A DNA stretch of 64,000 nt from Cohnella candidum (GTDB lineage: Bacteria > Bacillota > Bacilli > Paenibacillales > Paenibacillaceae): contig NZ_CP033433.1 of NCBI RefSeq assembly GCF_003713065.1, positions 3,225,001 to 3,289,000 of the forward strand, in the 5' to 3' direction. Of this stretch, positions 1 to 64,000 are shown piece after piece. How positions within the stretch are numbered: position 1 is the stretch's first letter; each line of letters begins with the position of its first letter. The notes beneath the pieces are model-generated. The model was not told the origin of the DNA, ran no database searches, and saw only the letters and a program-made list of their open reading frames with translations. The position numbers and the translations under genes were made by a program.

Positions 1-24
1 ATTCGAAAAACGGCGTCATTCCGC

Positions 25-1527
25 TCACCGGATCGACTTCAACTCCCATATGTCCAGCGAAACGAGAGAAGCATTGCCCGATCGGGCAAACAGCTTGATT
101 CCCAGGCTGGAAGGGTCCGGGTAAATCCGGTTCGTGATCGTCCGTTCCCCGTCGTTGGCGAACAGCTCCACGGATGACCGGTCGAGGAACAGGTGCAGTT
201 TGATTCGTCCGTCGTCCATGGGGGCGATCGAAGTCTCGCTGATGCCTTTGTCGCCGATCCCCGAGCGGTTCCTGTCCATCGACAAAATGCCGCTGGCAGG
301 GCAATAGCGGACTTCGGTCCGTTCGGAATCGTCCTCCGAGCATCTCAGCAAAATGCCGAACTCGGCATCCTTCGACGCGGAAGCGTCGAACACCGCAATC
401 AGTTCCAAGGCCTCAGAACGGATGCCCGCCAACGGCACCTCGGCGCCTTCCGGGATCTGCTGCGCTTTAACCGCGTGATGGCCCCCCCTTAATTCCCGAA
501 GCTCCGGCACGGGAACCATTCGGATCTTCCCGCCTTCCGCCGGTTGGATTTCGCGAGGGATCGTAAGCGCTCCCATCCACCCGTCTCCTCTCTCCGGCAT
601 CGCGCTGCCCCAAATGTTCATCCATCCGAACAAGAGGCGTCTTCCGCGGTCGTCGAGGAACGTCTGAGGCGCGTAGAAATCGAAGCCGTAATCCAGCCTT
701 TCGGCGTGTTCGACGGATAATCGCCCCGTTTCATAATCGAAATCTCCGGAGAGGTACATCGTCTTCGTCTCACCCATGTTCATCGGAGAAATGACCAGCA
801 CATGGCGGTCCCCCTCCCCTAGCGGGAACAAGTCCGGGCACTCCCACATGTCGCCCATCGTGCCGTCGCTTTCGGCCGCCGGGCCGACGTATTCCCATTC
901 CCTCAGATTGAAAGAACGGTAGAACAAGGCTTTCCCGAAGCCGCCTTTGCCGAATCCGACGACCATGCACCAACAATCGCCGCGCTTCCATACTTTCGGA
1001 TCCCGAAAACCGAAGCCGTCCGGCTCCGGCGGGCCTTCGATCACGGGATTAAAGGCCGCTTTCTCGAAACGGATGCCGTCCGTGCTCGTCGCCAGGCATT
1101 GAACTTCCTCCGGCCTTCTGCCGTCCACATGGCCGGTATAGACCAGCGTAAATAGGCCGTCGTCGTCCACTGCGCTGCCGGACCAGCAGCCTCCGCCAAT
1201 GCCTTCCGTGACCCAGTCGTAGGTTTCAGAGGGCGCCAACGCGACGGGCAAGTGCTCCCATCGGATCAAATCCCGGCTTTTGGCGTGGCCCCAATGCATC
1301 GGACCCTGCTGCGGCCCGTACGGATCATGCTGGTAAAAGACGTGGTATTCGCCACGGTATTGGATCAATCCGTTGGGGTCGTTCATCCAGCCGGCAGGAG
1401 GCATGAAATGATAGTGCAAACGGAAACGGTCATTTTTCACGCCCAATGAGGGGTCCGACAAAGCCCGATTCGCCATTTCGATTCGCTCTTGATGCGAGAA
1501 TTGCGTCATGTCGATCATCTTCTCCAT
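25..1527 (-). CDS. GH32 sucrose/fructan hydrolase, cytoplasmic (ScrB-like)
   Basis: A 500-aa glycoside hydrolase family 32 enzyme. It would cleave terminal beta-fructosides such as sucrose, sucrose-6-phosphate or short fructans. The canonical motifs are present: WMNDPNG with nucleophile Asp50, FRDP around 174-177, and WEC with the acid/base Glu229. An N-terminal five-blade propeller is followed by a C-terminal beta-sandwich ending in a typical SSVELF motif. No signal peptide is visible, so it should act in the cytoplasm on imported sugar. It overlaps the 3' end of the upstream GH32 gene by 13 bp, which suggests translational coupling. An internal ATG at 1509 is an alternative start. It is the last visible gene of the operon. 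Substrate is inferred from family only. Confidence 0.93.
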   Translation of the reverse strand: MEKMIDMTQFSHQERIEMANRALSDPSLGVKNDRFRLHYHFMPPAGWMNDPNGLIQYRGEYHVFYQHDPYGPQQGPMHWGHAKSRDLIRWEHLPVALAPSETYDWVTEGIGGGCWSGSAVDDDGLFTLVYTGHVDGRRPEEVQCLATSTDGIRFEKAAFNPVIEGPPEPDGFGFRDPKVWKRGDCWCMVVGFGKGGFGKALFYRSFNLREWEYVGPAAESDGTMGDMWECPDLFPLGEGDRHVLVISPMNMGETKTMYLSGDFDYETGRLSVEHAERLDYGFDFYAPQTFLDDRGRRLLFGWMNIWGSAMPERGDGWMGALTIPREIQPAEGGKIRMVPVPELRELRGGHHAVKAQQIPEGAEVPLAGIRSEALELIAVFDASASKDAEFGILLRCSEDDSERTEVRYCPASGILSMDRNRSGIGDKGISETSIAPMDDGRIKLHLFLDRSSVELFANDGERTITNRIYPDPSSLGIKLFARSGNASLVSLDIWELKSIR

Positions 1528-2966
1528 ATCGATTTAATAGGATATACGCGCAAATTCCGAAATACGGCGGCGCCGCCGATGGCGAACAGCTCTAGTCCGG
1601 TGCTGCCGCCATTCGGGTAAATTAACGAGGTAAACGTCTGCAGCCCGTCATCGAAAAAAATCTCGACGCTCGATGCGTCGACGAATCCTCGCATCTTCAG
1701 CTCGTTTCCTTCGCGAATTCTCTCCGTTTCAAAACACTTGTCGAATTGGACCGGTTTACCGGATCGGCCGATGATATCCGAAAACCCGGACCGCGTCCGG
1801 TCCACGAAAAGCCGGTTGCCGCTCACGTAATATCCGGCTTCCGTCGCTTCGGACCCCGAAACGCGCATCCGTACGCCGAATTCCTCGACCTTTTCCCACT
1901 CGACGGTCATTTCGAACTCATAACAAGCGCCTTCGAACGCCAGCTTCCGCGTGCCGTCCGACACTTCAAGCCCGTTTGCCGTCCATGGGACCTCCCTCAG
2001 CTTCTTCAGCTCATCGATCGGTTCCTGAACCAAGCGCACGGTATCGCCTTCCGTCCGCAGGCGCAGCACTCTCGGAACGGACATCGCTCCCTTCCAAGGC
2101 GATGTCGGAACATGGAACGGATACTTCCAGTTGGACATCCAGCCCAGCCAGATCCGCCGCCCGTCCTGATCGGGAATATCCGAATAGGAAACCGCCGCGT
2201 AAAAATCCTGCCCGAAATCCGTCCAACGAACTTCCTCAGGGGGCAAATCGTTCACGAAGCGCTTGCCGTCGAAGCGACCAATAAAATATTGCGCGGTAGA
2301 GCCGTCCGTTTCGTCGTTGTCGCCGATGCTGACGTGCAACACCCACTTTCGGCGAGCCGGGTCCCCGTCCACATCCAGCGGGAACAGGTCCGGGCACTCC
2401 CACACGGCGGCGTGCGATCCCTGCCCTTCGCCGAACTCGCTTTCGAACGCCCAATCGATCAAATTCGGAGAACTGTAGAATTGCACACGTTTGTCTGCCG
2501 ACACCACCATGACCCACTTGCCGGTTTCGGGATGCCAAATGACCTTGGGGTCGCGGAAATCCTTCAATCCCGAATTCGGCAATACGGGGTTACCGTTGTA
2601 TTTGCGCCATGAACGTCCCCTGTCGCTACTGTAGGCGATGCTCTGAGACTGGACGCCGTTCTTGCAATGGGTGAAGATCGCGACCAACCCCGGTTTGCCG
2701 CCGAACAATCCGCTCGTGTCCTTCGCGTCCACGACGGCGCTGCCGGACCATGCGTCTCCCAGCTCATCCCTGTCGATCGCGAGCGGCAAATGCTCCCAAT
2801 AAACCAAATCCCGGCTGACGGCGTGACCCCACCGGCCGGTAAACTGATAGAACTGGTGGTACTCTCCCTCGAAGTAAACCATTCCGTTCGGATCGCTCAT
2901 GGGTCCCTCGGGGGGCGACAGGTGATATTGCAAGCGGTATGGCTCCGCGTACGTCTCCTGATGCAT
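1515..2966 (-). CDS. GH32 beta-fructosidase (levanase/inulinase-like), cytoplasmic
   Basis: A 483-aa GH32 enzyme closely related to the membrane-anchored GH32 at 15623-17485 but lacking its signal anchor and Ig-like domain. The nucleophile Asp25 sits in MSDPNG, where most family members have NDPNG. RDP is at 138-140 and the acid/base Glu190 lies in WECPDLF. The start has an excellent ribosome site (AAGGAGGAG, 5 bases before ATG). It follows a binding-protein gene in the same operon, so it probably hydrolyses imported fructo-oligosaccharides. The Asn-to-Ser change next to the nucleophile is shared by the paralogue, so it is unlikely to be a sequencing error. Confidence 0.92.
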   Translation of the reverse strand: MHQETYAEPYRLQYHLSPPEGPMSDPNGMVYFEGEYHQFYQFTGRWGHAVSRDLVYWEHLPLAIDRDELGDAWSGSAVVDAKDTSGLFGGKPGLVAIFTHCKNGVQSQSIAYSSDRGRSWRKYNGNPVLPNSGLKDFRDPKVIWHPETGKWVMVVSADKRVQFYSSPNLIDWAFESEFGEGQGSHAAVWECPDLFPLDVDGDPARRKWVLHVSIGDNDETDGSTAQYFIGRFDGKRFVNDLPPEEVRWTDFGQDFYAAVSYSDIPDQDGRRIWLGWMSNWKYPFHVPTSPWKGAMSVPRVLRLRTEGDTVRLVQEPIDELKKLREVPWTANGLEVSDGTRKLAFEGACYEFEMTVEWEKVEEFGVRMRVSGSEATEAGYYVSGNRLFVDRTRSGFSDIIGRSGKPVQFDKCFETERIREGNELKMRGFVDASSVEIFFDDGLQTFTSLIYPNGGSTGLELFAIGGAAVFRNLRVYPIKSIWRR

Positions 2967-3030
2967 CGGGCTCCTCCTTTCGGGAAAGGCCCGGATCGAT
3001 GGAAATACCGGTCCGGGCCTTCGTGTCCTT

Positions 3031-4431
3031 TTATTGGGTCAGCGTGATCTTAATGCCTTCCTCCAGCATGTTCTTCGCGTTCTGCGCGAACGTGCCGACC
3101 GGCGTGCCGTCTTTGATGCCCTTCATGACGACGCCGTTGGCGTCCCAATACTTCTCGACGCCGATCGGAGCGAACAGGATGTTGCTCGACAGCTTGTTGA
3201 TCAGATCCACTTTCTCCTGGCCGTAATTCTTGGCGTTCGCTTCCGCCGCGACTTTGGCTTCGTTGGCCGCCATCATTTTGATGAACGCCGCCGCGCCTTG
3301 CGGATTTTTGGAAGCCGTCGGGATCGCCCAGCCGGACAAGCCGCCCGGACCGACGTCCTGCGTGCCTTTCGGTCCGGTCGGTACCGGCACGAAGTCCAGC
3401 TCGTAGTCGCTCTTGAACACGGTGAAGCCCGCGAAGCCGTATTCGGCGGTCATGGCCAGCTTGCCGTTTTTGAACTCGCCGATAAAGTAGTCGCCTTCTT
3501 TGTCCTTGTCGATGAATTTGTCCTTCAGCAGCGCATCCTGGGCGAACTGCATCGCTTCTTTGACGTTCTCCGAATCGTAGTTCGTCGTGATGGAACCGTC
3601 ATCGTTGGAGGACAGCAGCGTTTTGCCGTTGGAGCCGACGTACAGCGCGTAACCGGCATCCCACCAGCCGAAGCCGAATTGATCGGTTTTGCCGTCGCCG
3701 TCGGTATCGGCCGTCAATTGCTTGGCCACCTCACGGAATGTATCCCAATTCCACTTGCCTTCTTTGTAATATTCGGAAGGCGTTTTCACTCCGTTGTTCG
3801 TGAACATCGTTTTGTTGTAATAAATCACGATAGGAGCCGCGGTGGAACCGACCGCGTACGGCTTGCCGCCGAACGAGAACGTTTTCGTGACGGCCGTGTT
3901 CCACAGCGGGTCGCCGAGGTCGATGTATTGATCGATCGGCTGCACGATTTTCTTGAGCGGGTAAACCGGGAAGTTCTGGTCGTTCGCCTGCGCGATATCC
4001 ACCTGGTCTCCCGCGTTGACCATGGAGATCAACGTCGACTTCTGGTCGCCCCACGGTACGGCAACGACGTTGACTTTGCCTCCCGTCGCTTTTTCGAACT
4101 CGGGGATCGTTTCCCAAACGGCGTCGTAAGCGTTCGGATTCGCCGCTTTGTTTTCGGCGTACTGTTCTTTCGAGGTGTGGTACAAGATCGTAATGTTGCC
4201 GTCGACTTTCGGCGCTTCCTCAGAGGCGGAAGGTGATGCCGACGCCGAGGCGCTGCCGGCAGGCGCGCTTGCGTCGGCGGAAGGCGAGCTATCCGCCGAG
4301 GCGCTGCCGGCAGGCGCGCTTGCGTCGGCGGAAGGCGAGCTATCCGATTTGCTGCCGCCGCAGCCGGATATGAGCAGCGTAAGAGACAGTACCGAAGCCA
4401 AGGCGATGCCGATAGATTTACGGTTTTTCAT
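3031..4431 (-). CDS. Sugar ABC transporter solute-binding lipoprotein
   Basis: A 466-aa family 1 type extracellular solute-binding protein. The N-terminus is a lipoprotein signal with lipobox LISGC around residue 24, so it should be tethered to the outer face of the membrane. A Ser/Ala/Pro-rich linker (about residues 28-70) contains a perfect in-frame 51-bp duplication. The mature domain (from about 78) has the usual MalE-like fold signatures. ATG at 4431 is chosen because AGGAGG lies 10 bases upstream; a TTG six bases earlier would be too close. It lies directly after a MalF/MalG permease pair and before two GH32 genes, so it likely delivers fructo-oligosaccharides to that pair. Confidence 0.92.
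   Translation of the reverse strand: MKNRKSIGIALASVLSLTLLISGCGGSKSDSSPSADASAPAGSASADSSPSADASAPAGSASASASPSASEEAPKVDGNITILYHTSKEQYAENKAANPNAYDAVWETIPEFEKATGGKVNVVAVPWGDQKSTLISMVNAGDQVDIAQANDQNFPVYPLKKIVQPIDQYIDLGDPLWNTAVTKTFSFGGKPYAVGSTAAPIVIYYNKTMFTNNGVKTPSEYYKEGKWNWDTFREVAKQLTADTDGDGKTDQFGFGWWDAGYALYVGSNGKTLLSSNDDGSITTNYDSENVKEAMQFAQDALLKDKFIDKDKEGDYFIGEFKNGKLAMTAEYGFAGFTVFKSDYELDFVPVPTGPKGTQDVGPGGLSGWAIPTASKNPQGAAAFIKMMAANEAKVAAEANAKNYGQEKVDLINKLSSNILFAPIGVEKYWDANGVVMKGIKDGTPVGTFAQNAKNMLEEGIKITLTQ
4244..4345 (-). repeat. Perfect 51-bp tandem duplication in lipoprotein linker
   Basis: Two identical adjacent 51-bp units (4244-4294 and 4295-4345) encode 17 residues each within the Ser/Ala/Pro linker of the binding lipoprotein. 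Because the unit is a multiple of three, a change in copy number would lengthen or shorten the linker without a frameshift. Confidence 0.95.
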
Positions 4432-4573
4432 GGACAATGATCCTCCTCAGGGTTCTGGCCGTTTCGATGATCTAAAGCATGACTCCCTTAAAACTTAACG
4501 AGACGGTATTTGCGCGAACGTGGAAGGCATCGCCTCCTTTCCGTGATGGTGGTGGGATTGGGATTCCTCCCGC

Positions 4574-5533
4574 TCACTTGATCCCTACATGCTCCACGCT
4601 GTCCGTGAAATATCGCTGCGTAACGAGGTATAGCACGAGGAGCGGCAGAATCGAGAGCAGCGCGCCGGCTTGGATTCGCGTCAGCACGACGAGCGGATCG
4701 CTGATCGTCTGCACGTTGACGACCGATTGCAGGTCGACCCTCAGCGACGACAAAGCGATGGCGAAATTTTTCTTGAGATTGCCCAGCCAAAGGTTGGAGA
4801 GGTAATATTCGTTCCAATGCCAGACGAAAGAGAACAGGAAGACGGTAATGACCGCGTTTTTGGCATTCGGCAGCATGATGCGGAAGAACGTCTTGAACGG
4901 GCCGTATCCGTCCACGTAAGCCGCGTCTTCCAATTCTTTGGGCATGCCGGCGAAAAACTGCCGGAAGATGAAAATGTACAGCCCCGACCGCAGTCCCATC
5001 GCGAACAGCGACGGCAGGTAGAAGGACGCGTATTTGCCGATCAGACTGATAGAGCCAGGCCCTCCCGTGACGGCGGACCACAGCTTCATCAAACCGAACG
5101 CGTCGAAATACTTCATGTCCGCGTACAGCGGAAGAATGATCGTCTGCACGGGTACGACCAGCGTCAGGATGACGAGGGCGAACAATACGTTCGAGAACGG
5201 AAACCGGAAGCGCGCGAATCCGTACGCGACGAAGGCGCAGGAGACGACGTCCAACAGCCCGCAGCCGACCCCGACGTACATGCTGTTCGCGAATGCGTCC
5301 CAGAAGTCCATGACGCGAAGCGTGTCGGTGAAATTTTGCAGCGAGAATGTTTTCGGAATCCAGATGACGCTGGGATCCGTTACCTCCTCCGGCCGCCGGA
5401 GCGCCATGCTGAGCATGTACAGAAGCGGATACAGCAGTTGATAAGCCAGAACGGCCAGAACCGCGTAGCGGATGGCGGAAACGATGGGGGTCCGAAGGCG
5501 TTTGTTCCAAATTCCCTGTAAGCGTGCATTCAA
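4574..5533 (-). CDS. Carbohydrate ABC transporter permease, MalG type
   Basis: A 319-aa inner-membrane permease with six predicted transmembrane segments and the cytoplasmic EAA loop (ELEDAAYVDGYGPFKTFFRI, about residues 210-230) that docks the ATPase. It ends in the MalG-like GIK tail. The start appears to be TTG at 5533, with a modest purine-rich site ahead. It forms a pair with the MalF-type permease just upstream (19-bp gap). No ATPase gene is in the locus; Firmicutes commonly share an MsmX-type ATPase encoded elsewhere, which is inferred here. Confidence 0.9.
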   Translation of the reverse strand: MNARLQGIWNKRLRTPIVSAIRYAVLAVLAYQLLYPLLYMLSMALRRPEEVTDPSVIWIPKTFSLQNFTDTLRVMDFWDAFANSMYVGVGCGLLDVVSCAFVAYGFARFRFPFSNVLFALVILTLVVPVQTIILPLYADMKYFDAFGLMKLWSAVTGGPGSISLIGKYASFYLPSLFAMGLRSGLYIFIFRQFFAGMPKELEDAAYVDGYGPFKTFFRIMLPNAKNAVITVFLFSFVWHWNEYYLSNLWLGNLKKNFAIALSSLRVDLQSVVNVQTISDPLVVLTRIQAGALLSILPLLVLYLVTQRYFTDSVEHVGIK

Positions 5534-5552
5534 ATCGGTTCACCGCTTTCGT

Positions 5553-6452
5553 TTAATCCTGGGAGTGGACGATCCGCTTTCTCAGCAGCAGATAGACGAT
5601 GCCGAGGAACAGTCCGATCGCCAGGCAATACAGCCAAGACAGCGCGCTGCTGTACCCGAACCGGACCTGGGAGAAGGCCGTATCGTAAATCATGAGGATG
5701 ACGCCGTTGCCATAATCCGTGAACGTGTCGATGATCGTATACACGATGTTGAGCAGCATGATCGGCGTGAGCATCGGCAGCGTGATTTTCCAGAACTGCT
5801 CCCACGGCCTCGCCCCTTCCACCGAAGAAGCCTCGTACAGATCCCCGGAAATCGCATGCAAGCCGGCCAGGAAGAGCAGCACCTGCACGCCGGAACGCCA
5901 GGTCAGGTCGAAGATCCTCGCGATCACGTTATTGAACACCTCGATCAGCTTCGGGCCGAAGCCGAGCTCCGTCAGCACTCCCTCGATCCCGCCCCCGCCG
6001 AACAGGTAGACGCTATCGACGCCGCCGCGCATGCCTTGCGAGAAGACGTCCTCCTTCAAAATGTCCATCAGGACGCCCGACGCGATGATCACCGGCAAGA
6101 ACGCGACGGCACGCATGAATCCCCTGCCGCGGAAATTGTTTTTCAACAGGACGGCGACGAACAAGGCGTAAACGAGAATGAGGGGTACCGCGTACAGGAT
6201 GTTGACGAACGAATTCGCCGCTTCCCGAATGAACTCGGGGTCTTTGAAAATGGCGTACCGGAAGTTCTCCCAACCGATAAACTTGCCCTTCAGCCCTGCC
6301 GGAGTCATCTCCATGTTGTGGAACGCGTATTTCAACGACGTCACGAGCGGCCCGGCGAAGAAGAGCACGAATCCGATCGCCCACGGCAGGATGAACAGCA
6401 GTCCGTATAGCTGCTTTTTTTTCGGATAGGGCATTGTCTGCAGTCTGAACAT
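5553..6452 (-). CDS. Carbohydrate ABC transporter permease, MalF type
   Basis: A 299-aa sugar permease with six predicted transmembrane helices and an EAA motif (LYEASSVEGARPWEQFWKI). The start at 6452 is chosen because a strong AGGGGGAAG site lies just upstream. A longer open frame continues about 70 codons further, but that part overlaps the DUF5696 gene and looks unlike protein. It pairs with the MalG-type permease downstream and the binding lipoprotein at 3031-4431. Confidence 0.91.
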   Translation of the reverse strand: MFRLQTMPYPKKKQLYGLLFILPWAIGFVLFFAGPLVTSLKYAFHNMEMTPAGLKGKFIGWENFRYAIFKDPEFIREAANSFVNILYAVPLILVYALFVAVLLKNNFRGRGFMRAVAFLPVIIASGVLMDILKEDVFSQGMRGGVDSVYLFGGGGIEGVLTELGFGPKLIEVFNNVIARIFDLTWRSGVQVLLFLAGLHAISGDLYEASSVEGARPWEQFWKITLPMLTPIMLLNIVYTIIDTFTDYGNGVILMIYDTAFSQVRFGYSSALSWLYCLAIGLFLGIVYLLLRKRIVHSQD

Positions 6453-6462
6453 GAGCTTCCCC

Positions 6463-8718
6463 CTAGCGGATCCGATAACCGTTCGGCTCGACAGGCTCGC
6501 CGTCCACCGTGGCGGTCTTATCCGTATAATTGACCGCTGCGGTTTTCCCGTTCGCGAAGACGGTCCGGTAAACCCCTTCGGCGATTTGGTCATGGTCGAC
6601 GATAGGCTGGCCCAGGATCGGCCGAAGAGCTTCGTCAAGTTCCCGGTATTCCGCGGCAACATCATCGAACCACGGTTCGAAACCGCCGCTGTACAGGCCG
6701 TCGAATTCCGTTCCGATGAGGCGGCTGCCGTCCCCCGCGACGAACCGGTACGCTGGAAAAGTGCCTGTCTCTATCAGCTTGAGCAAGTACGCCCGGGTAT
6801 TCCCCGCCAGATTGATCGGCTCGCTGTATGCCGGTATCAATCCGCTCAGCGCGATGCTATAGAAAGGGACCGAATCGTCCTCTACGTCGTAGCGGCTGGA
6901 ATAGAGCGGAACGTCCGTCACGTTCTCCGCGCTGGAGAACGCATACGCGTTCGCATGGTCGAACGAGAGGCCTTCGCTGCGCGAAGCGGCGGTTTTCAGG
7001 CTCTCTTCCCAAATGCGCCCGGTTTCGTTCTTGGAGAGCATCCGCTTCCGGAAATCGGAATAGACCATGGAGCCGATCGATTGGTAAGCGGTTCTTCCGA
7101 TGCCTTTCTTCCGCGCGGATTCGGAATACCGGCCTACCGCTTCCCGGACGGATTCCGGCTTCAGCAGGTACCACGGCCTTACATTCCGGTCCTTGGCACC
7201 CGTGCTGAGCAGGTAAGAACGAATGAGAGCCGGCGCGCGGCTGATGTTTTTGGCGGCATCCATGAATTTGTTAAAGCCGTTTCCGTTTTCGTACAGCTGG
7301 ACGGGATCGACCGCGGGGTAGAAGGCGACTCCCTTCTGTTTCAGATCCGACGCGAGCTTGCGGAAGGATTTGTTGCCGCCGAGCGCTGTTTCCGCATCCG
7401 GCGACGTCGGGACTTCGTCCTTCATCCCTCCGGAAGTCCAGCCTTCGTAACGGATGCCGATCGTTCGGATCCCTTTGCCGATTAACCGGTCCGTCATGCG
7501 GCGCAGATCGTCGAACGAAGTGAGCGCTTCGACGGTCGTGTAAGGAATACCGAGGAACGTATCCCGTTTCTTTACGCCGCCGATAATCTCAAGCATGAGC
7601 GGCAGCTGTCCGGCCTTCGGCCAATCGAACGGCTTCACGCCCTGCTCTTCCGTCAAATATTGGCGGTACCTTTCCGCCATGCCCGCGTAGTCGGCTTTAT
7701 CGCCGTTCAGAAAGTAGTAGCGGACTTCGAAAGGTTGACCGCCCGCGGTCGACGCAGAAGCACGGACGACCGTTTTCTCGTTCGCGGTTCCTTCCATCAG
7801 CACGTTCGTCTCGAATTCCAACAGGTTGAGATAACTCGAAACGGCATTATATTGGTTGTTTTTGCGGCTGACCGATGCGGTGATGCCCGCTTGGTACGAA
7901 CCTTTATGGATGACGGCGACGTAGGCGCTGGCGCCTCGTTTCAGGCCGAAAACCGGAATCCGGATGTCTTCCTTCGTCTCGTGCGCTTCCGGTCGGTCAA
8001 CCGCAAGGTCGCCGCCGTACACCCGGTCGTCGTAGCTTTTATACAAGCTTTTTCCGTTGTTGAAACGGATCAACGCTCCGCTGCCGTCCGGAACGAACAG
8101 ATACCCTTCATCCTTTAATCCGCCGGCCCCGAAGAACGGCAGCAGGTTCACGTTCACCAAGCGGTATTTGCCCTGCTGTTCGATGCGGTCGGCTGCAACC
8201 GTCGCAACGAAACCGTCGTCCTTCAGGCTGTATTGGACCGGGATGACGAAGCCGGCCTGCGGGAACTCGAAGTCGACTTCGATTCCGCTTGCGATCGGCT
8301 TCCAGGTGAACGTGCCGCTTTTGACGCTTCCCGTGAAATTGTTCAGTTGGAACGGTTTGTTCTGCGGATCCACGTAATCCAGCAGCAACTGCGCGTTCAA
8401 ATCCTGCTTCTTGACGCCCTTGGCGATGGAATCCGCGTCCCGGTCGACCGGATTGCTGGTCCACACGGCGCCCGACGCGAGGTCGGTGACCTTGATTTCC
8501 GCCGTGTCGGTGCGGAAATCAAGCGCCAGCCGCGACGTTCGAGCCGCCCGTACGACTTGCCCTGCTTGGCCGTGAACGGGAGCCGGCTTTACGGCTGCCG
8601 CTGCCGCGGATTTGACGGGTTCTTCCCGGTCGGTGCCGCCGAAGGCCCGTAACCCGAAGATGGCGGCGATCGCGATCCCTCCGGCAGCGATGGCCGCGAC
8701 GGTCCATTTCATGTTCAT
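6463..8718 (-). CDS. DUF5696 domain protein, membrane-anchored
   Basis: A 751-aa protein with one N-terminal membrane segment (about residues 5-24) and a large extracytoplasmic part matching what I recognise as DUF5696, a family of unknown function often seen in Paenibacillus sugar loci. The C-terminal half has alternating strand/helix segments that could form a TIM barrel, followed by a beta-rich tail, so a glycosidase-like activity is conceivable but unproven. ATG at 8718 has AGGAGG 8 bases upstream; the open frame extending to 9135 is a shadow of the upstream gene. It lies between two complete permease pairs. Confidence 0.78.
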   Translation of the reverse strand: MNMKWTVAAIAAGGIAIAAIFGLRAFGGTDREEPVKSAAAAAVKPAPVHGQAGQVVRAARTSRLALDFRTDTAEIKVTDLASGAVWTSNPVDRDADSIAKGVKKQDLNAQLLLDYVDPQNKPFQLNNFTGSVKSGTFTWKPIASGIEVDFEFPQAGFVIPVQYSLKDDGFVATVAADRIEQQGKYRLVNVNLLPFFGAGGLKDEGYLFVPDGSGALIRFNNGKSLYKSYDDRVYGGDLAVDRPEAHETKEDIRIPVFGLKRGASAYVAVIHKGSYQAGITASVSRKNNQYNAVSSYLNLLEFETNVLMEGTANEKTVVRASASTAGGQPFEVRYYFLNGDKADYAGMAERYRQYLTEEQGVKPFDWPKAGQLPLMLEIIGGVKKRDTFLGIPYTTVEALTSFDDLRRMTDRLIGKGIRTIGIRYEGWTSGGMKDEVPTSPDAETALGGNKSFRKLASDLKQKGVAFYPAVDPVQLYENGNGFNKFMDAAKNISRAPALIRSYLLSTGAKDRNVRPWYLLKPESVREAVGRYSESARKKGIGRTAYQSIGSMVYSDFRKRMLSKNETGRIWEESLKTAASRSEGLSFDHANAYAFSSAENVTDVPLYSSRYDVEDDSVPFYSIALSGLIPAYSEPINLAGNTRAYLLKLIETGTFPAYRFVAGDGSRLIGTEFDGLYSGGFEPWFDDVAAEYRELDEALRPILGQPIVDHDQIAEGVYRTVFANGKTAAVNYTDKTATVDGEPVEPNGYRIR

Positions 8719-8750
8719 CGCGCGTCCCTCCTTTCTGGTTGCGATGGATC

Positions 8751-10844
8751 TTAGATTCGGAACAACAATTCGTTGTAGATCGTGGACGCGAAGACGTAGG
8801 CTTGCTGGAACAGCGTGTAGAAAAGCGTAGCCAGGAAGACGGCGATGCCCATCGCCGCGAACGTCAGCGCGACGGAACGGAGCGTCCGCACGAAGCCGTA
8901 ATCGTGAATCGTCAACAGGCCGACGAGCATGAGCACGCCGCTCCACAGGAGGGAAACCGCCGTAACGTAGGGCAAGAACACGCCCTCCTCCTTGACCAAT
9001 ACATTGCTGAGCAGCGTTGTCAGGATAAGTCCGGCAACGTATGGAATGATGGAGTAAGCGCTGACGATCGCGATTTCCGATGCTTTGCCCTCCCCTTCCA
9101 TCCAAGTGGCGACCGCCCAGTTGCAGGCAACCCACAGGGCGTACAGCACGACGGTTTTGGCCGCGATGAGGAGCACGTTCAAGTCGTTCAAATCATGCGG
9201 GTTGAATATGAAACCCGTATTCTGCCGATGGAACACGCTGGCGAGGAAGAACACCGCGACGATCGCTCCGGCAAAGAGGAGGGAGCCTTTCCCTTCCGCT
9301 TTCACGGCGTAGAAGGCGTCGAACGGATGGAGCAGCGCCCGGAACGGGTTCATCTTTTTACGGAAAAGCACGGGACGTTTCGCTAGACGCGTCCGGCGGT
9401 TAGGCCCGGCGATGAACCGGTACCATTTGGCGCCGTAATAACCGAATAGCAGCACGCCCAGCAGTGTCATGATCAGCGGCATATGGCTGCGGACGCTGCG
9501 GATCCGGATTTGGCCGTAATCGTCGGAGTAAGCACCTCGATCGGCTCCAAGCTTGAAGAACGGAAGCGCCTCGGCGTATTTCTCCTCGTTCTCCAGCGCT
9601 TTGGCGATGCCGACGTAAGCCTGACGATTGTTCAGGTCGCGCTTGGACGCATCTCGCCAAACCGCGGCAGCCTCCTTGTACAAGCCTTGGTTGTACAGCT
9701 TCACGGCTTCGTGCACCGTGCGGCCGTATTCGGTCGGCGCGAACTGGGTAATGCTGCGCTTGCCCGAATCCAGTACGAGCAAGTCATCTCCCAGATAGGC
9801 GACAGCGGCGGGCTGCTGGAAAGTACCTTGCTGGTTACCGAGTCCTCCGAACACGGCAACCGCGTTCCCGTCCCCGTCGTATTCGAACACGCGGCCCCGC
9901 GTCCGGTCCAACCCCGCGATGAAACCGTCGGGGTGAACCGCCAAATCCACGAAAGAGGTGTCCTGCTTGACCCCTTTCTTCATGGCGGTCTCTTTGTCGC
10001 CGAAATCGCCGATGCCGTTCTCCCCGGTCAGCACGTTATTGCCCAGGGGGTTCAGCTTTTTGATTTCTTCGCGCGAGTTCTGGGAGACGATGGTTGTCGT
10101 ATACACGAATCCGTCCTTCCCGACATCCAGGTTGGAGTATTCGATCGGGAGCAGCTTGGCCATCCCTTCCCGCTGCGCTTTCGTCAGAATGCTTTTCCAG
10201 AACGTCTCGAGAACGACGTAAGGAGTGACTTCGACCTTGTTGCTGCCGAAGTAGCCCATGAATTCGCCCTTCGGGTCAAACTGCATCAAACCGAAAAACT
10301 GGCCCTCCGACAGCACGTAAATTCTGCCGGCCGCGTCCGCGGCAACCTTAAGCGGTTTGAACTTGAAGTCTGCGGGGATGAGCGGATGTCTCGGTTTTTC
10401 GATGACGAGTTCTGCCTCTTTATTCGCATTCAAGCGCAGAACGCGGTCTTGGTCGGCCACGTAAAGCCTGCCGTCTTCCGCGGCAAAGATGCCGGTCGGA
10501 TGCTTCAGCGGCAGTTTTTTACCCTGCCACCTCACCTCCGAGATGCTGTCGACCTCGCGGAACCGATCGTCGAGGACCACGATGCGGCCGTTGCCGGAAT
10601 CGGCGACGTAAATCCGGTCCGTTCCGTCGACGAAAAGATCCTGCGGCTCTGAGAAGGGCCCGCTGCCGGCATCGAGGCCGCTATAGATCCGTTCAGGCAA
10701 ATAGCCGTTCGGCGATGCTTTCGAATGGTTCCATTCGTCGTACGCATAGGCTTGATATGGCGCTTCCGCACTTACGGGAGCCGGTACGGCTGCCGGAATC
10801 GCGAAGGCGAGAGCCATGGCGAGGAAAGCGAGTTTGTTTTTCAT
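8751..10844 (-). CDS. NHL-repeat and YIP1-domain membrane protein
   Basis: A 697-aa protein with a cleavable signal peptide (cleavage near residue 26, after VSA). About 300 residues of NHL-type beta-propeller repeats follow (motifs such as PQDLFVDGTDRIYVADSGNG), then a short TPR-like helical pair (about 350-400). The C-terminal YIP1-like domain has several membrane helices, from about 430 to the end. ATG at 10844 has AGGAGG 4 bases upstream. It sits between the permease pair and the DUF5696 gene. The role is unknown; an extracellular propeller linked to a membrane domain could bind polysaccharide or scaffold the transporters (inference). Confidence 0.8.
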   Translation of the reverse strand: MKNKLAFLAMALAFAIPAAVPAPVSAEAPYQAYAYDEWNHSKASPNGYLPERIYSGLDAGSGPFSEPQDLFVDGTDRIYVADSGNGRIVVLDDRFREVDSISEVRWQGKKLPLKHPTGIFAAEDGRLYVADQDRVLRLNANKEAELVIEKPRHPLIPADFKFKPLKVAADAAGRIYVLSEGQFFGLMQFDPKGEFMGYFGSNKVEVTPYVVLETFWKSILTKAQREGMAKLLPIEYSNLDVGKDGFVYTTTIVSQNSREEIKKLNPLGNNVLTGENGIGDFGDKETAMKKGVKQDTSFVDLAVHPDGFIAGLDRTRGRVFEYDGDGNAVAVFGGLGNQQGTFQQPAAVAYLGDDLLVLDSGKRSITQFAPTEYGRTVHEAVKLYNQGLYKEAAAVWRDASKRDLNNRQAYVGIAKALENEEKYAEALPFFKLGADRGAYSDDYGQIRIRSVRSHMPLIMTLLGVLLFGYYGAKWYRFIAGPNRRTRLAKRPVLFRKKMNPFRALLHPFDAFYAVKAEGKGSLLFAGAIVAVFFLASVFHRQNTGFIFNPHDLNDLNVLLIAAKTVVLYALWVACNWAVATWMEGEGKASEIAIVSAYSIIPYVAGLILTTLLSNVLVKEEGVFLPYVTAVSLLWSGVLMLVGLLTIHDYGFVRTLRSVALTFAAMGIAVFLATLFYTLFQQAYVFASTIYNELLFRI

Positions 10845-10855
10845 GGCTCCTCCTG

Positions 10856-11728
10856 TCACTTGATACCGGCAAAAGTCATCGTTTCCACGACTTTGCGCTG
10901 GATGAGGATGAACAACGCGATCGGCGGCAGCATCAGGATGACGGAAGCTGCCGATCCGGGCCCCGCCCTCAAAATCGGATCGCCCTTCGGAACGATCTGG
11001 TCGAGCGCCGCCCGCAGCGTTTTGAGGGATTCGCTGAAAATGAGGTCGGTCTGCGTGAAGTTCCACATCTGCGTGAACTGGAACAGGATGACCGTCATGA
11101 TCGCAGGCGCGGCATTCGGCAGAACGATGGCGAAAAAGGTCCGGAACTCGCTGGCGCCGTCGATTCTGGCCGCTTCGAGAATGGCGTCCGGCAGCTGCTC
11201 GATGAATTGCTTCATCAGGAACAGCCCAAGAGACAGGCCGATGCCGGGAAAGATCATCGCCGCGTACGTGTTGAGCAGCTTCGTCTCGCTCATGATGACG
11301 AACAGCGGCATGAAGGTGACGGCCGGCACGAACATGAGCCCCATCACGATGACGGAGAAAACGGCGTTTTTGCCCGGAAATTGATGTTTCGCCAGCGGAT
11401 AGGCGGCCATCGAAGAGAACAGCGCGTGGAACAGCGTTCCCGCCGTCGCCACGAACAGCGTGTTGAACAAGTACCGCGACAAGGGCACCCACATCGTCGA
11501 GGCCAGTTGATACAGCTCCCGGTAACTGTCGAACGTCGGCCGGGACACGGTAAACTTAGGCGGGAACTGGAAGAGCTCGTCGATCGGCTTGATCGAGTTG
11601 ATGAACGTGTAAATCAACGGCAGCGCCGACAGCAGCGCCAACACTCCGATGAAGGAAAAGACGATCGCGTTGCCGGTGTAGGAACGGCGCGCCTTGGATC
11701 CGGTTTTTTTGCGTAAAGCAGCCAGCAT
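10856..11728 (-). CDS. Carbohydrate ABC transporter permease, MalG type (second pair)
   Basis: A 290-aa permease with six predicted transmembrane helices, an EAA loop (ILEAARIDGASEFRTFFAI) and the GIK C-terminus. A strong AAGGAGG site precedes the ATG. It lies 22 bp after the MalF partner and 11 bp before the NHL/YIP1 gene. It belongs to the importer served by the 951-aa binding protein. Confidence 0.92.
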   Translation of the reverse strand: MLAALRKKTGSKARRSYTGNAIVFSFIGVLALLSALPLIYTFINSIKPIDELFQFPPKFTVSRPTFDSYRELYQLASTMWVPLSRYLFNTLFVATAGTLFHALFSSMAAYPLAKHQFPGKNAVFSVIVMGLMFVPAVTFMPLFVIMSETKLLNTYAAMIFPGIGLSLGLFLMKQFIEQLPDAILEAARIDGASEFRTFFAIVLPNAAPAIMTVILFQFTQMWNFTQTDLIFSESLKTLRAALDQIVPKGDPILRAGPGSAASVILMLPPIALFILIQRKVVETMTFAGIK

Positions 11729-11750
11729 GCCGCTTGCCTCCTTCTGTGCG

Positions 11751-12650
11751 TTACGATCCGACTTTGTGCAGCAGCTTTGTCGTAAGCCGGCTGGAGAACA
11801 CCATCATGAGGAACAGCACGACCGAAATCGCGGAGGTGTAGCCGAGCTCATAACGGATATTCAGATAGTCCCGCAAGTGGGTGACGATCGTCTCGGCGGC
11901 GTAATCCGTGCTTGGGAAACCGGCCAGCTCGATGGATACGTCCGCCACGCTGAAGGAAGCGACGATCTGCATGACGGCTCCGAACACCAACTGCGGGACC
12001 ATGGACGGCAGCGTAATGTACCACAGCTCCTGGAACCGGTTTTTGATCCCGTCCATGACGCCGGCTTCGTACAAGCTTTTGTCGATCGTTTGCAAACCCG
12101 CGATGAACGCCAGGAAGCTGATGCCGAGGCTGAGCCAAAGTTGGATGAGGATCAGGACTCCCATCATGTATTTGGGGTCGAGCAGCCAGGCGATCGGATG
12201 GTCAATGACGCCGAGGCGGATGAGGAACGAATTGACGTACCCGTATTCGTCCGGGCTGAACACCTGGAACCACATGGGATATACGGACGGCGCCGCGATC
12301 GCCGGGATGTAGAAGATCGTGGTGGCGATCGATCTCAGCGTCCGCGGCATGTCGTTGATCATCCACGCGACCAGGAAGCTGATCAGGTACCCGATCGGTC
12401 CGGTAACGAAGGCGAACAGCAGCGTGTTTTTAACGGCGATGATGAACACGTCGTCATCGAGGAACATACGGACGTAGTTGTGCCATCCGATGAACCGCGG
12501 CGCATCTACCATGCTGAAGTAGGTGAAGCCGAGAACGATGCAGATGATGACCGGCAAAATCGTGAATGCAAGGAAAAACAGCATATACGGAGTCATCAGC
12601 AAGTAACTTTCCTTGTGCTTCTTGACGGCCAGTTTCATGGCTCTGATCAT
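11751..12650 (-). CDS. Carbohydrate ABC transporter permease, MalF type (second pair)
   Basis: A 299-aa sugar permease with six predicted transmembrane helices and an EAA loop (LYEAGVMDGIKNRFQELWYI). Its ATG overlaps the TGA of the upstream binding-protein gene by 4 bp, indicating translational coupling. It forms the second permease pair of the locus with the gene downstream. Confidence 0.92.
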   Translation of the reverse strand: MIRAMKLAVKKHKESYLLMTPYMLFFLAFTILPVIICIVLGFTYFSMVDAPRFIGWHNYVRMFLDDDVFIIAVKNTLLFAFVTGPIGYLISFLVAWMINDMPRTLRSIATTIFYIPAIAAPSVYPMWFQVFSPDEYGYVNSFLIRLGVIDHPIAWLLDPKYMMGVLILIQLWLSLGISFLAFIAGLQTIDKSLYEAGVMDGIKNRFQELWYITLPSMVPQLVFGAVMQIVASFSVADVSIELAGFPSTDYAAETIVTHLRDYLNIRYELGYTSAISVVLFLMMVFSSRLTTKLLHKVGS

Positions 12651-15502
12651 CGTTTCACCCCAAACTCGATCCGCTTGCGCTCGATCTCTTCGTTGATTTG
12701 CTTATTCCAGTAGTTCAAGCTCTCGCGGGGATTCTTCCATTCGAACACGACGCCGCGGAATGCGTTGTCGAGGCTGCGGGTCGTATAGTAGCTGCCCGGC
12801 AGCTCAGGCACTTCCCGAACTTCCTTCCACTGTTCCAGAAGCGTCCTCTGTTCTTCCGTCCCCCATTTGCTCCGCCGGAACGCCTCCAGGTTGGCGGGCA
12901 GCTTGCGGCCGATCCGCCCCGTTTCGTTCTCCAGCTCCTTCGCGTACCGGCTCTGGATGTCCGCCGAGTTCCACCACTGCATGAACGTCCAGGCCGACGC
13001 CTGGTCCTTCGCGCTTTTCAGAATGATCGCCGATGTTCCTGTCGCCGCCGACGTTCGGTTGACGGAACCGTCCGGCTGTTTGATGCCCGGAATCGGCACC
13101 ATTTTCCAATTGCCCGCGATTTCCGGAGCGGCAACGGACAGCTGGTTGTACAGCTTGTAGGAGGCGATGACGACAGGCATCTGACCGGTCCGGAAACGGT
13201 AATAGTCGCTCTTATACAGCGGATAATCATAAAGCTTGTAGAAATCCGTCCAAGTCTTGAACGCTTCGGCTGCCTTCGGTTCGTCGAGCCGGGTCCGATC
13301 ATGGGCGTCGCTGTATAGGTTGATTCCGTTCTGCATGAGCAGCGACGGGAACAAGTTCAACGTGCCGATGCCCCGGTCTTTCAACTGGCCCGCGTCGAGA
13401 TTCTCATAAGGCAGCCCGATCTGGAGATTGTTGTTCTGCAGCACCGGAGCGATTTTCATCACGTCGTCCCAAGTTCGCGGCGGCTCCAATCCGAGATCCT
13501 TCAAAATGTCTTCACGATAAAACATCATGAAAAATTCCTGCTCGTCCGGCACCGCGTAAGTATGGCCCTCGAATCGGTAAGGCTCGAACGCCGAGGGCAT
13601 GTATTGTTTCTTCATGTCCTCGAAACCCGTCAGCGTATCGAGCGGGCTTAACGCTCCACGGATCGCCAAATCCATCGCTTCACCCCGGCGGGTGAACAGG
13701 TTGACGTCAGGCCCTTTGCCGGCCATCACCCCGACGACCAACGCGTTGCGGACCAGATTGACTTTCACCTGAATGCCGGTGGCGGGCGTGAAGGCTTCGT
13801 CGATCAACCGTTTCACTACGTACGCTTGGTCGCGTCCGGCTCCCACCCACACCTCGATCGTTTTGCCGCCGGCTTTCTCTTCCGTCCCGAGACTGTCGTA
13901 ATTTTCGAAAAAGGACCCCGCGAAGGAACGGATTTCGTGCACGAGCTTATCCGTGAAGTTCGCTTCCGCCCTCGGCCGCTCGGCCTTCGCGCCGGCCACG
14001 TAAATACGGTCCACCTCAAGAGGCTGGTAGCGGGCGTTGATGATCCAGTCCGACAGGCCGGCAACGTCGTTGATGTAGGTCTCCAGCTTCTTCGGGATCG
14101 AATCCGGCCGGTCGATGAACCCGTCCAGCTGGCGAGACAGCTGCAACAGCGCGCGGGAGCCTTGGTTCATCTGGCCGTTCATTTCCGTGAGCTGATCGGA
14201 TCGGGTTTTCATTTCGTCCCTCAGCGATTCGAGTGCCGGCAACAGACCCGGGATGCTTTTCTGGAGGTCGTAGTCCCGGTAGGGATCGGGCTTCACGCCC
14301 GTGATCATGATGATTTTCCGGTACTGGTCGTTCAGCTTGTAAACGATGTCCTGTACCGCCTGCAGAAACGGCGCCATCTCTCCGAGCGTCACTTCCATCT
14401 TCAGCTCGTGGGTCCCCTTGGTCAGGTAAACGAGAAACGGCTCCCCGGTGTCGTCACCCAGCTCCTTGATGTTCCAACCCGAACGGTTCGGAAAGCGGAC
14501 TTCGCTCAGTTCTTTAAACGGGACCTCTCCGTCGACATACACTTTTCGGGTCGAGAACGCGCCTTTCAGCTTGTTCTGGCGGTAGCGCACGCCGATCTTG
14601 TACGCGCCGTCCTCCGGGATTTCGAATTTCCATGATATCCATTGCCCGGCGATATCCCAGTTCGCCGCGCCGATCGTGTTTATGCGGATTTTAGTCGGAT
14701 GGTAAGGCGTGGTGAGAGGACTCGTACGGTCGACGGTCGGGAAGAGCCCCGAATCCGATTTCAGGTACGCATGTTCGGCTTCGATGCTCGCCACGGTCTC
14801 CTTCGCCCGGACGGTTTGCACCGCCGGTTTCAAGGCGGCCTTATATTCCGCATACGGCGCCGGGTCGACCGGTTTCTTCAGCAGCAAGTAATCCAGCAGC
14901 GCGGATTCCCGAATACCGGTGAGCCGTATGACGTGTCGTCCTTTCGACAGTTTCATCCGGAGATCGGAATCGCTTAAATCCTCCGCGCTTCGCACTTTCG
15001 ATTCCAGCCAAACGCCGGCTTCCGATTGCTTAGGTCTCAGATCGTTGCCGTTGTTGCGCCGAAGCGGTCCCGGCTCGTCTTTCCACGCGCGATTCAGGCG
15101 GAACGGCACCTGCCGCTCCGAGAGTTCCTTTCCGTCGACGGCGAGGCCGAATTCAAGATCCTGCCCCGTGCCTTCGAGCGGGAAGTATCCGAAAGAGAGC
15201 TCATACTCGGAATCTTCCGGCACGTCGACGTTCCACTGGACCGTTTGTCCTTCTTTCCATTCCAGTACGCCCCGGCGGCCTTCCCCTTCCGGCAGCAGGA
15301 CAGGGGCAGCGTTGTCGACGGAGGAAATCTCCGCGGCGCCGGCCACGATTCCGTCCTTCGGCATCGCCGCATTTTCCGCCGCGTATTCGGCAGCCGCCGC
15401 AGCCGGCTTTTCGCGGAAAGAGAACGCGACCGTTGCGCAGAGGATGAGAAGCGCGGCGAGCAGGCTTGCCGATGTCCAAATCCATATCCATTTCTTCTTC
15501 AC
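12647..15502 (-). CDS. Large solute-binding protein with N-terminal sugar-binding-like modules
   Basis: A 951-aa protein, about twice the usual size for this family. It has an N-terminal signal anchor (about residues 3-25, no proper lipobox). Two beta-sandwich segments resembling carbohydrate-binding modules follow (about 40-210 and 235-380), then a helical spacer (about 390-520), then a family 1 solute-binding domain (about 540-940). GTG at 15502 is preferred because GGGGG lies about 6 bases upstream; TTG at 15508 would overlap that site. The next gene, a permease, overlaps by 4 bp. It probably captures longer saccharides at the surface and hands them to the permease pair (inference). Confidence 0.88.
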   Translation of the reverse strand: MKKKWIWIWTSASLLAALLILCATVAFSFREKPAAAAAEYAAENAAMPKDGIVAGAAEISSVDNAAPVLLPEGEGRRGVLEWKEGQTVQWNVDVPEDSEYELSFGYFPLEGTGQDLEFGLAVDGKELSERQVPFRLNRAWKDEPGPLRRNNGNDLRPKQSEAGVWLESKVRSAEDLSDSDLRMKLSKGRHVIRLTGIRESALLDYLLLKKPVDPAPYAEYKAALKPAVQTVRAKETVASIEAEHAYLKSDSGLFPTVDRTSPLTTPYHPTKIRINTIGAANWDIAGQWISWKFEIPEDGAYKIGVRYRQNKLKGAFSTRKVYVDGEVPFKELSEVRFPNRSGWNIKELGDDTGEPFLVYLTKGTHELKMEVTLGEMAPFLQAVQDIVYKLNDQYRKIIMITGVKPDPYRDYDLQKSIPGLLPALESLRDEMKTRSDQLTEMNGQMNQGSRALLQLSRQLDGFIDRPDSIPKKLETYINDVAGLSDWIINARYQPLEVDRIYVAGAKAERPRAEANFTDKLVHEIRSFAGSFFENYDSLGTEEKAGGKTIEVWVGAGRDQAYVVKRLIDEAFTPATGIQVKVNLVRNALVVGVMAGKGPDVNLFTRRGEAMDLAIRGALSPLDTLTGFEDMKKQYMPSAFEPYRFEGHTYAVPDEQEFFMMFYREDILKDLGLEPPRTWDDVMKIAPVLQNNNLQIGLPYENLDAGQLKDRGIGTLNLFPSLLMQNGINLYSDAHDRTRLDEPKAAEAFKTWTDFYKLYDYPLYKSDYYRFRTGQMPVVIASYKLYNQLSVAAPEIAGNWKMVPIPGIKQPDGSVNRTSAATGTSAIILKSAKDQASAWTFMQWWNSADIQSRYAKELENETGRIGRKLPANLEAFRRSKWGTEEQRTLLEQWKEVREVPELPGSYYTTRSLDNAFRGVVFEWKNPRESLNYWNKQINEEIERKRIEFGVKR

Positions 15503-15543
15503 TGGCAACCCCCGTATTGCGACGTAAACAACCTACGCTTCCG

Positions 15544-15603
15544 GTTATATCAATTCCGGAGAGGAACTGATTTCACTTTGCTTGGGCTTCGGCTTGCAAT
15601 TTG
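15544..15603 (-). promoter_or_regulatory. Operator/promoter of second ABC importer operon
   Basis: Reading the minus strand, CAAATTG (start 15603) and CAAAGTGAAATC (start 15580) are direct half-sites 23 bp apart. TATAAC (start 15549) follows exactly 31 bp after the second half-site. The same spacing occurs ahead of the anchored GH32 gene. The second half-site takes the -35 position, as expected for a class II activator of the AraC type. Confidence 0.65.
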
Positions 15604-15622
15604 ATTTGGCTTTCATTCATCG

Positions 15623-17485
15623 TCATTCGACGAACACGTTGAGCGAAGCGCGAACCTTCCCGTCCTCGCTCGTCGCGGTCATTTCCGCTTTGCCCGGTTT
15701 CATCCCTTTGACCCGAACGCCGGTTTCGCCGGTTTCGCCGCTTCCGCCAACCGCCGCAACCGAAGGATCGCTGGAGCTCCAGTTCACCCGCTGGTCGGCC
15801 GGGAAGGGGACGACGGCGGTCTCGATCGGCTGCTCTTCTCCGGCTTTCAGATGTAAAATGCTGCGGCTGAGCAGGATGCGCAGCGGTTTCTTGGCGTCAG
15901 GGTCTTCGTCTCGCCAGACGGTGCGCATCGGGTAATAGGACGCATGGTTTAACGTGACGTCCCCATCCGCGAACAACCCGATATCATCGCTGGTCGGATC
16001 GGGAAAGACGATCGCGGACAACACGGCCTCCCCGTCGTTCGCGAACACCTCGACCGTCGTCTCGTCCACGAAAATCCGCAGCTTGATTTTGCCGTCCTTA
16101 GGAACGAGCGGCGCCGCCATCGCTTCGGCGAACCCCCCTTCGAAATCGGTCACGCCCGAATGGGAGCGGTCGAGCAAGAGAACGTTCATCTTCGGATCGT
16201 ACCGGATGACCGTTTCCTGGCCGCCTTCACCCGCCCTTACCTTCGCGCCGAAAGAATGCCCGCTGCCCGCATCGAACTCCGCCTCCAGCTCGTAGTTCGT
16301 TCCCTTGACCCCTTCCAGTGGATTCCGACCGGGCGACAGCGTCATTTTCTTCACCTTCCGCGGGTTGCCGCGCAACGTTTTCAGCTCTTCGATCGGCTCC
16401 TGAACGAGCCGGATTCCCTGGTCCGGGATCTTCCGGAGTTTCAGGACCCGGGGAATCGACATGTTGCCTTTCCAGACGCCTGTCGGCATCGCGAACGGAT
16501 ACCGCCAGTTCGACATCCATCCGAGCCATATTCGGCGTCCGTCTTCCTTCGGAATGTCCGAATACGAGACCGCCGCGTAGAAGTCTTTGCCATAGTCGGT
16601 CCACGACACGTTGGCTGGCCCGTTATCGTCCTTGAAGGTCGATCCGTCGAACGATCCGATGAAATATTGGGCTTTCGACCCTTTGGTCGCGGAATTGTTC
16701 CCGATGCTCACGGTAAGCACCCATTTTTTCTCCCCGCTGCCCTCAACCGGGAGCTCGAAAAGATCCGGACACTCCCAAACGGCCGCATGGGATCCGTGTC
16801 CCAGCCCGAATTCTCCGCTTCGCGTCCAATTTTTCAGATCGGGGGAACGGTAGAACCACACCTTCTGGTCCACGGATACGACCATGACCCACGATTTCGT
16901 CGCCTCATGCCAGAACACTTTCGGATCGCGGAAATCTTTGACGTTCGGGTTCGGGATCACCGGATTGCCCGCGTATTTCGTCCATGTCCGCCCTTTGTCG
17001 GCGCTGTAGGCGATGCTTTGGGATTGCACGCCGTTTTTGAAATGGGTGAAAATCGCGACCAAACCCGGTTTGCCGCCGAAGAAGCCCGTCGTATCGTTCC
17101 GGTCGACGACGGCGCTGCCGGACCAGATGTCGCCCAGGTCGTCCTTCGCGATTGCGAGAGGAAGCTGCTCCCAGTGCAGCAAATCCTTGCTTACCGCGTG
17201 CCCCCACTGCCCGCTGTGCTGATAGAACTGGTGATACTCCCCTTCGAAATACACCATGCCGTTCGGATCGCTCATGTTGCCCGTCTCGGGGGAAAGGTGG
17301 TATTGGGGGCGGAACTTCTCCGTGAAATAGGCCGGATCGGGACGATAAGCGAACCCCGTCGGCAATGCCGGTTCGTTTGCGCTCTCTTGGACGCGGGTGC
17401 CGTAGTAAATCGCCCCCGCGGCTGCAAGCAGCACGGCCGACGCCGCCACCGCTCCGATCTTCATTCGTTTGTGTCTGCTTCCCAT
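15623..17485 (-). CDS. Membrane-anchored GH32 fructan hydrolase with Ig-like tail
   Basis: A 620-aa GH32 enzyme. A basic N-terminus and hydrophobic segment (about residues 9-28) form a signal anchor, so the catalytic part faces outside. Catalytic motifs are MSDPNG with nucleophile Asp73, RDP at 186-188 and WEC with Glu238. The C-terminus (about 535-620) is a Big_2-like Ig domain (NWSSSDPSVAAV pattern), often a surface spacer or adhesion module. The start at 17485 has GGGGG 7 bases upstream; an earlier in-frame ATG has no ribosome site. The protein is a paralogue of the cytoplasmic enzyme at 1515-2966. It probably degrades levan or inulin outside the cell. Confidence 0.92.
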   Translation of the reverse strand: MGSRHKRMKIGAVAASAVLLAAAGAIYYGTRVQESANEPALPTGFAYRPDPAYFTEKFRPQYHLSPETGNMSDPNGMVYFEGEYHQFYQHSGQWGHAVSKDLLHWEQLPLAIAKDDLGDIWSGSAVVDRNDTTGFFGGKPGLVAIFTHFKNGVQSQSIAYSADKGRTWTKYAGNPVIPNPNVKDFRDPKVFWHEATKSWVMVVSVDQKVWFYRSPDLKNWTRSGEFGLGHGSHAAVWECPDLFELPVEGSGEKKWVLTVSIGNNSATKGSKAQYFIGSFDGSTFKDDNGPANVSWTDYGKDFYAAVSYSDIPKEDGRRIWLGWMSNWRYPFAMPTGVWKGNMSIPRVLKLRKIPDQGIRLVQEPIEELKTLRGNPRKVKKMTLSPGRNPLEGVKGTNYELEAEFDAGSGHSFGAKVRAGEGGQETVIRYDPKMNVLLLDRSHSGVTDFEGGFAEAMAAPLVPKDGKIKLRIFVDETTVEVFANDGEAVLSAIVFPDPTSDDIGLFADGDVTLNHASYYPMRTVWRDEDPDAKKPLRILLSRSILHLKAGEEQPIETAVVPFPADQRVNWSSSDPSVAAVGGSGETGETGVRVKGMKPGKAEMTATSEDGKVRASLNVFVE

Positions 17486-17522
17486 ATCGCAACCCCCGCG
17501 TCGAAATGTCGTCATGCGGCGA

Positions 17523-17582
17523 GTTTACCGGAAGCGGAGCGGATAAAGATTTCACTTTGTTCGGATATCGTCTTCCAATTTG
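17523..17582 (-). promoter_or_regulatory. Operator/promoter of anchored GH32 gene
   Basis: On the minus strand CAAATTG (start 17582) and CAAAGTGAAATC (start 17559) are 23 bp apart, and GTAAAC (start 17528) lies 31 bp after the second, at the -10 position. The two half-sites and their spacing are identical to those ahead of the importer operon at 15502. The -10 is weak, consistent with activator dependence. Confidence 0.62.
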
Positions 17583-17605
17583 GTCGCATCACGCATAAAA
17601 CAAAA

Positions 17606-17629
17606 AAGCCTCCGGATCCCCGGAGGCTT
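17606..17629 (-). terminator. Rho-independent terminator of kinase/regulator operon
   Basis: A perfect 10-bp stem (17606-17615 with 17620-17629) with a 4-base loop is followed on the minus strand by a T run. It ends the binding-protein/kinase/regulator operon just before the GH32 promoter. Confidence 0.9.
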
Positions 17630-17651
17630 CGTAAGCAACGTCCCTATTCGT

Positions 17652-19271
17652 TTACGCTTTGCTTTCGCCCGTCGCGTGCTGGTCCCTGTATTCTTTGGGA
17701 CTGACGCCGTAATGCTTCTTGAACGAGGTGCTGAAATAACTGGAACTGGAATAACCGACCAAAGTGGCGATATCCGTCAGCTTGAGCTCGTTCTCCCGAA
17801 GAAGCTGCTCTGCTTTCGTCAATCTCAGATTCGTGACGTAGTCGCTGAACGTCAAGCCCGCATTCTGTTTGAACAAGCTCGACAAATAGGTTTCGTTCAA
17901 ATGGAACATCTCCGCCAAGGACGAGAGGGTCAACTCATAAGAATAGTTCTCGTCCACGTATAAGCGGATCGCTTCGGCCAGCTTCTGGCCCCCGGAAAAC
18001 CTCGTTTTCCGCACCTCGCCCATGACCTTCTCCGCCATAAGGTGGAGCTGCTCCAGCACCTGTTCCCTGGATACGAAATCATTTACCGACATCTGGCAAT
18101 TCCATAAATACTGCTGCAGCGAGGAATCTCCCGCTTCGAATTTCTTGGCGACGGAGTGGAGGATCAGAATGATGCGCAGCGTCAGAAAAGTAAACGAAAA
18201 CATCGGCGTATCCCGATCCTCGCCGAATACATCTTTCAAATGCCTGGAGAACGCCCTCATATCCAGGCTTTCGATCGCGTTCACCAGTTTTCGTTCGACT
18301 TCCGGTTGAAAAGCGTTCGTCAACTCCGGTTGCCCCTGGCCTCCGGCCGGTCCTCGCACGGTCCTCTGGCTCCAGTCCAGTATGCTGGAGGCATAACCGT
18401 TTTTGAACTCCTTCAGGCTGTGAATGGATTCTCCGATCCCAAGGACGCAGTCCAACCTCAAATATTGCTTCACGCCGTTTTTAAACTCGTGAACGAATCG
18501 CGCCGCCCGCCCCTTGCTATCTATGCGCTCGGAATGAAGCAGCAGGAAGAATAACATGGATGGCCGGCTAACGTCCTGGAAACAGTAAATGTCCCCCCAA
18601 CGATTGGCCAGCTCCCGACCCAGCATCTGAAAAGAGAGCGCCAGCAAATCCATCCGGTCGTCCCATCCCTCCAACCGTCCGTCCGGTACCCGCATCTCGG
18701 CGGTCACGAACTGAGCATGAAGCCCGTCCATCGCCAAAGAGGTCAGCTGCAGCTGTTCCAGCCGTTCTTTCACCACGGTAATGCTGAGCCACTCGTTCTT
18801 CACCAATTGGAGAAGGAGTTGTTCCCGCTCTGCTTGAAGCCACTCGTCGCGCCTGATCCGGTCCCTTTGCTCTTCCTGTCTTCTGTGCCGGTCGCCGTCC
18901 AATTCTTTGGCGATCCGGGACAGCAGCTCCGACAGCTCGCTGCGGACGACCGGCTTCAGCAGGTAGTCCTTCGCTCCGTATTGGATGGCGGACTTCAAGT
19001 ATTCGAAGTCGGAGTACCCGGACAATACGACGGTTCTCAGCCTTGGGTAACGCTCATGGCAGGCTTTCATGAAGGAGATGCCGTCCATCTGAGGCATCCG
19101 GATATCGGAAATGACGAGATCCGGGAGCGGATAATCGCCCAGCAGACGAAGCGCCTCTTCCCCGTTCGCCGCCTCGAGAACGATCTGATACCCCGCTTCC
19201 GCCCAATTTATTTTCGCTTTGATGCTGTTGCGTACGCCCACTTCGTCATCGACGAGCATTACTTTGTACAC
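17652..19271 (-). CDS. YesN-type response regulator, AraC family
   Basis: A 539-aa two-component regulator. The N-terminal receiver (about 1-120) has the acidic pair in LVDDE and phospho-acceptor Asp in VISDIRMP. A middle region (about 150-410) of unknown role follows. The C-terminal AraC DNA-binding domain (about 430-530) has two helix-turn-helix motifs, including DIATLVGYSSSSYFSTSFKK. The GTG start has GGGGGTGA upstream. It follows its kinase with a 4-bp gap. It is the obvious candidate to bind the CAAATTG/CAAAGTG half-sites in front of the fructan operons and its own operon. Confidence 0.93.
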   Translation of the reverse strand: MYKVMLVDDEVGVRNSIKAKINWAEAGYQIVLEAANGEEALRLLGDYPLPDLVISDIRMPQMDGISFMKACHERYPRLRTVVLSGYSDFEYLKSAIQYGAKDYLLKPVVRSELSELLSRIAKELDGDRHRRQEEQRDRIRRDEWLQAEREQLLLQLVKNEWLSITVVKERLEQLQLTSLAMDGLHAQFVTAEMRVPDGRLEGWDDRMDLLALSFQMLGRELANRWGDIYCFQDVSRPSMLFFLLLHSERIDSKGRAARFVHEFKNGVKQYLRLDCVLGIGESIHSLKEFKNGYASSILDWSQRTVRGPAGGQGQPELTNAFQPEVERKLVNAIESLDMRAFSRHLKDVFGEDRDTPMFSFTFLTLRIILILHSVAKKFEAGDSSLQQYLWNCQMSVNDFVSREQVLEQLHLMAEKVMGEVRKTRFSGGQKLAEAIRLYVDENYSYELTLSSLAEMFHLNETYLSSLFKQNAGLTFSDYVTNLRLTKAEQLLRENELKLTDIATLVGYSSSSYFSTSFKKHYGVSPKEYRDQHATGESKA

Positions 19272-19275
19272 TTCG

Positions 19276-21057
19276 TCACCCCCGTACGATAGGCAGATCC
19301 AACGTCATCGCCGTTCCCTCGCCCGGTTTCGAATCCAATTGGAACCGCAAGGAATCCCCGTACGAAAGCCTACAGCGGGACAGAACGTTTCGCAGCCCTA
19401 TGCTGTAACCTTCGCTGTTCAGTATGCTCGCAGATTCGCTTGCGCGGACCTCCGCCATAAGGTCGCGAACCAACTCGGCCGACATTCCGATCCCGTTGTC
19501 GCGAACCGTCAACCGGAGCCGGTCGTCTTCCAAGGCGGTCGTCACGGAGACCACGGCAGCGCCGTCCTTTTCCAAACTGTATTTAACGGCGTTCTCGATG
19601 AGCGGCTGCAGGATGAATTTCGGGATCCGAAGACGGTCGGCCGCGGGGTCCTCTTCCATCGTGACGGTCAGTTTATCTCCGTATCGAAGCTTAAGGATAA
19701 ACAGGTAGTCGCGCAAGTAGTCCGTTTCTTCTTTCACGCGGACGAGGTCGTTGTTCAGATTCAGCGAATACCGCATCATTTTGCCGAGCGCTTCCGTCGC
19801 GTCCATGACGAGGTCCTCCCGTTTCATGGCCGCAAGCCCGCTGATGATCTCCAGCGTATTATTGTAGAAATGCGGGTTGATTTGCAGAAGCAGCGCTTTG
19901 TACTCGGCGTTTTTGCGCCGCATGTTCGTTTCGAACTCCGTCTCGATGAGATACCTCAGCCGGTCGGTCATCCTCTCGAATACCCGCGTGACGAAGCCGA
20001 CTTCGCTATGGCCGCGGCGGACTCGCGGCATCATTTTGACGGCCGCGCCGAATTCCCCTCGTTCAACGTGCTTCATCGCCCTCGCCATCGCGCTGAGCGG
20101 TTTCGTGATGCCGGAGGAAATCCAGAAAGCGACGATGACGACGACCAGCAGCAGGGCGGCGCTTACAAGCAGCAGCGTCTGCCGGATGTTGCCGATCTGC
20201 CGGTACAATTCAACCTTCGGCACCTCGCCGACGATCATCCAGTCCTGGTCGGGCAGCTTCCGGAAGAACACCAAATACCGTACGCCCTCCCGCTGTATCG
20301 GGATGATGCCGCTCGTCTGTTCCGAGTACTGGGTTTGAATGCTGGCCAAGCCGCTTTGCACGATCTCCCGGTTTCCTCCGAAATCTTGGCCGAGCACGCT
20401 CTTCCCTTCGAGGCTGAGCAGGAACACTCTGCCCGTCTCCCCGAACCGGATTTTCTCGATCGCGTCCTTCAGCACGTCCGTCGGATAATTGATTTTGACG
20501 AAACCGACCTCTCTCAGAGACTGCAGGTTCACGAGGGGCAGCAGGAAACTGTTTACTTCCCGGGCGGTCATGATCAGGTCTGCCTGATCGGGATCTTTGT
20601 GGGCATTCGTCCAACGGATGTTTTTCTGTTTGTATTGGGAATACCATTCGCTTAGCAAATAGCTGTTGTCCTGCGTCCACAAGCCGCCGGTTCTTTCCGT
20701 GAACGCGCTGATCGTGATTCCGTTCGAATTGTTAACCGCATAGGACGAGAAGAACTCCCGCATTCTTTGCTTGGCCAGCACGCGATCGGCTTGGGTCGTA
20801 TCCGCGTTCAACTGCATGGCGGTCCATTCTTGCGTCGTTCGATTGCTCATGACCTGGGTACCGATATCTTCCACCTGCTTCAGCAGCGTAGCGACGTGGG
20901 ATGCGAACTGGTCGATCGTCTGGGTGGTCGACGTCTCGATCTGTCGTTGAAGCAGCTTGCCCGATTCATTGCTCAGAATAAAGATGCCCGCGGTAAACGG
21001 CACAATGAGTAAGACGGAAAATATCAGCATCAATCGGCTTCGCAAGGAGTAGAACAT
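19276..21057 (-). CDS. YesM-type sensor histidine kinase
   Basis: A 593-aa membrane kinase. The first transmembrane segment is at about residues 9-29, an extracellular sensor of roughly 250 residues follows (Cache-like by layout), the second membrane segment is near 285-305, then HAMP. The His-kinase region has phospho-acceptor His in QINPHFYNNTLE; most family members have HFLYNTLE. The ATP-binding domain carries DNGIGM. An AGGTGA site precedes the ATG. It lies between a binding protein and its response regulator in one operon, and probably senses the extracellular sugar or the loaded binding protein (inference). Confidence 0.92.
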   Translation of the reverse strand: MFYSLRSRLMLIFSVLLIVPFTAGIFILSNESGKLLQRQIETSTTQTIDQFASHVATLLKQVEDIGTQVMSNRTTQEWTAMQLNADTTQADRVLAKQRMREFFSSYAVNNSNGITISAFTERTGGLWTQDNSYLLSEWYSQYKQKNIRWTNAHKDPDQADLIMTAREVNSFLLPLVNLQSLREVGFVKINYPTDVLKDAIEKIRFGETGRVFLLSLEGKSVLGQDFGGNREIVQSGLASIQTQYSEQTSGIIPIQREGVRYLVFFRKLPDQDWMIVGEVPKVELYRQIGNIRQTLLLVSAALLLVVVIVAFWISSGITKPLSAMARAMKHVERGEFGAAVKMMPRVRRGHSEVGFVTRVFERMTDRLRYLIETEFETNMRRKNAEYKALLLQINPHFYNNTLEIISGLAAMKREDLVMDATEALGKMMRYSLNLNNDLVRVKEETDYLRDYLFILKLRYGDKLTVTMEEDPAADRLRIPKFILQPLIENAVKYSLEKDGAAVVSVTTALEDDRLRLTVRDNGIGMSAELVRDLMAEVRASESASILNSEGYSIGLRNVLSRCRLSYGDSLRFQLDSKPGEGTAMTLDLPIVRG

Positions 21058-21065
21058 AAGGTCAC

Positions 21066-22412
21066 CTATTGGGACTGGGACAGCATTTGCGCATAGTCCC
21101 GGTCGATTTTCCGGATCGCCGTTTCAACGGTCTCGTCCAAATCTTTCTTGCCGATCGTAACGTCTTCGAACACCTTGTTGATCGCTTCCGACATTTGCGG
21201 AAAGATCGGCGTGACGGGACGCGGGCGTCCGAACTTCTGGTTCTGGACGACGAAAATGTTTTTCGGATATTTGTTTAACTCCGGGAATTGCAGAGCTGCG
21301 GAATACCGGGCGGGAATATCGTTCGTGATGGAACAATACATCACTTGGCCTTCGGGCCCGGTCACCCAATTCACGAAATTCCAGGCTTCCTCGGCGTACT
21401 TGCTTCGGGATGAAATTCCAAGCGCCCAACTTCCGTTCGCGACCGCCTGTCTCGTTTCCTTCGGCAGCGGAGCGATGTCGTAATCCCTTCCCAATTTGAA
21501 ATCCGGGAATTTCTCCGCAAAATAGGAGAGCGACCACGAACCTTCGATCGTCATGCCGAGATACCCGTTGGGAAAGGGATCCGCCGGATACTCGAGAGCG
21601 GAAACCTTGTATTTGTTATACAAGTCGGAGTAAAAGCGCAGCGCTTTTTTCGTTTGCGGGGAATCCAGGTACCCTCTTGCCGTGGAGCCGTCCGGGCTCA
21701 TGACCTCTCCGCCGAATTGCCAAATGATCGGGTACTTGAAATAGGCCGTGGCTCCCGCGTTCTGGAAGCCTTGAGCCGGATCGATGCCATACACGCCTTT
21801 CGACGGATCCGTCAGCTTCCGCGCCGCTTCCAGCACCTGATCCCATGTCCAGGGCATCTCCGGGTCCGCGGACGGGAATGGGATTCCTTTCTCTTCGAAC
21901 ATCTTCCGATTATAGAACAAAGCGATGGATGATTCGTTCAGCGGCGCCATGTATACTTCGTTCTTATACGTATAGGTAGCCAGCGTCGACGCCGGTATAT
22001 CGTCCATCCGGCCGTCTTTTCGCATATAGGAAGTCAGCGGGAGCAGCGCTCCCGCATGGGCGAAAGACGCGACGTTGGAGGCGTCAAGCGCCATGATGTC
22101 CGGAAAATTGCCGGAAGCGATCGACGTGCGCAGCTTCGTGTCGTAGTCGGCGTAAGGAATCAAAGTCATGTCGATCGTGATTTCCGGATGTTTTTCCAGG
22201 TAAGCGGATACCAATTTTTCGTAGGCTTTATTCTCCGATTCGTTACCTGAATTCCTCCAGAACGTTAGCGTAATCTTGGCATTGCTAGTGATTGTCGAGC
22301 GGTCGGAAGGTCGGTTTGTTGAATCCGTCTTGTCCGTTCCGTTTCCGTAGCAGGCGGATAAAAGAAAAACGATCGCCAGAACGCATAGTTTCAACCCGTT
22401 TGGCTTGAACAA
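21066..22412 (-). CDS. Solute-binding lipoprotein of the two-component operon
   Basis: A 448-aa family 1 solute-binding protein with a lipoprotein signal (lipobox LSAC around residue 21) and sequence typical of sugar binding proteins. The start is TTG at 22412, preceded by a purine-rich GGGGCAGG stretch. No permease follows it; instead the sensor kinase begins 8 bp downstream. This suggests a sensory rather than purely transport role, or sharing of the permeases encoded downstream. Both are inference. Confidence 0.88.
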   Translation of the reverse strand: MFKPNGLKLCVLAIVFLLSACYGNGTDKTDSTNRPSDRSTITSNAKITLTFWRNSGNESENKAYEKLVSAYLEKHPEITIDMTLIPYADYDTKLRTSIASGNFPDIMALDASNVASFAHAGALLPLTSYMRKDGRMDDIPASTLATYTYKNEVYMAPLNESSIALFYNRKMFEEKGIPFPSADPEMPWTWDQVLEAARKLTDPSKGVYGIDPAQGFQNAGATAYFKYPIIWQFGGEVMSPDGSTARGYLDSPQTKKALRFYSDLYNKYKVSALEYPADPFPNGYLGMTIEGSWSLSYFAEKFPDFKLGRDYDIAPLPKETRQAVANGSWALGISSRSKYAEEAWNFVNWVTGPEGQVMYCSITNDIPARYSAALQFPELNKYPKNIFVVQNQKFGRPRPVTPIFPQMSEAINKVFEDVTIGKKDLDETVETAIRKIDRDYAQMLSQSQ

Positions 22413-22450
22413 ATGACCTGCCCCTTCGCAACGCTGTAATTGGTGAAGGT

Positions 22451-22510
22451 ATTATATCATCTTCAGGAAGATCGGACTTCTACTTTGCTCACATTCGATG
22501 TTTAAAAATG
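22451..22510 (-). promoter_or_regulatory. Promoter of binding-protein/kinase/regulator operon
   Basis: TATAAT (start 22456 on the minus strand) lies exactly 31 bp after CAAAGTAGAAG (start 22487), the same arrangement as in the two fructan operons. The upstream half-site at the 23-bp position reads CATTTTT and is only a weak match. A recognisable -35 hexamer is missing. Confidence 0.55.
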
Positions 22511-22538
22511 ATTGGAAAACAGCGAAGCACAAACAAAA

Positions 22539-22561
22539 AACCCTTGCTTCGCGCAAGGGTT
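22539..22561 (-). terminator. Terminator of tRNA-Glu-Lys-Leu operon
   Basis: A 9-bp stem (22539-22547 with 22553-22561), 5-base loop and T run on the minus strand lie just after tRNA-Leu. Confidence 0.88.
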
Positions 22562-22576
22562 TCTTCATATTAAGTA

Positions 22577-22662
22577 TGGTGCGGTCGAGAGGACTCGAAC
22601 CTCCACGAGATTGCTCCCGCCAGCCCCTCAAGCTGGTGCGTCTGCCATTCCGCCACGACCGC
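22577..22662 (-). tRNA. tRNA-Leu (anticodon GAG)
   Basis: An 86-base cloverleaf with a long variable arm, anticodon loop TTGAGGG, T-loop GGTTCGAGTCC and an encoded CCA end (22577-22579). Confidence 0.95.
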
Positions 22663-22707
22663 ATATTTGGTTTGTCGTCCGATCCAGAGTGAAATCGGAG
22701 TAAAAAC

Positions 22708-22783
22708 TGGTGAGCCATGAAGGACTCGAACCTTCGACACCCTGATTAAAAGTCAGGTGCTCTACCAACTGAGCTAATGGCTC
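22708..22783 (-). tRNA. tRNA-Lys (anticodon TTT)
   Basis: A 76-base cloverleaf with acceptor GAGCCAT/ATGGCTC, anticodon loop CTTTTAA and encoded CCA. It is in the same transcript as the Glu and Leu tRNAs. Confidence 0.95.
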
Positions 22784-22786
22784 GCA

Positions 22787-22861
22787 TGGTGACCCGTAGG
22801 GGATTCGAACCCCTGTTACCTCCGTGAAAGGGAGGTGTCTTAACCCCTTGACCAACGGGCC
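22787..22861 (-). tRNA. tRNA-Glu (anticodon TTC)
   Basis: A 75-base cloverleaf with anticodon loop CTTTCAC and encoded CCA. The acceptor stem has one G-U pair at position 2-71. First gene of its tRNA operon. Confidence 0.95.
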
Positions 22862-22915
22862 ATACGGGCTTTCGACTCCGGCTTTCATCGTGCCCCGTTT
22901 CAGACGACATGACTG

Positions 22916-22944
22916 ATTATATCTGAATCCCAAGGCGAAGGCAA
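22916..22944 (-). promoter_or_regulatory. Sigma-A promoter of tRNA-Glu-Lys-Leu
   Basis: On the minus strand TTGCCT (22939-22944) and a perfect TATAAT (22916-22921) are separated by 17 bp, about 55 bp before tRNA-Glu. Confidence 0.82.
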
Positions 22945-23093
22945 GCATTTTGGCATACTTTTTTTATGTCCAATAACTGTCAGCAAAATCACGGCTCCCA
23001 CGCTCTGTTTTCCTATTCTTGCCAGCCGCGTTTCAGCCCTGAAACATTGCGGTTAAGCGTAATTATCAGACGAAAATGGGGGAGGATAACGCC

Positions 23094-24398
23094 ATGACAC
23101 ACGCTCGCCAACCACGCCATCTGCACGACGGTACTTTATATTGGCCGAAAACGATGTCCACCGCTCCTTCCTACCCCGTTTTAAAGCAACGGATTTCCAC
23201 GGAGGTCGCGATCGTCGGCGGCGGCATCACGGGCGCCATCTGCGCGGCCGTCTTGGCACGCCACGGAGTCCCCGCCGTTCTAATCGAAGGTCAGCATATC
23301 GCTTCGGGCAGCACGGCGGCCAACACCGGTCTCGTGCAATTCGCGAACGATGTCATGCTCAGCGATCTCATCGACCGGATCGGCGAGAACGATGCCGTAC
23401 GCTTCTACCAGGCATGCCGCAAAGCGGTCGTGGCGTTGGCCCAGTTATCCGCGGACACCGGGGAAGACATCGGCTATTATACCCGCAGCAGCCTGTATTG
23501 CGCTTCCTGCGAGGATGACGTCGCCAAGCTGATTCGCGAATACTCCATGCTGCGCAAGCACGATTTTCCCGTCACCTGGGGAATTCCGAGCAAAGTCGGC
23601 GGTGAATTCGCCAAGGTCAAAGCCGGCGGCTTGGTCACCCATGGAGACGCGGAAATGAATCCGGTCCGGATGGCCCACGCCTTGGTCTCGTACGCGGCCA
23701 AACGCGGAGTACAGGTGTTCGAGAACACGGGCGTCCTTGAGGTCGGACGCCTGAACGGCAAATTCACCGTCCTTTGCGCGGAAGGGGAAATCGTTGCCGA
23801 GCATGTGGTGAAGGCGACCGGTTACTTGCCCGGCATCGTCACGCAGGCCGCTTCTTCCGCGCCGATTCTGAAACGCACCTATGCTTTGGTCACGCCGCCG
23901 GGACAAATCCCCGAAGAATGGCCGGAACATTATATGATGTGGGAAACGGCTCGCCCCTACCTTTACTTCCGGACGACGCCTGACGGACGGATCCTCGCGG
24001 GCGGCTCGGACGAGGCGATGCCGGATACCGGATGCGACGCCAAAATCCTGCAAGACCGGACGGAGGGCCTTCTCGCCCAGCTGCGCGAGCTCTTCCCCCG
24101 GCAAGACTGGACGGCGGAGCACGCTTGGTGCGGAATGTTCGGCGAATCGGCCGACGATTTGCCCATGATCGGCGAGCATGCCGAGCAGCCGGGCATCTTC
24201 CACGCACTCGGCGTGGGCGGCAACGGCACGGTATATAGCATGATCGCCGCATCCATGCTCCGGGATCGGATCCTGGGCCGGGACAATCCCTTGACGCCCC
24301 TGCTCTCCCCGTCCCGAAACCAGCAGTCGGGCAGCTCTTCGATCTCGCCTTACTGGCCGTCTTCGTCTACCCAGCCGTCTACGTCCATGTTTGCTTGA
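23094..24398 (+). CDS. FAD-dependent oxidoreductase, D-amino-acid-oxidase fold
   Basis: A 434-aa flavoprotein of the DAO family. The N-terminal dinucleotide-binding motif VAIVGGGITGAICAAVL is at about residues 36-52, and GVGGNG near the C-terminus is the second FAD contact region. Related proteins sometimes carry a C-terminal Rieske domain; here there is only a short Ser/Pro-rich tail. ATG at 23094 is chosen for the GGGGGAGG site 8 bases upstream. The gene is on the plus strand between two minus-strand tRNA groups, so it looks inserted into an ancestral tRNA cluster. The substrate is not predictable. Confidence 0.88.
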   Translation: MTHARQPRHLHDGTLYWPKTMSTAPSYPVLKQRISTEVAIVGGGITGAICAAVLARHGVPAVLIEGQHIASGSTAANTGLVQFANDVMLSDLIDRIGENDAVRFYQACRKAVVALAQLSADTGEDIGYYTRSSLYCASCEDDVAKLIREYSMLRKHDFPVTWGIPSKVGGEFAKVKAGGLVTHGDAEMNPVRMAHALVSYAAKRGVQVFENTGVLEVGRLNGKFTVLCAEGEIVAEHVVKATGYLPGIVTQAASSAPILKRTYALVTPPGQIPEEWPEHYMMWETARPYLYFRTTPDGRILAGGSDEAMPDTGCDAKILQDRTEGLLAQLRELFPRQDWTAEHAWCGMFGESADDLPMIGEHAEQPGIFHALGVGGNGTVYSMIAASMLRDRILGRDNPLTPLLSPSRNQQSGSSSISPYWPSSSTQPSTSMFA

Positions 24399-24408
24399 AT
24401 AAACCAAA

Positions 24409-24442
24409 AAGAGCCTGTCGGCACTTGGCCGAACAGGCTCTT
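24409..24442. terminator. Bidirectional terminator between oxidoreductase and tRNA-Ser
   Basis: A 10-bp stem (24409-24418 with 24433-24442) has an A run on its left and a T-rich stretch on its right, so it can end both the oxidoreductase (plus) and the tRNA-Asn-Ser transcript (minus). Confidence 0.85.
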
Positions 24443-24470
24443 CGTTCATCGTCACTGTTTAAGAAATAAC

Positions 24471-24559
24471 TGGCGGAGAGAGAGGGATTCGAACCCTCGC
24501 GGCTGTTACACCCTAACGCTTTAGCAAAGCGCCCCCTTCGGCCTCTTGGGTACCTCTCC
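24471..24559 (-). tRNA. tRNA-Ser (anticodon GCT)
   Basis: An 89-base tRNA with a long variable arm, anticodon loop TTGCTAA, T-loop GGTTCGAATCC and encoded CCA. Confidence 0.95.
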
Positions 24560-24562
24560 ATA

Positions 24563-24638
24563 TGGCTCCCCGAACTGGACTCGAACCAGTGACAACACGA
24601 TTAACAGTCGTGTGCTCTACCAACTGAGCTATCAGGGA
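24563..24638 (-). tRNA. tRNA-Asn (anticodon GTT)
   Basis: A 76-base cloverleaf with anticodon loop CTGTTAA and encoded CCA, 3 bp upstream of tRNA-Ser. Confidence 0.95.
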
Positions 24639-24661
24639 ACATTTCAAAAGTGACATTGATT

Positions 24662-24690
24662 AATTTAACATGATCCCAAAGTGAAGTCAA
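24662..24690 (-). promoter_or_regulatory. Sigma-A promoter of tRNA-Asn-Ser
   Basis: On the minus strand TTGACT (24685-24690) and TAAATT (24662-24667) are separated by 17 bp, about 25 bp before tRNA-Asn. Confidence 0.7.
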
Positions 24691-24743
24691 GCAATCGGGA
24701 CAGGTTTTTTATTGCCAAAATTATTCTCCCGAAATTGCTCCCA

Positions 24744-25238
24744 TCAACGCCCGCTCCCGAGCTTCCCCGGCAGCGTGCCGGGCTCGGCGGCCAGCAGCTT
24801 CAAACGCCCTCTGCACCGTCCGCAGGCGTACTTGCGAGGATCCGTCTTGCGCTTGCGGGGATAAGCCTGTCCGCATTCCCGGCAAACCAGCAGATACTTG
24901 ACGGGGAGAGTACGGGACGCTCCGGGCAAAGGCCGGCAATGCCGCGTGGCGCCGACGCGGACGAGCAGTTCCTTAAAATCGGCGTCCCGATGCTGATACC
25001 CTCTGCCTTGCAGATGCAAATGATAATGGCACAGCTCGTGCTTGATGATCGCTTCCGTTTCCTGTTCCCCATGAACCGCCAGCTGATGCGGGCTGATTTC
25101 GATGTTGTGGCTTTTGGTGAAATACCGCCCGCCCGTCGTTCTCAGCCTGGCGTTAAACGTCGCCCGGTGGCGGAAGGGGAGTCCGAAGAAGGCGATCGAC
25201 ACCCTCTCCACCCATTTTTGCAGCTCGGCGTCTTCCAT
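24744..25238 (-). CDS. SprT-like zinc protein (YdcK family)
   Basis: A 164-aa SprT-family protein. The zinc-protease motif HELCH (His67, Glu68, His71) is complete. A C-terminal zinc ribbon has two CxxC pairs (CRECG and CGRCR, about 118-141). The length fits the Bacillus YdcK family. ATG at 25238 has GGGAGG 6 bases ahead; the frame upstream lacks a ribosome site. It lies next to a tRNA cluster, as ydcK does in Bacillus subtilis. The family is thought to be metalloprotease-like, but the cellular substrate is unknown. Confidence 0.9.
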   Translation of the reverse strand: MEDAELQKWVERVSIAFFGLPFRHRATFNARLRTTGGRYFTKSHNIEISPHQLAVHGEQETEAIIKHELCHYHLHLQGRGYQHRDADFKELLVRVGATRHCRPLPGASRTLPVKYLLVCRECGQAYPRKRKTDPRKYACGRCRGRLKLLAAEPGTLPGKLGSGR

Positions 25239-25339
25239 TCCCGTTCCCTCCCCCTTCCCGAAACTACTTGAATTGTAGGCTTTCATTGGGCTAAACTGTC
25301 AAGTAGCAAAATGAAGAAATACGAGGAGAAATCGCCGCT

Positions 25340-25696
25340 ATGCCCGACATGTCTTACGTGTTGTTCCAGCAAGAGGACGGGGGACTTCAGTTCGTGGAAA
25401 TGCCCGCCTCCCACGCTTACCAATTGAGCGCTTTGAACCTGCGGCTGCATAAGGAATTGTCCAAGCTGACCGCCGACAACGTGCCCGTTCTTCCGAAAGC
25501 CGTGGCGGAATGCCGGGGCTTGGAAGTGCTTGACGAGTCCATCGTGCCGATCGGCGGCTTGACCTATATCAACGAGCTGGAGCGATCCTTCGCGTCCATC
25601 CGCGAACAAGCGTATCCGCTCGTATCGCTGCTCACGGAAATCCGGGCGCTCCAAGCCCAACTGGAACAATGGTACGAAGAAGAAGGATTGCTCTGA
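25340..25696 (+). CDS. Conserved-looking small protein of unknown function
   Basis: A 118-aa acidic protein with no signal peptide or membrane segment. The C-terminal third (about 80-118) is helical and coiled-coil-like. A GAGGAG site lies about 11 bases upstream of the ATG. It is divergent from the SprT gene and 98 bp upstream of cmpA. I do not recognise the family. Confidence 0.7.
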   Translation: MPDMSYVLFQQEDGGLQFVEMPASHAYQLSALNLRLHKELSKLTADNVPVLPKAVAECRGLEVLDESIVPIGGLTYINELERSFASIREQAYPLVSLLTEIRALQAQLEQWYEEEGLL

Positions 25697-25794
25697 CGAA
25701 GGCTGCCGTCTAATCCGCTTGTCGGACCTGCACGACGGCGCGCTTCCTCCCATATGTTAAGACTACAGGAAACGACGGGAGGAGGACGATTTCG

Positions 25795-25944
25795 ATGCCG
25801 CAGTGGCTCAGCAATCAGCTGATGAGAGCGTTCCAGAAAAAAGACCGCCGGCAAATCCGTCTACTCAACGATTGCTGGTTTTATTACCGCGCCAAGCCGG
25901 AGAAATCGAAAGACTCCGCTGGCGGCGCAAGCCTGATTCCCTGA
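25795..25944 (+). CDS. cmpA: Cortex morphogenetic protein CmpA
   Basis: A 49-aa basic peptide starting MPQWLSNQLMRAFQKKDRRQ and continuing with a conserved LLNDCWFYYR core. This matches Bacillus CmpA, a small protein acting with SpoIVA quality control during spore cortex assembly. A GGAGGAGG site precedes the ATG, and a strong terminator follows. The Bacillus protein is about 37 aa; here a Ser/Gly-containing tail of roughly a dozen residues is added. Its presence supports a spore-forming host. Confidence 0.88.
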   Translation: MPQWLSNQLMRAFQKKDRRQIRLLNDCWFYYRAKPEKSKDSAGGASLIP

Positions 25945-25966
25945 TCGATGATGGAGATCCGATCGT

Positions 25967-26013
25967 AAATAAGGCCCCAGATCGCCTCCTCCGGCGATCC
26001 AGGGCCTTTATTT
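25967..26013. terminator. Bidirectional terminator between cmpA and nitroreductase
   Basis: Arms 25967-25977 and 26002-26013 pair with one bulge, enclosing an inner GATCGCC/GGCGATC stem. T-rich tracts flank both sides, so it serves cmpA (plus) and the nitroreductase gene (minus). Confidence 0.85.
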
Positions 26014-26016
26014 CGT

Positions 26017-26667
26017 TTACTTCACTTCGTTCCAGAAAACGACTTCCTCGATCGGAAGACGAGCGGTAGGATGCCCCGCCTTGGCTGCCTTCCCGACGGG
26101 AATCAGCATGACCGGGACATACCGCTTGCCCAGGCCGAACGCCTCGATGAACTTCTCGCGGTCGAAACCTCCCATCGGAACCGTGTCGTAACCCTTGGCG
26201 CGGGCCACGAGCATCAATTGCATAGCGGCAAGGCTGGCGTCGACCACCGCGATCTCGCGCGCCCTTTCGTACGGCAGCGAGGAGTACATCGAATAAGTCC
26301 GCTCCGCGAAGGACTTCGCGAGGTCTGGCGCCATATAGCCGGCTTCAGCCGCTTGACCGTAGATCCGCTCCGCGTTCCGGTATCCTTCCGTATCCGCCAG
26401 AATCGCGATGGTGGCGGACGCCTCCACGACCTGATGCTGATTGTTGGCAATGGGCAGGAGGCGTTCTTTCTGCTCCGGCGAATCGATCACGAGATAACGC
26501 CAATGCTGCATGTTGGAAGAAGAAGGCGCTTGGGAAGCGAGCGTCAGCAGTTCCTTGATTTCCTCTCTCGAGAGGACGAAATTCGGGTCGTACTGGCGAA
26601 CGGAATGACGGCTTTGGATCACGTCGATAAAGGACGATTGCTGCGACGGCGTCGCGGTTGTGGACAT
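26017..26667 (-). CDS. Nitroreductase-family FMN oxidoreductase
   Basis: A 216-aa nitroreductase-fold protein. It has the N-terminal SRHSVRQYDP FMN-phosphate-binding pattern (about residues 18-27), the AQLM-like central helix and a short C-terminal segment typical of the family. It would use NAD(P)H to reduce nitro, quinone or similar electrophilic compounds. GAGGAGG lies 6 bases before the ATG. It is downstream of an Rrf2-type repressor on the same strand, with a repeat-rich operator region between them, suggesting control by that regulator. Confidence 0.9.
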   Translation of the reverse strand: MSTTATPSQQSSFIDVIQSRHSVRQYDPNFVLSREEIKELLTLASQAPSSSNMQHWRYLVIDSPEQKERLLPIANNQHQVVEASATIAILADTEGYRNAERIYGQAAEAGYMAPDLAKSFAERTYSMYSSLPYERAREIAVVDASLAAMQLMLVARAKGYDTVPMGGFDREKFIEAFGLGKRYVPVMLIPVGKAAKAGHPTARLPIEEVVFWNEVK

Positions 26668-26707
26668 GGGAATCCTCCTCTGGCACGGCCCGGCGATATT
26701 GCCGCAT

Positions 26708-26815
26708 ATACTGAGTATTCCCCGGCACAGTTAAGGGCATGCCGCGCCAAACTGTTATAATCAGAGCACAGTTAAAGGCGGCATAAACTTACTGAGTAAG
26801 AAATCACACAGTTAA
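26708..26815 (-). promoter_or_regulatory. Repeat-rich operator region before nitroreductase
   Basis: Three direct CACAGTTAA repeats begin at 26726, 26767 and 26807 (41 and 40 bp apart). Two near-palindromes with an ACTGAGT core lie at 26708-26718 (ATACTGAGTAT) and 26788-26800 (CTTACTGAGTAAG). This arrangement looks like regulator binding sites; the adjacent Rrf2 protein is the best candidate. A TATAAC-like -10 lies between repeats but a matching -35 is not obvious. Confidence 0.55.
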
Positions 26816-26828
26816 ACGCAATAAAAAA

Positions 26829-26865
26829 GGCCGTACTGTAATTTGTTTGATTACAGTATACGGCC
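26829..26865 (-). terminator. Terminator of Rrf2 gene
   Basis: A 14-bp stem with a 2-base bulge (26829-26842 with 26850-26865) and a T run on the minus strand, starting 1 bp after the stop codon. Confidence 0.88.
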
Positions 26866-26866
26866 G

Positions 26867-27343
26867 TTAATTCAAGATGTCAATCGCCGGCACCGTGGCG
26901 TTTCCGCCTTCGGTTCGTTCCGCCAAATCCGCCACCGTGTAGCGGCTCAGCACTTCCTTGAGGCTTTGGTTCATTTCTTGGGTCAGCTCTTGGAACGCCG
27001 CCTTCATCTCGAGCCCGAAAGGATGGCTGCCCGTCGTCTCCTTGATGCCGTAGCAGAGCGGATCGCCGACTTGCAGGGCGGTATAAACTTCGGCCAGCGT
27101 CACCGAGCGCGGATTCCTCTTCAAGCGGTATCCGCCGTCTCTGCCTTCGCGGGTCTCCAGGATTCCCTCGCGAGCGAGGACGGCTAATATCCGCCTCAGC
27201 AGGGTCGCTTCGGACTGAAGGTGCTCCGCCAGCTCTCCGCTCGGGCAAGTCTGGATTTGTTCCTTCGACAAAATGACCAGTGCCTGCAGCGCCAAGCCGA
27301 ACCACTTCGGATGGTGGTTCCCGGTACATTTTTCCGGATTCAT
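26867..27343 (-). CDS. Rrf2-family transcriptional regulator
   Basis: A 158-aa winged-helix regulator. The DNA-binding part (about 35-85) shows SGELAEHLQSEATLLRRILA followed by the wing GRDGGYRL. It lacks the three-Cys iron-sulfur cluster of IscR or NsrR; only Cys6 and one Cys in GDPLCYG (near residue 97) are present. Thiol-based or other redox sensing is therefore possible. GAGGAG lies 6 bases before the ATG. It sits directly upstream of the nitroreductase gene but has its own terminator. Confidence 0.9.
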   Translation of the reverse strand: MNPEKCTGNHHPKWFGLALQALVILSKEQIQTCPSGELAEHLQSEATLLRRILAVLAREGILETREGRDGGYRLKRNPRSVTLAEVYTALQVGDPLCYGIKETTGSHPFGLEMKAAFQELTQEMNQSLKEVLSRYTVADLAERTEGGNATVPAIDILN

Positions 27344-27521
27344 GTCGCTTCTCCTCTATGTTTTCGTTCCCTTCGCAGGGTCACGTTGATGATGCCGGTT
27401 TCCTACCGATTTTCCTGCATTGTACCACGAAACCCGAAACCCGCCAAGCCTAAGCCGAAGCCGGCTGATCGACCGCCGCCGGCAGGTTGGCAAGAAGGTT
27501 TCGGGTGTTCGCAGGCGCTTG

Positions 27522-29708
27522 TTACCGCGGTTTCTTCATGGTCAGGCTGACGCGGCCTTTTTTAAGGTCCGTGCTGAGCACCCAGACGGTTACCGTATCG
27601 CCGACGGCCACCGCCTCGGTCGGGTGCTTCACGAATTTGTCGCTGAGCTGGGAGATGTGGACCAGCCCGTCGTTCTTGATGCCGATATCGACGAAGGCTC
27701 CGAAATCGACCACATTGCGCACGGTGCCTTGGAGCTCCATGCCCGGCTTCAGATCCTCGATATCGAGCACGTCGGTGTGGAAAATCGGCGGAGGCAGCTC
27801 ATCGCGCGGATCCCGTCCGGGACGCATGAGGCTGTCCACGATGTCGCGGAGCGTCGGGACGCCTACCGCGAGCCGTTCCGCCATCTCTTCCGCCTTGAGC
27901 CCGCGCAGCTTCTCCTTGAGCGGCTCCGTCCCGATCGCGCTCAAGTCCAGTCCCAGCTCGCGCAGCAGCTTTTTAACCACGTCGTAAGTTTCGGGATGGA
28001 TCGGCGTGCGGTCCAGCGGGTTGGCGCCGTCCGTAATCCGCAAGAAACCGACGCACTGCTCGAACGTTTTGGCGCCGAGGCGCGGCACCTTCTGCAGCTG
28101 TTTGCGGTCCGAGAATTTGCCGAGCTCTTCCCGCGCTTTCACGATGTTTTTGGCCAGCGTCCCGTTGATCCCGGAGACGTAGGAGAGCAATGAAGCAGAT
28201 GCCGTATTCACGTCGACCCCGACATGGTTGACCGCCGACTCGACGACGCCGGAGAGGCTTTCGTCCAGCCGTTTTTGCGTGACGTCATGCTGGTACTGGC
28301 CGACCCCGATCGCTTTCGGTTCGATTTTCACCAGCTCGGCCAGCGGATCCTGAAGCCGGCGGGCAATCGACACGGCGCTCCGTTCGGCGACGTCCAGGTC
28401 CGGGAATTCTTCCTGAGCCAGCTTGGACGCGGAGTAGACGCTGGCGCCGGCTTCATTCACGATAAGGTACTGCAGGTTGCGCTCCGGTATCGACTTGATG
28501 ACGCCGACGACGAACTGTTCCGTCTCGCGGGATGCGGTCCCGTTGCCGACAACGATCAGTTGCACGCCGTATTGGCTGATGATGCGCTTGAAGACGGCTT
28601 CGGCCTCCGCTTTCTTATTGTGCGGGGGTGTCGGATACGTCACGGCGACCTCGAGCAGCTTGCCGGTCTCGTCGACGACTGCGAGCTTACAGCCGGTCCG
28701 GTAGGCCGGGTCTACGCCCAGCACGACCCGGCCTTTGACCGGAGGCTGCAGCAGCAGGTTACGGAGGTTCTCGGAGAAGATGCCGATCGCATGCTCCTCG
28801 GCTTTCTCCGTCAGTTCGCCGCGAAGCTCGCGCTCGATCGAGGGGGCGATGAGCCGCTTATAAGCATCCTCGGCGGCTGCAGCCAGCGTTTCACGCGCCA
28901 CGGACGGGCCGCGAAGGATGCGGCGGTGCAGCTCCTCTACGACGCGTTCTACGGGGACGTCGATGGAGACCCCAAGCACATCCTCCCGCTCGCCGCGGTT
29001 GATGGCCAGCACCCGGTGCGGGGGCAGCCGTTTGACCGGCTCGTTGTATTGATAGTACATCTCGTACACCGATTCGGCTTCCGAATCCTTGGCTTTACTG
29101 TGCAAGATGCCTTGATCCCACGTAAACTTGCGGACCCAGCGGCGGATGTCCGCATCGTCGGCCCACGATTCGGCCAAGATATCCATGGCGCCTTGAATCG
29201 CATCCTCAGGAGCGTTCACGCCTTTGCCCTCGTCCACGTATTTGGCCGCCTCCGCGTGCAGGTCGCCTTGCCGCGGCTGGGACAGCAGCCATTCCGCCAG
29301 CGGTTCCAGCCCGCGCTCCTTGGCCACGCTCGCGCGCGTCTTGCGCTTCTGACGGTACGGGCGGTAGAGGTCTTCGACCTCTTGCAGCTTGACGGCTTTG
29401 CGGATGGCGGTTTCCAGCTCCGGCGTAAGCTTGTCCTGCTCGCCGATCAGCCGGATGACCTCGTTCTTGCGGTCCTCCAGCCCTTTCAAATAATTTCTCC
29501 GTTCCTCGATGGCGCGGAGCTGGTTCTCGTCGAGCTCTCCCGTCATCTCTTTGCGGTAGCGCGCGATGAACGGGATCGTGTTTCCTTCGTCGAGCAGCGC
29601 CGCTACCGTGCGCACCTGCCCGGCGGACAAGCCGAGTTCCCCGGCGATTTGCCGGACCGTGCGCTCGGCGGCTTCCTTGGCGGCGGCCGCGTCTATGGCT
29701 TCGGTCAT
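27522..29708 (-). CDS. tex: Tex-family RNA-binding protein
   Basis: A 728-aa Tex/YdcI homologue of normal length. Order: N-terminal helical Tex domain, a YqgF/RNase H-like domain (about 320-460, containing VVLGVDPAYRTGCK), helix-hairpin-helix motifs (about 480-570), and a C-terminal S1 RNA-binding domain (about 645-720, VVDFGAFVDIG). It acts in the cytoplasm on transcription or RNA turnover. ATG at 29708 is chosen for its AAAGGAG site; the longer frame runs through a terminator-like hairpin. Confidence 0.95.
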   Translation of the reverse strand: MTEAIDAAAAKEAAERTVRQIAGELGLSAGQVRTVAALLDEGNTIPFIARYRKEMTGELDENQLRAIEERRNYLKGLEDRKNEVIRLIGEQDKLTPELETAIRKAVKLQEVEDLYRPYRQKRKTRASVAKERGLEPLAEWLLSQPRQGDLHAEAAKYVDEGKGVNAPEDAIQGAMDILAESWADDADIRRWVRKFTWDQGILHSKAKDSEAESVYEMYYQYNEPVKRLPPHRVLAINRGEREDVLGVSIDVPVERVVEELHRRILRGPSVARETLAAAAEDAYKRLIAPSIERELRGELTEKAEEHAIGIFSENLRNLLLQPPVKGRVVLGVDPAYRTGCKLAVVDETGKLLEVAVTYPTPPHNKKAEAEAVFKRIISQYGVQLIVVGNGTASRETEQFVVGVIKSIPERNLQYLIVNEAGASVYSASKLAQEEFPDLDVAERSAVSIARRLQDPLAELVKIEPKAIGVGQYQHDVTQKRLDESLSGVVESAVNHVGVDVNTASASLLSYVSGINGTLAKNIVKAREELGKFSDRKQLQKVPRLGAKTFEQCVGFLRITDGANPLDRTPIHPETYDVVKKLLRELGLDLSAIGTEPLKEKLRGLKAEEMAERLAVGVPTLRDIVDSLMRPGRDPRDELPPPIFHTDVLDIEDLKPGMELQGTVRNVVDFGAFVDIGIKNDGLVHISQLSDKFVKHPTEAVAVGDTVTVWVLSTDLKKGRVSLTMKKPR

Positions 29709-29739
29709 GTGAATTTTCTTCTCCTTTAACCCGCGCCAA

Positions 29740-29765
29740 AAGGGCACTCCCGCGGGAGAGCCCTT
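29740..29765 (-). terminator. Terminator of flavin oxidoreductase gene
   Basis: Outer arms 29740-29745 and 29760-29765 enclose an inner CTCCC/GGGAG stem, with a T run on the minus strand. Confidence 0.7.
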
Positions 29766-29855
29766 GATCGGCGGACGCACGAGGCGTTCGCCGAAGTCAG
29801 GGAAATTTTCTTCCCCTATTATGCAAGTCGGGTAACCCGAAATCAAGACAGGCTC

Positions 29856-31274
29856 TTACGCCTTCTTCGGCCATTCGCCGATGAACTCGGGTTCGTCGTA
29901 AGCGAAGAAGCCGCCTAAAATCCGATCTCGCTCGTCCAGGAACAACTGATCGGCTACGGCCGCCGCCAGCTTGGGAATCGCGAACTTCATGCCCGACAGC
30001 GCGGAAGCCGAAAGACCGCAGCTGAGCAAAGCCGAGTAATTAAACGCGAACAGCCCCCGCACGTTGGATGACCCGTCACTTCCGCGCCCGGTAAACGCGA
30101 ATCCGGGCGACAAATAGGGATGCGCGTCGAGCACCGGATTCGCCGCCCCTTCCGGTGCCTGATAACGGTCGCCCCAGCGGGCGATGTCCGCTTCCACGAG
30201 CCGAAGTTCCGGCCGCAAGGCAGGTTCGGTGAGCAGGCCCGTGCTGACGATGAGAAAATCGAATTCGAACTTCCCTTGAGGCGTCGTCACCTCCGCAAGT
30301 TCGCCCGCCGAATCGACGCTCAGCCATGGAGAGCCTAAGTGAAGGCGGAATCCGGGCCACGAGGCCGCCCGTTCGAACGTATCGTTCGTCGGCGGTTGGT
30401 TATATTTGAAAAAATGCGAGATGACGGCGTATTTATCGGAGTCGGACAAGTTGTGGAACCGCTCGATCATGCCGGAGGATTCCATCTGACGGATCGGATT
30501 GACGCGCGGCAGCTCCTTCCGGCGGACGAAAACGTGCGCTTCGGCCACGCCCTCTGACAGCGCGTAATTGGCGTTGTCGAACGCCGAGGCGCCTCCGCCC
30601 AGCACCGCCACCTTTTTCCCCTTCAGTTTCCCGAAATCGATCTCCTCCGAAGTATGCGCGTAGAGGCTGCGCGGCAGCCGATCGGCAATCATGGCGGGCA
30701 CGTGCCATTCGCCTCCCCCTTGAATGCCGGTAGCCAGAATCACCTTGCGGGTGAGCAGCCGGTCCGCCGGCGCGCCCTTCCCTTCGATATGCAAACGGTA
30801 GATGCCGTCTTCCATAGGTTCGATCAGCCTCAGCTTCGTCTCGTTGACGACCGGCAAGCGGAGAACCTTGCGATACCACCGCAAGTAGTCCATCCAGTCC
30901 TTTCGGGGGATTTTCGTCACCGCTTCCCAGCCTTCCGGACCGAACTGAGCTTCCCACCAGGAACGGAACGTCAGCGAGGGAATGCCCAGGTCGACCGAGG
31001 TAAGATGCTTGGGTGTCCGCAGCGTTACCATGCGGGCATAGGTGTCCCAAGGACCCTCATAGCCTTCCGGGTTTTCGTCGATCACAAGCAAATTAGAAAC
31101 CCGTTCCCGCAGCAAGCCGAAAGCGGCTCCGAGGCCGCATTGCCCTCCGCCGACGATGACGCAGTCGTATACATGGCCGTCCTCGCGAGCCTTGAGCGGC
31201 ACCCAGTCCGCCCCGCCGAACGCGAGATAGGCAAGGTCGGTTTTCACCCGTTCGTTCAATGCTTCAATGCTCAT
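29856..31274 (-). CDS. FAD/NAD(P)-binding monooxygenase-like oxidoreductase
   Basis: A 472-aa flavoprotein with two nucleotide-binding motifs. VIVGGGQCGLGAAFGLL (about residues 39-55) is for FAD, and VAVLGGGASAFDNA (about 220-233) is for NAD(P)H. The layout resembles lysine/ornithine N-monooxygenase or flavin-containing monooxygenase relatives. No signal peptide is visible. It occupies the place between ndoA and tex where Bacillus subtilis has the rsb/sigB operon. Substrate unknown. Confidence 0.87.
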   Translation of the reverse strand: MSIEALNERVKTDLAYLAFGGADWVPLKAREDGHVYDCVIVGGGQCGLGAAFGLLRERVSNLLVIDENPEGYEGPWDTYARMVTLRTPKHLTSVDLGIPSLTFRSWWEAQFGPEGWEAVTKIPRKDWMDYLRWYRKVLRLPVVNETKLRLIEPMEDGIYRLHIEGKGAPADRLLTRKVILATGIQGGGEWHVPAMIADRLPRSLYAHTSEEIDFGKLKGKKVAVLGGGASAFDNANYALSEGVAEAHVFVRRKELPRVNPIRQMESSGMIERFHNLSDSDKYAVISHFFKYNQPPTNDTFERAASWPGFRLHLGSPWLSVDSAGELAEVTTPQGKFEFDFLIVSTGLLTEPALRPELRLVEADIARWGDRYQAPEGAANPVLDAHPYLSPGFAFTGRGSDGSSNVRGLFAFNYSALLSCGLSASALSGMKFAIPKLAAAVADQLFLDERDRILGGFFAYDEPEFIGEWPKKA

Positions 31275-31419
31275 GGAATGACCTGCCTTCCCCGGGGCTT
31301 CACGTTTTGTTCCATCTTATCTCCCGGTCCCGCCCGCGGAAAGGCCGCCGGCCTAAGTTTGTGACGGCGTCTAAAATTTCGGCCGAAATTTATTCACCGT
31401 TACGAGCGGTCACGCCAAA

Positions 31420-31450
31420 AAGACCGTTCCGGACGATCCGGAACGGTCTT
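31420..31450. terminator. Terminator of ndoA operon
   Basis: A perfect 13-bp stem (31420-31432 with 31438-31450) with a 5-base loop, followed on the minus strand by a T run. It begins 13 bp after the toxin stop codon. Confidence 0.93.
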
Positions 31451-31463
31451 CGCATTTAAGTAT

Positions 31464-31814
31464 TCAAAAATCGATCAAACCGACGCTGATCTGCAAAGCT
31501 TCATCCACTTTGCGCATCGTGTCGTCCTCGAGGTGCGTGATTTTGTCCGTCAGCCTCTGCTTGTCGATCGTGCGGATCTGCTCCAGCAGGATGACGGAAT
31601 CCTTCTCCATCCCGTGCGTCTTCGCTTCGATCTCGACGTGCGTCGGAAGCTTCGCTTTCTGGATTTGCGCCGTGATGGCCGCCACGATGACCGTAGGGCT
31701 GAAGCGGTTGCCGATATCGTTCTGGATCACCAGCACGGGGCGCACTCCGCCCTGTTCCGAGCCGACGACCGGCGACAAATCGGCGTAAAAAACATCCCCG
31801 CGCTTGACGATCAA
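31464..31814 (-). CDS. ndoA: EndoA/MazF-type mRNA endoribonuclease toxin
   Basis: A 116-aa PemK/MazF-family toxin, nearly colinear with Bacillus EndoA ([19 protein letters not shown], then [17 protein letters not shown]). Such toxins cleave mRNA at specific short sites. It starts with TTG, as I recall for the Bacillus gene. The antitoxin gene ends 3 bp upstream. Full length with no visible damage to catalytic residues. Confidence 0.95.
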
Positions 31815-31817
31815 GGG

Positions 31818-32099
31818 CTACACCCCGCTAACGAGGCGCCCGAGCGTGCTTTCGGCATCTTCTTCGGCGTGGAAAGCTTCGGATGCCATGTTCAGGTTGA
31901 TTTTCGCCATTTCCAAATACCCGCGCTGCATCGCGTCGCGAATCATCCGTTTCTTGCGCTCCACCAAGTATTGTTTCATCGCTTGGCGGATCACTTCGCT
32001 GCGATTGGTATTTTCCTTCTCCACGACGAAGTCGACTTCGCGCAGCAGATGATCCGGCAAACTGATCATAATGCGTTTCGTATGTTGGTAATTGGCCAC
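31818..32099 (-). CDS. ndoAI: EndoAI antitoxin (ribbon-helix-helix)
   Basis: A 93-aa antitoxin with an N-terminal ribbon-helix-helix DNA-binding part (TKRIMISLPDHLLREVDFVV, about 7-26) and an acidic C-terminus that binds and inhibits EndoA. The start is GTG with GGGGGTG 8 bases upstream. It precedes the toxin gene and follows alr, the conserved Bacillus order. Confidence 0.93.
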   Translation of the reverse strand: MANYQHTKRIMISLPDHLLREVDFVVEKENTNRSEVIRQAMKQYLVERKKRMIRDAMQRGYLEMAKINLNMASEAFHAEEDAESTLGRLVSGV

Positions 32100-32244
32100 C
32101 GAACGAGCACCCCCAAAGATTTTCCAGCCCCGAACCTATTTTCCAGTATGCATGTCACAGATTCATTCTATACGGCCTTTCCCGTAAGCATTCGCGACGA
32201 GCGGTCGATTTCCTGCCCAAACGCGAAAAAAAGGCACTGCCAAA

Positions 32245-33414
32245 CTACCCCAGCAGCGGGTTAACCACCGACACGACTTCACCGCTCTTGAGGTACACCC
32301 TCGGCACGCGGTTCGCGACCATGCAAATCCATTCATAAGGAATCGTCCCCAGCTTGGCGGCGATTTCCTCGGCCGAGATAACGGCGTCACCTTGGCGCCC
32401 CATGAGCACGACTTCCTCGCCCGGCAGCGCCGTCTCCGCATCCCCGTCCAGCCGCACCATGCATTGGTCCATGCAGATCCGCCCGACCACCGGCATCCGG
32501 CGTCCGCGGACCAGCACTTCCGCCTGGTCGCCGAGCATCCGGCTGAAGCCGTCCGCGTAGCCCAAAGGCAGCGTGCCGACGGTTTCCTCCCGGCTCGTGA
32601 AGTAACGGGTTCCGTAACTGATGCCTTCCCCGGCGGCCAGCCTTTTGACGTGAACGAGTTCCGTCTTCAGCGTCATGACCGGTTCCAGTTCTACGGAGCC
32701 GCGGTCCACTTCGTCGCTCGGATACAGGCCGTACATGCTGATGCCGAGCCGAAGCATCTGGCCGACGTGTCCCGGCAGATCAATGCCCGCCGCGCTATTG
32801 CCGGAATGGATGATCGAAATCGGAAGCCCGTGTCGACGGACGTACTCGACTACGCGACCGAATCTTTCCGCCTGCATTTGCGTGTAGGATTTGTCCGATT
32901 CGTCCGCGCGCGCGAAATGGGTGAAGAGGCCCTCTATTTCCAGCTGCGGCACGCGAAAAGCGCGTTCGAGAAACGATTCCGCCGCCGGTCCCGGCAGCAG
33001 GCCGAGCCGCCCCATTCCGGAATCGATTTTCACGTGCGCCTTCAATTTCCTGTCCGAGGGAGGCAGCGCCGCGGCCGCCTCCAAAATGTCTTCGCGATAC
33101 AGATTCACGGTAATTCCCTGATCGCGCGCGATCGCGAGGCCGCTGGCCGGCGTGAAGCCAAGCACGAGGATTGGCGTCTCAATGCCGGCTCTTCTCAGCT
33201 GCAGCGCCTCGTCCAGAAACGCGACTCCCAAATAGTCCGCCCCCGCCGCGGCCGCTTCTCGGGCGGTCTCCACGGCTCCGTGCCCGTAAGCGTTCGCTTT
33301 CACCGATGCCAGCAGCCTCGATCCGGCCGGCAGCCGGCGGCGGAAAGAGGCGATGTTTCGTCCCAAGGCATCCAAAGAAATCTCGGCTACGGTCGGCCTG
33401 TAATAGGAGTCCAC
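32245..33414 (-). CDS. alr: Alanine racemase
   Basis: A 389-aa PLP enzyme that interconverts L- and D-alanine for peptidoglycan. The PLP lysine is Lys39 in SVKANAYGHG. The catalytic tyrosine region ISYGTRY is in the C-terminal barrel-sandwich part. GTG at 33414 gives the family length and has AGAGGG upstream. A TTG nine codons earlier lacks a ribosome site. It sits between the YdcC-like lipoprotein and ndoAI genes, as in Bacillus. Confidence 0.95.
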   Translation of the reverse strand: MDSYYRPTVAEISLDALGRNIASFRRRLPAGSRLLASVKANAYGHGAVETAREAAAAGADYLGVAFLDEALQLRRAGIETPILVLGFTPASGLAIARDQGITVNLYREDILEAAAALPPSDRKLKAHVKIDSGMGRLGLLPGPAAESFLERAFRVPQLEIEGLFTHFARADESDKSYTQMQAERFGRVVEYVRRHGLPISIIHSGNSAAGIDLPGHVGQMLRLGISMYGLYPSDEVDRGSVELEPVMTLKTELVHVKRLAAGEGISYGTRYFTSREETVGTLPLGYADGFSRMLGDQAEVLVRGRRMPVVGRICMDQCMVRLDGDAETALPGEEVVLMGRQGDAVISAEEIAAKLGTIPYEWICMVANRVPRVYLKSGEVVSVVNPLLG

Positions 33415-33570
33415 GTTCCGCTCACCCTCTCTCCGGTGCAATCTACAATACCGTAATGTTACCGGGTGAGGGGGGCAGTGTCAATTGATTCGGGGCATGC
33501 AACGTTTTCCTGCCGGGGCAGGCGGACACAGGAAGAGCCGGGCGTTTCCGCTCCGGCTCCGGCATTGGCT

Positions 33571-34686
33571 TTATTTACCCGAGGCGTCGACCATCGATTG
33601 GGCCGCCCTCACCATGTCTTCTTGCGGAAGATCGTTCGTCGTGAGCCGATACTCGACCCCGCCGTAGGTCCACGTGAGCGTCTTCGTCGTATCGCCCGTC
33701 AGCAAGCCCACCGTGAATCCGAGATCCAGCACCATTCCTTCTTGCCCCATGACCGTTTCCGCTTTCGGAACTCGTTCCGTGATCGTGAAATCGTACGTGC
33801 CGGTATAGCGGAGCATGAAGCCCGATTCCTCGCCCAGCTGAACGTCTTTCGTATCCTTCAGACTGACGCCTTGCGGCAGCGCATCCGGATCCGGCTCGAC
33901 GACGGACAGCGTTTCCTCGGCGGCTTGGCCGTCCGGATTTTTCGCGTCGTCCGCTGCCGGAGCCATCGCTCCTTCGTCGGAAGGCGAAGCGGAGGGCTGA
34001 ACGTCCGTTTGTCCGCTCGCTTGCCCGCTTTCGTCTGCAGTTTTCCCCATGTTCCGGGCCATGTCGAAGGCGTTCGCGTCAAACTTCTTCCCGAAATCGA
34101 AGCTGTCGAAATTCACCTCGACCATCAGGTTGTTGTTCGTGTCCGTGACTTGGACCTGCTTGGGTGCATAGTCGTCTTTGGACAGCCAGATTTTCTGGCG
34201 GGCGAACGAGCCGTTCTGGTAGTTGCCGGCCATGACGTCGAAGACATAAGCGTCCTTATCCGTGGCGAACTGCCTCGAGTTGTCCATCTGGATGCTTTGC
34301 ACGAGCGTCTGGTATAGGTAAACTTGGCCTTGGTTATCCGGCCAGTCGCTTTGGAAGCGATAGCTCTTGTTCAAGCTCGGCGTGAGCACGAACACGCCGT
34401 CGTCGTTGCGCAGGACAATCTGGGTAATGTCGCGTTTCTCGTTCGTGAGGGCGATCCGGTAAAACTTCGGCTTCTGATACCATACCTCCACTTTGTAGTT
34501 CAACGGCTGCTGTCCGGTGTGCAGGGTCATCGTTCCGCTGGCTTGGTAACTTTCCATTTTGCCCATGACTTTGTCCAGGTCCTTGACGATCGAAGTCGCG
34601 TCTTTGCTCCCGCATCCGGAAAGGATAGCGGTCAACACCATGACGGCGACAACGATCCACGGGATCCGTCGACGCATTCGCTCCAC
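33571..34686 (-). CDS. YdcC-like lipoprotein, LolA fold
   Basis: A 371-aa lipoprotein with signal and lipobox LSGC near residue 25. A LolA/LolB-like beta-barrel domain (about 30-215) follows, then an acidic Pro/Ser linker (about 215-265) and a C-terminal domain resembling DUF4367 (about 275-371). It lies directly upstream of alr like ydcC in Bacillus subtilis, which is expressed in the forespore. A role in envelope or spore lipid/lipoprotein handling is inferred from the fold. Confidence 0.85.
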   Translation of the reverse strand: MERMRRRIPWIVVAVMVLTAILSGCGSKDATSIVKDLDKVMGKMESYQASGTMTLHTGQQPLNYKVEVWYQKPKFYRIALTNEKRDITQIVLRNDDGVFVLTPSLNKSYRFQSDWPDNQGQVYLYQTLVQSIQMDNSRQFATDKDAYVFDVMAGNYQNGSFARQKIWLSKDDYAPKQVQVTDTNNNLMVEVNFDSFDFGKKFDANAFDMARNMGKTADESGQASGQTDVQPSASPSDEGAMAPAADDAKNPDGQAAEETLSVVEPDPDALPQGVSLKDTKDVQLGEESGFMLRYTGTYDFTITERVPKAETVMGQEGMVLDLGFTVGLLTGDTTKTLTWTYGGVEYRLTTNDLPQEDMVRAAQSMVDASGK

Positions 34687-34790
34687 CCCTCATCACATTG
34701 GTTAATCCATGGTTCATGTCTATGAGGGGACTTGACCAATTATGCAGACTAGCATGACGAGCCTGACAAGCAGACGGGGAAAATAATCAA

Positions 34791-34828
34791 AATGGCGGTG
34801 CCACGGGGGTTACCCCGGCACCGCCATT
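34791..34828 (-). terminator. Terminator of 188-aa protein gene
   Basis: A perfect 12-bp stem (34791-34802 with 34817-34828) with a 14-base loop lies immediately after the stop codon and is followed by a T-rich tract on the minus strand. Confidence 0.87.
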
Positions 34829-34829
34829 C

Positions 34830-35396
34830 TCATTCGTTTTCCTTATTGCCGGGTTCCCACTCGCTCCACATTTCCTTGACCACTTGCAATTTTCCGATTT
34901 CCAGCAGGCCGATCGCTTCCGTATACGCCAAATCGGTCCATCCCGAGGTGATCGTACCGTCGTTCATCCGGGCCACGTACATGACCGATTCGATTTGATC
35001 GTCCTGATGGATATAGGACAGGAGATGCTCGAGCAGATACACCGGCGAGATCGGTTCCTCCCGTTCCTCCCGTTCCTCTTGTTCCGCGTCTTCGGCAGCC
35101 TTCATGCTCTTCACACGGAAAGCGGTATGGATTAACGTGTCGAGCGGGTCGCTGACGCCGTCTTCGGCCATGATCGTTCTCTGCAGAGCCAATCCCAGCT
35201 CCGTGCAGGCCCACTGCCACAAGTCTTCGGTCGCCTGGACGCTGGCCGGCTCCTCTTTCGCCCGGAGGACGATGTCCGCCAGCACCGCCTGGAATGCCGC
35301 CTTATCGAAATCCAAAGGTTCCATGGACTCGTTCCCGGAGATCATCCGTACCGTATAGCCTTCATTATATTGAATTTCGTAAGTTGTCTGATCCAT
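34830..35396 (-). CDS. Acidic protein of unknown function
   Basis: A 188-aa cytoplasmic acidic protein without membrane segments. A Glu/Arg-rich stretch (EQEEREEREE, about 122-131) separates two regions. A GGGGGG-rich site precedes the ATG. It is transcribed toward the YdcC gene but ends in its own strong terminator. I do not recognise the family. Confidence 0.7.
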   Translation of the reverse strand: MDQTTYEIQYNEGYTVRMISGNESMEPLDFDKAAFQAVLADIVLRAKEEPASVQATEDLWQWACTELGLALQRTIMAEDGVSDPLDTLIHTAFRVKSMKAAEDAEQEEREEREEPISPVYLLEHLLSYIHQDDQIESVMYVARMNDGTITSGWTDLAYTEAIGLLEIGKLQVVKEMWSEWEPGNKENE

Positions 35397-35486
35397 GCGC
35401 TGGCCCCCCGTTCTCCTGATTAATTTGAAGACCGATCAGGCAAAATATGCACGGATCCCAGTATCTCTTCACGACGGAGGTTGGAC

Positions 35487-35675
35487 ATGAACGACAGCGA
35501 AGCGCAACGCATCACTTCGGAAACGGAAGATACGCCGGCCACCTCGGCCATGGAAAACAACGCGAACGATCTGCACCTGAAATCCGATCCCGCAGCCTTC
35601 CGGCCGGCGGATACTTCCGGCACGGCCAATGCCCTGCCTCAAGACTCCGACCGCCTGTATCCGGAAGACATCTGA
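35487..35675 (+). CDS. Small acidic, likely disordered protein
   Basis: A 62-aa Asp/Glu/Ser/Ala-rich peptide with no hydrophobic core, probably disordered. The ribosome site GGAGG lies 6 bases before the ATG, and the polysaccharide deacetylase gene begins 15 bp after the stop, so they may be co-transcribed. No known family recognised. Confidence 0.55.
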   Translation: MNDSEAQRITSETEDTPATSAMENNANDLHLKSDPAAFRPADTSGTANALPQDSDRLYPEDI

Positions 35676-35690
35676 TCGGGCTCCAGCGCA

Positions 35691-36437
35691 ATGAACGCCG
35701 CGATCTGGATCCTGCAAGTCTTCTTGCTCGTATCCGCCATAACATCAAACACTCCGACCGTTACGCCGCAAAATGCCTTCAACACGCCCATTCCCATTTT
35801 GCTGTATCATTCCGTGACCGAAGAAGCGGAGGACGATCCGCTCAAGATTTCCCCGGCCCGATTCGAACAGGAAATGCGGTACTTGCGCGAGCGCGGCTAT
35901 CATCCGCTGTTTTTCACCGATCTTCCGGATGGCTCCGGAAACAATGCGCTTCCTTCCAAGCCGGTGATCATTACGCTGGATGACGGCTATGAAGATAACT
36001 ACACGAAAGCCTTCCCTATACTGAAACGGACAGGAATGAAGGCCACCATATTCGCCATTACCGGGAACGTGGGCAAGCCCAATTATTTAACCTGGAGACA
36101 GTTACGGATCATGGAAGCTTCCGGAGCCGTCGATACCGAGTCTCATACCGTGACCCATCCGGATCTCACGAAGTTAGGCGCCAAAGAAAAAGCGGATGAG
36201 TTGATCAAATCCCGTGATACGATTCTGCGCCGGCTCGGCCATCCTTCGATCGCTTTCGCTTATCCCTATGGCAAATACGATCAAGCGACCGTCGAAGCCG
36301 TGCGTTCTGCCGGATACCGTTACGCGGTAACCGGGGAAAACGGCTATGCGGAGATCGGCCGAGGCCGCTTGACACTCCCCCGGAATGTCATCACAAGCGA
36401 TATGACGCTTGAACAATTTCGCGCGTTGCTCCCTTAA
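35691..36437 (+). CDS. Polysaccharide deacetylase (NodB/CE4 family), secreted
   Basis: A 248-aa CE4-type deacetylase with an N-terminal signal sequence (about residues 1-20). NodB motifs are present: ILLYHSV at the domain start, ITLDDGYEDNY with the Asp pair (catalytic base and metal ligand), and the His-x3-His metal site in SHTVTHPDL. It likely removes acetyl groups from peptidoglycan or another surface glycan. The ribosome site is weak, consistent with coupling to the short upstream gene. Confidence 0.9.
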   Translation: MNAAIWILQVFLLVSAITSNTPTVTPQNAFNTPIPILLYHSVTEEAEDDPLKISPARFEQEMRYLRERGYHPLFFTDLPDGSGNNALPSKPVIITLDDGYEDNYTKAFPILKRTGMKATIFAITGNVGKPNYLTWRQLRIMEASGAVDTESHTVTHPDLTKLGAKEKADELIKSRDTILRRLGHPSIAFAYPYGKYDQATVEAVRSAGYRYAVTGENGYAEIGRGRLTLPRNVITSDMTLEQFRALLP

Positions 36438-36509
36438 CGCATAAACGACCGTCGATTACCTCAACATAAGCGGGTTGAATTCCACAACACCACGAACGGA
36501 GGCCATCTC

Positions 36510-36860
36510 ATGACGACGAACGAAAACGCCCAGCAAAACGTACAGAAAGCGCAGGACGTGCAGCAGCAAGCCCAGCAAGTCATCCAAGAGGTCCAACAAG
36601 TCACCGCCCAGTTCACCCAGCAGGCCGCCCAAGCCACGCAGATGGCCCAGCAGGCGCAAGAGTCCGCGCAGACCGCCCAGACGCTGAGCCAACAAGCCCA
36701 GCAGGTACAAGAAACAAGCACGCAGCAGCTCAGAAACGCCGAACAGCAGATCCAACAAGTACAAAATACGGTGAACAGCATTCAAGGCGGACAATCGGCG
36801 AATCAAGCGAACGGCGCCAGCGCTCAGACGCTGACGACGGAAGACGGCTTAATCCAATAA
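36510..36860 (+). CDS. Glutamine-rich coiled-coil small protein
   Basis: A 116-aa protein in which roughly one third of residues are Gln. Residues 8-92 consist of repeated QQA/QQV-type heptad-like units predicted to form a long helix, followed by a polar tail. No signal or membrane segment. GGAGG precedes the ATG by 8 bases, and a strong terminator follows. I do not know a defined function; Paenibacillaceae have other small Gln-rich proteins of unknown role. Confidence 0.65.
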   Translation: MTTNENAQQNVQKAQDVQQQAQQVIQEVQQVTAQFTQQAAQATQMAQQAQESAQTAQTLSQQAQQVQETSTQQLRNAEQQIQQVQNTVNSIQGGQSANQANGASAQTLTTEDGLIQ

Positions 36861-36877
36861 ACGGATCAGCAAGCCGA

Positions 36878-36908
36878 AGGACGGAAACCGAACCGGTTTC
36901 CGTCCTTT
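36878..36908. terminator. Bidirectional terminator
   Basis: A perfect 13-bp stem (36878-36890 with 36896-36908) with a 5-base loop and T-rich flank. It ends the Gln-rich gene and may also stop the convergent ABC exporter operon. Confidence 0.85.
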
Positions 36909-36930
36909 GATTTGTGAAGCCAAAATGCTC

Positions 36931-38076
36931 CTACACGAACAGCCTCGTATCGTTGTTGCGGCCGAACCGGTAAATCGCGATCACGGTAAACGCCGCCGTG
37001 AAAGCGAGCAGAATGAAGAAGTTCATGTACAGGCTGCCGAAGGTTTGGCCGTGCTGGAGCCGGTCGACCGCATTCAGCAGCCAGTGCTGCGGCAGGAAGT
37101 GGGACACCTTCAGCAGCGACTCCGGCATGAGCGTCGCCGGAATGTAACATCCCGCGACCAGGCAAGTCGGCGTAATGATGAGATTCTGCAGGGCACCTGC
37201 CGCCGCGCTGCTCTTGGCGAACGCAACGATGAGCAGAGAAAGGCCGATCGCGGTCAGCGCGAACAACAGCAGCGGCAGGAGCATCTCGCCGAACGGGATG
37301 CCGGAATCGACCCGAAGCACGGTTTTCATGAAGATCAGCGTCAAAATGATTTGCACGGTCAAGACGAGAAAGTTGACCGCCACGTTGGCCAGCACATATG
37401 TTTTGGCCGACACCGGCGAGGACAACAAGCGAAGGAACGTCCGGTTTTCCTTCTCTTTCAGGATCATCTCCGACATGCTCACCGCGGAAAACATCATGAA
37501 CGCGATCAGGTAGCCCAGCGATTGATACGTAATGTCTTTACGGTGGGACGTGTCCTCGAGCGTCTCCGCTTTCATCGTATACGCATGTTTCGCGTATTCT
37601 GCGTAAATTCGGTCGAAAGCTTCCGGGTCGCCTTTCGTCCCTTGGCCGATCGAAGCGACGTTGCTGACGTAGCTTTGCAGCATCGCCTTCATGTATGCCG
37701 TCACTTGGGCGCCTTTCACCGAGACGATTTCGACCGCTGCCGGACTACCTTCACGGGCTCCGTCGGCGAAGCCTTTGCCGAAAACGATCCCCGCATCGAG
37801 TTTGCCGGCCGCCAGGTCTTTGCGCAGGGAAGCTTCATCGGTCTGCGTCACTTTCACCTTATTCAGAGCAGCCACGAATTTCGCCGCGTCTTCCGTCACC
37901 GCTTCGCCGCCGTCCAAGTTGACGATGCCGACGCGAAGATCACTGCCCCCCGAATTGCCGTAAATCAGCATCGACAGCAGTACCCCGGCGATCGGCAGCG
38001 CCATGACGATCAACGCGCTTTTCCTCCGAATCAGGGTTTGGAACGTCTTCTTCATCAACCACAGGAAATCTTGCAT
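36931..38076 (-). CDS. ABC-2 type exporter permease (second subunit)
   Basis: A 381-aa permease with one N-terminal membrane helix (about 22-40), a large extracytoplasmic loop to about 180, and five further helices at the C-terminus: the ABC-2 (YhgE/LnrN-like) topology. It begins 1 bp after the sister permease. Together with that permease and the ATPase it likely forms an exporter for a lipophilic or peptide antibiotic, by analogy with LnrLMN. Confidence 0.9.
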   Translation of the reverse strand: MQDFLWLMKKTFQTLIRRKSALIVMALPIAGVLLSMLIYGNSGGSDLRVGIVNLDGGEAVTEDAAKFVAALNKVKVTQTDEASLRKDLAAGKLDAGIVFGKGFADGAREGSPAAVEIVSVKGAQVTAYMKAMLQSYVSNVASIGQGTKGDPEAFDRIYAEYAKHAYTMKAETLEDTSHRKDITYQSLGYLIAFMMFSAVSMSEMILKEKENRTFLRLLSSPVSAKTYVLANVAVNFLVLTVQIILTLIFMKTVLRVDSGIPFGEMLLPLLLFALTAIGLSLLIVAFAKSSAAAGALQNLIITPTCLVAGCYIPATLMPESLLKVSHFLPQHWLLNAVDRLQHGQTFGSLYMNFFILLAFTAAFTVIAIYRFGRNNDTRLFV

Positions 38077-38077
38077 G

Positions 38078-39205
38078 TTATGCCGCCTCCCTTCTGCGCA
38101 TGAGGATAACCGCCAGGATCAGGAACGCCGCCGCGACGCCTACGTTTAAACCGATGGCCGGCAAAGCGGCGCGCATATCGTCCGAGTAAATGATCTGCGT
38201 CAGCGCGGTGTTCGCCCATCGCAGCGGGTTGAGGTTCAGCAGAACGTCGACGAAGTTGCCGTCCGCATCCCCGATCGGAAAATAAGCTCCGCCCGCGAAG
38301 GACGCGATCTGGATGAAAATCGTGACGACCGAGCGCCCGGCGTCTCCTTTGAACAGGAATCCCAGGCCCATGCCGATCGAAACCGCAAGCAGTACCTCCG
38401 TCACCAGCACGAGCACAAGCACGCCGTAGTGAGTGCCCCAATCCGCATGGAACGCCAGCTTACTGAACAGCAGAACGGCGATGATGCATAGCGAGTTCAT
38501 GAACGTGGCGCCGATGATTTTCCCGGCGAAAATCTCTCCCTTGCTGACCGGAGACGCACTCAGGCGGATCCAGGTTTTGCGGGCTTCCTCGCCGCGGAAC
38601 AGCATGCTGCCCGGAATGGCCGCGTACAGCGCGAACATCGTCGTCATGACCATCGCGTAATAATCGATGGAACCCGGTTTCCGGTCCGGATCGACCGATG
38701 TCTCCTTCACGAAATCGCCGTCCGCTTGGGCACCGGCGATGATGGCCTGCGCGGCGGCCGGGTCCTGCTTCAATGCGGCGGCGGCCAGATTGTACCGGTC
38801 CGCGAAAACCGTCAGCATGCCCTGCAGGATGTTGCTTTCGATCGTGTTTTTGCTGCTGCCGTAGAACGCGATCCCATTGTCGCCGACTTCGGCATACGCG
38901 GTATATTGATCATCCCGCACGGCTTCGCGTCCGTCCGTTCCCGCTTCGGCCGGAATCAGCTCTACGCCTTGGCTTTCGACGGCTTTGGCGAATCCGTTCC
39001 AATATTCGGTCAGCGCGGCATCGGCAGCCTGATTGGCGTACAGCAGCCGGATATCGCCGACCTGCACGCTGCCCGCGAAGGCGTTGGTAAGCGCGGTGCC
39101 CAGGATGAGAATGAGCACGATCGGGAAGGCGAGCATGAACACGAAGGTGCGAAAATCGCGGAAGCTCGATCGAATCTCCTTGATCGCGATATTGAGGATG
39201 TTCAC
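38078..39205 (-). CDS. ABC-2 type exporter permease (first subunit)
   Basis: A 375-aa protein with the same topology as its partner: N-terminal helix (about 22-42), long external domain, five C-terminal helices. It starts 13 bp after the ATPase gene and is followed at once by the second permease. The pair resembles LnrM/LnrN (YfiM/YfiN) of Bacillus. Confidence 0.9.
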   Translation of the reverse strand: MNILNIAIKEIRSSFRDFRTFVFMLAFPIVLILILGTALTNAFAGSVQVGDIRLLYANQAADAALTEYWNGFAKAVESQGVELIPAEAGTDGREAVRDDQYTAYAEVGDNGIAFYGSSKNTIESNILQGMLTVFADRYNLAAAALKQDPAAAQAIIAGAQADGDFVKETSVDPDRKPGSIDYYAMVMTTMFALYAAIPGSMLFRGEEARKTWIRLSASPVSKGEIFAGKIIGATFMNSLCIIAVLLFSKLAFHADWGTHYGVLVLVLVTEVLLAVSIGMGLGFLFKGDAGRSVVTIFIQIASFAGGAYFPIGDADGNFVDVLLNLNPLRWANTALTQIIYSDDMRAALPAIGLNVGVAAAFLILAVILMRRREAA

Positions 39206-39218
39206 CGAGTGTCCCTCC

Positions 39219-40154
39219 TTAGTCCCTCAGGTTTCGGCCGGTCAGCGTCAGGAAGACGGTCTCCAGGTTCGGAGCCTGCTCCTCCACCGAGCGGATTTCG
39301 ACTTGGTCCTTGATCAGCTGCTGGATGATCCGGTTCAGGCTCCCGGTTTCGGATTTGGAATTGATTTTGAGCGTCTGCTCCTCCAGCCGGACGGACAGGA
39401 CGCCCGGAATTTCCTTCAATGCTTCGGTCTTCACGGTCTCTCCCGATTTGACGCCGATCCAGACATCCTTCGTATCGGTGATGATGGACGTGAGCTGTTC
39501 CTTCGTCCCGTCGGCGATGACCTTGCCGTGGTCGACGATGGCGACGCGCGTGCAGATTTCCTCGACCTCTTCCATGTAGTGGCTCGTGTAAATGATCGTG
39601 CAGCCCATTTCGTTCAGCTTCTTCACCGAGTTCAAAATGTAGTTGCGCGATTGCGGATCGATCCCGACCGTCGGTTCGTCCATGATGATGAGCTTCGGCC
39701 GGTGGGCGATAGCGCACGCGATGTTGAGCCGGCGCTTCATGCCGCCCGAGAAATTTTTCGGGAAGCTCTTCAGCTTGTCGCCCAACCCGACGAATTCGAG
39801 CGCCTCGATGGCGCGCTCCTTCAGCGTGTCCCCGCGAAGGCCATACAGTCCGGCGAAAAAGCTGACGTTCTCATACGCGGTCATGTCTTCATAAATGGCA
39901 ATGTCCTGCGGCACGATGCCGATGTTCGCTTTGGCGAATTTGCGGTTCTTCGCGATGCTGCGCCCCAGCAATTCGATCTCGCCCTTCGTGCTGCGCAGCA
40001 GCGAGGCGATCATGTTGATCGTCGTGCTTTTGCCGGCTCCGTTGGCGCCGAGGAAGCCGAAGATTTCTCCTTCCCGGATACTGAGCGACATGTTATCGAC
40101 GGCGGCGAAATCGCCGAATTTCTTGGTCAGGCCGCGGATTTCCAATATGTTCAT
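39219..40154 (-). CDS. ABC exporter ATP-binding protein
   Basis: A 311-aa ATPase with Walker A GANGAGKST (about 37-45), signature SGGMKRRLNIA (about 134), Walker B LIIMDEPT and a C-terminal extension (about 220-311) usual for DrrA/LnrL-type exporters. ATG at 40154 is preferred because GGGAG lies 9 bases upstream; an ATG five codons earlier has no site. Confidence 0.93.
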   Translation of the reverse strand: MNILEIRGLTKKFGDFAAVDNMSLSIREGEIFGFLGANGAGKSTTINMIASLLRSTKGEIELLGRSIAKNRKFAKANIGIVPQDIAIYEDMTAYENVSFFAGLYGLRGDTLKERAIEALEFVGLGDKLKSFPKNFSGGMKRRLNIACAIAHRPKLIIMDEPTVGIDPQSRNYILNSVKKLNEMGCTIIYTSHYMEEVEEICTRVAIVDHGKVIADGTKEQLTSIITDTKDVWIGVKSGETVKTEALKEIPGVLSVRLEEQTLKINSKSETGSLNRIIQQLIKDQVEIRSVEEQAPNLETVFLTLTGRNLRD

Positions 40155-40202
40155 CTCGATCACTCCCATGAGCGAATGGTTGATGTCTACATCATAAGAA
40201 AA

Positions 40203-40238
40203 AAGGATGACCTCATGTCAGTGCATAAGTTCATCCTT
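40203..40238 (-). terminator. Possible attenuator between kinase and exporter genes
   Basis: An 8-bp stem (40203-40210 with 40231-40238) with a 20-base loop is followed on the minus strand by six T residues. It stands in the 124-bp gap between the kinase and ATPase genes and could partly terminate transcription. Confidence 0.5.
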
Positions 40239-40278
40239 CGCATATGAGAAATTTCACTTTCCGTACGGATGAGGATTC

Positions 40279-41388
40279 TCATCTTCCGCCGCGGGGGAGC
40301 AGCGTCGTCACGCTGAAGCCTTTCGTACCGTCGACGATGACCATGCCGCCGGCCGAAGCCGCCCGTTCTTCCATGCCGACGATGCCGAGCCCTTTTACCA
40401 CTTTCTCCGCCCCGCGCCCGTCGTCCGAGACCACCGACTTGACGAATTTGTTGAGCACCTGGATTTCGATATGAATGGCAGTCACGTCCCCGTATTTCAG
40501 GGAATTGGTGACCGCTTCCGTCGCGTTTTCCTGAATGATCTTCCACTGAATCGGCGTCACCGCGTCGATATCCCCGTCGTGGGAGAGCGTCGCCTGCAGA
40601 TTCCGCTTGGCCGACAGTTCATCCGCGAACAGGCGCATCCGGTTGATGCCCATTTCCTGCGCCTTCGGTTTCATGTCCTTCAACGTCAGCCGGATCCTCT
40701 CCAGCCCTTCCTTCGAAATCGCGATCGCGTTGCCGATCAGCTCGGAGGCTTTGTCCCCGTCGGTCTTAAGCAGCGTTCGGGCAGCTTCCATCTGGATCAG
40801 CGCCCCCGCCATTGAATGGCCGATATCGTCGTGGATCTGCTGGGAGAGCCGGTTGCGTTCTTCGAGCTTGATCGTGTATTCGGACTGCCTTATGTATTCC
40901 TTGTTTTCGTTAAGCGAACGATTCAGCCGGAACACGTCTTCCCGCATTTTCTCACGGTCTTCCTCCAACCGGCGAAGCTTGTCCGTATAGTAGCGCCCGA
41001 TCGCATTCATCAGACAGCTGAGCCCTCCGCTCACTAAATAAAGCGGAAGCAGCGGACGGGGAACGAGGAAAACCGGCAGCAGCGCGGCGAACGGCGGCCA
41101 TATTCTCCCTGTCCCGAGAGTGGAAGCCGCCATGACGGCGTTGGCCGGCAAGAGCAGGAAGAAGGCCGGATCCAGACGATAAGCGCACACGATGACGAAA
41201 GCAGCGGATACGCACTCCAGGGATGTACGGACTTTCTTCCCGCGGAACACGAGAATCGCAACGTTCAGGATTAAATAGACCAAATAAACGAGGATCAGCC
41301 AGGAATCGTGTACCGCAGCCGCATAGAAGGAGGCGGAGATGACATAGAAGAGCCATGACGCTTTGTTCCCGATCGTCCATCCGTCCAT
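40279..41388 (-). CDS. NarL-type sensor histidine kinase
   Basis: A 369-aa kinase with several N-terminal membrane helices (about residues 10-140) and no sizeable external loop. A coiled coil and HisKA_3 domain follow with the phospho-acceptor His in RNRLSQQIHDDIGHSMAG (about 178-195), then a C-terminal ATPase domain with a degenerate-looking DDGRG box (about 315). The intramembrane-sensing layout fits kinases that detect cell-envelope-active drugs. Partner of the regulator 14 bp upstream. Confidence 0.9.
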   Translation of the reverse strand: MDGWTIGNKASWLFYVISASFYAAAVHDSWLILVYLVYLILNVAILVFRGKKVRTSLECVSAAFVIVCAYRLDPAFFLLLPANAVMAASTLGTGRIWPPFAALLPVFLVPRPLLPLYLVSGGLSCLMNAIGRYYTDKLRRLEEDREKMREDVFRLNRSLNENKEYIRQSEYTIKLEERNRLSQQIHDDIGHSMAGALIQMEAARTLLKTDGDKASELIGNAIAISKEGLERIRLTLKDMKPKAQEMGINRMRLFADELSAKRNLQATLSHDGDIDAVTPIQWKIIQENATEAVTNSLKYGDVTAIHIEIQVLNKFVKSVVSDDGRGAEKVVKGLGIVGMEERAASAGGMVIVDGTKGFSVTTLLPRGGR

Positions 41389-41402
41389 GTCCCGTTTGTC
41401 TC

Positions 41403-42119
41403 CTATTCGTCCGACGTCGGCACTTCGCCCGTCAAATAGTAGATGGCGATTTGCGTCCGATGTTCCAGTCCCGTTTTGTTCAGGATCGACGTGATATAGT
41501 TCGCCGTCGTGCCTTCGGAGAGGAACAGCTTTTTCGAGATTTCCTTGTTCGACAGGCCGCGCGCGATTTGCGCCATCACGTCGAGCTCGCGTTCGGTGAA
41601 CAGGCTGCGGTCGATTTTATCCGCGGCGCGCGGCGGTTCGGCGGAGGTCGATGCTGAAATCAGGGGCGTTTGGGAAACTTCCGCCGCAGGCTGGATGCTC
41701 CCGCCGGTCAGGTTCGACTTGAGCTTCTCCAGGACGACGTCCTGCAGCACGGGATGGTCATGGTACACGCTTCGGATGGCGTCCCGGATCCGCTCGGGAT
41801 CGTTATTTTTGAGAAGGTATCCTTTGACGCCGGAACGGATGGCGTCCAGGATAAACTCATCGTCGTCGAAAGTCGTGAGGATCAGCGGTTTCACCCGCGT
41901 CCGTTCGGTCAGCAGCCGCGCCGCCTCCACGCCGTTCATGTTCGGCATGCGCACGTCCAGCAAGGCGACGTCCACCTCGTGGTTCTCGCAGAAGGCCACC
42001 GCCTCCGCCCCGTCCTCCGCCGTGCCCGCCACCTCGAATTCCTCGAAGCTGGACAGGATGATTTTCATGCCTTCCCGGATGAACGAATTGTCGTCGGCGA
42101 TGAGCACCTTGATTTTCAA
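41403..42119 (-). CDS. NarL/LuxR-family response regulator
   Basis: A 238-aa regulator with a receiver domain (acidic pair in LIADDN, phospho-acceptor in VALLDVRMPNM) and a C-terminal LuxR-type helix-turn-helix (LFTERELDVMAQIARGLSNK, about 170-235). TTG at 42119 is inferred because GGGAGG lies 8 bases upstream and the protein then begins like its family (LKIKVLIADDN). It is 16 bp downstream of an AraC-type gene. It probably activates the exporter genes. Confidence 0.9.
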   Translation of the reverse strand: MKIKVLIADDNSFIREGMKIILSSFEEFEVAGTAEDGAEAVAFCENHEVDVALLDVRMPNMNGVEAARLLTERTRVKPLILTTFDDDEFILDAIRSGVKGYLLKNNDPERIRDAIRSVYHDHPVLQDVVLEKLKSNLTGGSIQPAAEVSQTPLISASTSAEPPRAADKIDRSLFTERELDVMAQIARGLSNKEISKKLFLSEGTTANYITSILNKTGLEHRTQIAIYYLTGEVPTSDE

Positions 42120-42135
42120 TGGAACTGCCTCCCTC

Positions 42136-42957
42136 TCACTCCGGCTGCAAATTCTTGATGTAAGATTCCGGAGCCTTTCCGATGACCGATTTGAAATCCT
42201 TGATAAAATGGGCCTGGTCATAATAGCCCAATTCCTGCGCCAGCGCCGGCCAGTCCGGCGTTTCCCCGCGTTCCATCAAGTCCGCCGCCTCTTGAAGCCG
42301 GTATCGCTGGATGACCCACTTGGGGCTGACGCCCACATACCGGTTGAACAACCGCTGCAGCGAGCGTACCTGGAGGCCGAACCGCTCGGCCATGTCCTCC
42401 ACTTTGACGATGGACCTGTCGGCGATGACGGCCTCGACCATCCGCCCGATCCGCCCGACCTCTTCGTCACGTTCCGTGAGCCGCTCCCGTAGGAATTGCT
42501 CAACCCTCTCGATTTGCTTCGCCGTGTCCGGCCGGTCCGCCAGCACTTGCTCCGCCAATGCCGCGCCTTCGTCGCCGAACATGCTTTTCAGATCCATCCG
42601 CTGCCCGGTCAGATCGGAAACAGGCTTGCGCCAAAACGGATAAAAACCGCCCGGCCGAAACTTTACCCCCAGGGTCCAGCCCTCGTCCCGCAGATGGCGG
42701 GTATAGGTGTTTTCCGGAACGCCGTACACGCCCGCGAAAATGCCGTCCGCATCCGCTTCGAACGTCAGATTCACGCTGGGATACGAGAGGATCGTCTGGT
42801 CGTACGGTTCCTCGCCCCGCAGGTCCCAAACGACCGTCCAAATGAGCTCGATCGCGAATGTCAGGTCTTCCGAAGGCTCGTAACGTTCCAGCCGGAATTT
42901 GCGTTTGCCCGCTTCCGCGTTCAAGATTCCTTTCGTGCCTTGCGCGGCCGGCTTCAT
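42136..42957 (-). CDS. AraC-family transcriptional regulator
   Basis: A 273-aa protein with an N-terminal beta-rich domain of about 150 residues and C-terminal AraC helix-turn-helix domain (about 170-270, ending in AQELGYYDQAHFIKDFKSVIG). GAGAGGG precedes the ATG. It is first in a minus-strand series with a two-component system and ABC exporter, and divergent from an SRPBCC gene with 129 bp between. It could control either side. Confidence 0.88.
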   Translation of the reverse strand: MKPAAQGTKGILNAEAGKRKFRLERYEPSEDLTFAIELIWTVVWDLRGEEPYDQTILSYPSVNLTFEADADGIFAGVYGVPENTYTRHLRDEGWTLGVKFRPGGFYPFWRKPVSDLTGQRMDLKSMFGDEGAALAEQVLADRPDTAKQIERVEQFLRERLTERDEEVGRIGRMVEAVIADRSIVKVEDMAERFGLQVRSLQRLFNRYVGVSPKWVIQRYRLQEAADLMERGETPDWPALAQELGYYDQAHFIKDFKSVIGKAPESYIKNLQPE

Positions 42958-43086
42958 CGCGATCCCTCTCTTCTTCGACGCCTTGTCGCGTTTTTACAAT
43001 ACTTTCCGAAATGCCTCGACTATAATTGAGACTAGCAGTTAGGGGTAATTTTGACAATCGGATTACGAGATGACAAGGAGGCAATC

Positions 43087-43542
43087 ATGATGAAAGATTT
43101 GCAATACGTGACGTACGTCGGCGCTTCGCCGGAGGCGATCTGGAAGCTTCTCGTGGAGCCGGAAGGCACCAAGCAAATATTTTTCGGCAGCGTGCTTCGC
43201 TCGACCTTCGAAATCGGCGCTCTCTATGAATACGTCGGGCCCGGCAATGACGGCGAGGAGACGGTCCACGTGTACGGCAACATCCTCGAGTATGAGCCGT
43301 ATTTGCGCATGAGCTACACCGAGCATCCGGGTCCTTCCTACCGGGAAAACCACGCGGAGCTGGAAACGAGAGTCACGATGACGCTGGAGACCGTCGGAGG
43401 CTGTACGAAGGTGACGCTGGTGAACGACAGGTGGCCGGAAGGCCATCCTTCCTACGAGTCGACGGCGAGCAGCTGGCCGATGATCCTGAGCAACATCAAA
43501 ACGCTGGCGGAAACCGGCAAAACGCTGGACTTCGGCTGGTAA
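43087..43542 (+). CDS. SRPBCC (AHSA1-like) domain protein
   Basis: A 151-aa START-like fold protein: a strand-helix beginning (TYVGASPEAIWKLLVEPEG) and long C-terminal helix are typical of the AHSA1 group. No catalytic residues can be assigned. AAGGAGG lies 5 bases before ATG-ATG at 43087. It is divergent from an AraC regulator, a frequent pairing with such proteins. Terminator at 43571. Confidence 0.87.
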   Translation: MMKDLQYVTYVGASPEAIWKLLVEPEGTKQIFFGSVLRSTFEIGALYEYVGPGNDGEETVHVYGNILEYEPYLRMSYTEHPGPSYRENHAELETRVTMTLETVGGCTKVTLVNDRWPEGHPSYESTASSWPMILSNIKTLAETGKTLDFGW

Positions 43543-43570
43543 CACGATTTTATGCGGATGCAGGACGGAG

Positions 43571-43596
43571 AAGCGGGCCCCCTTGGGGTTCCGCTT
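43571..43596 (+). terminator. Terminator of SRPBCC gene
   Basis: A GC-rich stem (outer arms 43571-43576 and 43591-43596, inner C/G tracts) is followed by a T-rich run on the plus strand. Confidence 0.75.
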
Positions 43597-43617
43597 TTTC
43601 TTTTCGCTGGTTATATG

Positions 43618-43805
43618 AGCTGTAGTTCGATTTTGCACTCTTGCTGAGTGAATCCGTTGATTTTAGAAGCTGCAGTTCGATTTAGCCTGCTTACAGGAGG
43701 TTTTCGATTGGACTTTTCCAAAAATGCGTCTCTAAGTGTGCATTATCGAACTACAGCGCACCTGCTCGTCGACCGGCTGCATTTAAGTGTGCAAAATCGA
43801 ACTGC
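43618..43805. repeat. Four-copy inverted short repeat cluster
   Basis: Copies at 43618-43638 and 43668-43684 read AGCTGYAGTTCGATTT with TGCAC following in the first. Copies at 43733-43757 and 43784-43805 carry the reverse complement (for example TAAGTGTGCAAAATCGAACT). The two orientations could fold into nested hairpins. The 390-bp region between the SRPBCC and ABC-F genes holds nothing else obvious. Confidence 0.8.
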
Positions 43806-43933
43806 GGATGGGAGTACGGAGGCTGCCAACTCTGCAGAACGCGCCTGCCCGCATTTCAAGGCGTGAACAGCCGGAATATGTTATGATACCGGAGAAAGAA
43901 ACGCCATTACGAAAACGAAACGGGTTGTGCGTC

Positions 43934-45784
43934 ATGCATTTGTTATCGGTAGAGAACCTTACGAAATCCTATGGAGATAAAACGCTGTTCGAGAACGTCA
44001 CCTTCGGCGTGGGGGACGGCGATAAAATCGGCATCATCGGCGTCAACGGCACCGGCAAATCGACTTTGCTCAAGGTCATCGCGGGCCGGGAGCCTGCCGA
44101 TTCCGGCGCGGTGACGGCGGGCTCCAGCGTGCGCATCTCGATGCTGGACCAGGACCCGTCATTTCAGCTCGGCGAGACCGCTTTGGAGCACGTACTTGCG
44201 GCGGCGGGCGGGAACGCGGACGCGGAAGAGCTTTGGGATCTCGAGACGGAAGCCAAAACCGCGCTCTCCAAGCTCGGCATTCAAGACTACGGCGTCGTCA
44301 CGGACACCCTCTCGGGAGGCCAGCGCAAAAGAGTGGCGATGGCTGCCGCGCTGCTGCGGCCTTCCGACGTGCTCATCCTCGACGAGCCCACCAACCATAT
44401 CGATAACGATTCGGTAGCCTGGCTCGAAGGCTACCTTCGGAAACGCCGCGGCGCCTTGATCATGATCACCCACGACCGTTACTTCCTGGACCGGGTCAGT
44501 AACCGGATTCTCGAACTCGACCGCGGCCGCGCCTATTTCTACGAAGCGAATTACAGCCGTTTCCTCGAGCTGAAGCTGGAGCGCGAGGAACGCGAAGCGG
44601 CATCGGAGGCCAAACGGCAAAACCTGCTCCGTAACGAGCTCGCTTGGATCCGGAGAGGAGCCCAAGCCCGATCGACCAAGCAGAAAGCGCGGATCGACCG
44701 CTTTGAAGCGCTCAAGGATCAGGCGCCGAAAAACGTAACCGGCAAGCTCGATGTCTCCGTTGCTTCGTCCCGTCTGGGCAAAAAAATATTGGAACTCGAA
44801 TCCGTGACCAAACGGTTCGGAGACCGGACGCTGATTCGCGATCTGAGTTATGTCGCCGTGCCGGAGGACCGCGTCGGCATCGTCGGCCCCAACGGCAGCG
44901 GCAAGTCGACGCTGCTGAAGCTGATCGCCGGGACGCTGCAGCCGGACGAGGGCAGCGTCGAGCTTGGACCGACCGTTCGCCTCGGCTGGTTCACGCAGGA
45001 GCATCGGGAAATGGACGAATCGCAGCGCGTGATCGAATTCATCCGGGAAGGCGCCGAGCAGGTCCGCACGGCCGACGGAAGCCTGCTGTCCGCCGGGCAG
45101 ATGCTGGAACGTTTCCTCTTCCCGCCGGAAACCCAGTGGACGCAGATTTCGCGTCTCTCAGGCGGCGAGAAACGGCGGCTGCAGTTGCTGAAAGTACTGA
45201 TGGATGCTCCGAACGTTCTGTTACTGGACGAACCGACGAACGACCTCGATATCTCGACGCTGACGGTGCTCGAGGATTATCTCGATTCGTTCCCCGGCGT
45301 CGTCTTCACGGTATCGCACGACCGTTACTTTCTGGACCGCACCTGCGAGCGGATTTTCTCGTTCGAAGGCGAAGGGCAAATCGTTCAGCATACAGGCAAC
45401 TATACGGAATACCGGGAGTTTAAGGAACGCCAGGAAAACGGAGCGATCGGGACTTCCGGAACCGCATCGGAAACCGCGAAGAAAAGCGGGGGAACGGCGG
45501 CGGGAAGCTCCGGGGCAACTTCAGGCGAGGGCAGAGAGAGACAACTCCGCATGTCATACAAGGACCAGAAGGATTTCGAGCAGATCGACGGCTGGATCGC
45601 GGAAGCCGAAGAGCAATTGGCTCGGGTCGCGTCGGATATGGAAGCGGCAAGCAGCGATTCCGCGCGGCTGCAGGAGTTGATGTCCCGGCAGGCGGAGCTC
45701 GAAACGAAGCTGGAAACCTTGCTCGACCGTTGGACCGAATTAAATGAATTGGCGGAAAAAATCGCGGCTCAGAAAAAATCCTGA
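43934..45784 (+). CDS. ABC-F family ATPase (Uup/YfmR-like)
   Basis: A 616-aa cytoplasmic protein with two ATP-binding cassettes and no membrane part. Walker A motifs are GVNGTGKST and GPNGSGKST, signatures LSGGQRKRVAMA and LSGGEKRRLQLL, Walker B LILDEPTNH and LLLDEPTND. The inter-domain linker is present, and a C-terminal Uup-like coiled coil (about 540-616) follows a Gly/Ser linker. ABC-F proteins act on ribosomes, in translation or antibiotic protection. The start at 43934 fits family alignment (MHLLSVENLTKSYGD) but has a weak ribosome site; an ATG at 43883 is an alternative. Confidence 0.9.
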   Translation: MHLLSVENLTKSYGDKTLFENVTFGVGDGDKIGIIGVNGTGKSTLLKVIAGREPADSGAVTAGSSVRISMLDQDPSFQLGETALEHVLAAAGGNADAEELWDLETEAKTALSKLGIQDYGVVTDTLSGGQRKRVAMAAALLRPSDVLILDEPTNHIDNDSVAWLEGYLRKRRGALIMITHDRYFLDRVSNRILELDRGRAYFYEANYSRFLELKLEREEREAASEAKRQNLLRNELAWIRRGAQARSTKQKARIDRFEALKDQAPKNVTGKLDVSVASSRLGKKILELESVTKRFGDRTLIRDLSYVAVPEDRVGIVGPNGSGKSTLLKLIAGTLQPDEGSVELGPTVRLGWFTQEHREMDESQRVIEFIREGAEQVRTADGSLLSAGQMLERFLFPPETQWTQISRLSGGEKRRLQLLKVLMDAPNVLLLDEPTNDLDISTLTVLEDYLDSFPGVVFTVSHDRYFLDRTCERIFSFEGEGQIVQHTGNYTEYREFKERQENGAIGTSGTASETAKKSGGTAAGSSGATSGEGRERQLRMSYKDQKDFEQIDGWIAEAEEQLARVASDMEAASSDSARLQELMSRQAELETKLETLLDRWTELNELAEKIAAQKKS

Positions 45785-45795
45785 GCCGCGATTTT
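45758..45795. terminator. Bidirectional terminator overlapping end of ABC-F gene
   Basis: A perfect 15-bp stem (45758-45772 with 45781-45795) with an 8-base loop. One arm lies within the coding sequence and the stop codon is in the other arm. Both flanks supply A/T runs, so it serves the ABC-F gene and the convergent SDR gene. Confidence 0.9.
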
Positions 45796-45799
45796 CCGT

Positions 45800-46579
45800 T
45801 TATATGCTTCTCATCAGCCCGCCGTCGACGGAAATCTGCTGCCCCGTAATATATCCCGCTTCCTCGGAGACGAGGAAAGCGATCAGAGCCGCCGTTTCTT
45901 CCGGCGTTCCCGCCCGGCCGGCAGGAATAGCGGACGATTCGCGGCTCTCCATTTCCTCATAAGAGATGCCCAGCCGCTTCGCTCCGCTTGTCCAGACGCT
46001 GTGCAGCCGGTCCGACAGGATGTTGCCGGGATGGACGCCGTTGACCGTAATGCCGAACGACGCGAGCTGGAAGGAAGCCGCTTTGCTCGCGTTCACGATG
46101 GCGGCGTTGACGAGGCCGAAGTTGTACTTCGTGGGGTCGGGTTCTTTCCACATGTTGCCGACGACGTTGACGATCCTTCCCCACCGCTGGGCTTTCATCC
46201 GTTCCGAGGCTTGCTTCATGTTATCCAAATACGGGATGAGCTTCTTGCTCAGCCCTTCTTCGATATGCGAGATGTCATGCTCCAGGAACGACGCCGGCTC
46301 TGCGCCCGGCACGCTGTTGACGAGGATGTCCAGCCGGCCGCACGTTTCGTCCAACTCCCGGAACATCCGCTCCCTGGATGCCGCGTCCGTCATATCCGCC
46401 GCGATCGCCACGGCATCCGGATGCTTTTCCCGCAGCCCAGCCAGCGCACGCTCCAGTTTCGGCCCTTGCCGCGACGCAATCGCCACCCTGCAGCCTTGCT
46501 CCGCCAGCCGCACCGCGGCCGCATATCCGATCCCCGCGCTCCCCCCGACGATCAGCGCCACTTTCCGTTGTTCTGTCAT
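45800..46579 (-). CDS. Short-chain dehydrogenase/reductase
   Basis: A 259-aa classical-type SDR. The cofactor motif is GGSAGIGYA (about 12-20). The expected catalytic YxxxK is not obvious: the region after the strand IVNVVGNMW reads PTKYNFGLVNAAIVNASKAA, so Tyr is displaced and an Asn-rich segment precedes the Lys. The C-terminus TGQQISVDGGL is typical. Substrate unknown. The upstream intergenic region holds tandem repeats. Confidence 0.88.
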   Translation of the reverse strand: MTEQRKVALIVGGSAGIGYAAAVRLAEQGCRVAIASRQGPKLERALAGLREKHPDAVAIAADMTDAASRERMFRELDETCGRLDILVNSVPGAEPASFLEHDISHIEEGLSKKLIPYLDNMKQASERMKAQRWGRIVNVVGNMWKEPDPTKYNFGLVNAAIVNASKAASFQLASFGITVNGVHPGNILSDRLHSVWTSGAKRLGISYEEMESRESSAIPAGRAGTPEETAALIAFLVSEEAGYITGQQISVDGGLMRSI

Positions 46580-46657
46580 GCATGTATCTCTCCTTCTCCT
46601 GTTGCGTCTAACGTTATTTTACCGGGAGGAGTGGCCCGGCACAAAGTCGGCCCACGC

Positions 46658-46757
46658 CGACTCGCCTGGAACGAACCATTACTCATCCGACTCACCTGCT
46701 GCAAACCACCTCTCCAGCGACACTCCCGCTACAAACCTCCCTCTCCACCAACTCTCC
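46658..46757. repeat. 30-bp imperfect tandem repeat
   Basis: Three consecutive 30-bp units start at 46658, 46688 and 46718, with a partial fourth from 46748. Units begin CGACTC or CGACAC and share ACAAACC-like centres and a CTCC-rich end. The array is just upstream of the SDR gene and is probably non-coding. Confidence 0.75.
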
Positions 46758-46766
46758 TCCAAATGG

Positions 46767-46953
46767 GTGCAAAAGTGCATCTTTTTGAAGCTGTTATGAG
46801 GCTGGGATGCGGTTGATGCGAAAATGCAGGTATTTCTTGATGGAAGGCGCTGCAGAACCTGCCACTACCCAAAATACCTGCAAAATTGCACGAATTCATC
46901 TCCAATGAGCAGATTGAGCCGACAGAAGATGCACAATTGCAGGAATTCTCATC
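46767..46953. repeat. TGCA-type short interspersed repeats
   Basis: Four related segments: 46767-46786, 46815-46838, 46871-46900 and 46928-46953. The last two are direct repeats of TGCA-n-AATTGCA-n-GAATTC. The second is largely the reverse complement of the start of the third (AAATACCTGCA). With the 30-bp array they fill the 437-bp gap between the SDR and AraC genes. Confidence 0.72.
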
Positions 46954-46980
46954 GCGGAGGTCTTCCATGCAGCAACAAAA

Positions 46981-47012
46981 AAGGCCGATCCGGAGCTTCT
47001 CCGGCCGGCCTT
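46981..47012 (-). terminator. Terminator of AraC/GyrI-like gene
   Basis: Outer arms AAGGCCG/CGGCCTT and inner CCGGAG/CTCCGG with a small bulge, followed on the minus strand by a T run. Confidence 0.8.
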
Positions 47013-47016
47013 CGCC

Positions 47017-47913
47017 TTACTCGCCTTTGCGTTTGATGGGAATGTAGATGTCCATCTGCTGGAATCCATCCACCTCGGGATTCGAACGCTCGTCGTACAG
47101 CTCGAACTCGGCCGCTCCGGCATGCTCGTAGCCCGAATGCGGGAACCACTCCCCGAAAATCGAGGCCCACGTGGCTTGGATCGTCTTCGGGAAGTCCTCC
47201 GGCTTCGCCTTGGGCGTCGTGAACACGGCGTACGTTACGCCCGGGAACTCGCGGCATACAAGATCCTCCGGGACGTTGTCGAAGCGCTCCGCCTCCATTC
47301 CGATCAAGTACGTGAACTTGCACGTTTCCATGTCGAAGTCGGTGCAGATGCCAAGCTCGGCGGAGTTCGCGGCGTTCGGAATTCGGCTCCCCAGACGGTT
47401 GCTGATGTAGTGCTGCCAGAATGCCGGAATGTCCCGATGATTCTGCCCTTCTTCGCTCGTCGTCTCCAAGGCATATCCGATCCATTTGAATGCCGGTTTG
47501 TCCACGATGCGGTAATCCATGCGGATTCCTCCCAAATAAGGATTGTACATGCGTTGCAGCACGTTGGCATGCGGATACGGGGGCGTGCGGATATCCCTCT
47601 TGCGGTATTCCCCCGGCGTCATGCCGAACATTTTCTTGAACGCGCGGGTAAACGTCTCATGGGTTTGGAAGCCGTGGTCGAGCGCGACGTCGACGATTCT
47701 GCGGTCCGGATCCGCAAGCTCGCGCGCCGCCCTGGCCAGCCTTCTTTTACGGACGTATTCCATGACCGGATCGCCCACCATGCTGAGGAACACCCGGTGA
47801 TAATGGAACTCCGAAAAGCCGGCGATTTCCGCGAGCTCAGCCAGCTTCAGCGGTTCGTCCAAATGGCCTTCAATAAACTCGATCGTCTTCTGAATGCGAA
47901 GATGATAACCCAT
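47017..47913 (-). CDS. AraC regulator with GyrI-like effector domain
   Basis: A 298-aa protein with N-terminal AraC helix-turn-helix domain (about 5-105, IVDVALDHGFQTHETFTRAFKK) and C-terminal GyrI-like/effector-binding domain (about 125-298). This is the Rob/SoxS-like multidrug sensor architecture. The binding domain may detect small hydrophobic compounds. GGGGAGG precedes the ATG. No obvious target gene adjoins it. Confidence 0.92.
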   Translation of the reverse strand: MGYHLRIQKTIEFIEGHLDEPLKLAELAEIAGFSEFHYHRVFLSMVGDPVMEYVRKRRLARAARELADPDRRIVDVALDHGFQTHETFTRAFKKMFGMTPGEYRKRDIRTPPYPHANVLQRMYNPYLGGIRMDYRIVDKPAFKWIGYALETTSEEGQNHRDIPAFWQHYISNRLGSRIPNAANSAELGICTDFDMETCKFTYLIGMEAERFDNVPEDLVCREFPGVTYAVFTTPKAKPEDFPKTIQATWASIFGEWFPHSGYEHAGAAEFELYDERSNPEVDGFQQMDIYIPIKRKGE

Positions 47914-48006
47914 GCGGCGTCCTCCCCTTCGTTCTGACCTTACTCTATCACGGGCCGTCCGGCCGTTCTTGACGTTTTTTTGCTCCTAACCCTTTCGACG
48001 CGAAAA

Positions 48007-48038
48007 AATCCCGCTCCTCCTAGGGGAGAAACGGGATT
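48007..48038 (-). terminator. Terminator of Gfo/Idh operon
   Basis: Arms 48007-48013 and 48032-48038 with an inner CTCC/GGAG stem, followed by a T run on the minus strand. Confidence 0.82.
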
Positions 48039-48055
48039 CGGTTATGCCGACCGTT

Positions 48056-49147
48056 TTAGATCAAAGAAGCCGGCAGTTCGACGGAAACCTCGCGGCGCTG
48101 GTCCGCCGAACGGAGGACGCCGTCGATGATCGCCTGTTGGATCAGGATCTGCTGACCCGGAATCGGCGCGAAACGTCCGTCGCGGACCGCCTCGGCGAAA
48201 TCGTGCACCTTCGCTTGGAACAGGTTCACGGAATGCTCGATCAGCGGGACGCGAGTCTCGGTGTGGCCGCCGAAATCGTCGTGGAACAGGGTCATCGAGC
48301 CGATGCTGCCGTCCCATACGCCCGACCACGGACCGGTCCCGGCCGAGGTGATTTTCAGGCCGGCATCGCTGCCCAGGAAAATCGTCGGTCCGAGCGTGTC
48401 CATATGCATCGCCCAAGAGATTTTGAACTGCAGCACGAGGTCGTTCTCGAAACGGACGAGCGCAATCCCGAAATCTTCAACCTCGAATTTGTCGGCTTCC
48501 GGGTGGTACAGTTTATTCGTTCCGAAGTGGTTCGACGTAAACGCCGATACCGTCAGCGGCCGCGGGTGGCCCAGCGTGTTCAAGGCCAAGTCGAGCGAAT
48601 AGCAGCCGATGTCCGCCATCGCGCCGGCGCCGGCCAAGTCCTTGCGGATGAACGTGCCGCCCGGCATGCCCCGGCGTCTGCCGCCGCCCGTCTCCACGTA
48701 ATACACGTTGCCGAGACGTCCGGATTGAACGATTTCCTGCAGCTTTTTCATGTTCGGGTCATAACGGGGCTGGAACCCGATCGTGAGCATTTTGTCCGAT
48801 GCTTGGGAAGCCTCTACCATCTCTACCGCTTGTTGCAGCGTGACGGACATCGGCTTTTCCAGCAGCACGTTTTTGCCGGCGCGCAGGGCGTCGACGCTCG
48901 TGCGGTGGTGGGAAACGTTCGGCGTACAGATGCTGACGCCGTCGAGCGGCAGCTTCAGCATTTCCTCGTGGCTGTCGAAAGCCTGCGCTCCGATCAAGCC
49001 GAGGGAATCCGCGAACTGGCGGGCGCGGCCCGGCACGACGTCCGCTACGGCGACGACGTCCACGTAGTCCAGTTTCAAATAAGCTTCCGCATGGAAGCGG
49101 GCAATGCCCCCGGTACCGATAATGCCGATCGCGAGCCTTTTGGTCAT
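48056..49147 (-). CDS. Gfo/Idh/MocA family oxidoreductase
   Basis: A 363-aa NAD(P)-dependent dehydrogenase-like protein. The Rossmann motif GIIGTGGIARFHAEAYL is at about 8-24, the EKP motif (LLEKPMS) near residue 98, and a C-terminal alpha/beta domain follows. The family acts on sugars or inositols. Its ATG overlaps the stop of the AraC/cupin gene by 4 bp, so both are co-transcribed with a second family member. Probable role in sugar or cyclitol catabolism under that regulator. Confidence 0.92.
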   Translation of the reverse strand: MTKRLAIGIIGTGGIARFHAEAYLKLDYVDVVAVADVVPGRARQFADSLGLIGAQAFDSHEEMLKLPLDGVSICTPNVSHHRTSVDALRAGKNVLLEKPMSVTLQQAVEMVEASQASDKMLTIGFQPRYDPNMKKLQEIVQSGRLGNVYYVETGGGRRRGMPGGTFIRKDLAGAGAMADIGCYSLDLALNTLGHPRPLTVSAFTSNHFGTNKLYHPEADKFEVEDFGIALVRFENDLVLQFKISWAMHMDTLGPTIFLGSDAGLKITSAGTGPWSGVWDGSIGSMTLFHDDFGGHTETRVPLIEHSVNLFQAKVHDFAEAVRDGRFAPIPGQQILIQQAIIDGVLRSADQRREVSVELPASLI

Positions 49148-50178
49148 GGTCGAACTTCCTCTCGAATAGGGTAGGGTTCCGCTCTGCCGGAAGGACGGTA
49201 AGTCCGCCGGTAGGCGGTCGGCGTCATGCCGAATTTATCTTTGAAAACCGGAAACAGATAATTCGGGTTGGCGTAGCCGTGCTTCAGCGCGATTTCCTCC
49301 ACGGATTGGTCCGATTCGACCAAGTCCGCGCAGACGGCCGCCAGACGGACGTGCTCGACGTATTCCCGGAACGTCGTCTGCCCCTCCGTGCGGAAAATCC
49401 TCTGAAGCTGCCGCGGGCTGACGTTCACGCGCTGCGCGACATCGTCAAGCGAAAGCGGAAGGCCCTCGTTATCCTGGATGTACTGCGACGCGAGCTGGAA
49501 GCGGTGGTCGTCCATATCCCGCACCGGGATGGCGGGCAAGCCCTTTTTAGGGGCAAACGGGCGCGCCGCCCGAAGCAGGATTTGGATGATCGCCGCCTTC
49601 ATCAGCGTATGGAAGCCCGGCACCTGATCTTCCCAGAGGCGATAGGCTTCCAAAAACATGCTCATCGCGTTGTAGTTATCCCAATGCGGTTCAAGAGGGA
49701 ACCGCCGCAGCAATTCGACGCAGGCGGCCGCTTCTTCCCATTCGGCGTCATCCCCGAATGCCGGATCCGGGCCGGCGGAACCACCGGCCGGCAAGATTTC
49801 GCAATGCAGGCACAGCTCCTGCATCGGATCCTCCGGATCGCACTCCTGGTAGTGCACGACGTCCGGCCCCGTCAAATAATAAAGTCCCTCGCGAAGATCG
49901 AATGGCCGGCCCTCCAGGATCACCTTGCCTTTGCCCTTCGCGATGAAATGGAATTCATATTCCGAGTGTTTATGGAAGGCAATGATCTGCCCGGGCTGGA
50001 ATACCGCCAGATGGCATCTGAGTACGCGGAAGCCGTAGCCCCCCCAGCGGAACCGGAGGTCCAGCCGGTCCAGCGCGTCGGGTTTGCCCAGCATGCGGGC
50101 AAACGGAAAGAGGGCCGGTCCGCTCCTGCGTTCCCCCCGTGCCTTCTCCTCCGGCGACGTCTCCGATCCCCTGTTCAT
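49144..50178 (-). CDS. AraC regulator with cupin sensor domain
   Basis: A 344-aa protein: an N-terminal cupin-like beta-barrel (about 35-130, FHKHSEYEFHFIAKG) for ligand binding and C-terminal AraC domain (about 230-335, with ALKHGYANPNYLFPVFKDKFG). ATG at 50178 has GGGAGG 8 bases upstream; a GTG three codons earlier is too close to that site. It lies between two Gfo/Idh genes and likely controls them in response to a sugar. Confidence 0.9.
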   Translation of the reverse strand: MNRGSETSPEEKARGERRSGPALFPFARMLGKPDALDRLDLRFRWGGYGFRVLRCHLAVFQPGQIIAFHKHSEYEFHFIAKGKGKVILEGRPFDLREGLYYLTGPDVVHYQECDPEDPMQELCLHCEILPAGGSAGPDPAFGDDAEWEEAAACVELLRRFPLEPHWDNYNAMSMFLEAYRLWEDQVPGFHTLMKAAIIQILLRAARPFAPKKGLPAIPVRDMDDHRFQLASQYIQDNEGLPLSLDDVAQRVNVSPRQLQRIFRTEGQTTFREYVEHVRLAAVCADLVESDQSVEEIALKHGYANPNYLFPVFKDKFGMTPTAYRRTYRPSGRAEPYPIREEVRP

Positions 50179-50218
50179 CCCTTCCACCTCCCTCGTTGAT
50201 TCTATCTCGCCTATAAGA

Positions 50219-51205
50219 TTACGCCAGTTCGGCGAGTTTCACCGGCCGGCCTTCGGCAACCGAACGGTTGGCCGCTTCCATGAGCCGCGTCAGATCCGCC
50301 GCAACGCCGACGTTGTCTTGCGCTTCGGTATCTTGCAGGATATGGTCCACCCACTGGTCGAAAGCCGTCGGCCGGTTCGCCGGCAGCGGCACCGTGACCC
50401 AGCCGTCGCCGAGACGGTTGCTGCGGACCTGCAGGCTCTCGTCCGGGAATCCGAACAGCAGCGTGCCTTCCGTGCCGTGCACCTCGATGCTGAACGGGGA
50501 GTGCGCGTTCACGAAGCCGGCTTCTACGATACCGACCGCCCCTTCGGGATATTGGAGCACCGCGACCGCATTGTCCTCCACTTCCTTGCCGGTTACGTAG
50601 CCGTAAACAGCGCTGACCGACTCCGGCACGCCGAGGAAGCGGCGGACCAGGTACATCGGATGGCATCCCAAATCGATGAGCGCGCCTCCGCGGCACTGCT
50701 CCAGGGAATAGAAATGCGGCGGCAGCCAGTCGGCCGTAGCCCCGTTGTGGGAAAGACGAACCCTCGCCATCGTCAGCTTGCCGAGCGTTCCGTCCTCGAT
50801 CAGCTTTTCGACGGCTTGCGTATACCCGGCGTTCAGGCGCGGCAGCGAGACCGTCAGCTTGACGTTCGCTTCGCGGATCGCCTCGAGGATTTCGCGCAGC
50901 TCGCGGTCCGTGGCGGCGATGACCTTCTCGGTGAAAATGTGTTTGCCCGCCTGCGCGGCTTTCACCATGACGTCGCGATGGATATTCGTCGGCGCGTCCA
51001 CGACGACCGCATCGATGTTTCCTTGGCTCAGCATGTCATCCAGCGATTCATAGAAAGGAACGCCGTATTTCGCGGCTTTCTCGCGTCCGCGAGCGGGCTC
51101 TTCGTCCCATACGGCGGCGATTTCCGTTTCCCCGTGCTTCAGCACCTGTTCCGTGTACTCTTCCGCGTGTACGTGCCAATAACTGATCATGCCTACCCGG
51201 ATCAA
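50219..51205 (-). CDS. Gfo/Idh/MocA family oxidoreductase
   Basis: A 328-aa relative of the gene at 48056. The N-terminal fold begins RVGMISYWHVHAEEY rather than with the classic GxGxxG, a variant common in one branch of the family. The lysine of FTEKVIA (near residue 93) corresponds to the EKP site but lacks the Pro. TTG at 51205 is preferred because AAAGGG lies 8 bases upstream; a GTG at 51214 has no spacing for a site. First gene of the three-gene operon. Confidence 0.88.
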   Translation of the reverse strand: MIRVGMISYWHVHAEEYTEQVLKHGETEIAAVWDEEPARGREKAAKYGVPFYESLDDMLSQGNIDAVVVDAPTNIHRDVMVKAAQAGKHIFTEKVIAATDRELREILEAIREANVKLTVSLPRLNAGYTQAVEKLIEDGTLGKLTMARVRLSHNGATADWLPPHFYSLEQCRGGALIDLGCHPMYLVRRFLGVPESVSAVYGYVTGKEVEDNAVAVLQYPEGAVGIVEAGFVNAHSPFSIEVHGTEGTLLFGFPDESLQVRSNRLGDGWVTVPLPANRPTAFDQWVDHILQDTEAQDNVGVAADLTRLMEAANRSVAEGRPVKLAELA

Positions 51206-51430
51206 ATTCCTCACCCTTTACTTTAAATATACGACATGGAATGAAGATAGCATATAATATATAAGGTGAATAATGCGATTTGGTGACATGCCGACTACAA
51301 AATTACGACATTCCGTTATGTTCAACCTTACGGCATTTACGATCCGAACAAGGATCGGCCGGGTACTCCCCTTGATTCCGCCGCGTCCCGGCGATACGAT
51401 GAAATCAACCCTTTACGAGGAGCCCTGCTC
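51206..51430. other. AT-rich divergent intergenic region
   Basis: The 225-bp gap between the divergent Gfo/Idh and M20 genes has an AT-rich core (51261-51275) that could supply a -10 for the minus operon. An 8-bp direct repeat TACGACAT occurs at 51230-51237 and 51304-51311. No clear -35 was found. Confidence 0.45.
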
Positions 51431-52630
51431 ATGAACCCGAATCCTAACCCGATAAAAAATCGGATACGCGAGGCCATCGAGGCCCAAGCCGCTAACCTGA
51501 AAGAAATCGCCGCTTATATCGGCGCCCATCCCGAACTGGGACACGAGGAGAAGCTGGCTTCCACCCGGCTCACGGAGGAGCTGGAAAAGCTTGGCTACTC
51601 CGTGGAGAGGGGAACGCTCGGTTTGTCCACCGCGTTCATCGCCGAATACCGGTCTTCCAAACCCGGCCCCGTCATCGCTCTGCTCGCGGAATACGACGCC
51701 CTGCCGGAAATCGGCCATGCCTGCGGCCACCATCTCATCTGCACGATGGCGCTCGGCGCGGCGGCCGGGCTGCGGGCCGTCCTGGACGAAACCGGCGGCA
51801 CCTTGCGCGTCTACGGCACGCCAGCCGAGGAAACGAAAGGCGCCAAAGTCGACATGGCCGCCGCCGGCCTCTTCGACCGCTGCGACGTCGCGCTGATGGC
51901 GCATCCCTACCATATTTTCGAGCGGTCGGGCACGTCGCTGGCCATGGATGCCCTGCAATTCGAGTTCCATGGCAAGCCGGCGCATGCCGCCGCGAATCCC
52001 GAGCTCGGGATCAACGCCCTCGACGCGGTCATCCAATTGTTCAATTCGGTGAACGCGCTGAGGCAGCAAACGCCGGACCATGCCCGCATACACGGCATCA
52101 TCTCGCACGGCGGGCAAGCGCCGAACATCATCCCGGAATATGCCGCCGCGCAGTTTTACACGCGTTCGGCGAACCGCGCTTACACGGACGAGCTCTCCCG
52201 CAAAGTCACCGCATGCGCGGAAGCGGCCGCTCTCGCCACCGGCTGCAAGCTGACGGTCAGCAATTACGAGTACTCCTACGACGAGCTGCGAACGAACGAG
52301 ACCTTGTCCGCGGCATTCACGGCGAATTTGAAGGAAGCGGGCATCCCGCCGGAAGCGATCCGGACGGGCAACGATCACGGCTCGCTGGATCTGGGGAACG
52401 TCTCGCTGCGCTGCCCGGCCATCCATCCGTTCATCCAGGTCGTGGATCAGCCCTATAACCTCCACACCGTGGAATTCCGGGACGCGGCCCAGACCGGCCG
52501 TGCCTATGACGCCATGGTCTTCGGCGCCACGATGCTCGCCTACACGGCCGCCGACGTCTTGACCGACCCGGATCTCGCTCTTCGCATCCGCGAGGAATTC
52601 GACCGCACGGTGCCCGGCGTCAGGGAATAG
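51431..52630 (+). CDS. M20 family amidohydrolase/peptidase
   Basis: A 399-aa zinc amidohydrolase of the M20D group (AbgB-like, aminobenzoyl-glutamate or N-acyl amino acid hydrolases). Metal/catalytic segments are EYDALPEIGHACGHH (about 89-103) and PAEETKGAKVDM (about 135-146). The dimerisation insert is present (about 180-290). GAGGAG precedes the ATG by 8 bases. A strong terminator follows. No signal peptide, so cytoplasmic. Confidence 0.92.
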   Translation: MNPNPNPIKNRIREAIEAQAANLKEIAAYIGAHPELGHEEKLASTRLTEELEKLGYSVERGTLGLSTAFIAEYRSSKPGPVIALLAEYDALPEIGHACGHHLICTMALGAAAGLRAVLDETGGTLRVYGTPAEETKGAKVDMAAAGLFDRCDVALMAHPYHIFERSGTSLAMDALQFEFHGKPAHAAANPELGINALDAVIQLFNSVNALRQQTPDHARIHGIISHGGQAPNIIPEYAAAQFYTRSANRAYTDELSRKVTACAEAAALATGCKLTVSNYEYSYDELRTNETLSAAFTANLKEAGIPPEAIRTGNDHGSLDLGNVSLRCPAIHPFIQVVDQPYNLHTVEFRDAAQTGRAYDAMVFGATMLAYTAADVLTDPDLALRIREEFDRTVPGVRE

Positions 52631-52644
52631 GCCGAAGAAACGAG

Positions 52645-52683
52645 AAAATCCCGGTTTCCGCCGCGAGGCGGAGCCGGGATTTT
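52645..52683 (+). terminator. Terminator of M20 gene
   Basis: A 10-bp outer stem (52645-52654 with 52674-52683) plus inner TCCGCC/GGCGGA pairing and a T run on the plus strand. Confidence 0.9.
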
Positions 52684-52847
52684 TGCCGTTTTTTGTCGTA
52701 TTCGATTGTAAAAGCGATGAAAATGACAACGCCGATTAGGCAAATAACCAAAATCGGCGAAATTGTAAACGATTTCCTTACATTTACATTCCGTTTATCG
52801 TAAAATGTCCGATAGATACCTAGTGATCATGCGAGGAGAGAACTTCC

Positions 52848-54578
52848 ATGCTGAGTCGTCTGTCCGTCCGAATGAAGCTGTTCCTCATGCTCCTGATTCC
52901 TCTCGTTTTGTTTGCCGCAACTGCCGTTTACCTGCTCCAAATGAACTCCTCCAACATCAACCGCATGACGAAACTTCTCTACGACACGACTTATAAAAGC
53001 TCCGACCTGGTATTGAACGCCGACAGGGACATGTATCAGGCGCTTACAGCCTATCAAGCCCTCGAACTGGGCGGCAATGGAAGCGACAAGGACGCCCTGC
53101 TCAAGGACTATCAAGAAAATGTCGCTCAGGTGAATGATAGGCTGAAGCAGACCGTCGCCCTCATCAACGAATACAAGCTTCAGGACGTGCTCAAAACGGC
53201 GGACGGCCGCCCTTACAAGGAAACGCTCACGCAAGTGGTGCTCAATTTCAACCAGTGGGCGTTCGCTACCAAAGAAAACATCGAGAAAAACACATTCCCC
53301 TCAGACAAGGAAGCGGAATTCAACGCCAAGTTCTTGAAGGCCCGTGAAGGGATCAACCAATTCAGCGACATCATCGATAAATATACGACGGGCGAAATCG
53401 CCGGAATCAAGAAGGAAAAAGACAATACGATCGTTTCCACCTACTCCATCTTAATCGCCGCATGGATCGTGCTGGTTCTTCTCGGCTACCTCATCATCCG
53501 GCAGATCACGAAAACCGTCAGGGAAGTTCTGCTCCGCACGAAGCGCGTATCCGAAGGAGATTTGCGCACGCCGCCGCAGGACCGCTACGCGAAAGACGAG
53601 CTGGGCAGCATCCTGCAATCCGTCGACGTCATGACCGGCAACATCAGGGCGCTCGTCGGCGATATCAAAGGGCATGCCTTATCGGTCTCGTCGGCTTCCG
53701 AGGAACTGGCGCAAGGCGCCCGCGAATCGGCCGCTTCCAGCGAACACGTGGCCCGCAACATCCAGGAAGTGACCGAGCAGGTCGAGGTCCAATCCCAAAT
53801 CACGGAAGAATCGAGCAAAGCGATCACGGAGATGACGGTCGGCGTCCAGCGGATCGCCGAAAGCACTTCGACGATCTCGGACCATTCGGTCGAGACGACG
53901 CTGCAGGCGGAAGCCGGCAACGGGCAGTTGACGAAGCTGATGTCCCAGATGGAGCAAATCACGGCGTCCATCGAGAACCTCGACCGCACCATTTCCGTCC
54001 TGACCGACAAATCCGAGAAGATCGGCAGCATCACAGAGAAGATCACCGGCATCGCGAACCAAACGAACATTTTGGCGCTCAACGCCGGTATCGAAGCCGC
54101 GCGGGCGGGCGAACAAGGCAAAGGCTTCGCCGTCGTGGCCGCCGAAATCCGCAAGCTGGCCGCGGGCTCGCTGGAATCGGCGGGCGTCATTACCGCTCTG
54201 ATCGACGAAACGAGAGAAGAAATCGGCAAGTCCGCCGCCTATATGAAAACGACGATCGAACAGGCCGAGCAAGGCTCCTCCATCATGGAAGAGGCAGCGA
54301 AGGGCTTCCAGTCCATCCTGCTCTCGATCCGGCAGGTGGCCGCCCAAATCCAGGACAACTCGTCGGTGACCGAGGAAATGTCCGCGAGCTCCGAGGAAGT
54401 GCTGGCCAGCATGGAGCAAGCCTCGTCGGCCGCGCGGGAAATCTCCGGCAAGGCGCAGAACGTCGCGGCGGCGACCGAGGAGCAGCTCGCGCTCGTCGAG
54501 AACATCGCCAAAGCCTCGGAGCGACTCGGCAGCATCGTCGTGCAGCTCAATTCCTCCATGAAATCCTTCAAGGTTTGA
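52848..54578 (+). CDS. Methyl-accepting chemotaxis protein
   Basis: A 576-aa receptor. Transmembrane segments are at about 10-30 and 200-220 with a mostly helical external domain between (four-helix bundle type). HAMP follows (about 220-275), then a signalling domain with hairpin tip [25 protein letters not shown] (about 402-426). The ribosome site GAGGAG is 9 bases upstream. CCGATA at 52809-52814 resembles the -10 of a motility sigma factor but no TAAA -35 is correctly placed. Ligand unknown. Confidence 0.94.
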
Positions 54579-54598
54579 TTTACAGTCTATACGAAAAG

Positions 54599-54625
54599 AA
54601 CCGCCTTCCCGTGGGGAAGGCGGTT
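54599..54625. terminator. Terminator of chemoreceptor gene
   Basis: A 12-bp stem (54599-54610 with 54614-54625) with a 3-base loop and a T-rich tail on the plus strand. It could also stop the convergent response-regulator gene. Confidence 0.87.
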
Positions 54626-54650
54626 TGTTTATCTTGGCGGTAACCATCGA

Positions 54651-55013
54651 TCAGTCGATAATCACTTTATTTATCGCTTCCAGCACCCGCGTGCTCTGGA
54701 ACGGCTTGACGATGAAATCCTTCGCTCCCGACTGGATGGCGTCCAGAATGAGATGGCGCTGTCCGACCGCCGAGCACATGACGACCTTGGCCGCGGGATC
54801 GAATTGACGAATGAGCTTTAGCGCTTCGACGCCTTCCATGACCGGCATCGTGATGTCCATCGTGACCAGGTCCGGCCGATAGGTTTTATATCTTTCGACG
54901 GCTTCTTCGCCGTTCGAGGCCTCGGTTATGATTTCATGGCCGCCCTGCACCAGAATTTCCTTCAACATCGCCCTCAGAAACGCCGCATCGTCCACGATCA
55001 TGATTTTTCCCAT
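54651..55013 (-). CDS. CheY-like single-domain response regulator
   Basis: A 120-aa stand-alone receiver domain with the acidic pair in IMIVDDAAFLR, phospho-acceptor in LVTMDITMP and conserved Lys in FIVKPF. ATG at 55013 has AGGAGG about 8 bases upstream. The length equals CheY. It is convergent with a chemoreceptor gene, which suggests a motility or taxis output, but CheY of the main chemotaxis operon is usually elsewhere. Confidence 0.92.
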   Translation of the reverse strand: MGKIMIVDDAAFLRAMLKEILVQGGHEIITEASNGEEAVERYKTYRPDLVTMDITMPVMEGVEALKLIRQFDPAAKVVMCSAVGQRHLILDAIQSGAKDFIVKPFQSTRVLEAINKVIID

Positions 55014-55136
55014 CGTCCTGAAGCCTCCTGCGCGCACGCCCTTCCACTCGGTTCGCCGAACCGGGACACCCTCATTGTAATCGTCCCGACTGAACAATTC
55101 CTGAACAGAATAAAACGATAGCTAGAGCGAGCAGGC

Positions 55137-56264
55137 TTACACGGAAGACCGCATGGCCGTCCAACGGTCGTACCAATCGGCGATCTCGCGTTCGGGCTGC
55201 ATGCCGAGCTCTTCGTCCAACGTCCGTTGCAGCTTCGCATACTGATTTTTGACCTCGGCCGCGTTGCCTAGCTTGTCGAAGGATCTCATCAGGCCCAGAT
55301 AGCAGGCTTCCCATACGGGAAATCTCTCTTGAATCTTCTGGTACAGCCGGATCACGTCTCCCGGCAAACCGGCCTGTTCCAATCGGCCGGCTTGATCCGA
55401 AGCGAGCTGAAGCCATTTGATCCTCAAGCGCTCGCGTTCGTTTTCCGCCCAAAGATAGCCTTCAGCCTGGAGGTAATCCCCCCGGTAGCCGTCGAGCAGC
55501 AGCCTGTACACTCCTCCTTCGTCCATACCGGCCATTGCCTGATCGAGCGCCGTCTCCCAGAGGTCGATATCGATTCGGACGCCTGCCGGCTCAATCCGGT
55601 AGCGGCCGCCGGTATACACGATTTGGATGGGCATATCGACCGCTTTCAGCGTTTGCCGGATCTGGTAAACGGTCGTGTGCAGGTTCGCCATCGCTTTATC
55701 CGTATCCAAATCCGGCCACAACAGATCCTGAAGCTGTTCTTTGGAGACGGCCCTGTCCCGTTCGTGGATCAGATAGGCGAACAACTCTTTGGCTTTCGAC
55801 GTTCTCCACGGAATTTCGGCGGTCTTTCCCTTCGGATCCGTGATGCCCAGATCGTGCATCAAGCCTAACACCGGCAGGCGCTCTTGGATGTCCGGCGGCG
55901 GGGGCAAGCGGCGGCTTTGGCGGAGCCTCTCCAGCGTTTTCTCCAGGCGGACCGACCGAACCGGTTTGATCAAATAGTCCGCGGCCGCGATATCGAAAGC
56001 TTTGACCGCATACTGGTCGTACGCCGTCACGAACACGACTTCCAACGCGGAATCGTAAGTTTGCAGGCGGGATGCCAGCTCCAGGCCGTTCATGCCCGGC
56101 ATGTCGATATCGACGAAGGCCGCTTCCACGTCCCTCCATAGGTCCGGTTTCAGCGCTTCGAGCGGGTTTTGGAAAGCTGCAGCAACTTCGACGTCCAAGC
56201 GCTTCAGCATGCGGACCATGCTTTCCAGCGCCAACGGTTCGTCATCGATGACGATTACCCTCAT
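55137..56264 (-). CDS. Response regulator with AfsR/SARP-type output
   Basis: A 375-aa regulator: receiver (about 1-118, phospho-acceptor in AAFVDIDMPGM), OmpR-like winged helix (about 145-225) and C-terminal bacterial transcriptional activator domain (helical, TPR-like, about 235-375). The ATG overlaps the kinase stop by 4 bp, so the pair is translationally coupled. Confidence 0.9.
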   Translation of the reverse strand: MRVIVIDDEPLALESMVRMLKRLDVEVAAAFQNPLEALKPDLWRDVEAAFVDIDMPGMNGLELASRLQTYDSALEVVFVTAYDQYAVKAFDIAAADYLIKPVRSVRLEKTLERLRQSRRLPPPPDIQERLPVLGLMHDLGITDPKGKTAEIPWRTSKAKELFAYLIHERDRAVSKEQLQDLLWPDLDTDKAMANLHTTVYQIRQTLKAVDMPIQIVYTGGRYRIEPAGVRIDIDLWETALDQAMAGMDEGGVYRLLLDGYRGDYLQAEGYLWAENERERLRIKWLQLASDQAGRLEQAGLPGDVIRLYQKIQERFPVWEACYLGLMRSFDKLGNAAEVKNQYAKLQRTLDEELGMQPEREIADWYDRWTAMRSSV

Positions 56265-59200
56265 GCGGTTTCCTCCCTGCCTTGCGGTAAGGGAATCCGG
56301 AAGCTTACTTCCGTCCCTTCCCCTTCCAAACTCTCGATCGAGAGCCCGTGTCCGTATGCGTTTTTGAGCCGCCTGTCCACGTTCACCAGCCCGATGCCGG
56401 AACGATAGGTTCCCTCGAGAATGGATGCCTTCTTCGTCGGCGGGATGCCGACGCCGTTATCCCGGACGGAAATCCGGACGTACCCTGCGGCCTCCTTGAT
56501 CTCGATGTGAACCCTGCCTCCTTCGACCCTTTTCAGCACTCCGTGCCGCAACGCGTTCTCCACGATCGGCTGAATCGTAAGCGGAGGCAAAGAAAGCGAA
56601 ACGGAATCCGGCAAGGAAACGGTCAACTGAATGCGGGAGCCGAACCTGGCCTTCTCGATGTTCAAATAAGATTGGACGAGTTTCCACTCCTGATCGAACG
56701 GCACTTTGCGGTCCAGGTTCCTTAGATCGAACGAGCTTTGCAAATAACTGCCGAAATCCGCGAGCAGGTCGCGGGTGCGATCCGGATCGATTTCGCTCAG
56801 GCTGGCGATCGTGTTCAGCGTGTTGTATAGGAAATGGGGCTTGATCTGCGCCTGGATGAGCGCCATCTCGATGTCCAGCCGCTCCCGGATCGATTGCTTC
56901 ATGCGCAGCAGAATCCGCGTTCTCGCCAGAAACTCCGGCGCTTTGAACGGCTTCGTGACATAGTCGTTCGCTCCCGCGTCGAAACCGACGAGCAGGTAGG
57001 CCGGCTGCATGCTGGCGGTAACGAACAAGACGGGAAGATCGTAAAACGTGTGGCGTTCCCGAATCTTGCGGCACAGATCGTAACCGGACAGGTAAGGCAG
57101 CATCGCCTCGAGGACGATCAGATCCCAGCCGCCTTCGGTCTCGATAAGACGCAGCGCCTCCTGGCCGTCGGTCATGGCCGTGACGTCGAGTTTCTCCTGC
57201 ACGAGCGTATCGAACATGAAGCGCAGGCTGACGGGATCGTCGTCGACCAGCAGCACGCGAGGCGCGTCCGGAACGGCATGCCGCCACACGCCCTCCGCGG
57301 GATCCCGCTCCCCGGAGACCGCCTCCTCCCATTGCGGCAGTGCGGCTGTCGCAACCTCCGCCGGCTCTTCCCGGCCGGCGGGAAGGCGGAACACCATGGC
57401 GAGTACCGGATCGGCGCCCGCCTCCGTTCCCATTTCCATGACCGCGAGCTCGCTTCCGTGCAGGCCGAGCAGCTTGCGGCTCATTTCCAGGCTGAAGTCC
57501 GCCGCGGAATCCGCCGCCGTCGCTTCGGCATCGCCCGCCTCCGCTTTGCCGCCTTGAGCGCTGACCGTCACTTCCACGAACCGCGACTCGCCGGCCATGG
57601 CGGCCGTAACGACGACGTCGCCCCGGGCTCCCCATTTGACGGCATAATGGAACAGATGGAACATCACCTGCATGAGCCGGTGCTCGTCCGCCGTTGCGGG
57701 CAGCACCGAGGGATCCACCCGGTTGATGAAGCGGACTGACCGTCCCGCGTTCAAATACCGCATGACGTCCGCCACCCCGCTGACCAGCACGCGGAGGTCG
57801 ATCGGCCGGGACTCCAGTGCCAGAACGCCTTCGTTCAGCTTCGAAAGATCGAGCATGTCGTTCAGCAAGTGCGACAAACGGCGTCCGGTGGCGAGAAGCA
57901 AGGACAACCGTTCCGTATCCCTCTCTCCCAAATTTTCCTCGTTCATCATGACCTGCGCGATATTGATCATCCCGTGAAGGGGCAAGCGGATTTCATGCGA
58001 AGTGCTGGCCAGAAAGTCGTTTTTCAACCGGTCGGCGACAAGCAGGCGTTTGGACAACGTCTCGACCTCGCCCACCTCGGCGAAGAAACGTTTGGCGATT
58101 ACGAACGCCATATCCAGCACGAACACGATTTTCTCGATCGGAGGTAATCCCTGTACGGCATCAACCCCCAAATAGAAAAGTCCCTGGAAGACGCCCTCGA
58201 TGAGAATACAGAACACCGCAATGAGCGAATACACGGAGTCCGGCGTGTTTCTCACGAATTCTCTCATCAACAGATAGACGATCACGCCGATCAGCACGAT
58301 GTCGAAAACGGCCAGGATTCCTTCCGAACGGGCGGACACGGATGCCGGAGTGAACGCATCGACGGCGAGCAGCACGAACATGCCGGCGATCGCGAATTTC
58401 GTCATCCAGGGACGGGCGTGCTGCGGGTACATCCATCGGACGAACGCGTACAGAATCGGGAATAGCACAGCTGTCGGCATGACCTGCAGCTTGATTTGCA
58501 GTTGGTAATTCATGTTCGGGAACGCCCAGAACAGCAGCCTTTCGTTGTGCGTCAAAAAGAAGAGCAGCGACATCCAAAAAAACAGGCTGAAGTACAGCAG
58601 CTCGCGTTTATGCCTGCGGAAAAGGAACAGCATGAGAAAAAAGATGCCGCTGATCAGGAACAGGCCCATGAGCAAAGCGTTCTGTCCGATCTGGAGCATA
58701 TTCTTTCTCTCAATGGCCTCATAGGTACCGAAGGAAATCTTGTCGAAAATGCCGCCTTTGCTGCCATAGTGGAAATTCGCCGCCTGAATGAGCACTTCGG
58801 CGCGGTCTCCGTTGATGACAAAGTCCGCGACGTAAGGCCGCACGAAAGGAGTCGTCTCCTCGCGCGTCAGACCGGGAACGCCGCTTCCGCCCACCCGCTG
58901 TCCGTTGACGAACAAAACGCTCGAGGTCCGGACGATCGACACCCGGATGGCATACTTCCGTTCCCCATGCTCCGGATTGTCCGGCAGTCGGATCTCCAGT
59001 CTATAGGTCCCGTATCCGTAAGGCGAGCCGAAAACGCCATCCCACGGTCCCGGGACACGGATTGCACGGGCATCGGCATTCGGTGAAGTCTCTCCCGGCT
59101 GGACGTATCGTCCCGGATAAAACGTCCACTCCCCGTTCAGCGGCAGCGAAGCGTTCCATCCGGGGCTCCAGCTCCGCAAATCGAGAACCCCGTTCCTCGC

Positions 59201-59311
59201 GACGGGGTCGCCGTGGTGCACGATGCCGCCCCAGCCGAGACGCAAACCGGCCAAAACGGCGAAGCACGCGACAACGGCAAGCAGTTTCCATTTTCTTGAC
59301 GTGAATGGCAT
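56261..59311 (-). CDS. Giant hybrid sensor kinase with degenerate first kinase and receiver
   Basis: A 1016-aa protein. Order: signal/anchor helix (about 9-27), extracellular jelly-roll like 7TMR-DISMED2 (about 35-195), seven membrane helices (about 205-410), HisKA dimerisation with His439 (TSHEIRLPLHG), a degraded ATPase domain (about 500-645), a receiver (685-800) and a second, LytS-type kinase (His826 in QIKPHFLYNTLN, Asn919, DNGVGI at 951-956). In the receiver the phospho-acceptor Asp is Glu735 (LIVLEAMLP); the acidic cluster at 690-692, Thr765 and Lys787 remain. The first ATPase lacks recognisable N and G1 boxes. The working kinase is therefore probably the C-terminal one, which pairs with the downstream SARP-type regulator. 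Confidence 0.92.
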   Translation of the reverse strand: MPFTSRKWKLLAVVACFAVLAGLRLGWGGIVHHGDPVARNGVLDLRSWSPGWNASLPLNGEWTFYPGRYVQPGETSPNADARAIRVPGPWDGVFGSPYGYGTYRLEIRLPDNPEHGERKYAIRVSIVRTSSVLFVNGQRVGGSGVPGLTREETTPFVRPYVADFVINGDRAEVLIQAANFHYGSKGGIFDKISFGTYEAIERKNMLQIGQNALLMGLFLISGIFFLMLFLFRRHKRELLYFSLFFWMSLLFFLTHNERLLFWAFPNMNYQLQIKLQVMPTAVLFPILYAFVRWMYPQHARPWMTKFAIAGMFVLLAVDAFTPASVSARSEGILAVFDIVLIGVIVYLLMREFVRNTPDSVYSLIAVFCILIEGVFQGLFYLGVDAVQGLPPIEKIVFVLDMAFVIAKRFFAEVGEVETLSKRLLVADRLKNDFLASTSHEIRLPLHGMINIAQVMMNEENLGERDTERLSLLLATGRRLSHLLNDMLDLSKLNEGVLALESRPIDLRVLVSGVADVMRYLNAGRSVRFINRVDPSVLPATADEHRLMQVMFHLFHYAVKWGARGDVVVTAAMAGESRFVEVTVSAQGGKAEAGDAEATAADSAADFSLEMSRKLLGLHGSELAVMEMGTEAGADPVLAMVFRLPAGREEPAEVATAALPQWEEAVSGERDPAEGVWRHAVPDAPRVLLVDDDPVSLRFMFDTLVQEKLDVTAMTDGQEALRLIETEGGWDLIVLEAMLPYLSGYDLCRKIRERHTFYDLPVLFVTASMQPAYLLVGFDAGANDYVTKPFKAPEFLARTRILLRMKQSIRERLDIEMALIQAQIKPHFLYNTLNTIASLSEIDPDRTRDLLADFGSYLQSSFDLRNLDRKVPFDQEWKLVQSYLNIEKARFGSRIQLTVSLPDSVSLSLPPLTIQPIVENALRHGVLKRVEGGRVHIEIKEAAGYVRISVRDNGVGIPPTKKASILEGTYRSGIGLVNVDRRLKNAYGHGLSIESLEGEGTEVSFRIPLPQGREETA

Positions 59312-59424
59312 AACCCGAATCCGCTTTCCTTTTTCGACATCTTTCTAATTTCTTCTACATGCGGAATGGGCTTTCCTGCCTTCACGAAGAGAATGGCCGG
59401 CGTTAAACCGCGCGGCCATTCCCT

Positions 59425-59922
59425 TTAGTGCGCCTCCGGGACGCTTTTCTCGTATACGACGGCGTTCCGCCCGTCCACCTGCTTCATGCCGTCCAGCCGG
59501 CGGAAGCCTTGCCTCGTCCAGAACGCGTGAGCGGGGTCGTTGTTTTCGAGTACGCCGATGCGAAACTGCGTGACGCCGCCCTCTCTCATGACGCCGTAAA
59601 ATTTCCGAAGCGCCGCTTTTGCGTAACCCCGCGAATGCAAGTCTTGGCGGATCACCAGCAACCCGAGCCATGTTTGTCCGTCGTTCGGGTTTTTCATCAA
59701 GTATTCGATCACCCCGACGCTAAGGTCCCCGTCTCGGATGAGAAACCTCTCCGCGCCGAAATCGGCGGCATTCCGGATTTCCTCTTCGATCTCTTCCCGC
59801 GTGAACTGTTCTTTGTCTTTGGAAATCCGGTTGAAAAACCGGTTCGTATTATGGATTTCGAGCTCCTCCGCCGCCAGATCCAAGGTCGAGCGAATGAACT
59901 GTACAGCCGTTTCGAATGCCAT
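59425..59922 (-). CDS. GNAT-family N-acetyltransferase
   Basis: A 165-aa acetyltransferase. The acetyl-CoA-binding segment VIRQDLHSRGYAKAALRKFY (about 91-110) corresponds to motif A, with the C-terminal NDPAHAFWTRQGFRRL typical of motif B. The start at 59922 gives the usual length and has an AGGGG site upstream. Acceptor unknown. Confidence 0.88.
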   Translation of the reverse strand: MAFETAVQFIRSTLDLAAEELEIHNTNRFFNRISKDKEQFTREEIEEEIRNAADFGAERFLIRDGDLSVGVIEYLMKNPNDGQTWLGLLVIRQDLHSRGYAKAALRKFYGVMREGGVTQFRIGVLENNDPAHAFWTRQGFRRLDGMKQVDGRNAVVYEKSVPEAH

Positions 59923-59955
59923 GAATGTTGTGCCCCTGCCCCATGAATTTGGTAC

Positions 59956-59986
59956 TTGCGAAAGATTTCCTTTTGAATTATATAAT
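59956..59986 (+). promoter_or_regulatory. Possible sigma-A promoter of ADP-ribosylglycohydrolase gene
   Basis: TTGCGA (59956-59961) and TATAAT (59981-59986) are separated by 19 bp, slightly longer than ideal, about 70 bp before the proposed start. Confidence 0.5.
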
Positions 59987-60054
59987 GAAAGAGAGTAAAA
60001 TTTCAAAACTTTTTAATAATTCGGATGAAAAATCCTGTGGAGGCGGCGATCGGA

Positions 60055-61443
60055 ATGTCGGGTTGGGCTCCGCTGCATCAGTTGGTGCGGGATGAATGGA
60101 AGCAGAAGATGCTGGAAGGCTGCGATTTGGATGGCTGGGAGCAGCGCCTGGCCGGTATGGAAGACGCGGATGAAGCCGCATTAACCGCTTTGTGGCGGGA
60201 ACTGCATGAAATTCCGGTACCAACCGAATTGCAGGCTCGTCAGCCGTCCGATTTGGAGGGCATCCGTTCGCTGCGTCCCAGCGGTCCCCGGAGGCTCATC
60301 GTCGAACTTTCCGAAGAAGCTTGGAAGGACAGATTCCACGGAGCTTGGCTGGGACGATGTATCGGTTGCGCTCTCGGCAAACCGCTGGAGATCGCCCCTT
60401 TCGTGTATGGGACCGAATCGAGCCCGGGCTGGCGAAACGTCCGGCTGTGGTTCGAAGGAGCGGATGCTTGGCCGATCGCGGACTATACGCCGAAACACTC
60501 GAGAGCCGAAGCCGATCACGGCCTCGTGCTGGCTCCTTGGGGCATGCACAGTGTCCGGGAGGACATCTCCTTCATGGAAACGGACGACGATCTGCGCTAC
60601 TCGGTGCTCGGATTGATCATGCTCGAAGAGAAGGGCTTCGGTTTCAGTACGTGGGACATCGGCAAGCTTTGGCATAAGTATCTCACTTACGGACAGGTAT
60701 GCACGGCCGAAACCCAGGCGTATTTCAATTTCGCGAGATTCGCTCCACTCACCGGAGCCGGCAAACCGGACGATTGGGAAACGAAGGGGCAGCCTTGGGT
60801 GGCAACTCACCTTAATCCTTACCGAGAATGGATCGGAGCGCAAATCCGAGCCGATGCCTGGGGATACGGGGCGGCGGGAAGGCCGGAGCTGGCCGCCGAG
60901 CTCGCCTGGCGGGACGCGTCCTTCTCCCACGTCCGCAACGGAATCTACGGCGAAATGTTCGTCGCGGCTATGGTGGCGGCGGCATTCGTTGAATCCGATC
61001 CCGAGCGGCTCGTGGAAATCGGCCTGTCGGAAATTCCGGCGGAATGCCAGTTGGCTATAGATGTCCGCCGGGCGGTCGAAATCGCGCGGGACGCGGAGGA
61101 CGCGAGCACCATGGCGGATTGTCTATGGCAGGCGTTCAGCCATTACGATGGGGTTCACACCAACAATAACGCGGCGGTCGTCGCGGCATCCCTGATTTTC
61201 TCCCGGGGGGACTTCGAAACGGCCGTTACGACCTCGGTCTTATGCGGCTGGGACACCGACTGCAACGGGGCGACCGTGGGCTCCATCCTGGGTGCGGTCT
61301 GGGGCGCCGACCGGCTGCCTGAAACCTGGAAAGCTCCGCTGAACGATCGGCTGTACGCCGAGCTTCCGGCTTTCCATCCTATATCTATACGCGAGTTGGC
61401 TGAGCGCACGTATCTCGTTTTCGATCGGCACCGCCTGGCGTAA
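60055..61443 (+). CDS. ADP-ribosylglycohydrolase family protein
   Basis: A 462-aa DraG-fold protein of the longer subfamily. Metal-binding motifs are ETDDDLRYSVLG (about 183-194) and WDTDCNGATVGSILGAVWG (about 402-420); the N-terminal GAWLGRCIGCALGKPLE is the family hallmark. It would hydrolyse an N- or O-ribosyl bond, such as ADP-ribosyl groups or a nucleoside; the exact substrate is open. ATG at 60055 with GGAGG 11 bases upstream is preferred over 60025, which has no site. Confidence 0.9.
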   Translation: MSGWAPLHQLVRDEWKQKMLEGCDLDGWEQRLAGMEDADEAALTALWRELHEIPVPTELQARQPSDLEGIRSLRPSGPRRLIVELSEEAWKDRFHGAWLGRCIGCALGKPLEIAPFVYGTESSPGWRNVRLWFEGADAWPIADYTPKHSRAEADHGLVLAPWGMHSVREDISFMETDDDLRYSVLGLIMLEEKGFGFSTWDIGKLWHKYLTYGQVCTAETQAYFNFARFAPLTGAGKPDDWETKGQPWVATHLNPYREWIGAQIRADAWGYGAAGRPELAAELAWRDASFSHVRNGIYGEMFVAAMVAAAFVESDPERLVEIGLSEIPAECQLAIDVRRAVEIARDAEDASTMADCLWQAFSHYDGVHTNNNAAVVAASLIFSRGDFETAVTTSVLCGWDTDCNGATVGSILGAVWGADRLPETWKAPLNDRLYAELPAFHPISIRELAERTYLVFDRHRLA

Positions 61444-61450
61444 AACAAAC

Positions 61451-61484
61451 AGCCGCCGTTTCCGGTATGTCGGAAATGGCGGCT
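61451..61484. terminator. Bidirectional terminator after ADP-ribosylglycohydrolase
   Basis: A 14-bp stem (61451-61464 with 61471-61484, one G-T pair), loop of 6 and a T-rich tail on the plus strand, between two convergent genes. Confidence 0.87.
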
Positions 61485-61493
61485 TTCCTATTT

Positions 61494-62228
61494 TTATGGT
61501 TCCGCGGGCCATTGATAGAGACGATGCTGGCGCAAAACGTTCAGCTTCCCCAGCCGCCCGGCGTCCTCGTATTCCTGAAGATTGTCCGTATAGTGCATGA
61601 GCCAGATTTTCTGCTGGACCTCCGCGGGCAGGCTGAGCAGCTCTTCGAGCGACGCGTGAAAATCGGAAGAGGTCATCGAGCAATCGTGCAAAATATACCG
61701 GATATCGCTCGGCAAGGACAAGAGCAACCGTTCGTCGAAACGCGAATCGGAACTGTAAAACAGGGGACCGATCGTCAGCCCGTAGCTGAGCTTGCCCGGC
61801 ACGTGCTGCGTTCTATGAAACGACATTTCCATGCCGCCGATGCGAAAGACGCTGTCAGTCGGCAGCGGAGTCACGCGGAAAAAATCTTCCAGCCGGCCGT
61901 TATCGTCATCTCCGACGCCGCCCTTCAAGCTGTTTTCCCATAATAGGGGCAGCAGCTGCTCCGCGGCGAACAGATCGATTTTCTTGCCGTATTTGAATTT
62001 GCCGTCAAGCGCGATTTCCTCAAGACCGCCGACATGGTCGGCATGGATATGCGTGACGATTACGCCGTCCACGTCTTTCTCCCATGACAAGCCGAGCTCG
62101 TGGAGGGAACGGTGGGCCGTGCTCCCGCAATCGATAAGAAGCCGGTACCCGTTCAGGTTGATAAGCGCATTGTTGTTGTAGTATTTTTTCGAAAAGCCTC
62201 CGCCGGTTCCCAGCATGATCATGTCCAT
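61494..62228 (-). CDS. MBL-fold metallo-hydrolase (RNase Z-like)
   Basis: A 244-aa metallo-beta-lactamase-fold hydrolase with the zinc motif HIHADHVGG (about 62-70), a further His (HDCSM region) and a Cys/Asp-containing strand (YSSDSRFD). The N-terminal MIMLGTGGGFSKKYYNNNAL is typical of the RNase Z-like branch. ATG at 62228 has AGGGGGAT upstream. Substrate unknown; it lies downstream of groEL but beyond a terminator. Confidence 0.88.
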   Translation of the reverse strand: MDMIMLGTGGGFSKKYYNNNALINLNGYRLLIDCGSTAHRSLHELGLSWEKDVDGVIVTHIHADHVGGLEEIALDGKFKYGKKIDLFAAEQLLPLLWENSLKGGVGDDDNGRLEDFFRVTPLPTDSVFRIGGMEMSFHRTQHVPGKLSYGLTIGPLFYSSDSRFDERLLLSLPSDIRYILHDCSMTSSDFHASLEELLSLPAEVQQKIWLMHYTDNLQEYEDAGRLGKLNVLRQHRLYQWPAEP

Positions 62229-62313
62229 CGAAAAGCCATCCCCCTGCGTAAACCCGATCCTCCTATAATTCATTCGCCGTTCGTCAAACTTTTCCTTTAT
62301 TCGACAAGCAAAA

Positions 62314-62350
62314 AGGGCTTTGCCGGGGAGTATCCCAGGCAAAGCCCTTG
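62314..62350 (-). terminator. Terminator of groESL operon
   Basis: A perfect 12-bp stem (62314-62325 with 62339-62350) with a 13-base loop, followed on the minus strand by a T run, about 35 bp after the groEL stop. Confidence 0.93.
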
Positions 62351-62386
62351 AGAGCGGGAGGCGCTTTACGCGCCGCCTGCCCGGCC

Positions 62387-64000
<1,614 letters not shown>

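Follow-up and report, generated by a model that had tools for sequence, protein, structure and literature searches.

Organization of the locus

In the window, i.e. the whole stretch of 64 000 nucleotides of the Cohnella candidum genome that was analysed, the genes and sites described here all lie on the minus strand. Three genes, encoding a solute-binding lipoprotein (SBP; 21066–22412; PF01547, E 9.5e-48), a YesM-type histidine kinase with an extracellular dCache domain (19276–21057; His_kinase, dCache_1, HAMP and HATPase_c) and a YesN-type response regulator with an AraC-type DNA-binding domain (17652–19271; Response_reg and HTH_18), share one operon as a three-component module with intergenic gaps of 8 and 4 bases; the initial annotation had already placed the regulator gene in one of the operons considered below. 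Relatives of solved structure include an arabino-oligosaccharide-binding protein (6rjy) for the SBP, which is likely the sugar sensor, and YesN (3lsg) for the regulator. A terminator-like hairpin with an 11-pair stem (17605–17630) lies 3' of the regulator gene; hairpins of this kind are statistically weak, since the stretch has 25 of them and shuffled versions 21.8, and this stem is among the longest.

The remaining genes comprise a GH32 fructan hydrolase with an additional Big_2 domain (15623–17515; Glyco_hydro_32N, E 4e-88), a large lipoprotein with a solute-binding domain (12647–15508; SBP_bac_8, E 2.2e-22), and two ABC permeases (11751–12650 and 10856–11728, together spanning 10856–12650), both matching BPD_transp_1. 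Two further GH32-like genes (1515–2966 and 25–1527; 54 and 36% identical, respectively, to the GH32 hydrolase above) lie downstream on the same strand, and a matrix scan of the window gave neither of them a separate operator scoring more than 5 bits.

Promoter architecture

Each of three promoters carries two half-sites in direct repeat, approximately two helical turns apart (23-bp period). The GH32 operator (17548–17587) consists of a distal half at 17571–17587, GCGACCAAATTGGAAGA, and a proximal half at 17548–17564, CCGAACAAAGTGAAATC; the operator of the lipoprotein/ABC operon (15569–15608) has its distal half at 15592–15608, CAAATCAAATTGCAAGC, and its proximal half at 15569–15585, CCAAGCAAAGTGAAATC; and that of the sensor operon (22476–22515), which occupies the same place in orthologous loci, has its distal half at 22499–22515, CCAATCATTTTTAAACA, and its proximal half at 22476–22492, GTGAGCAAAGTAGAAGT. 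The initial annotation had taken CAAATTG and CAAAGT(G/A) for the half-sites. The latter heptamer and the -10-like hexamers named with it are indeed found on the minus strand at 15544–15580, 17523–17559 and 22451–22487, but the heptamer was rejected as a complete half-site: the logo of the sites reveals conservation over ~17 bp, CCGAnnAWWTTGAAAnT.

The proposed distance of 31 bp to the -10 element holds for the sensor and lipoprotein promoters, whose hexamers, TATAAT (22451–22456) and TATAAC (15544–15549), are both accompanied by TG at the extended -10 position. For the GH32 promoter it does not: GTAAAC (17523–17528), at offset 31, is a poor -10, whereas TAAACT, one base further on (17522–17527; 32 bp), matches TAnnnT at a position that 21 of 118 sites use and is the likely -10 element. 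Since the annotated GH32 start at 17515 would leave only about 7 bases after this hexamer, translation more likely begins at the in-frame ATG at 17485. At all three promoters the proximal half-site adjoins the -35 slot, in which no consensus -35 was seen, and the -10 element follows at a fixed distance, so that the layout is, as first proposed, that of an AraC-type activator.

The sensor operon site is the weakest of the three: its proximal half in this genome is missing the conserved C, and it reads CATTTTT where the other two read CAAATTG. This heptamer is, however, close to ATTTT(g)AAA, as seen in many of the 34 orthologous SBP promoters listed, and the view of the site as mere decay was rejected.

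Distribution of the operator

The pattern CAAATTG-N16-CAAAGTG is matched exactly only twice in the 5.29-Mb genome, each time at this locus; of the 16 genome matches listed, 14 carry one or two mismatches. A matrix was built with the own genome left out, from 47 non-redundant sites among 86, six of the 47 coming from sister YesN loci; it scores the GH32, lipoprotein and SBP sites at 32.8, 32.3 and 17.4 bits, respectively, the next best position in the window at 4.4 bits, and the best position in 10.6 Mb of simulated (Markov) sequence at 13.1 bits. A longer profile, R1, spanning operator and promoter and built from the other 41 sites, at regulator loci, recovers the lipoprotein (E 3.3e-6) and GH32 (E 6.3e-6) sites from the own genome, with the next matches, elsewhere, at E 1.06 and 1.59; the SBP site is not among the R1 matches in this genome even at E 10. 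By exact matches and by R1, then, the genome has the site at this locus and nowhere else, in line with the original expectation.

Conservation was followed across loci of related bacteria. In the upstream regions of 58 oriented loci, 16 half-site pairs with at most two mismatches (the own two included) have a spacing of 23, as compared with three pairs in total for the rest of the 15–30 range. The heptamer pattern as initially written gave seven gene-strand matches at gap 16 in the same 58 loci at up to two mismatches, with no peak; fitted too closely to this one genome, it was replaced by the matrix. Sites above 20 bits were found in 20/20 held-out Paenibacillaceae loci and in 35/40 held-out loci that are more distant (split by rank; by record title mostly Bacillaceae, with one Paenibacillus, L255), although close relatives among them mean that the loci are not independent. 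The strand bias is pronounced: the gene strand carries 41 sites and the opposite strand none in the Paenibacillaceae set, and the corresponding figures for the distant set are 46 and 2. Loci of distant YesN paralogs, taken as a negative control, have the site in 0/20 cases; these are all from the own genus and, at ~10.6–11.6 kb, shorter than most held-out loci. Moreover, TAnnnT occurs at offset 53 in 90 and at offset 54 in 21 of 118 non-redundant sites (111/118 summed, where one site can match at several offsets); the matrix itself ends at offset 37.

The predicted association with GH32 genes extends to places where the regulator gene is not adjacent. R1 has 21 matches at E ≤1e-3 outside its training loci, of which 19 were examined (all save G177:C577 and G104): eight lie upstream of GH32 genes or of a transporter–GH32 operon, one lies upstream of an unrelated kinase and six look spurious. 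GH32 genes and sugar transporters, the targets expected of a fructan regulon, are thus found both in the window and at these eight matches. Sister systems at 32–40% identity have similar sites with no GH32 gene nearby, and the operator is therefore not tied to fructans alone.

Strong sites and an orthologous regulator occur together in 40 genomes. Two of the 42 genomes with strong sites (G352 and G017) have no orthologous regulator, and four of the 44 with the regulator (G156, G220, G229 and G319) have no site at E 1e-5, that of G319 having E 4.5e-5. The 44 comprise 42 full-length matches of at least 43% identity and the partial copies of G177 and G369; the count leaves out weaker sister systems and the truncated copies (43–49%) of G181, G182, G185, G203, G208 and G210, and adding these six would raise the regulator-without-site genomes from 4 to 10. 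This co-occurrence is partly circular, because R1 was trained on regulator loci, and the figures are raw counts over related genomes, uncorrected for kinship. No sites accompany four lone regulators whose recognition helices are changed, nor does the lone regulator L114 (the same as L220) have one, although its first recognition helix is intact.

Identity and mode of action of the bound factor

We consider it probable (roughly 0.86) that the three sites are activator operators of the neighbouring YesN-type regulator, the output of an SBP–YesM–YesN module for fructan use that would include its own operon among its targets. Alternatively, the operators could be real and yet be bound by another transcription factor, encoded elsewhere or a YesN paralog, as the orphan sites of G352 and G017 and the similar operators of the sister YesN systems might suggest. 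We regard this as unlikely, given that in held-out loci from distant genera the gene regularly found beside the site is that of the regulator, that site and regulator co-occur across genomes, and that the lone regulators with altered helices are devoid of sites. AraC-type proteins can also repress, and the regulator might bind mainly as a repressor, or merely tune promoters that are under another activator. Nothing speaks directly for such a role, and it seems improbable from the position of the site upstream of the -10 element, with its proximal half in a -35 slot of non-consensus sequence and a fixed -10 offset; similar tandem sites in Caldicellulosiruptor have also been interpreted as activator sites (PMC8579813).

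That the sites merely reflect chance resemblance, or the AT-rich background of promoters, is scarcely credible. At three mismatches the pattern is not rare, with 7 matches in the window against 4.0 expected, and AT-rich loci do yield simulated matches (2.4 above 20 bits in the distant set), but the rarity of the site in the genome, the scores in simulated sequence, the single spacing, the strand bias, the fixed -10 offset and the conservation in held-out loci rule against it. Control by CcpA was likewise rejected: the window has 6 cre matches (at most two mismatches) against 9.6 expected, none of them at the promoters, and none between 3789 and 52763.

Under the favoured reading, that of activation by the neighbouring regulator, the surface SBP and the YesM-type kinase would sense an extracellular fructan-derived sugar, and the kinase would phosphorylate the regulator. 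Two regulator protomers would then be arranged head to tail on the ~17-bp half-sites, one every 23 bp. As the proximal half abuts a -35 slot without consensus, ahead of an often extended -10, we infer that recruitment of RNA polymerase follows the mode of class II AraC-type promoters. The targets would be the GH32 hydrolase, the lipoprotein/ABC operon and the sensor operon itself; such autoregulation would act through the weakest of the three sites, and is supported by the matrix site in 33 of the 34 orthologous SBP promoters listed. Locus confinement, conservation in orthologs and the GH32 link all favour the autoregulated fructan regulon with a defined site that was originally put forward, and the site is very probably the one that the regulator of the sensor system binds in order to turn on the uptake and breakdown of fructans.

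Comparison with known systems

In the open-licence literature, as represented by listings and the beginnings of abstracts, neither this operator nor any YesMN system for fructan in these bacteria was found to have been described. Gene order and domain make-up of the sensor modules and the sugar ABC transporters alongside are shared with AraPST and XynDC of Geobacillus, the latter named as a two-component system (PMC4194401). Arabinan and xylan take the place of fructan there. In the CuaDSR system of Ruminiclostridium cellulolyticum, too, genes for an SBP, a kinase and a regulator adjoin those for an ABC transporter and an enzyme that cleaves sugars, and the regulator recognises a region upstream of the transporter operon; its sugar is cellobiose, and expression of cuaDSR is reported to be constitutive, whereas the sensor operon here itself bears the site (PMC5663094 and PMC10384115). 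Three of the five AraC-type two-component systems of Caldicellulosiruptor bescii possess sites made of tandem repeats with large spacers, located upstream of promoter elements and interpreted as activator sites; the sugars and bacteria differ (PMC8579813). In Streptococcus pneumoniae, where YesN and RR07 are also YesN-type, yesMN is positively autoregulated on overexpression, and a direct repeat containing a conserved AATTC has been proposed as the YesN motif; that repeat is called unclear by its authors, and the targets are different (PMC11034029).

Biological implications

On balance, albeit with reservation, we favour a fructan regulon common to Paenibacillaceae and Bacillaceae, in which one YesN subfamily, acting through tandem CCGAnnAWWTTGAAAnT with a 23-bp period and a locked -10, would control its own sensor operon and the transporter and hydrolase genes nearby, as well as large secreted GH32 enzymes from other loci in several species. 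Bacillus subtilis controls fructan use by the LevR and SacT/SacY routes; if the proposed regulon is real, fructan control in Bacillales would also proceed by a different one. With its operator defined, its promoter geometry fixed and its targets listed, the regulator is directly testable and provides a way into the study of its relatives. Paenibacillus-like bacteria have very many YesN-type regulators (with this regulator as query, a single genome gave 173 first-look candidates), of which few have a known binding site. In the sister YesN systems the layout is retained although the letters differ, and the operator grammar could therefore serve, if this reading is correct, to connect many YesN-type regulators whose role is unknown with their targets.

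Gene order and transcripts of the locus

The genes of the locus lie on the minus strand and run, in order of transcription, from a solute-binding lipoprotein (SBP, 21066-22412) through a kinase of the YesM type (19276-21057), a regulator of the YesN type (17652-19271) and a Big_2-containing GH32 hydrolase (15623-17515) to a large solute-binding lipoprotein (12647-15508); 3' of the latter follow two permeases and then, to position 25, additional large proteins and transporter-like ones, along with another two GH32-like genes. Terminator-like hairpins, both among the longest stems on the minus strand, lie 3' of the regulator gene (17630-17605) and 5' of the first operator (22565-22535); thus, the sensor operon (SBP, kinase and regulator) and GH32 probably form separate transcripts, albeit that such hairpins are not enriched as a class (25 found versus 21.8 in shuffles). 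Three tRNA genes (Leu-GAG, Lys-TTT and Glu-TTC; 22577-22861) end just upstream of the sensor-operon operator, and a promoter-like TATAAT is seen at 22916. In the 953-residue lipoprotein at 12647-15508, a solute-binding domain is joined to a weakly CBM6-like stretch that falls short of the Pfam cut-off, which is unusual for a subunit of a transporter.

A proposed tandem operator and its promoters

The initial annotation placed CAAAGT(G/A) and a downstream -10-like hexamer at the SBP, GH32 and lipoprotein/ABC promoters, with a second half-site, CAAATTG, 23 bp upstream in two of them, and the positions of the motif and hexamers are confirmed. The exact two-half pattern occurs only twice in the 5.29 Mb genome, both times in this locus; at three mismatches it is common within the window (7 found versus 4.0 expected). 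For a scoring matrix, 88 sites were kept, 86 of them from outside this genome, and the 47 non-redundant members of the latter formed the training set. Trained in this way, it scores the three window sites at 32.8, 32.3 and 17.4 bits, the next best in the window at 4.4, and the highest in 10.6 Mb of simulated sequence at 13.1. A profile spanning operator and promoter recovered two of the three window sites from this genome, the SBP site being unlisted.

Across 118 non-redundant sites (of 224), the conserved positions read CCGAnnAWWTTGAAAnT, twice, 23 bp apart. The two boxes of each half, roughly one helical turn apart, fit the two helix-turn-helix units that the family would lead one to expect in an AraC-type domain. 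Although the matrix ends at offset 37, 90 of these sites have a TAnnnT beginning at offset 53 and 21 have one beginning at 54, and 67 carry TG at the extended -10 position. The -10 elements TATAAT (22456, minus strand; sensor operon) and TATAAC (15549, minus strand; lipoprotein/ABC operon) stand as annotated, whereas at GH32 GTAAAC is probably to be replaced by TAAACT (17527). None of the three -35 slots (AAGTCC, AATCAG and AATCTT) presents a consensus -35.

Conservation and held-out loci

The regulator has matches at E ≤1e-90 in 64 of 394 family genomes, and 58 stretches were fetched and oriented (57 other loci and our own); many retain SBP, kinase and regulator with GH32 next in line. In the upstream regions of these stretches, 16 half-site pairs with at most two mismatches have a spacing of 23, versus three for the rest of the 15-30 range combined, the half-site letters having been taken from sites already seen and two of the 16 being the window's own. 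The proposed conservation at orthologous loci is borne out by a matrix site at 33 of the 34 SBP promoters printed (the exception being locus L072), and in many the distal half reads ATTTT(g)AAA, to which the window's CATTTTTAAA is similar. In two relatives, an additional site between the SBP and kinase genes (L072 5624 and L090 3122) suggests a second autoregulatory promoter.

Scanning named genomes left 80 loci, 20 of which were already in the training set. Sites above 20 bits were present in 20/20 new loci with close regulators and in 35/40 whose regulators show 38-43% identity (judging from titles, mostly Bacillaceae), these loci including close relatives of one another. Such sites favour the gene strand, with 41 versus 0 on the opposite strand in the close loci (0.4 in simulation) and 46 versus 2 in the more distant (simulation 2.4). 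The five distant loci without one (L247, L250, L264, L268 and L269) include some that lie on short contigs. In 20 control loci that encode YesN paralogs with 27-32% identity, two of these loci being from our own genome, no site was found (top score 10.3).

The putative regulon

Sites at E ≤1e-5 occur in 42 of the 394 genomes, 40 of them among the 44 counted with an orthologous regulator, and 348 have neither, in a table that is partly circular. Outside the training loci there were 21 matches at E ≤1e-3, of which 19 were fetched. The anticipated link to GH32 is upheld by eight of these, which stand ahead of a GH32 gene or of an operon combining a transporter with GH32 (genome:contig G352, G331:C29, G326:C94, G027:C16, G300:C10, G374:C14, G326:C129 and G369:C33), four having open frames of at least 1069 codons downstream. 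One lies upstream of the large lipoprotein (G374:C33), three inside regulator loci or at their margins (G369 twice and G015:C48), and one upstream of an unrelated kinase (G017); the other six, none with GH32 nearby, are either partial matches or located within coding sequence (G064, G090, G102, G152, G201 and G295). The G027:C16 and G374:C33 sites share a contig with their regulator, ~14-21 kb distant; the remaining GH32- or lipoprotein-preceding matches lie elsewhere from it, or in a genome without it. Operator-like matches inside a conserved coding frame, towards its 3' end (L171 7511 and L180 8678), apparently represent a false-positive class of the matrix.

Site and regulator do not always coincide. 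The orthologous regulator was not found in G352 or G017 despite strong sites (L164 10050, plus strand; L165 9929, minus strand), and in G017 the regulator belonging to the downstream kinase has a different DNA-binding helix. Conversely, G156, G220 and G229 have the regulator and no strong site was found, and in G319 the site reaches E 4.5e-5. Four lone regulators whose recognition helices are altered (L123, L125, L126 and L129) have, as expected, no site in the stretch and neither a kinase nor an SBP match nearby, as if they were decaying or repurposed copies. L114 (the same as L220) is also a lone regulator, with its first recognition helix intact, yet it has no site.

Relation to sister and known systems

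Sites above 20 are present in eight of the 13 sister-system loci looked at (about 31-40% identity), and six of these eight sites had been used for training; six loci have theirs ahead of the kinase gene and two ahead of a permease, hinting that the operator grammar is shared with sister YesMN systems. GH32 is absent from the stretch in the 12 loci checked. Like operators stand ahead of their own kinase genes, with GH32 not nearby, in L076, L078, L079, L081, L082 and L182.

CuaDSR is described as a three-component sugar system (PMC5663094, PMC10384115), araPST and xynDC are named in PMC4194401, and AraC-type two-component regulators in Caldicellulosiruptor are predicted to have tandem sites upstream of promoters (PMC8579813). 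A search of open-licence listings and abstract openings found no paper on the present operator. The window system joins a known kind; its predicted operator is well defined, and we infer binding, activation and ligand. Overall, because sister systems without GH32 carry like sites, the operator is a property of a YesN subfamily that extends beyond fructan use.
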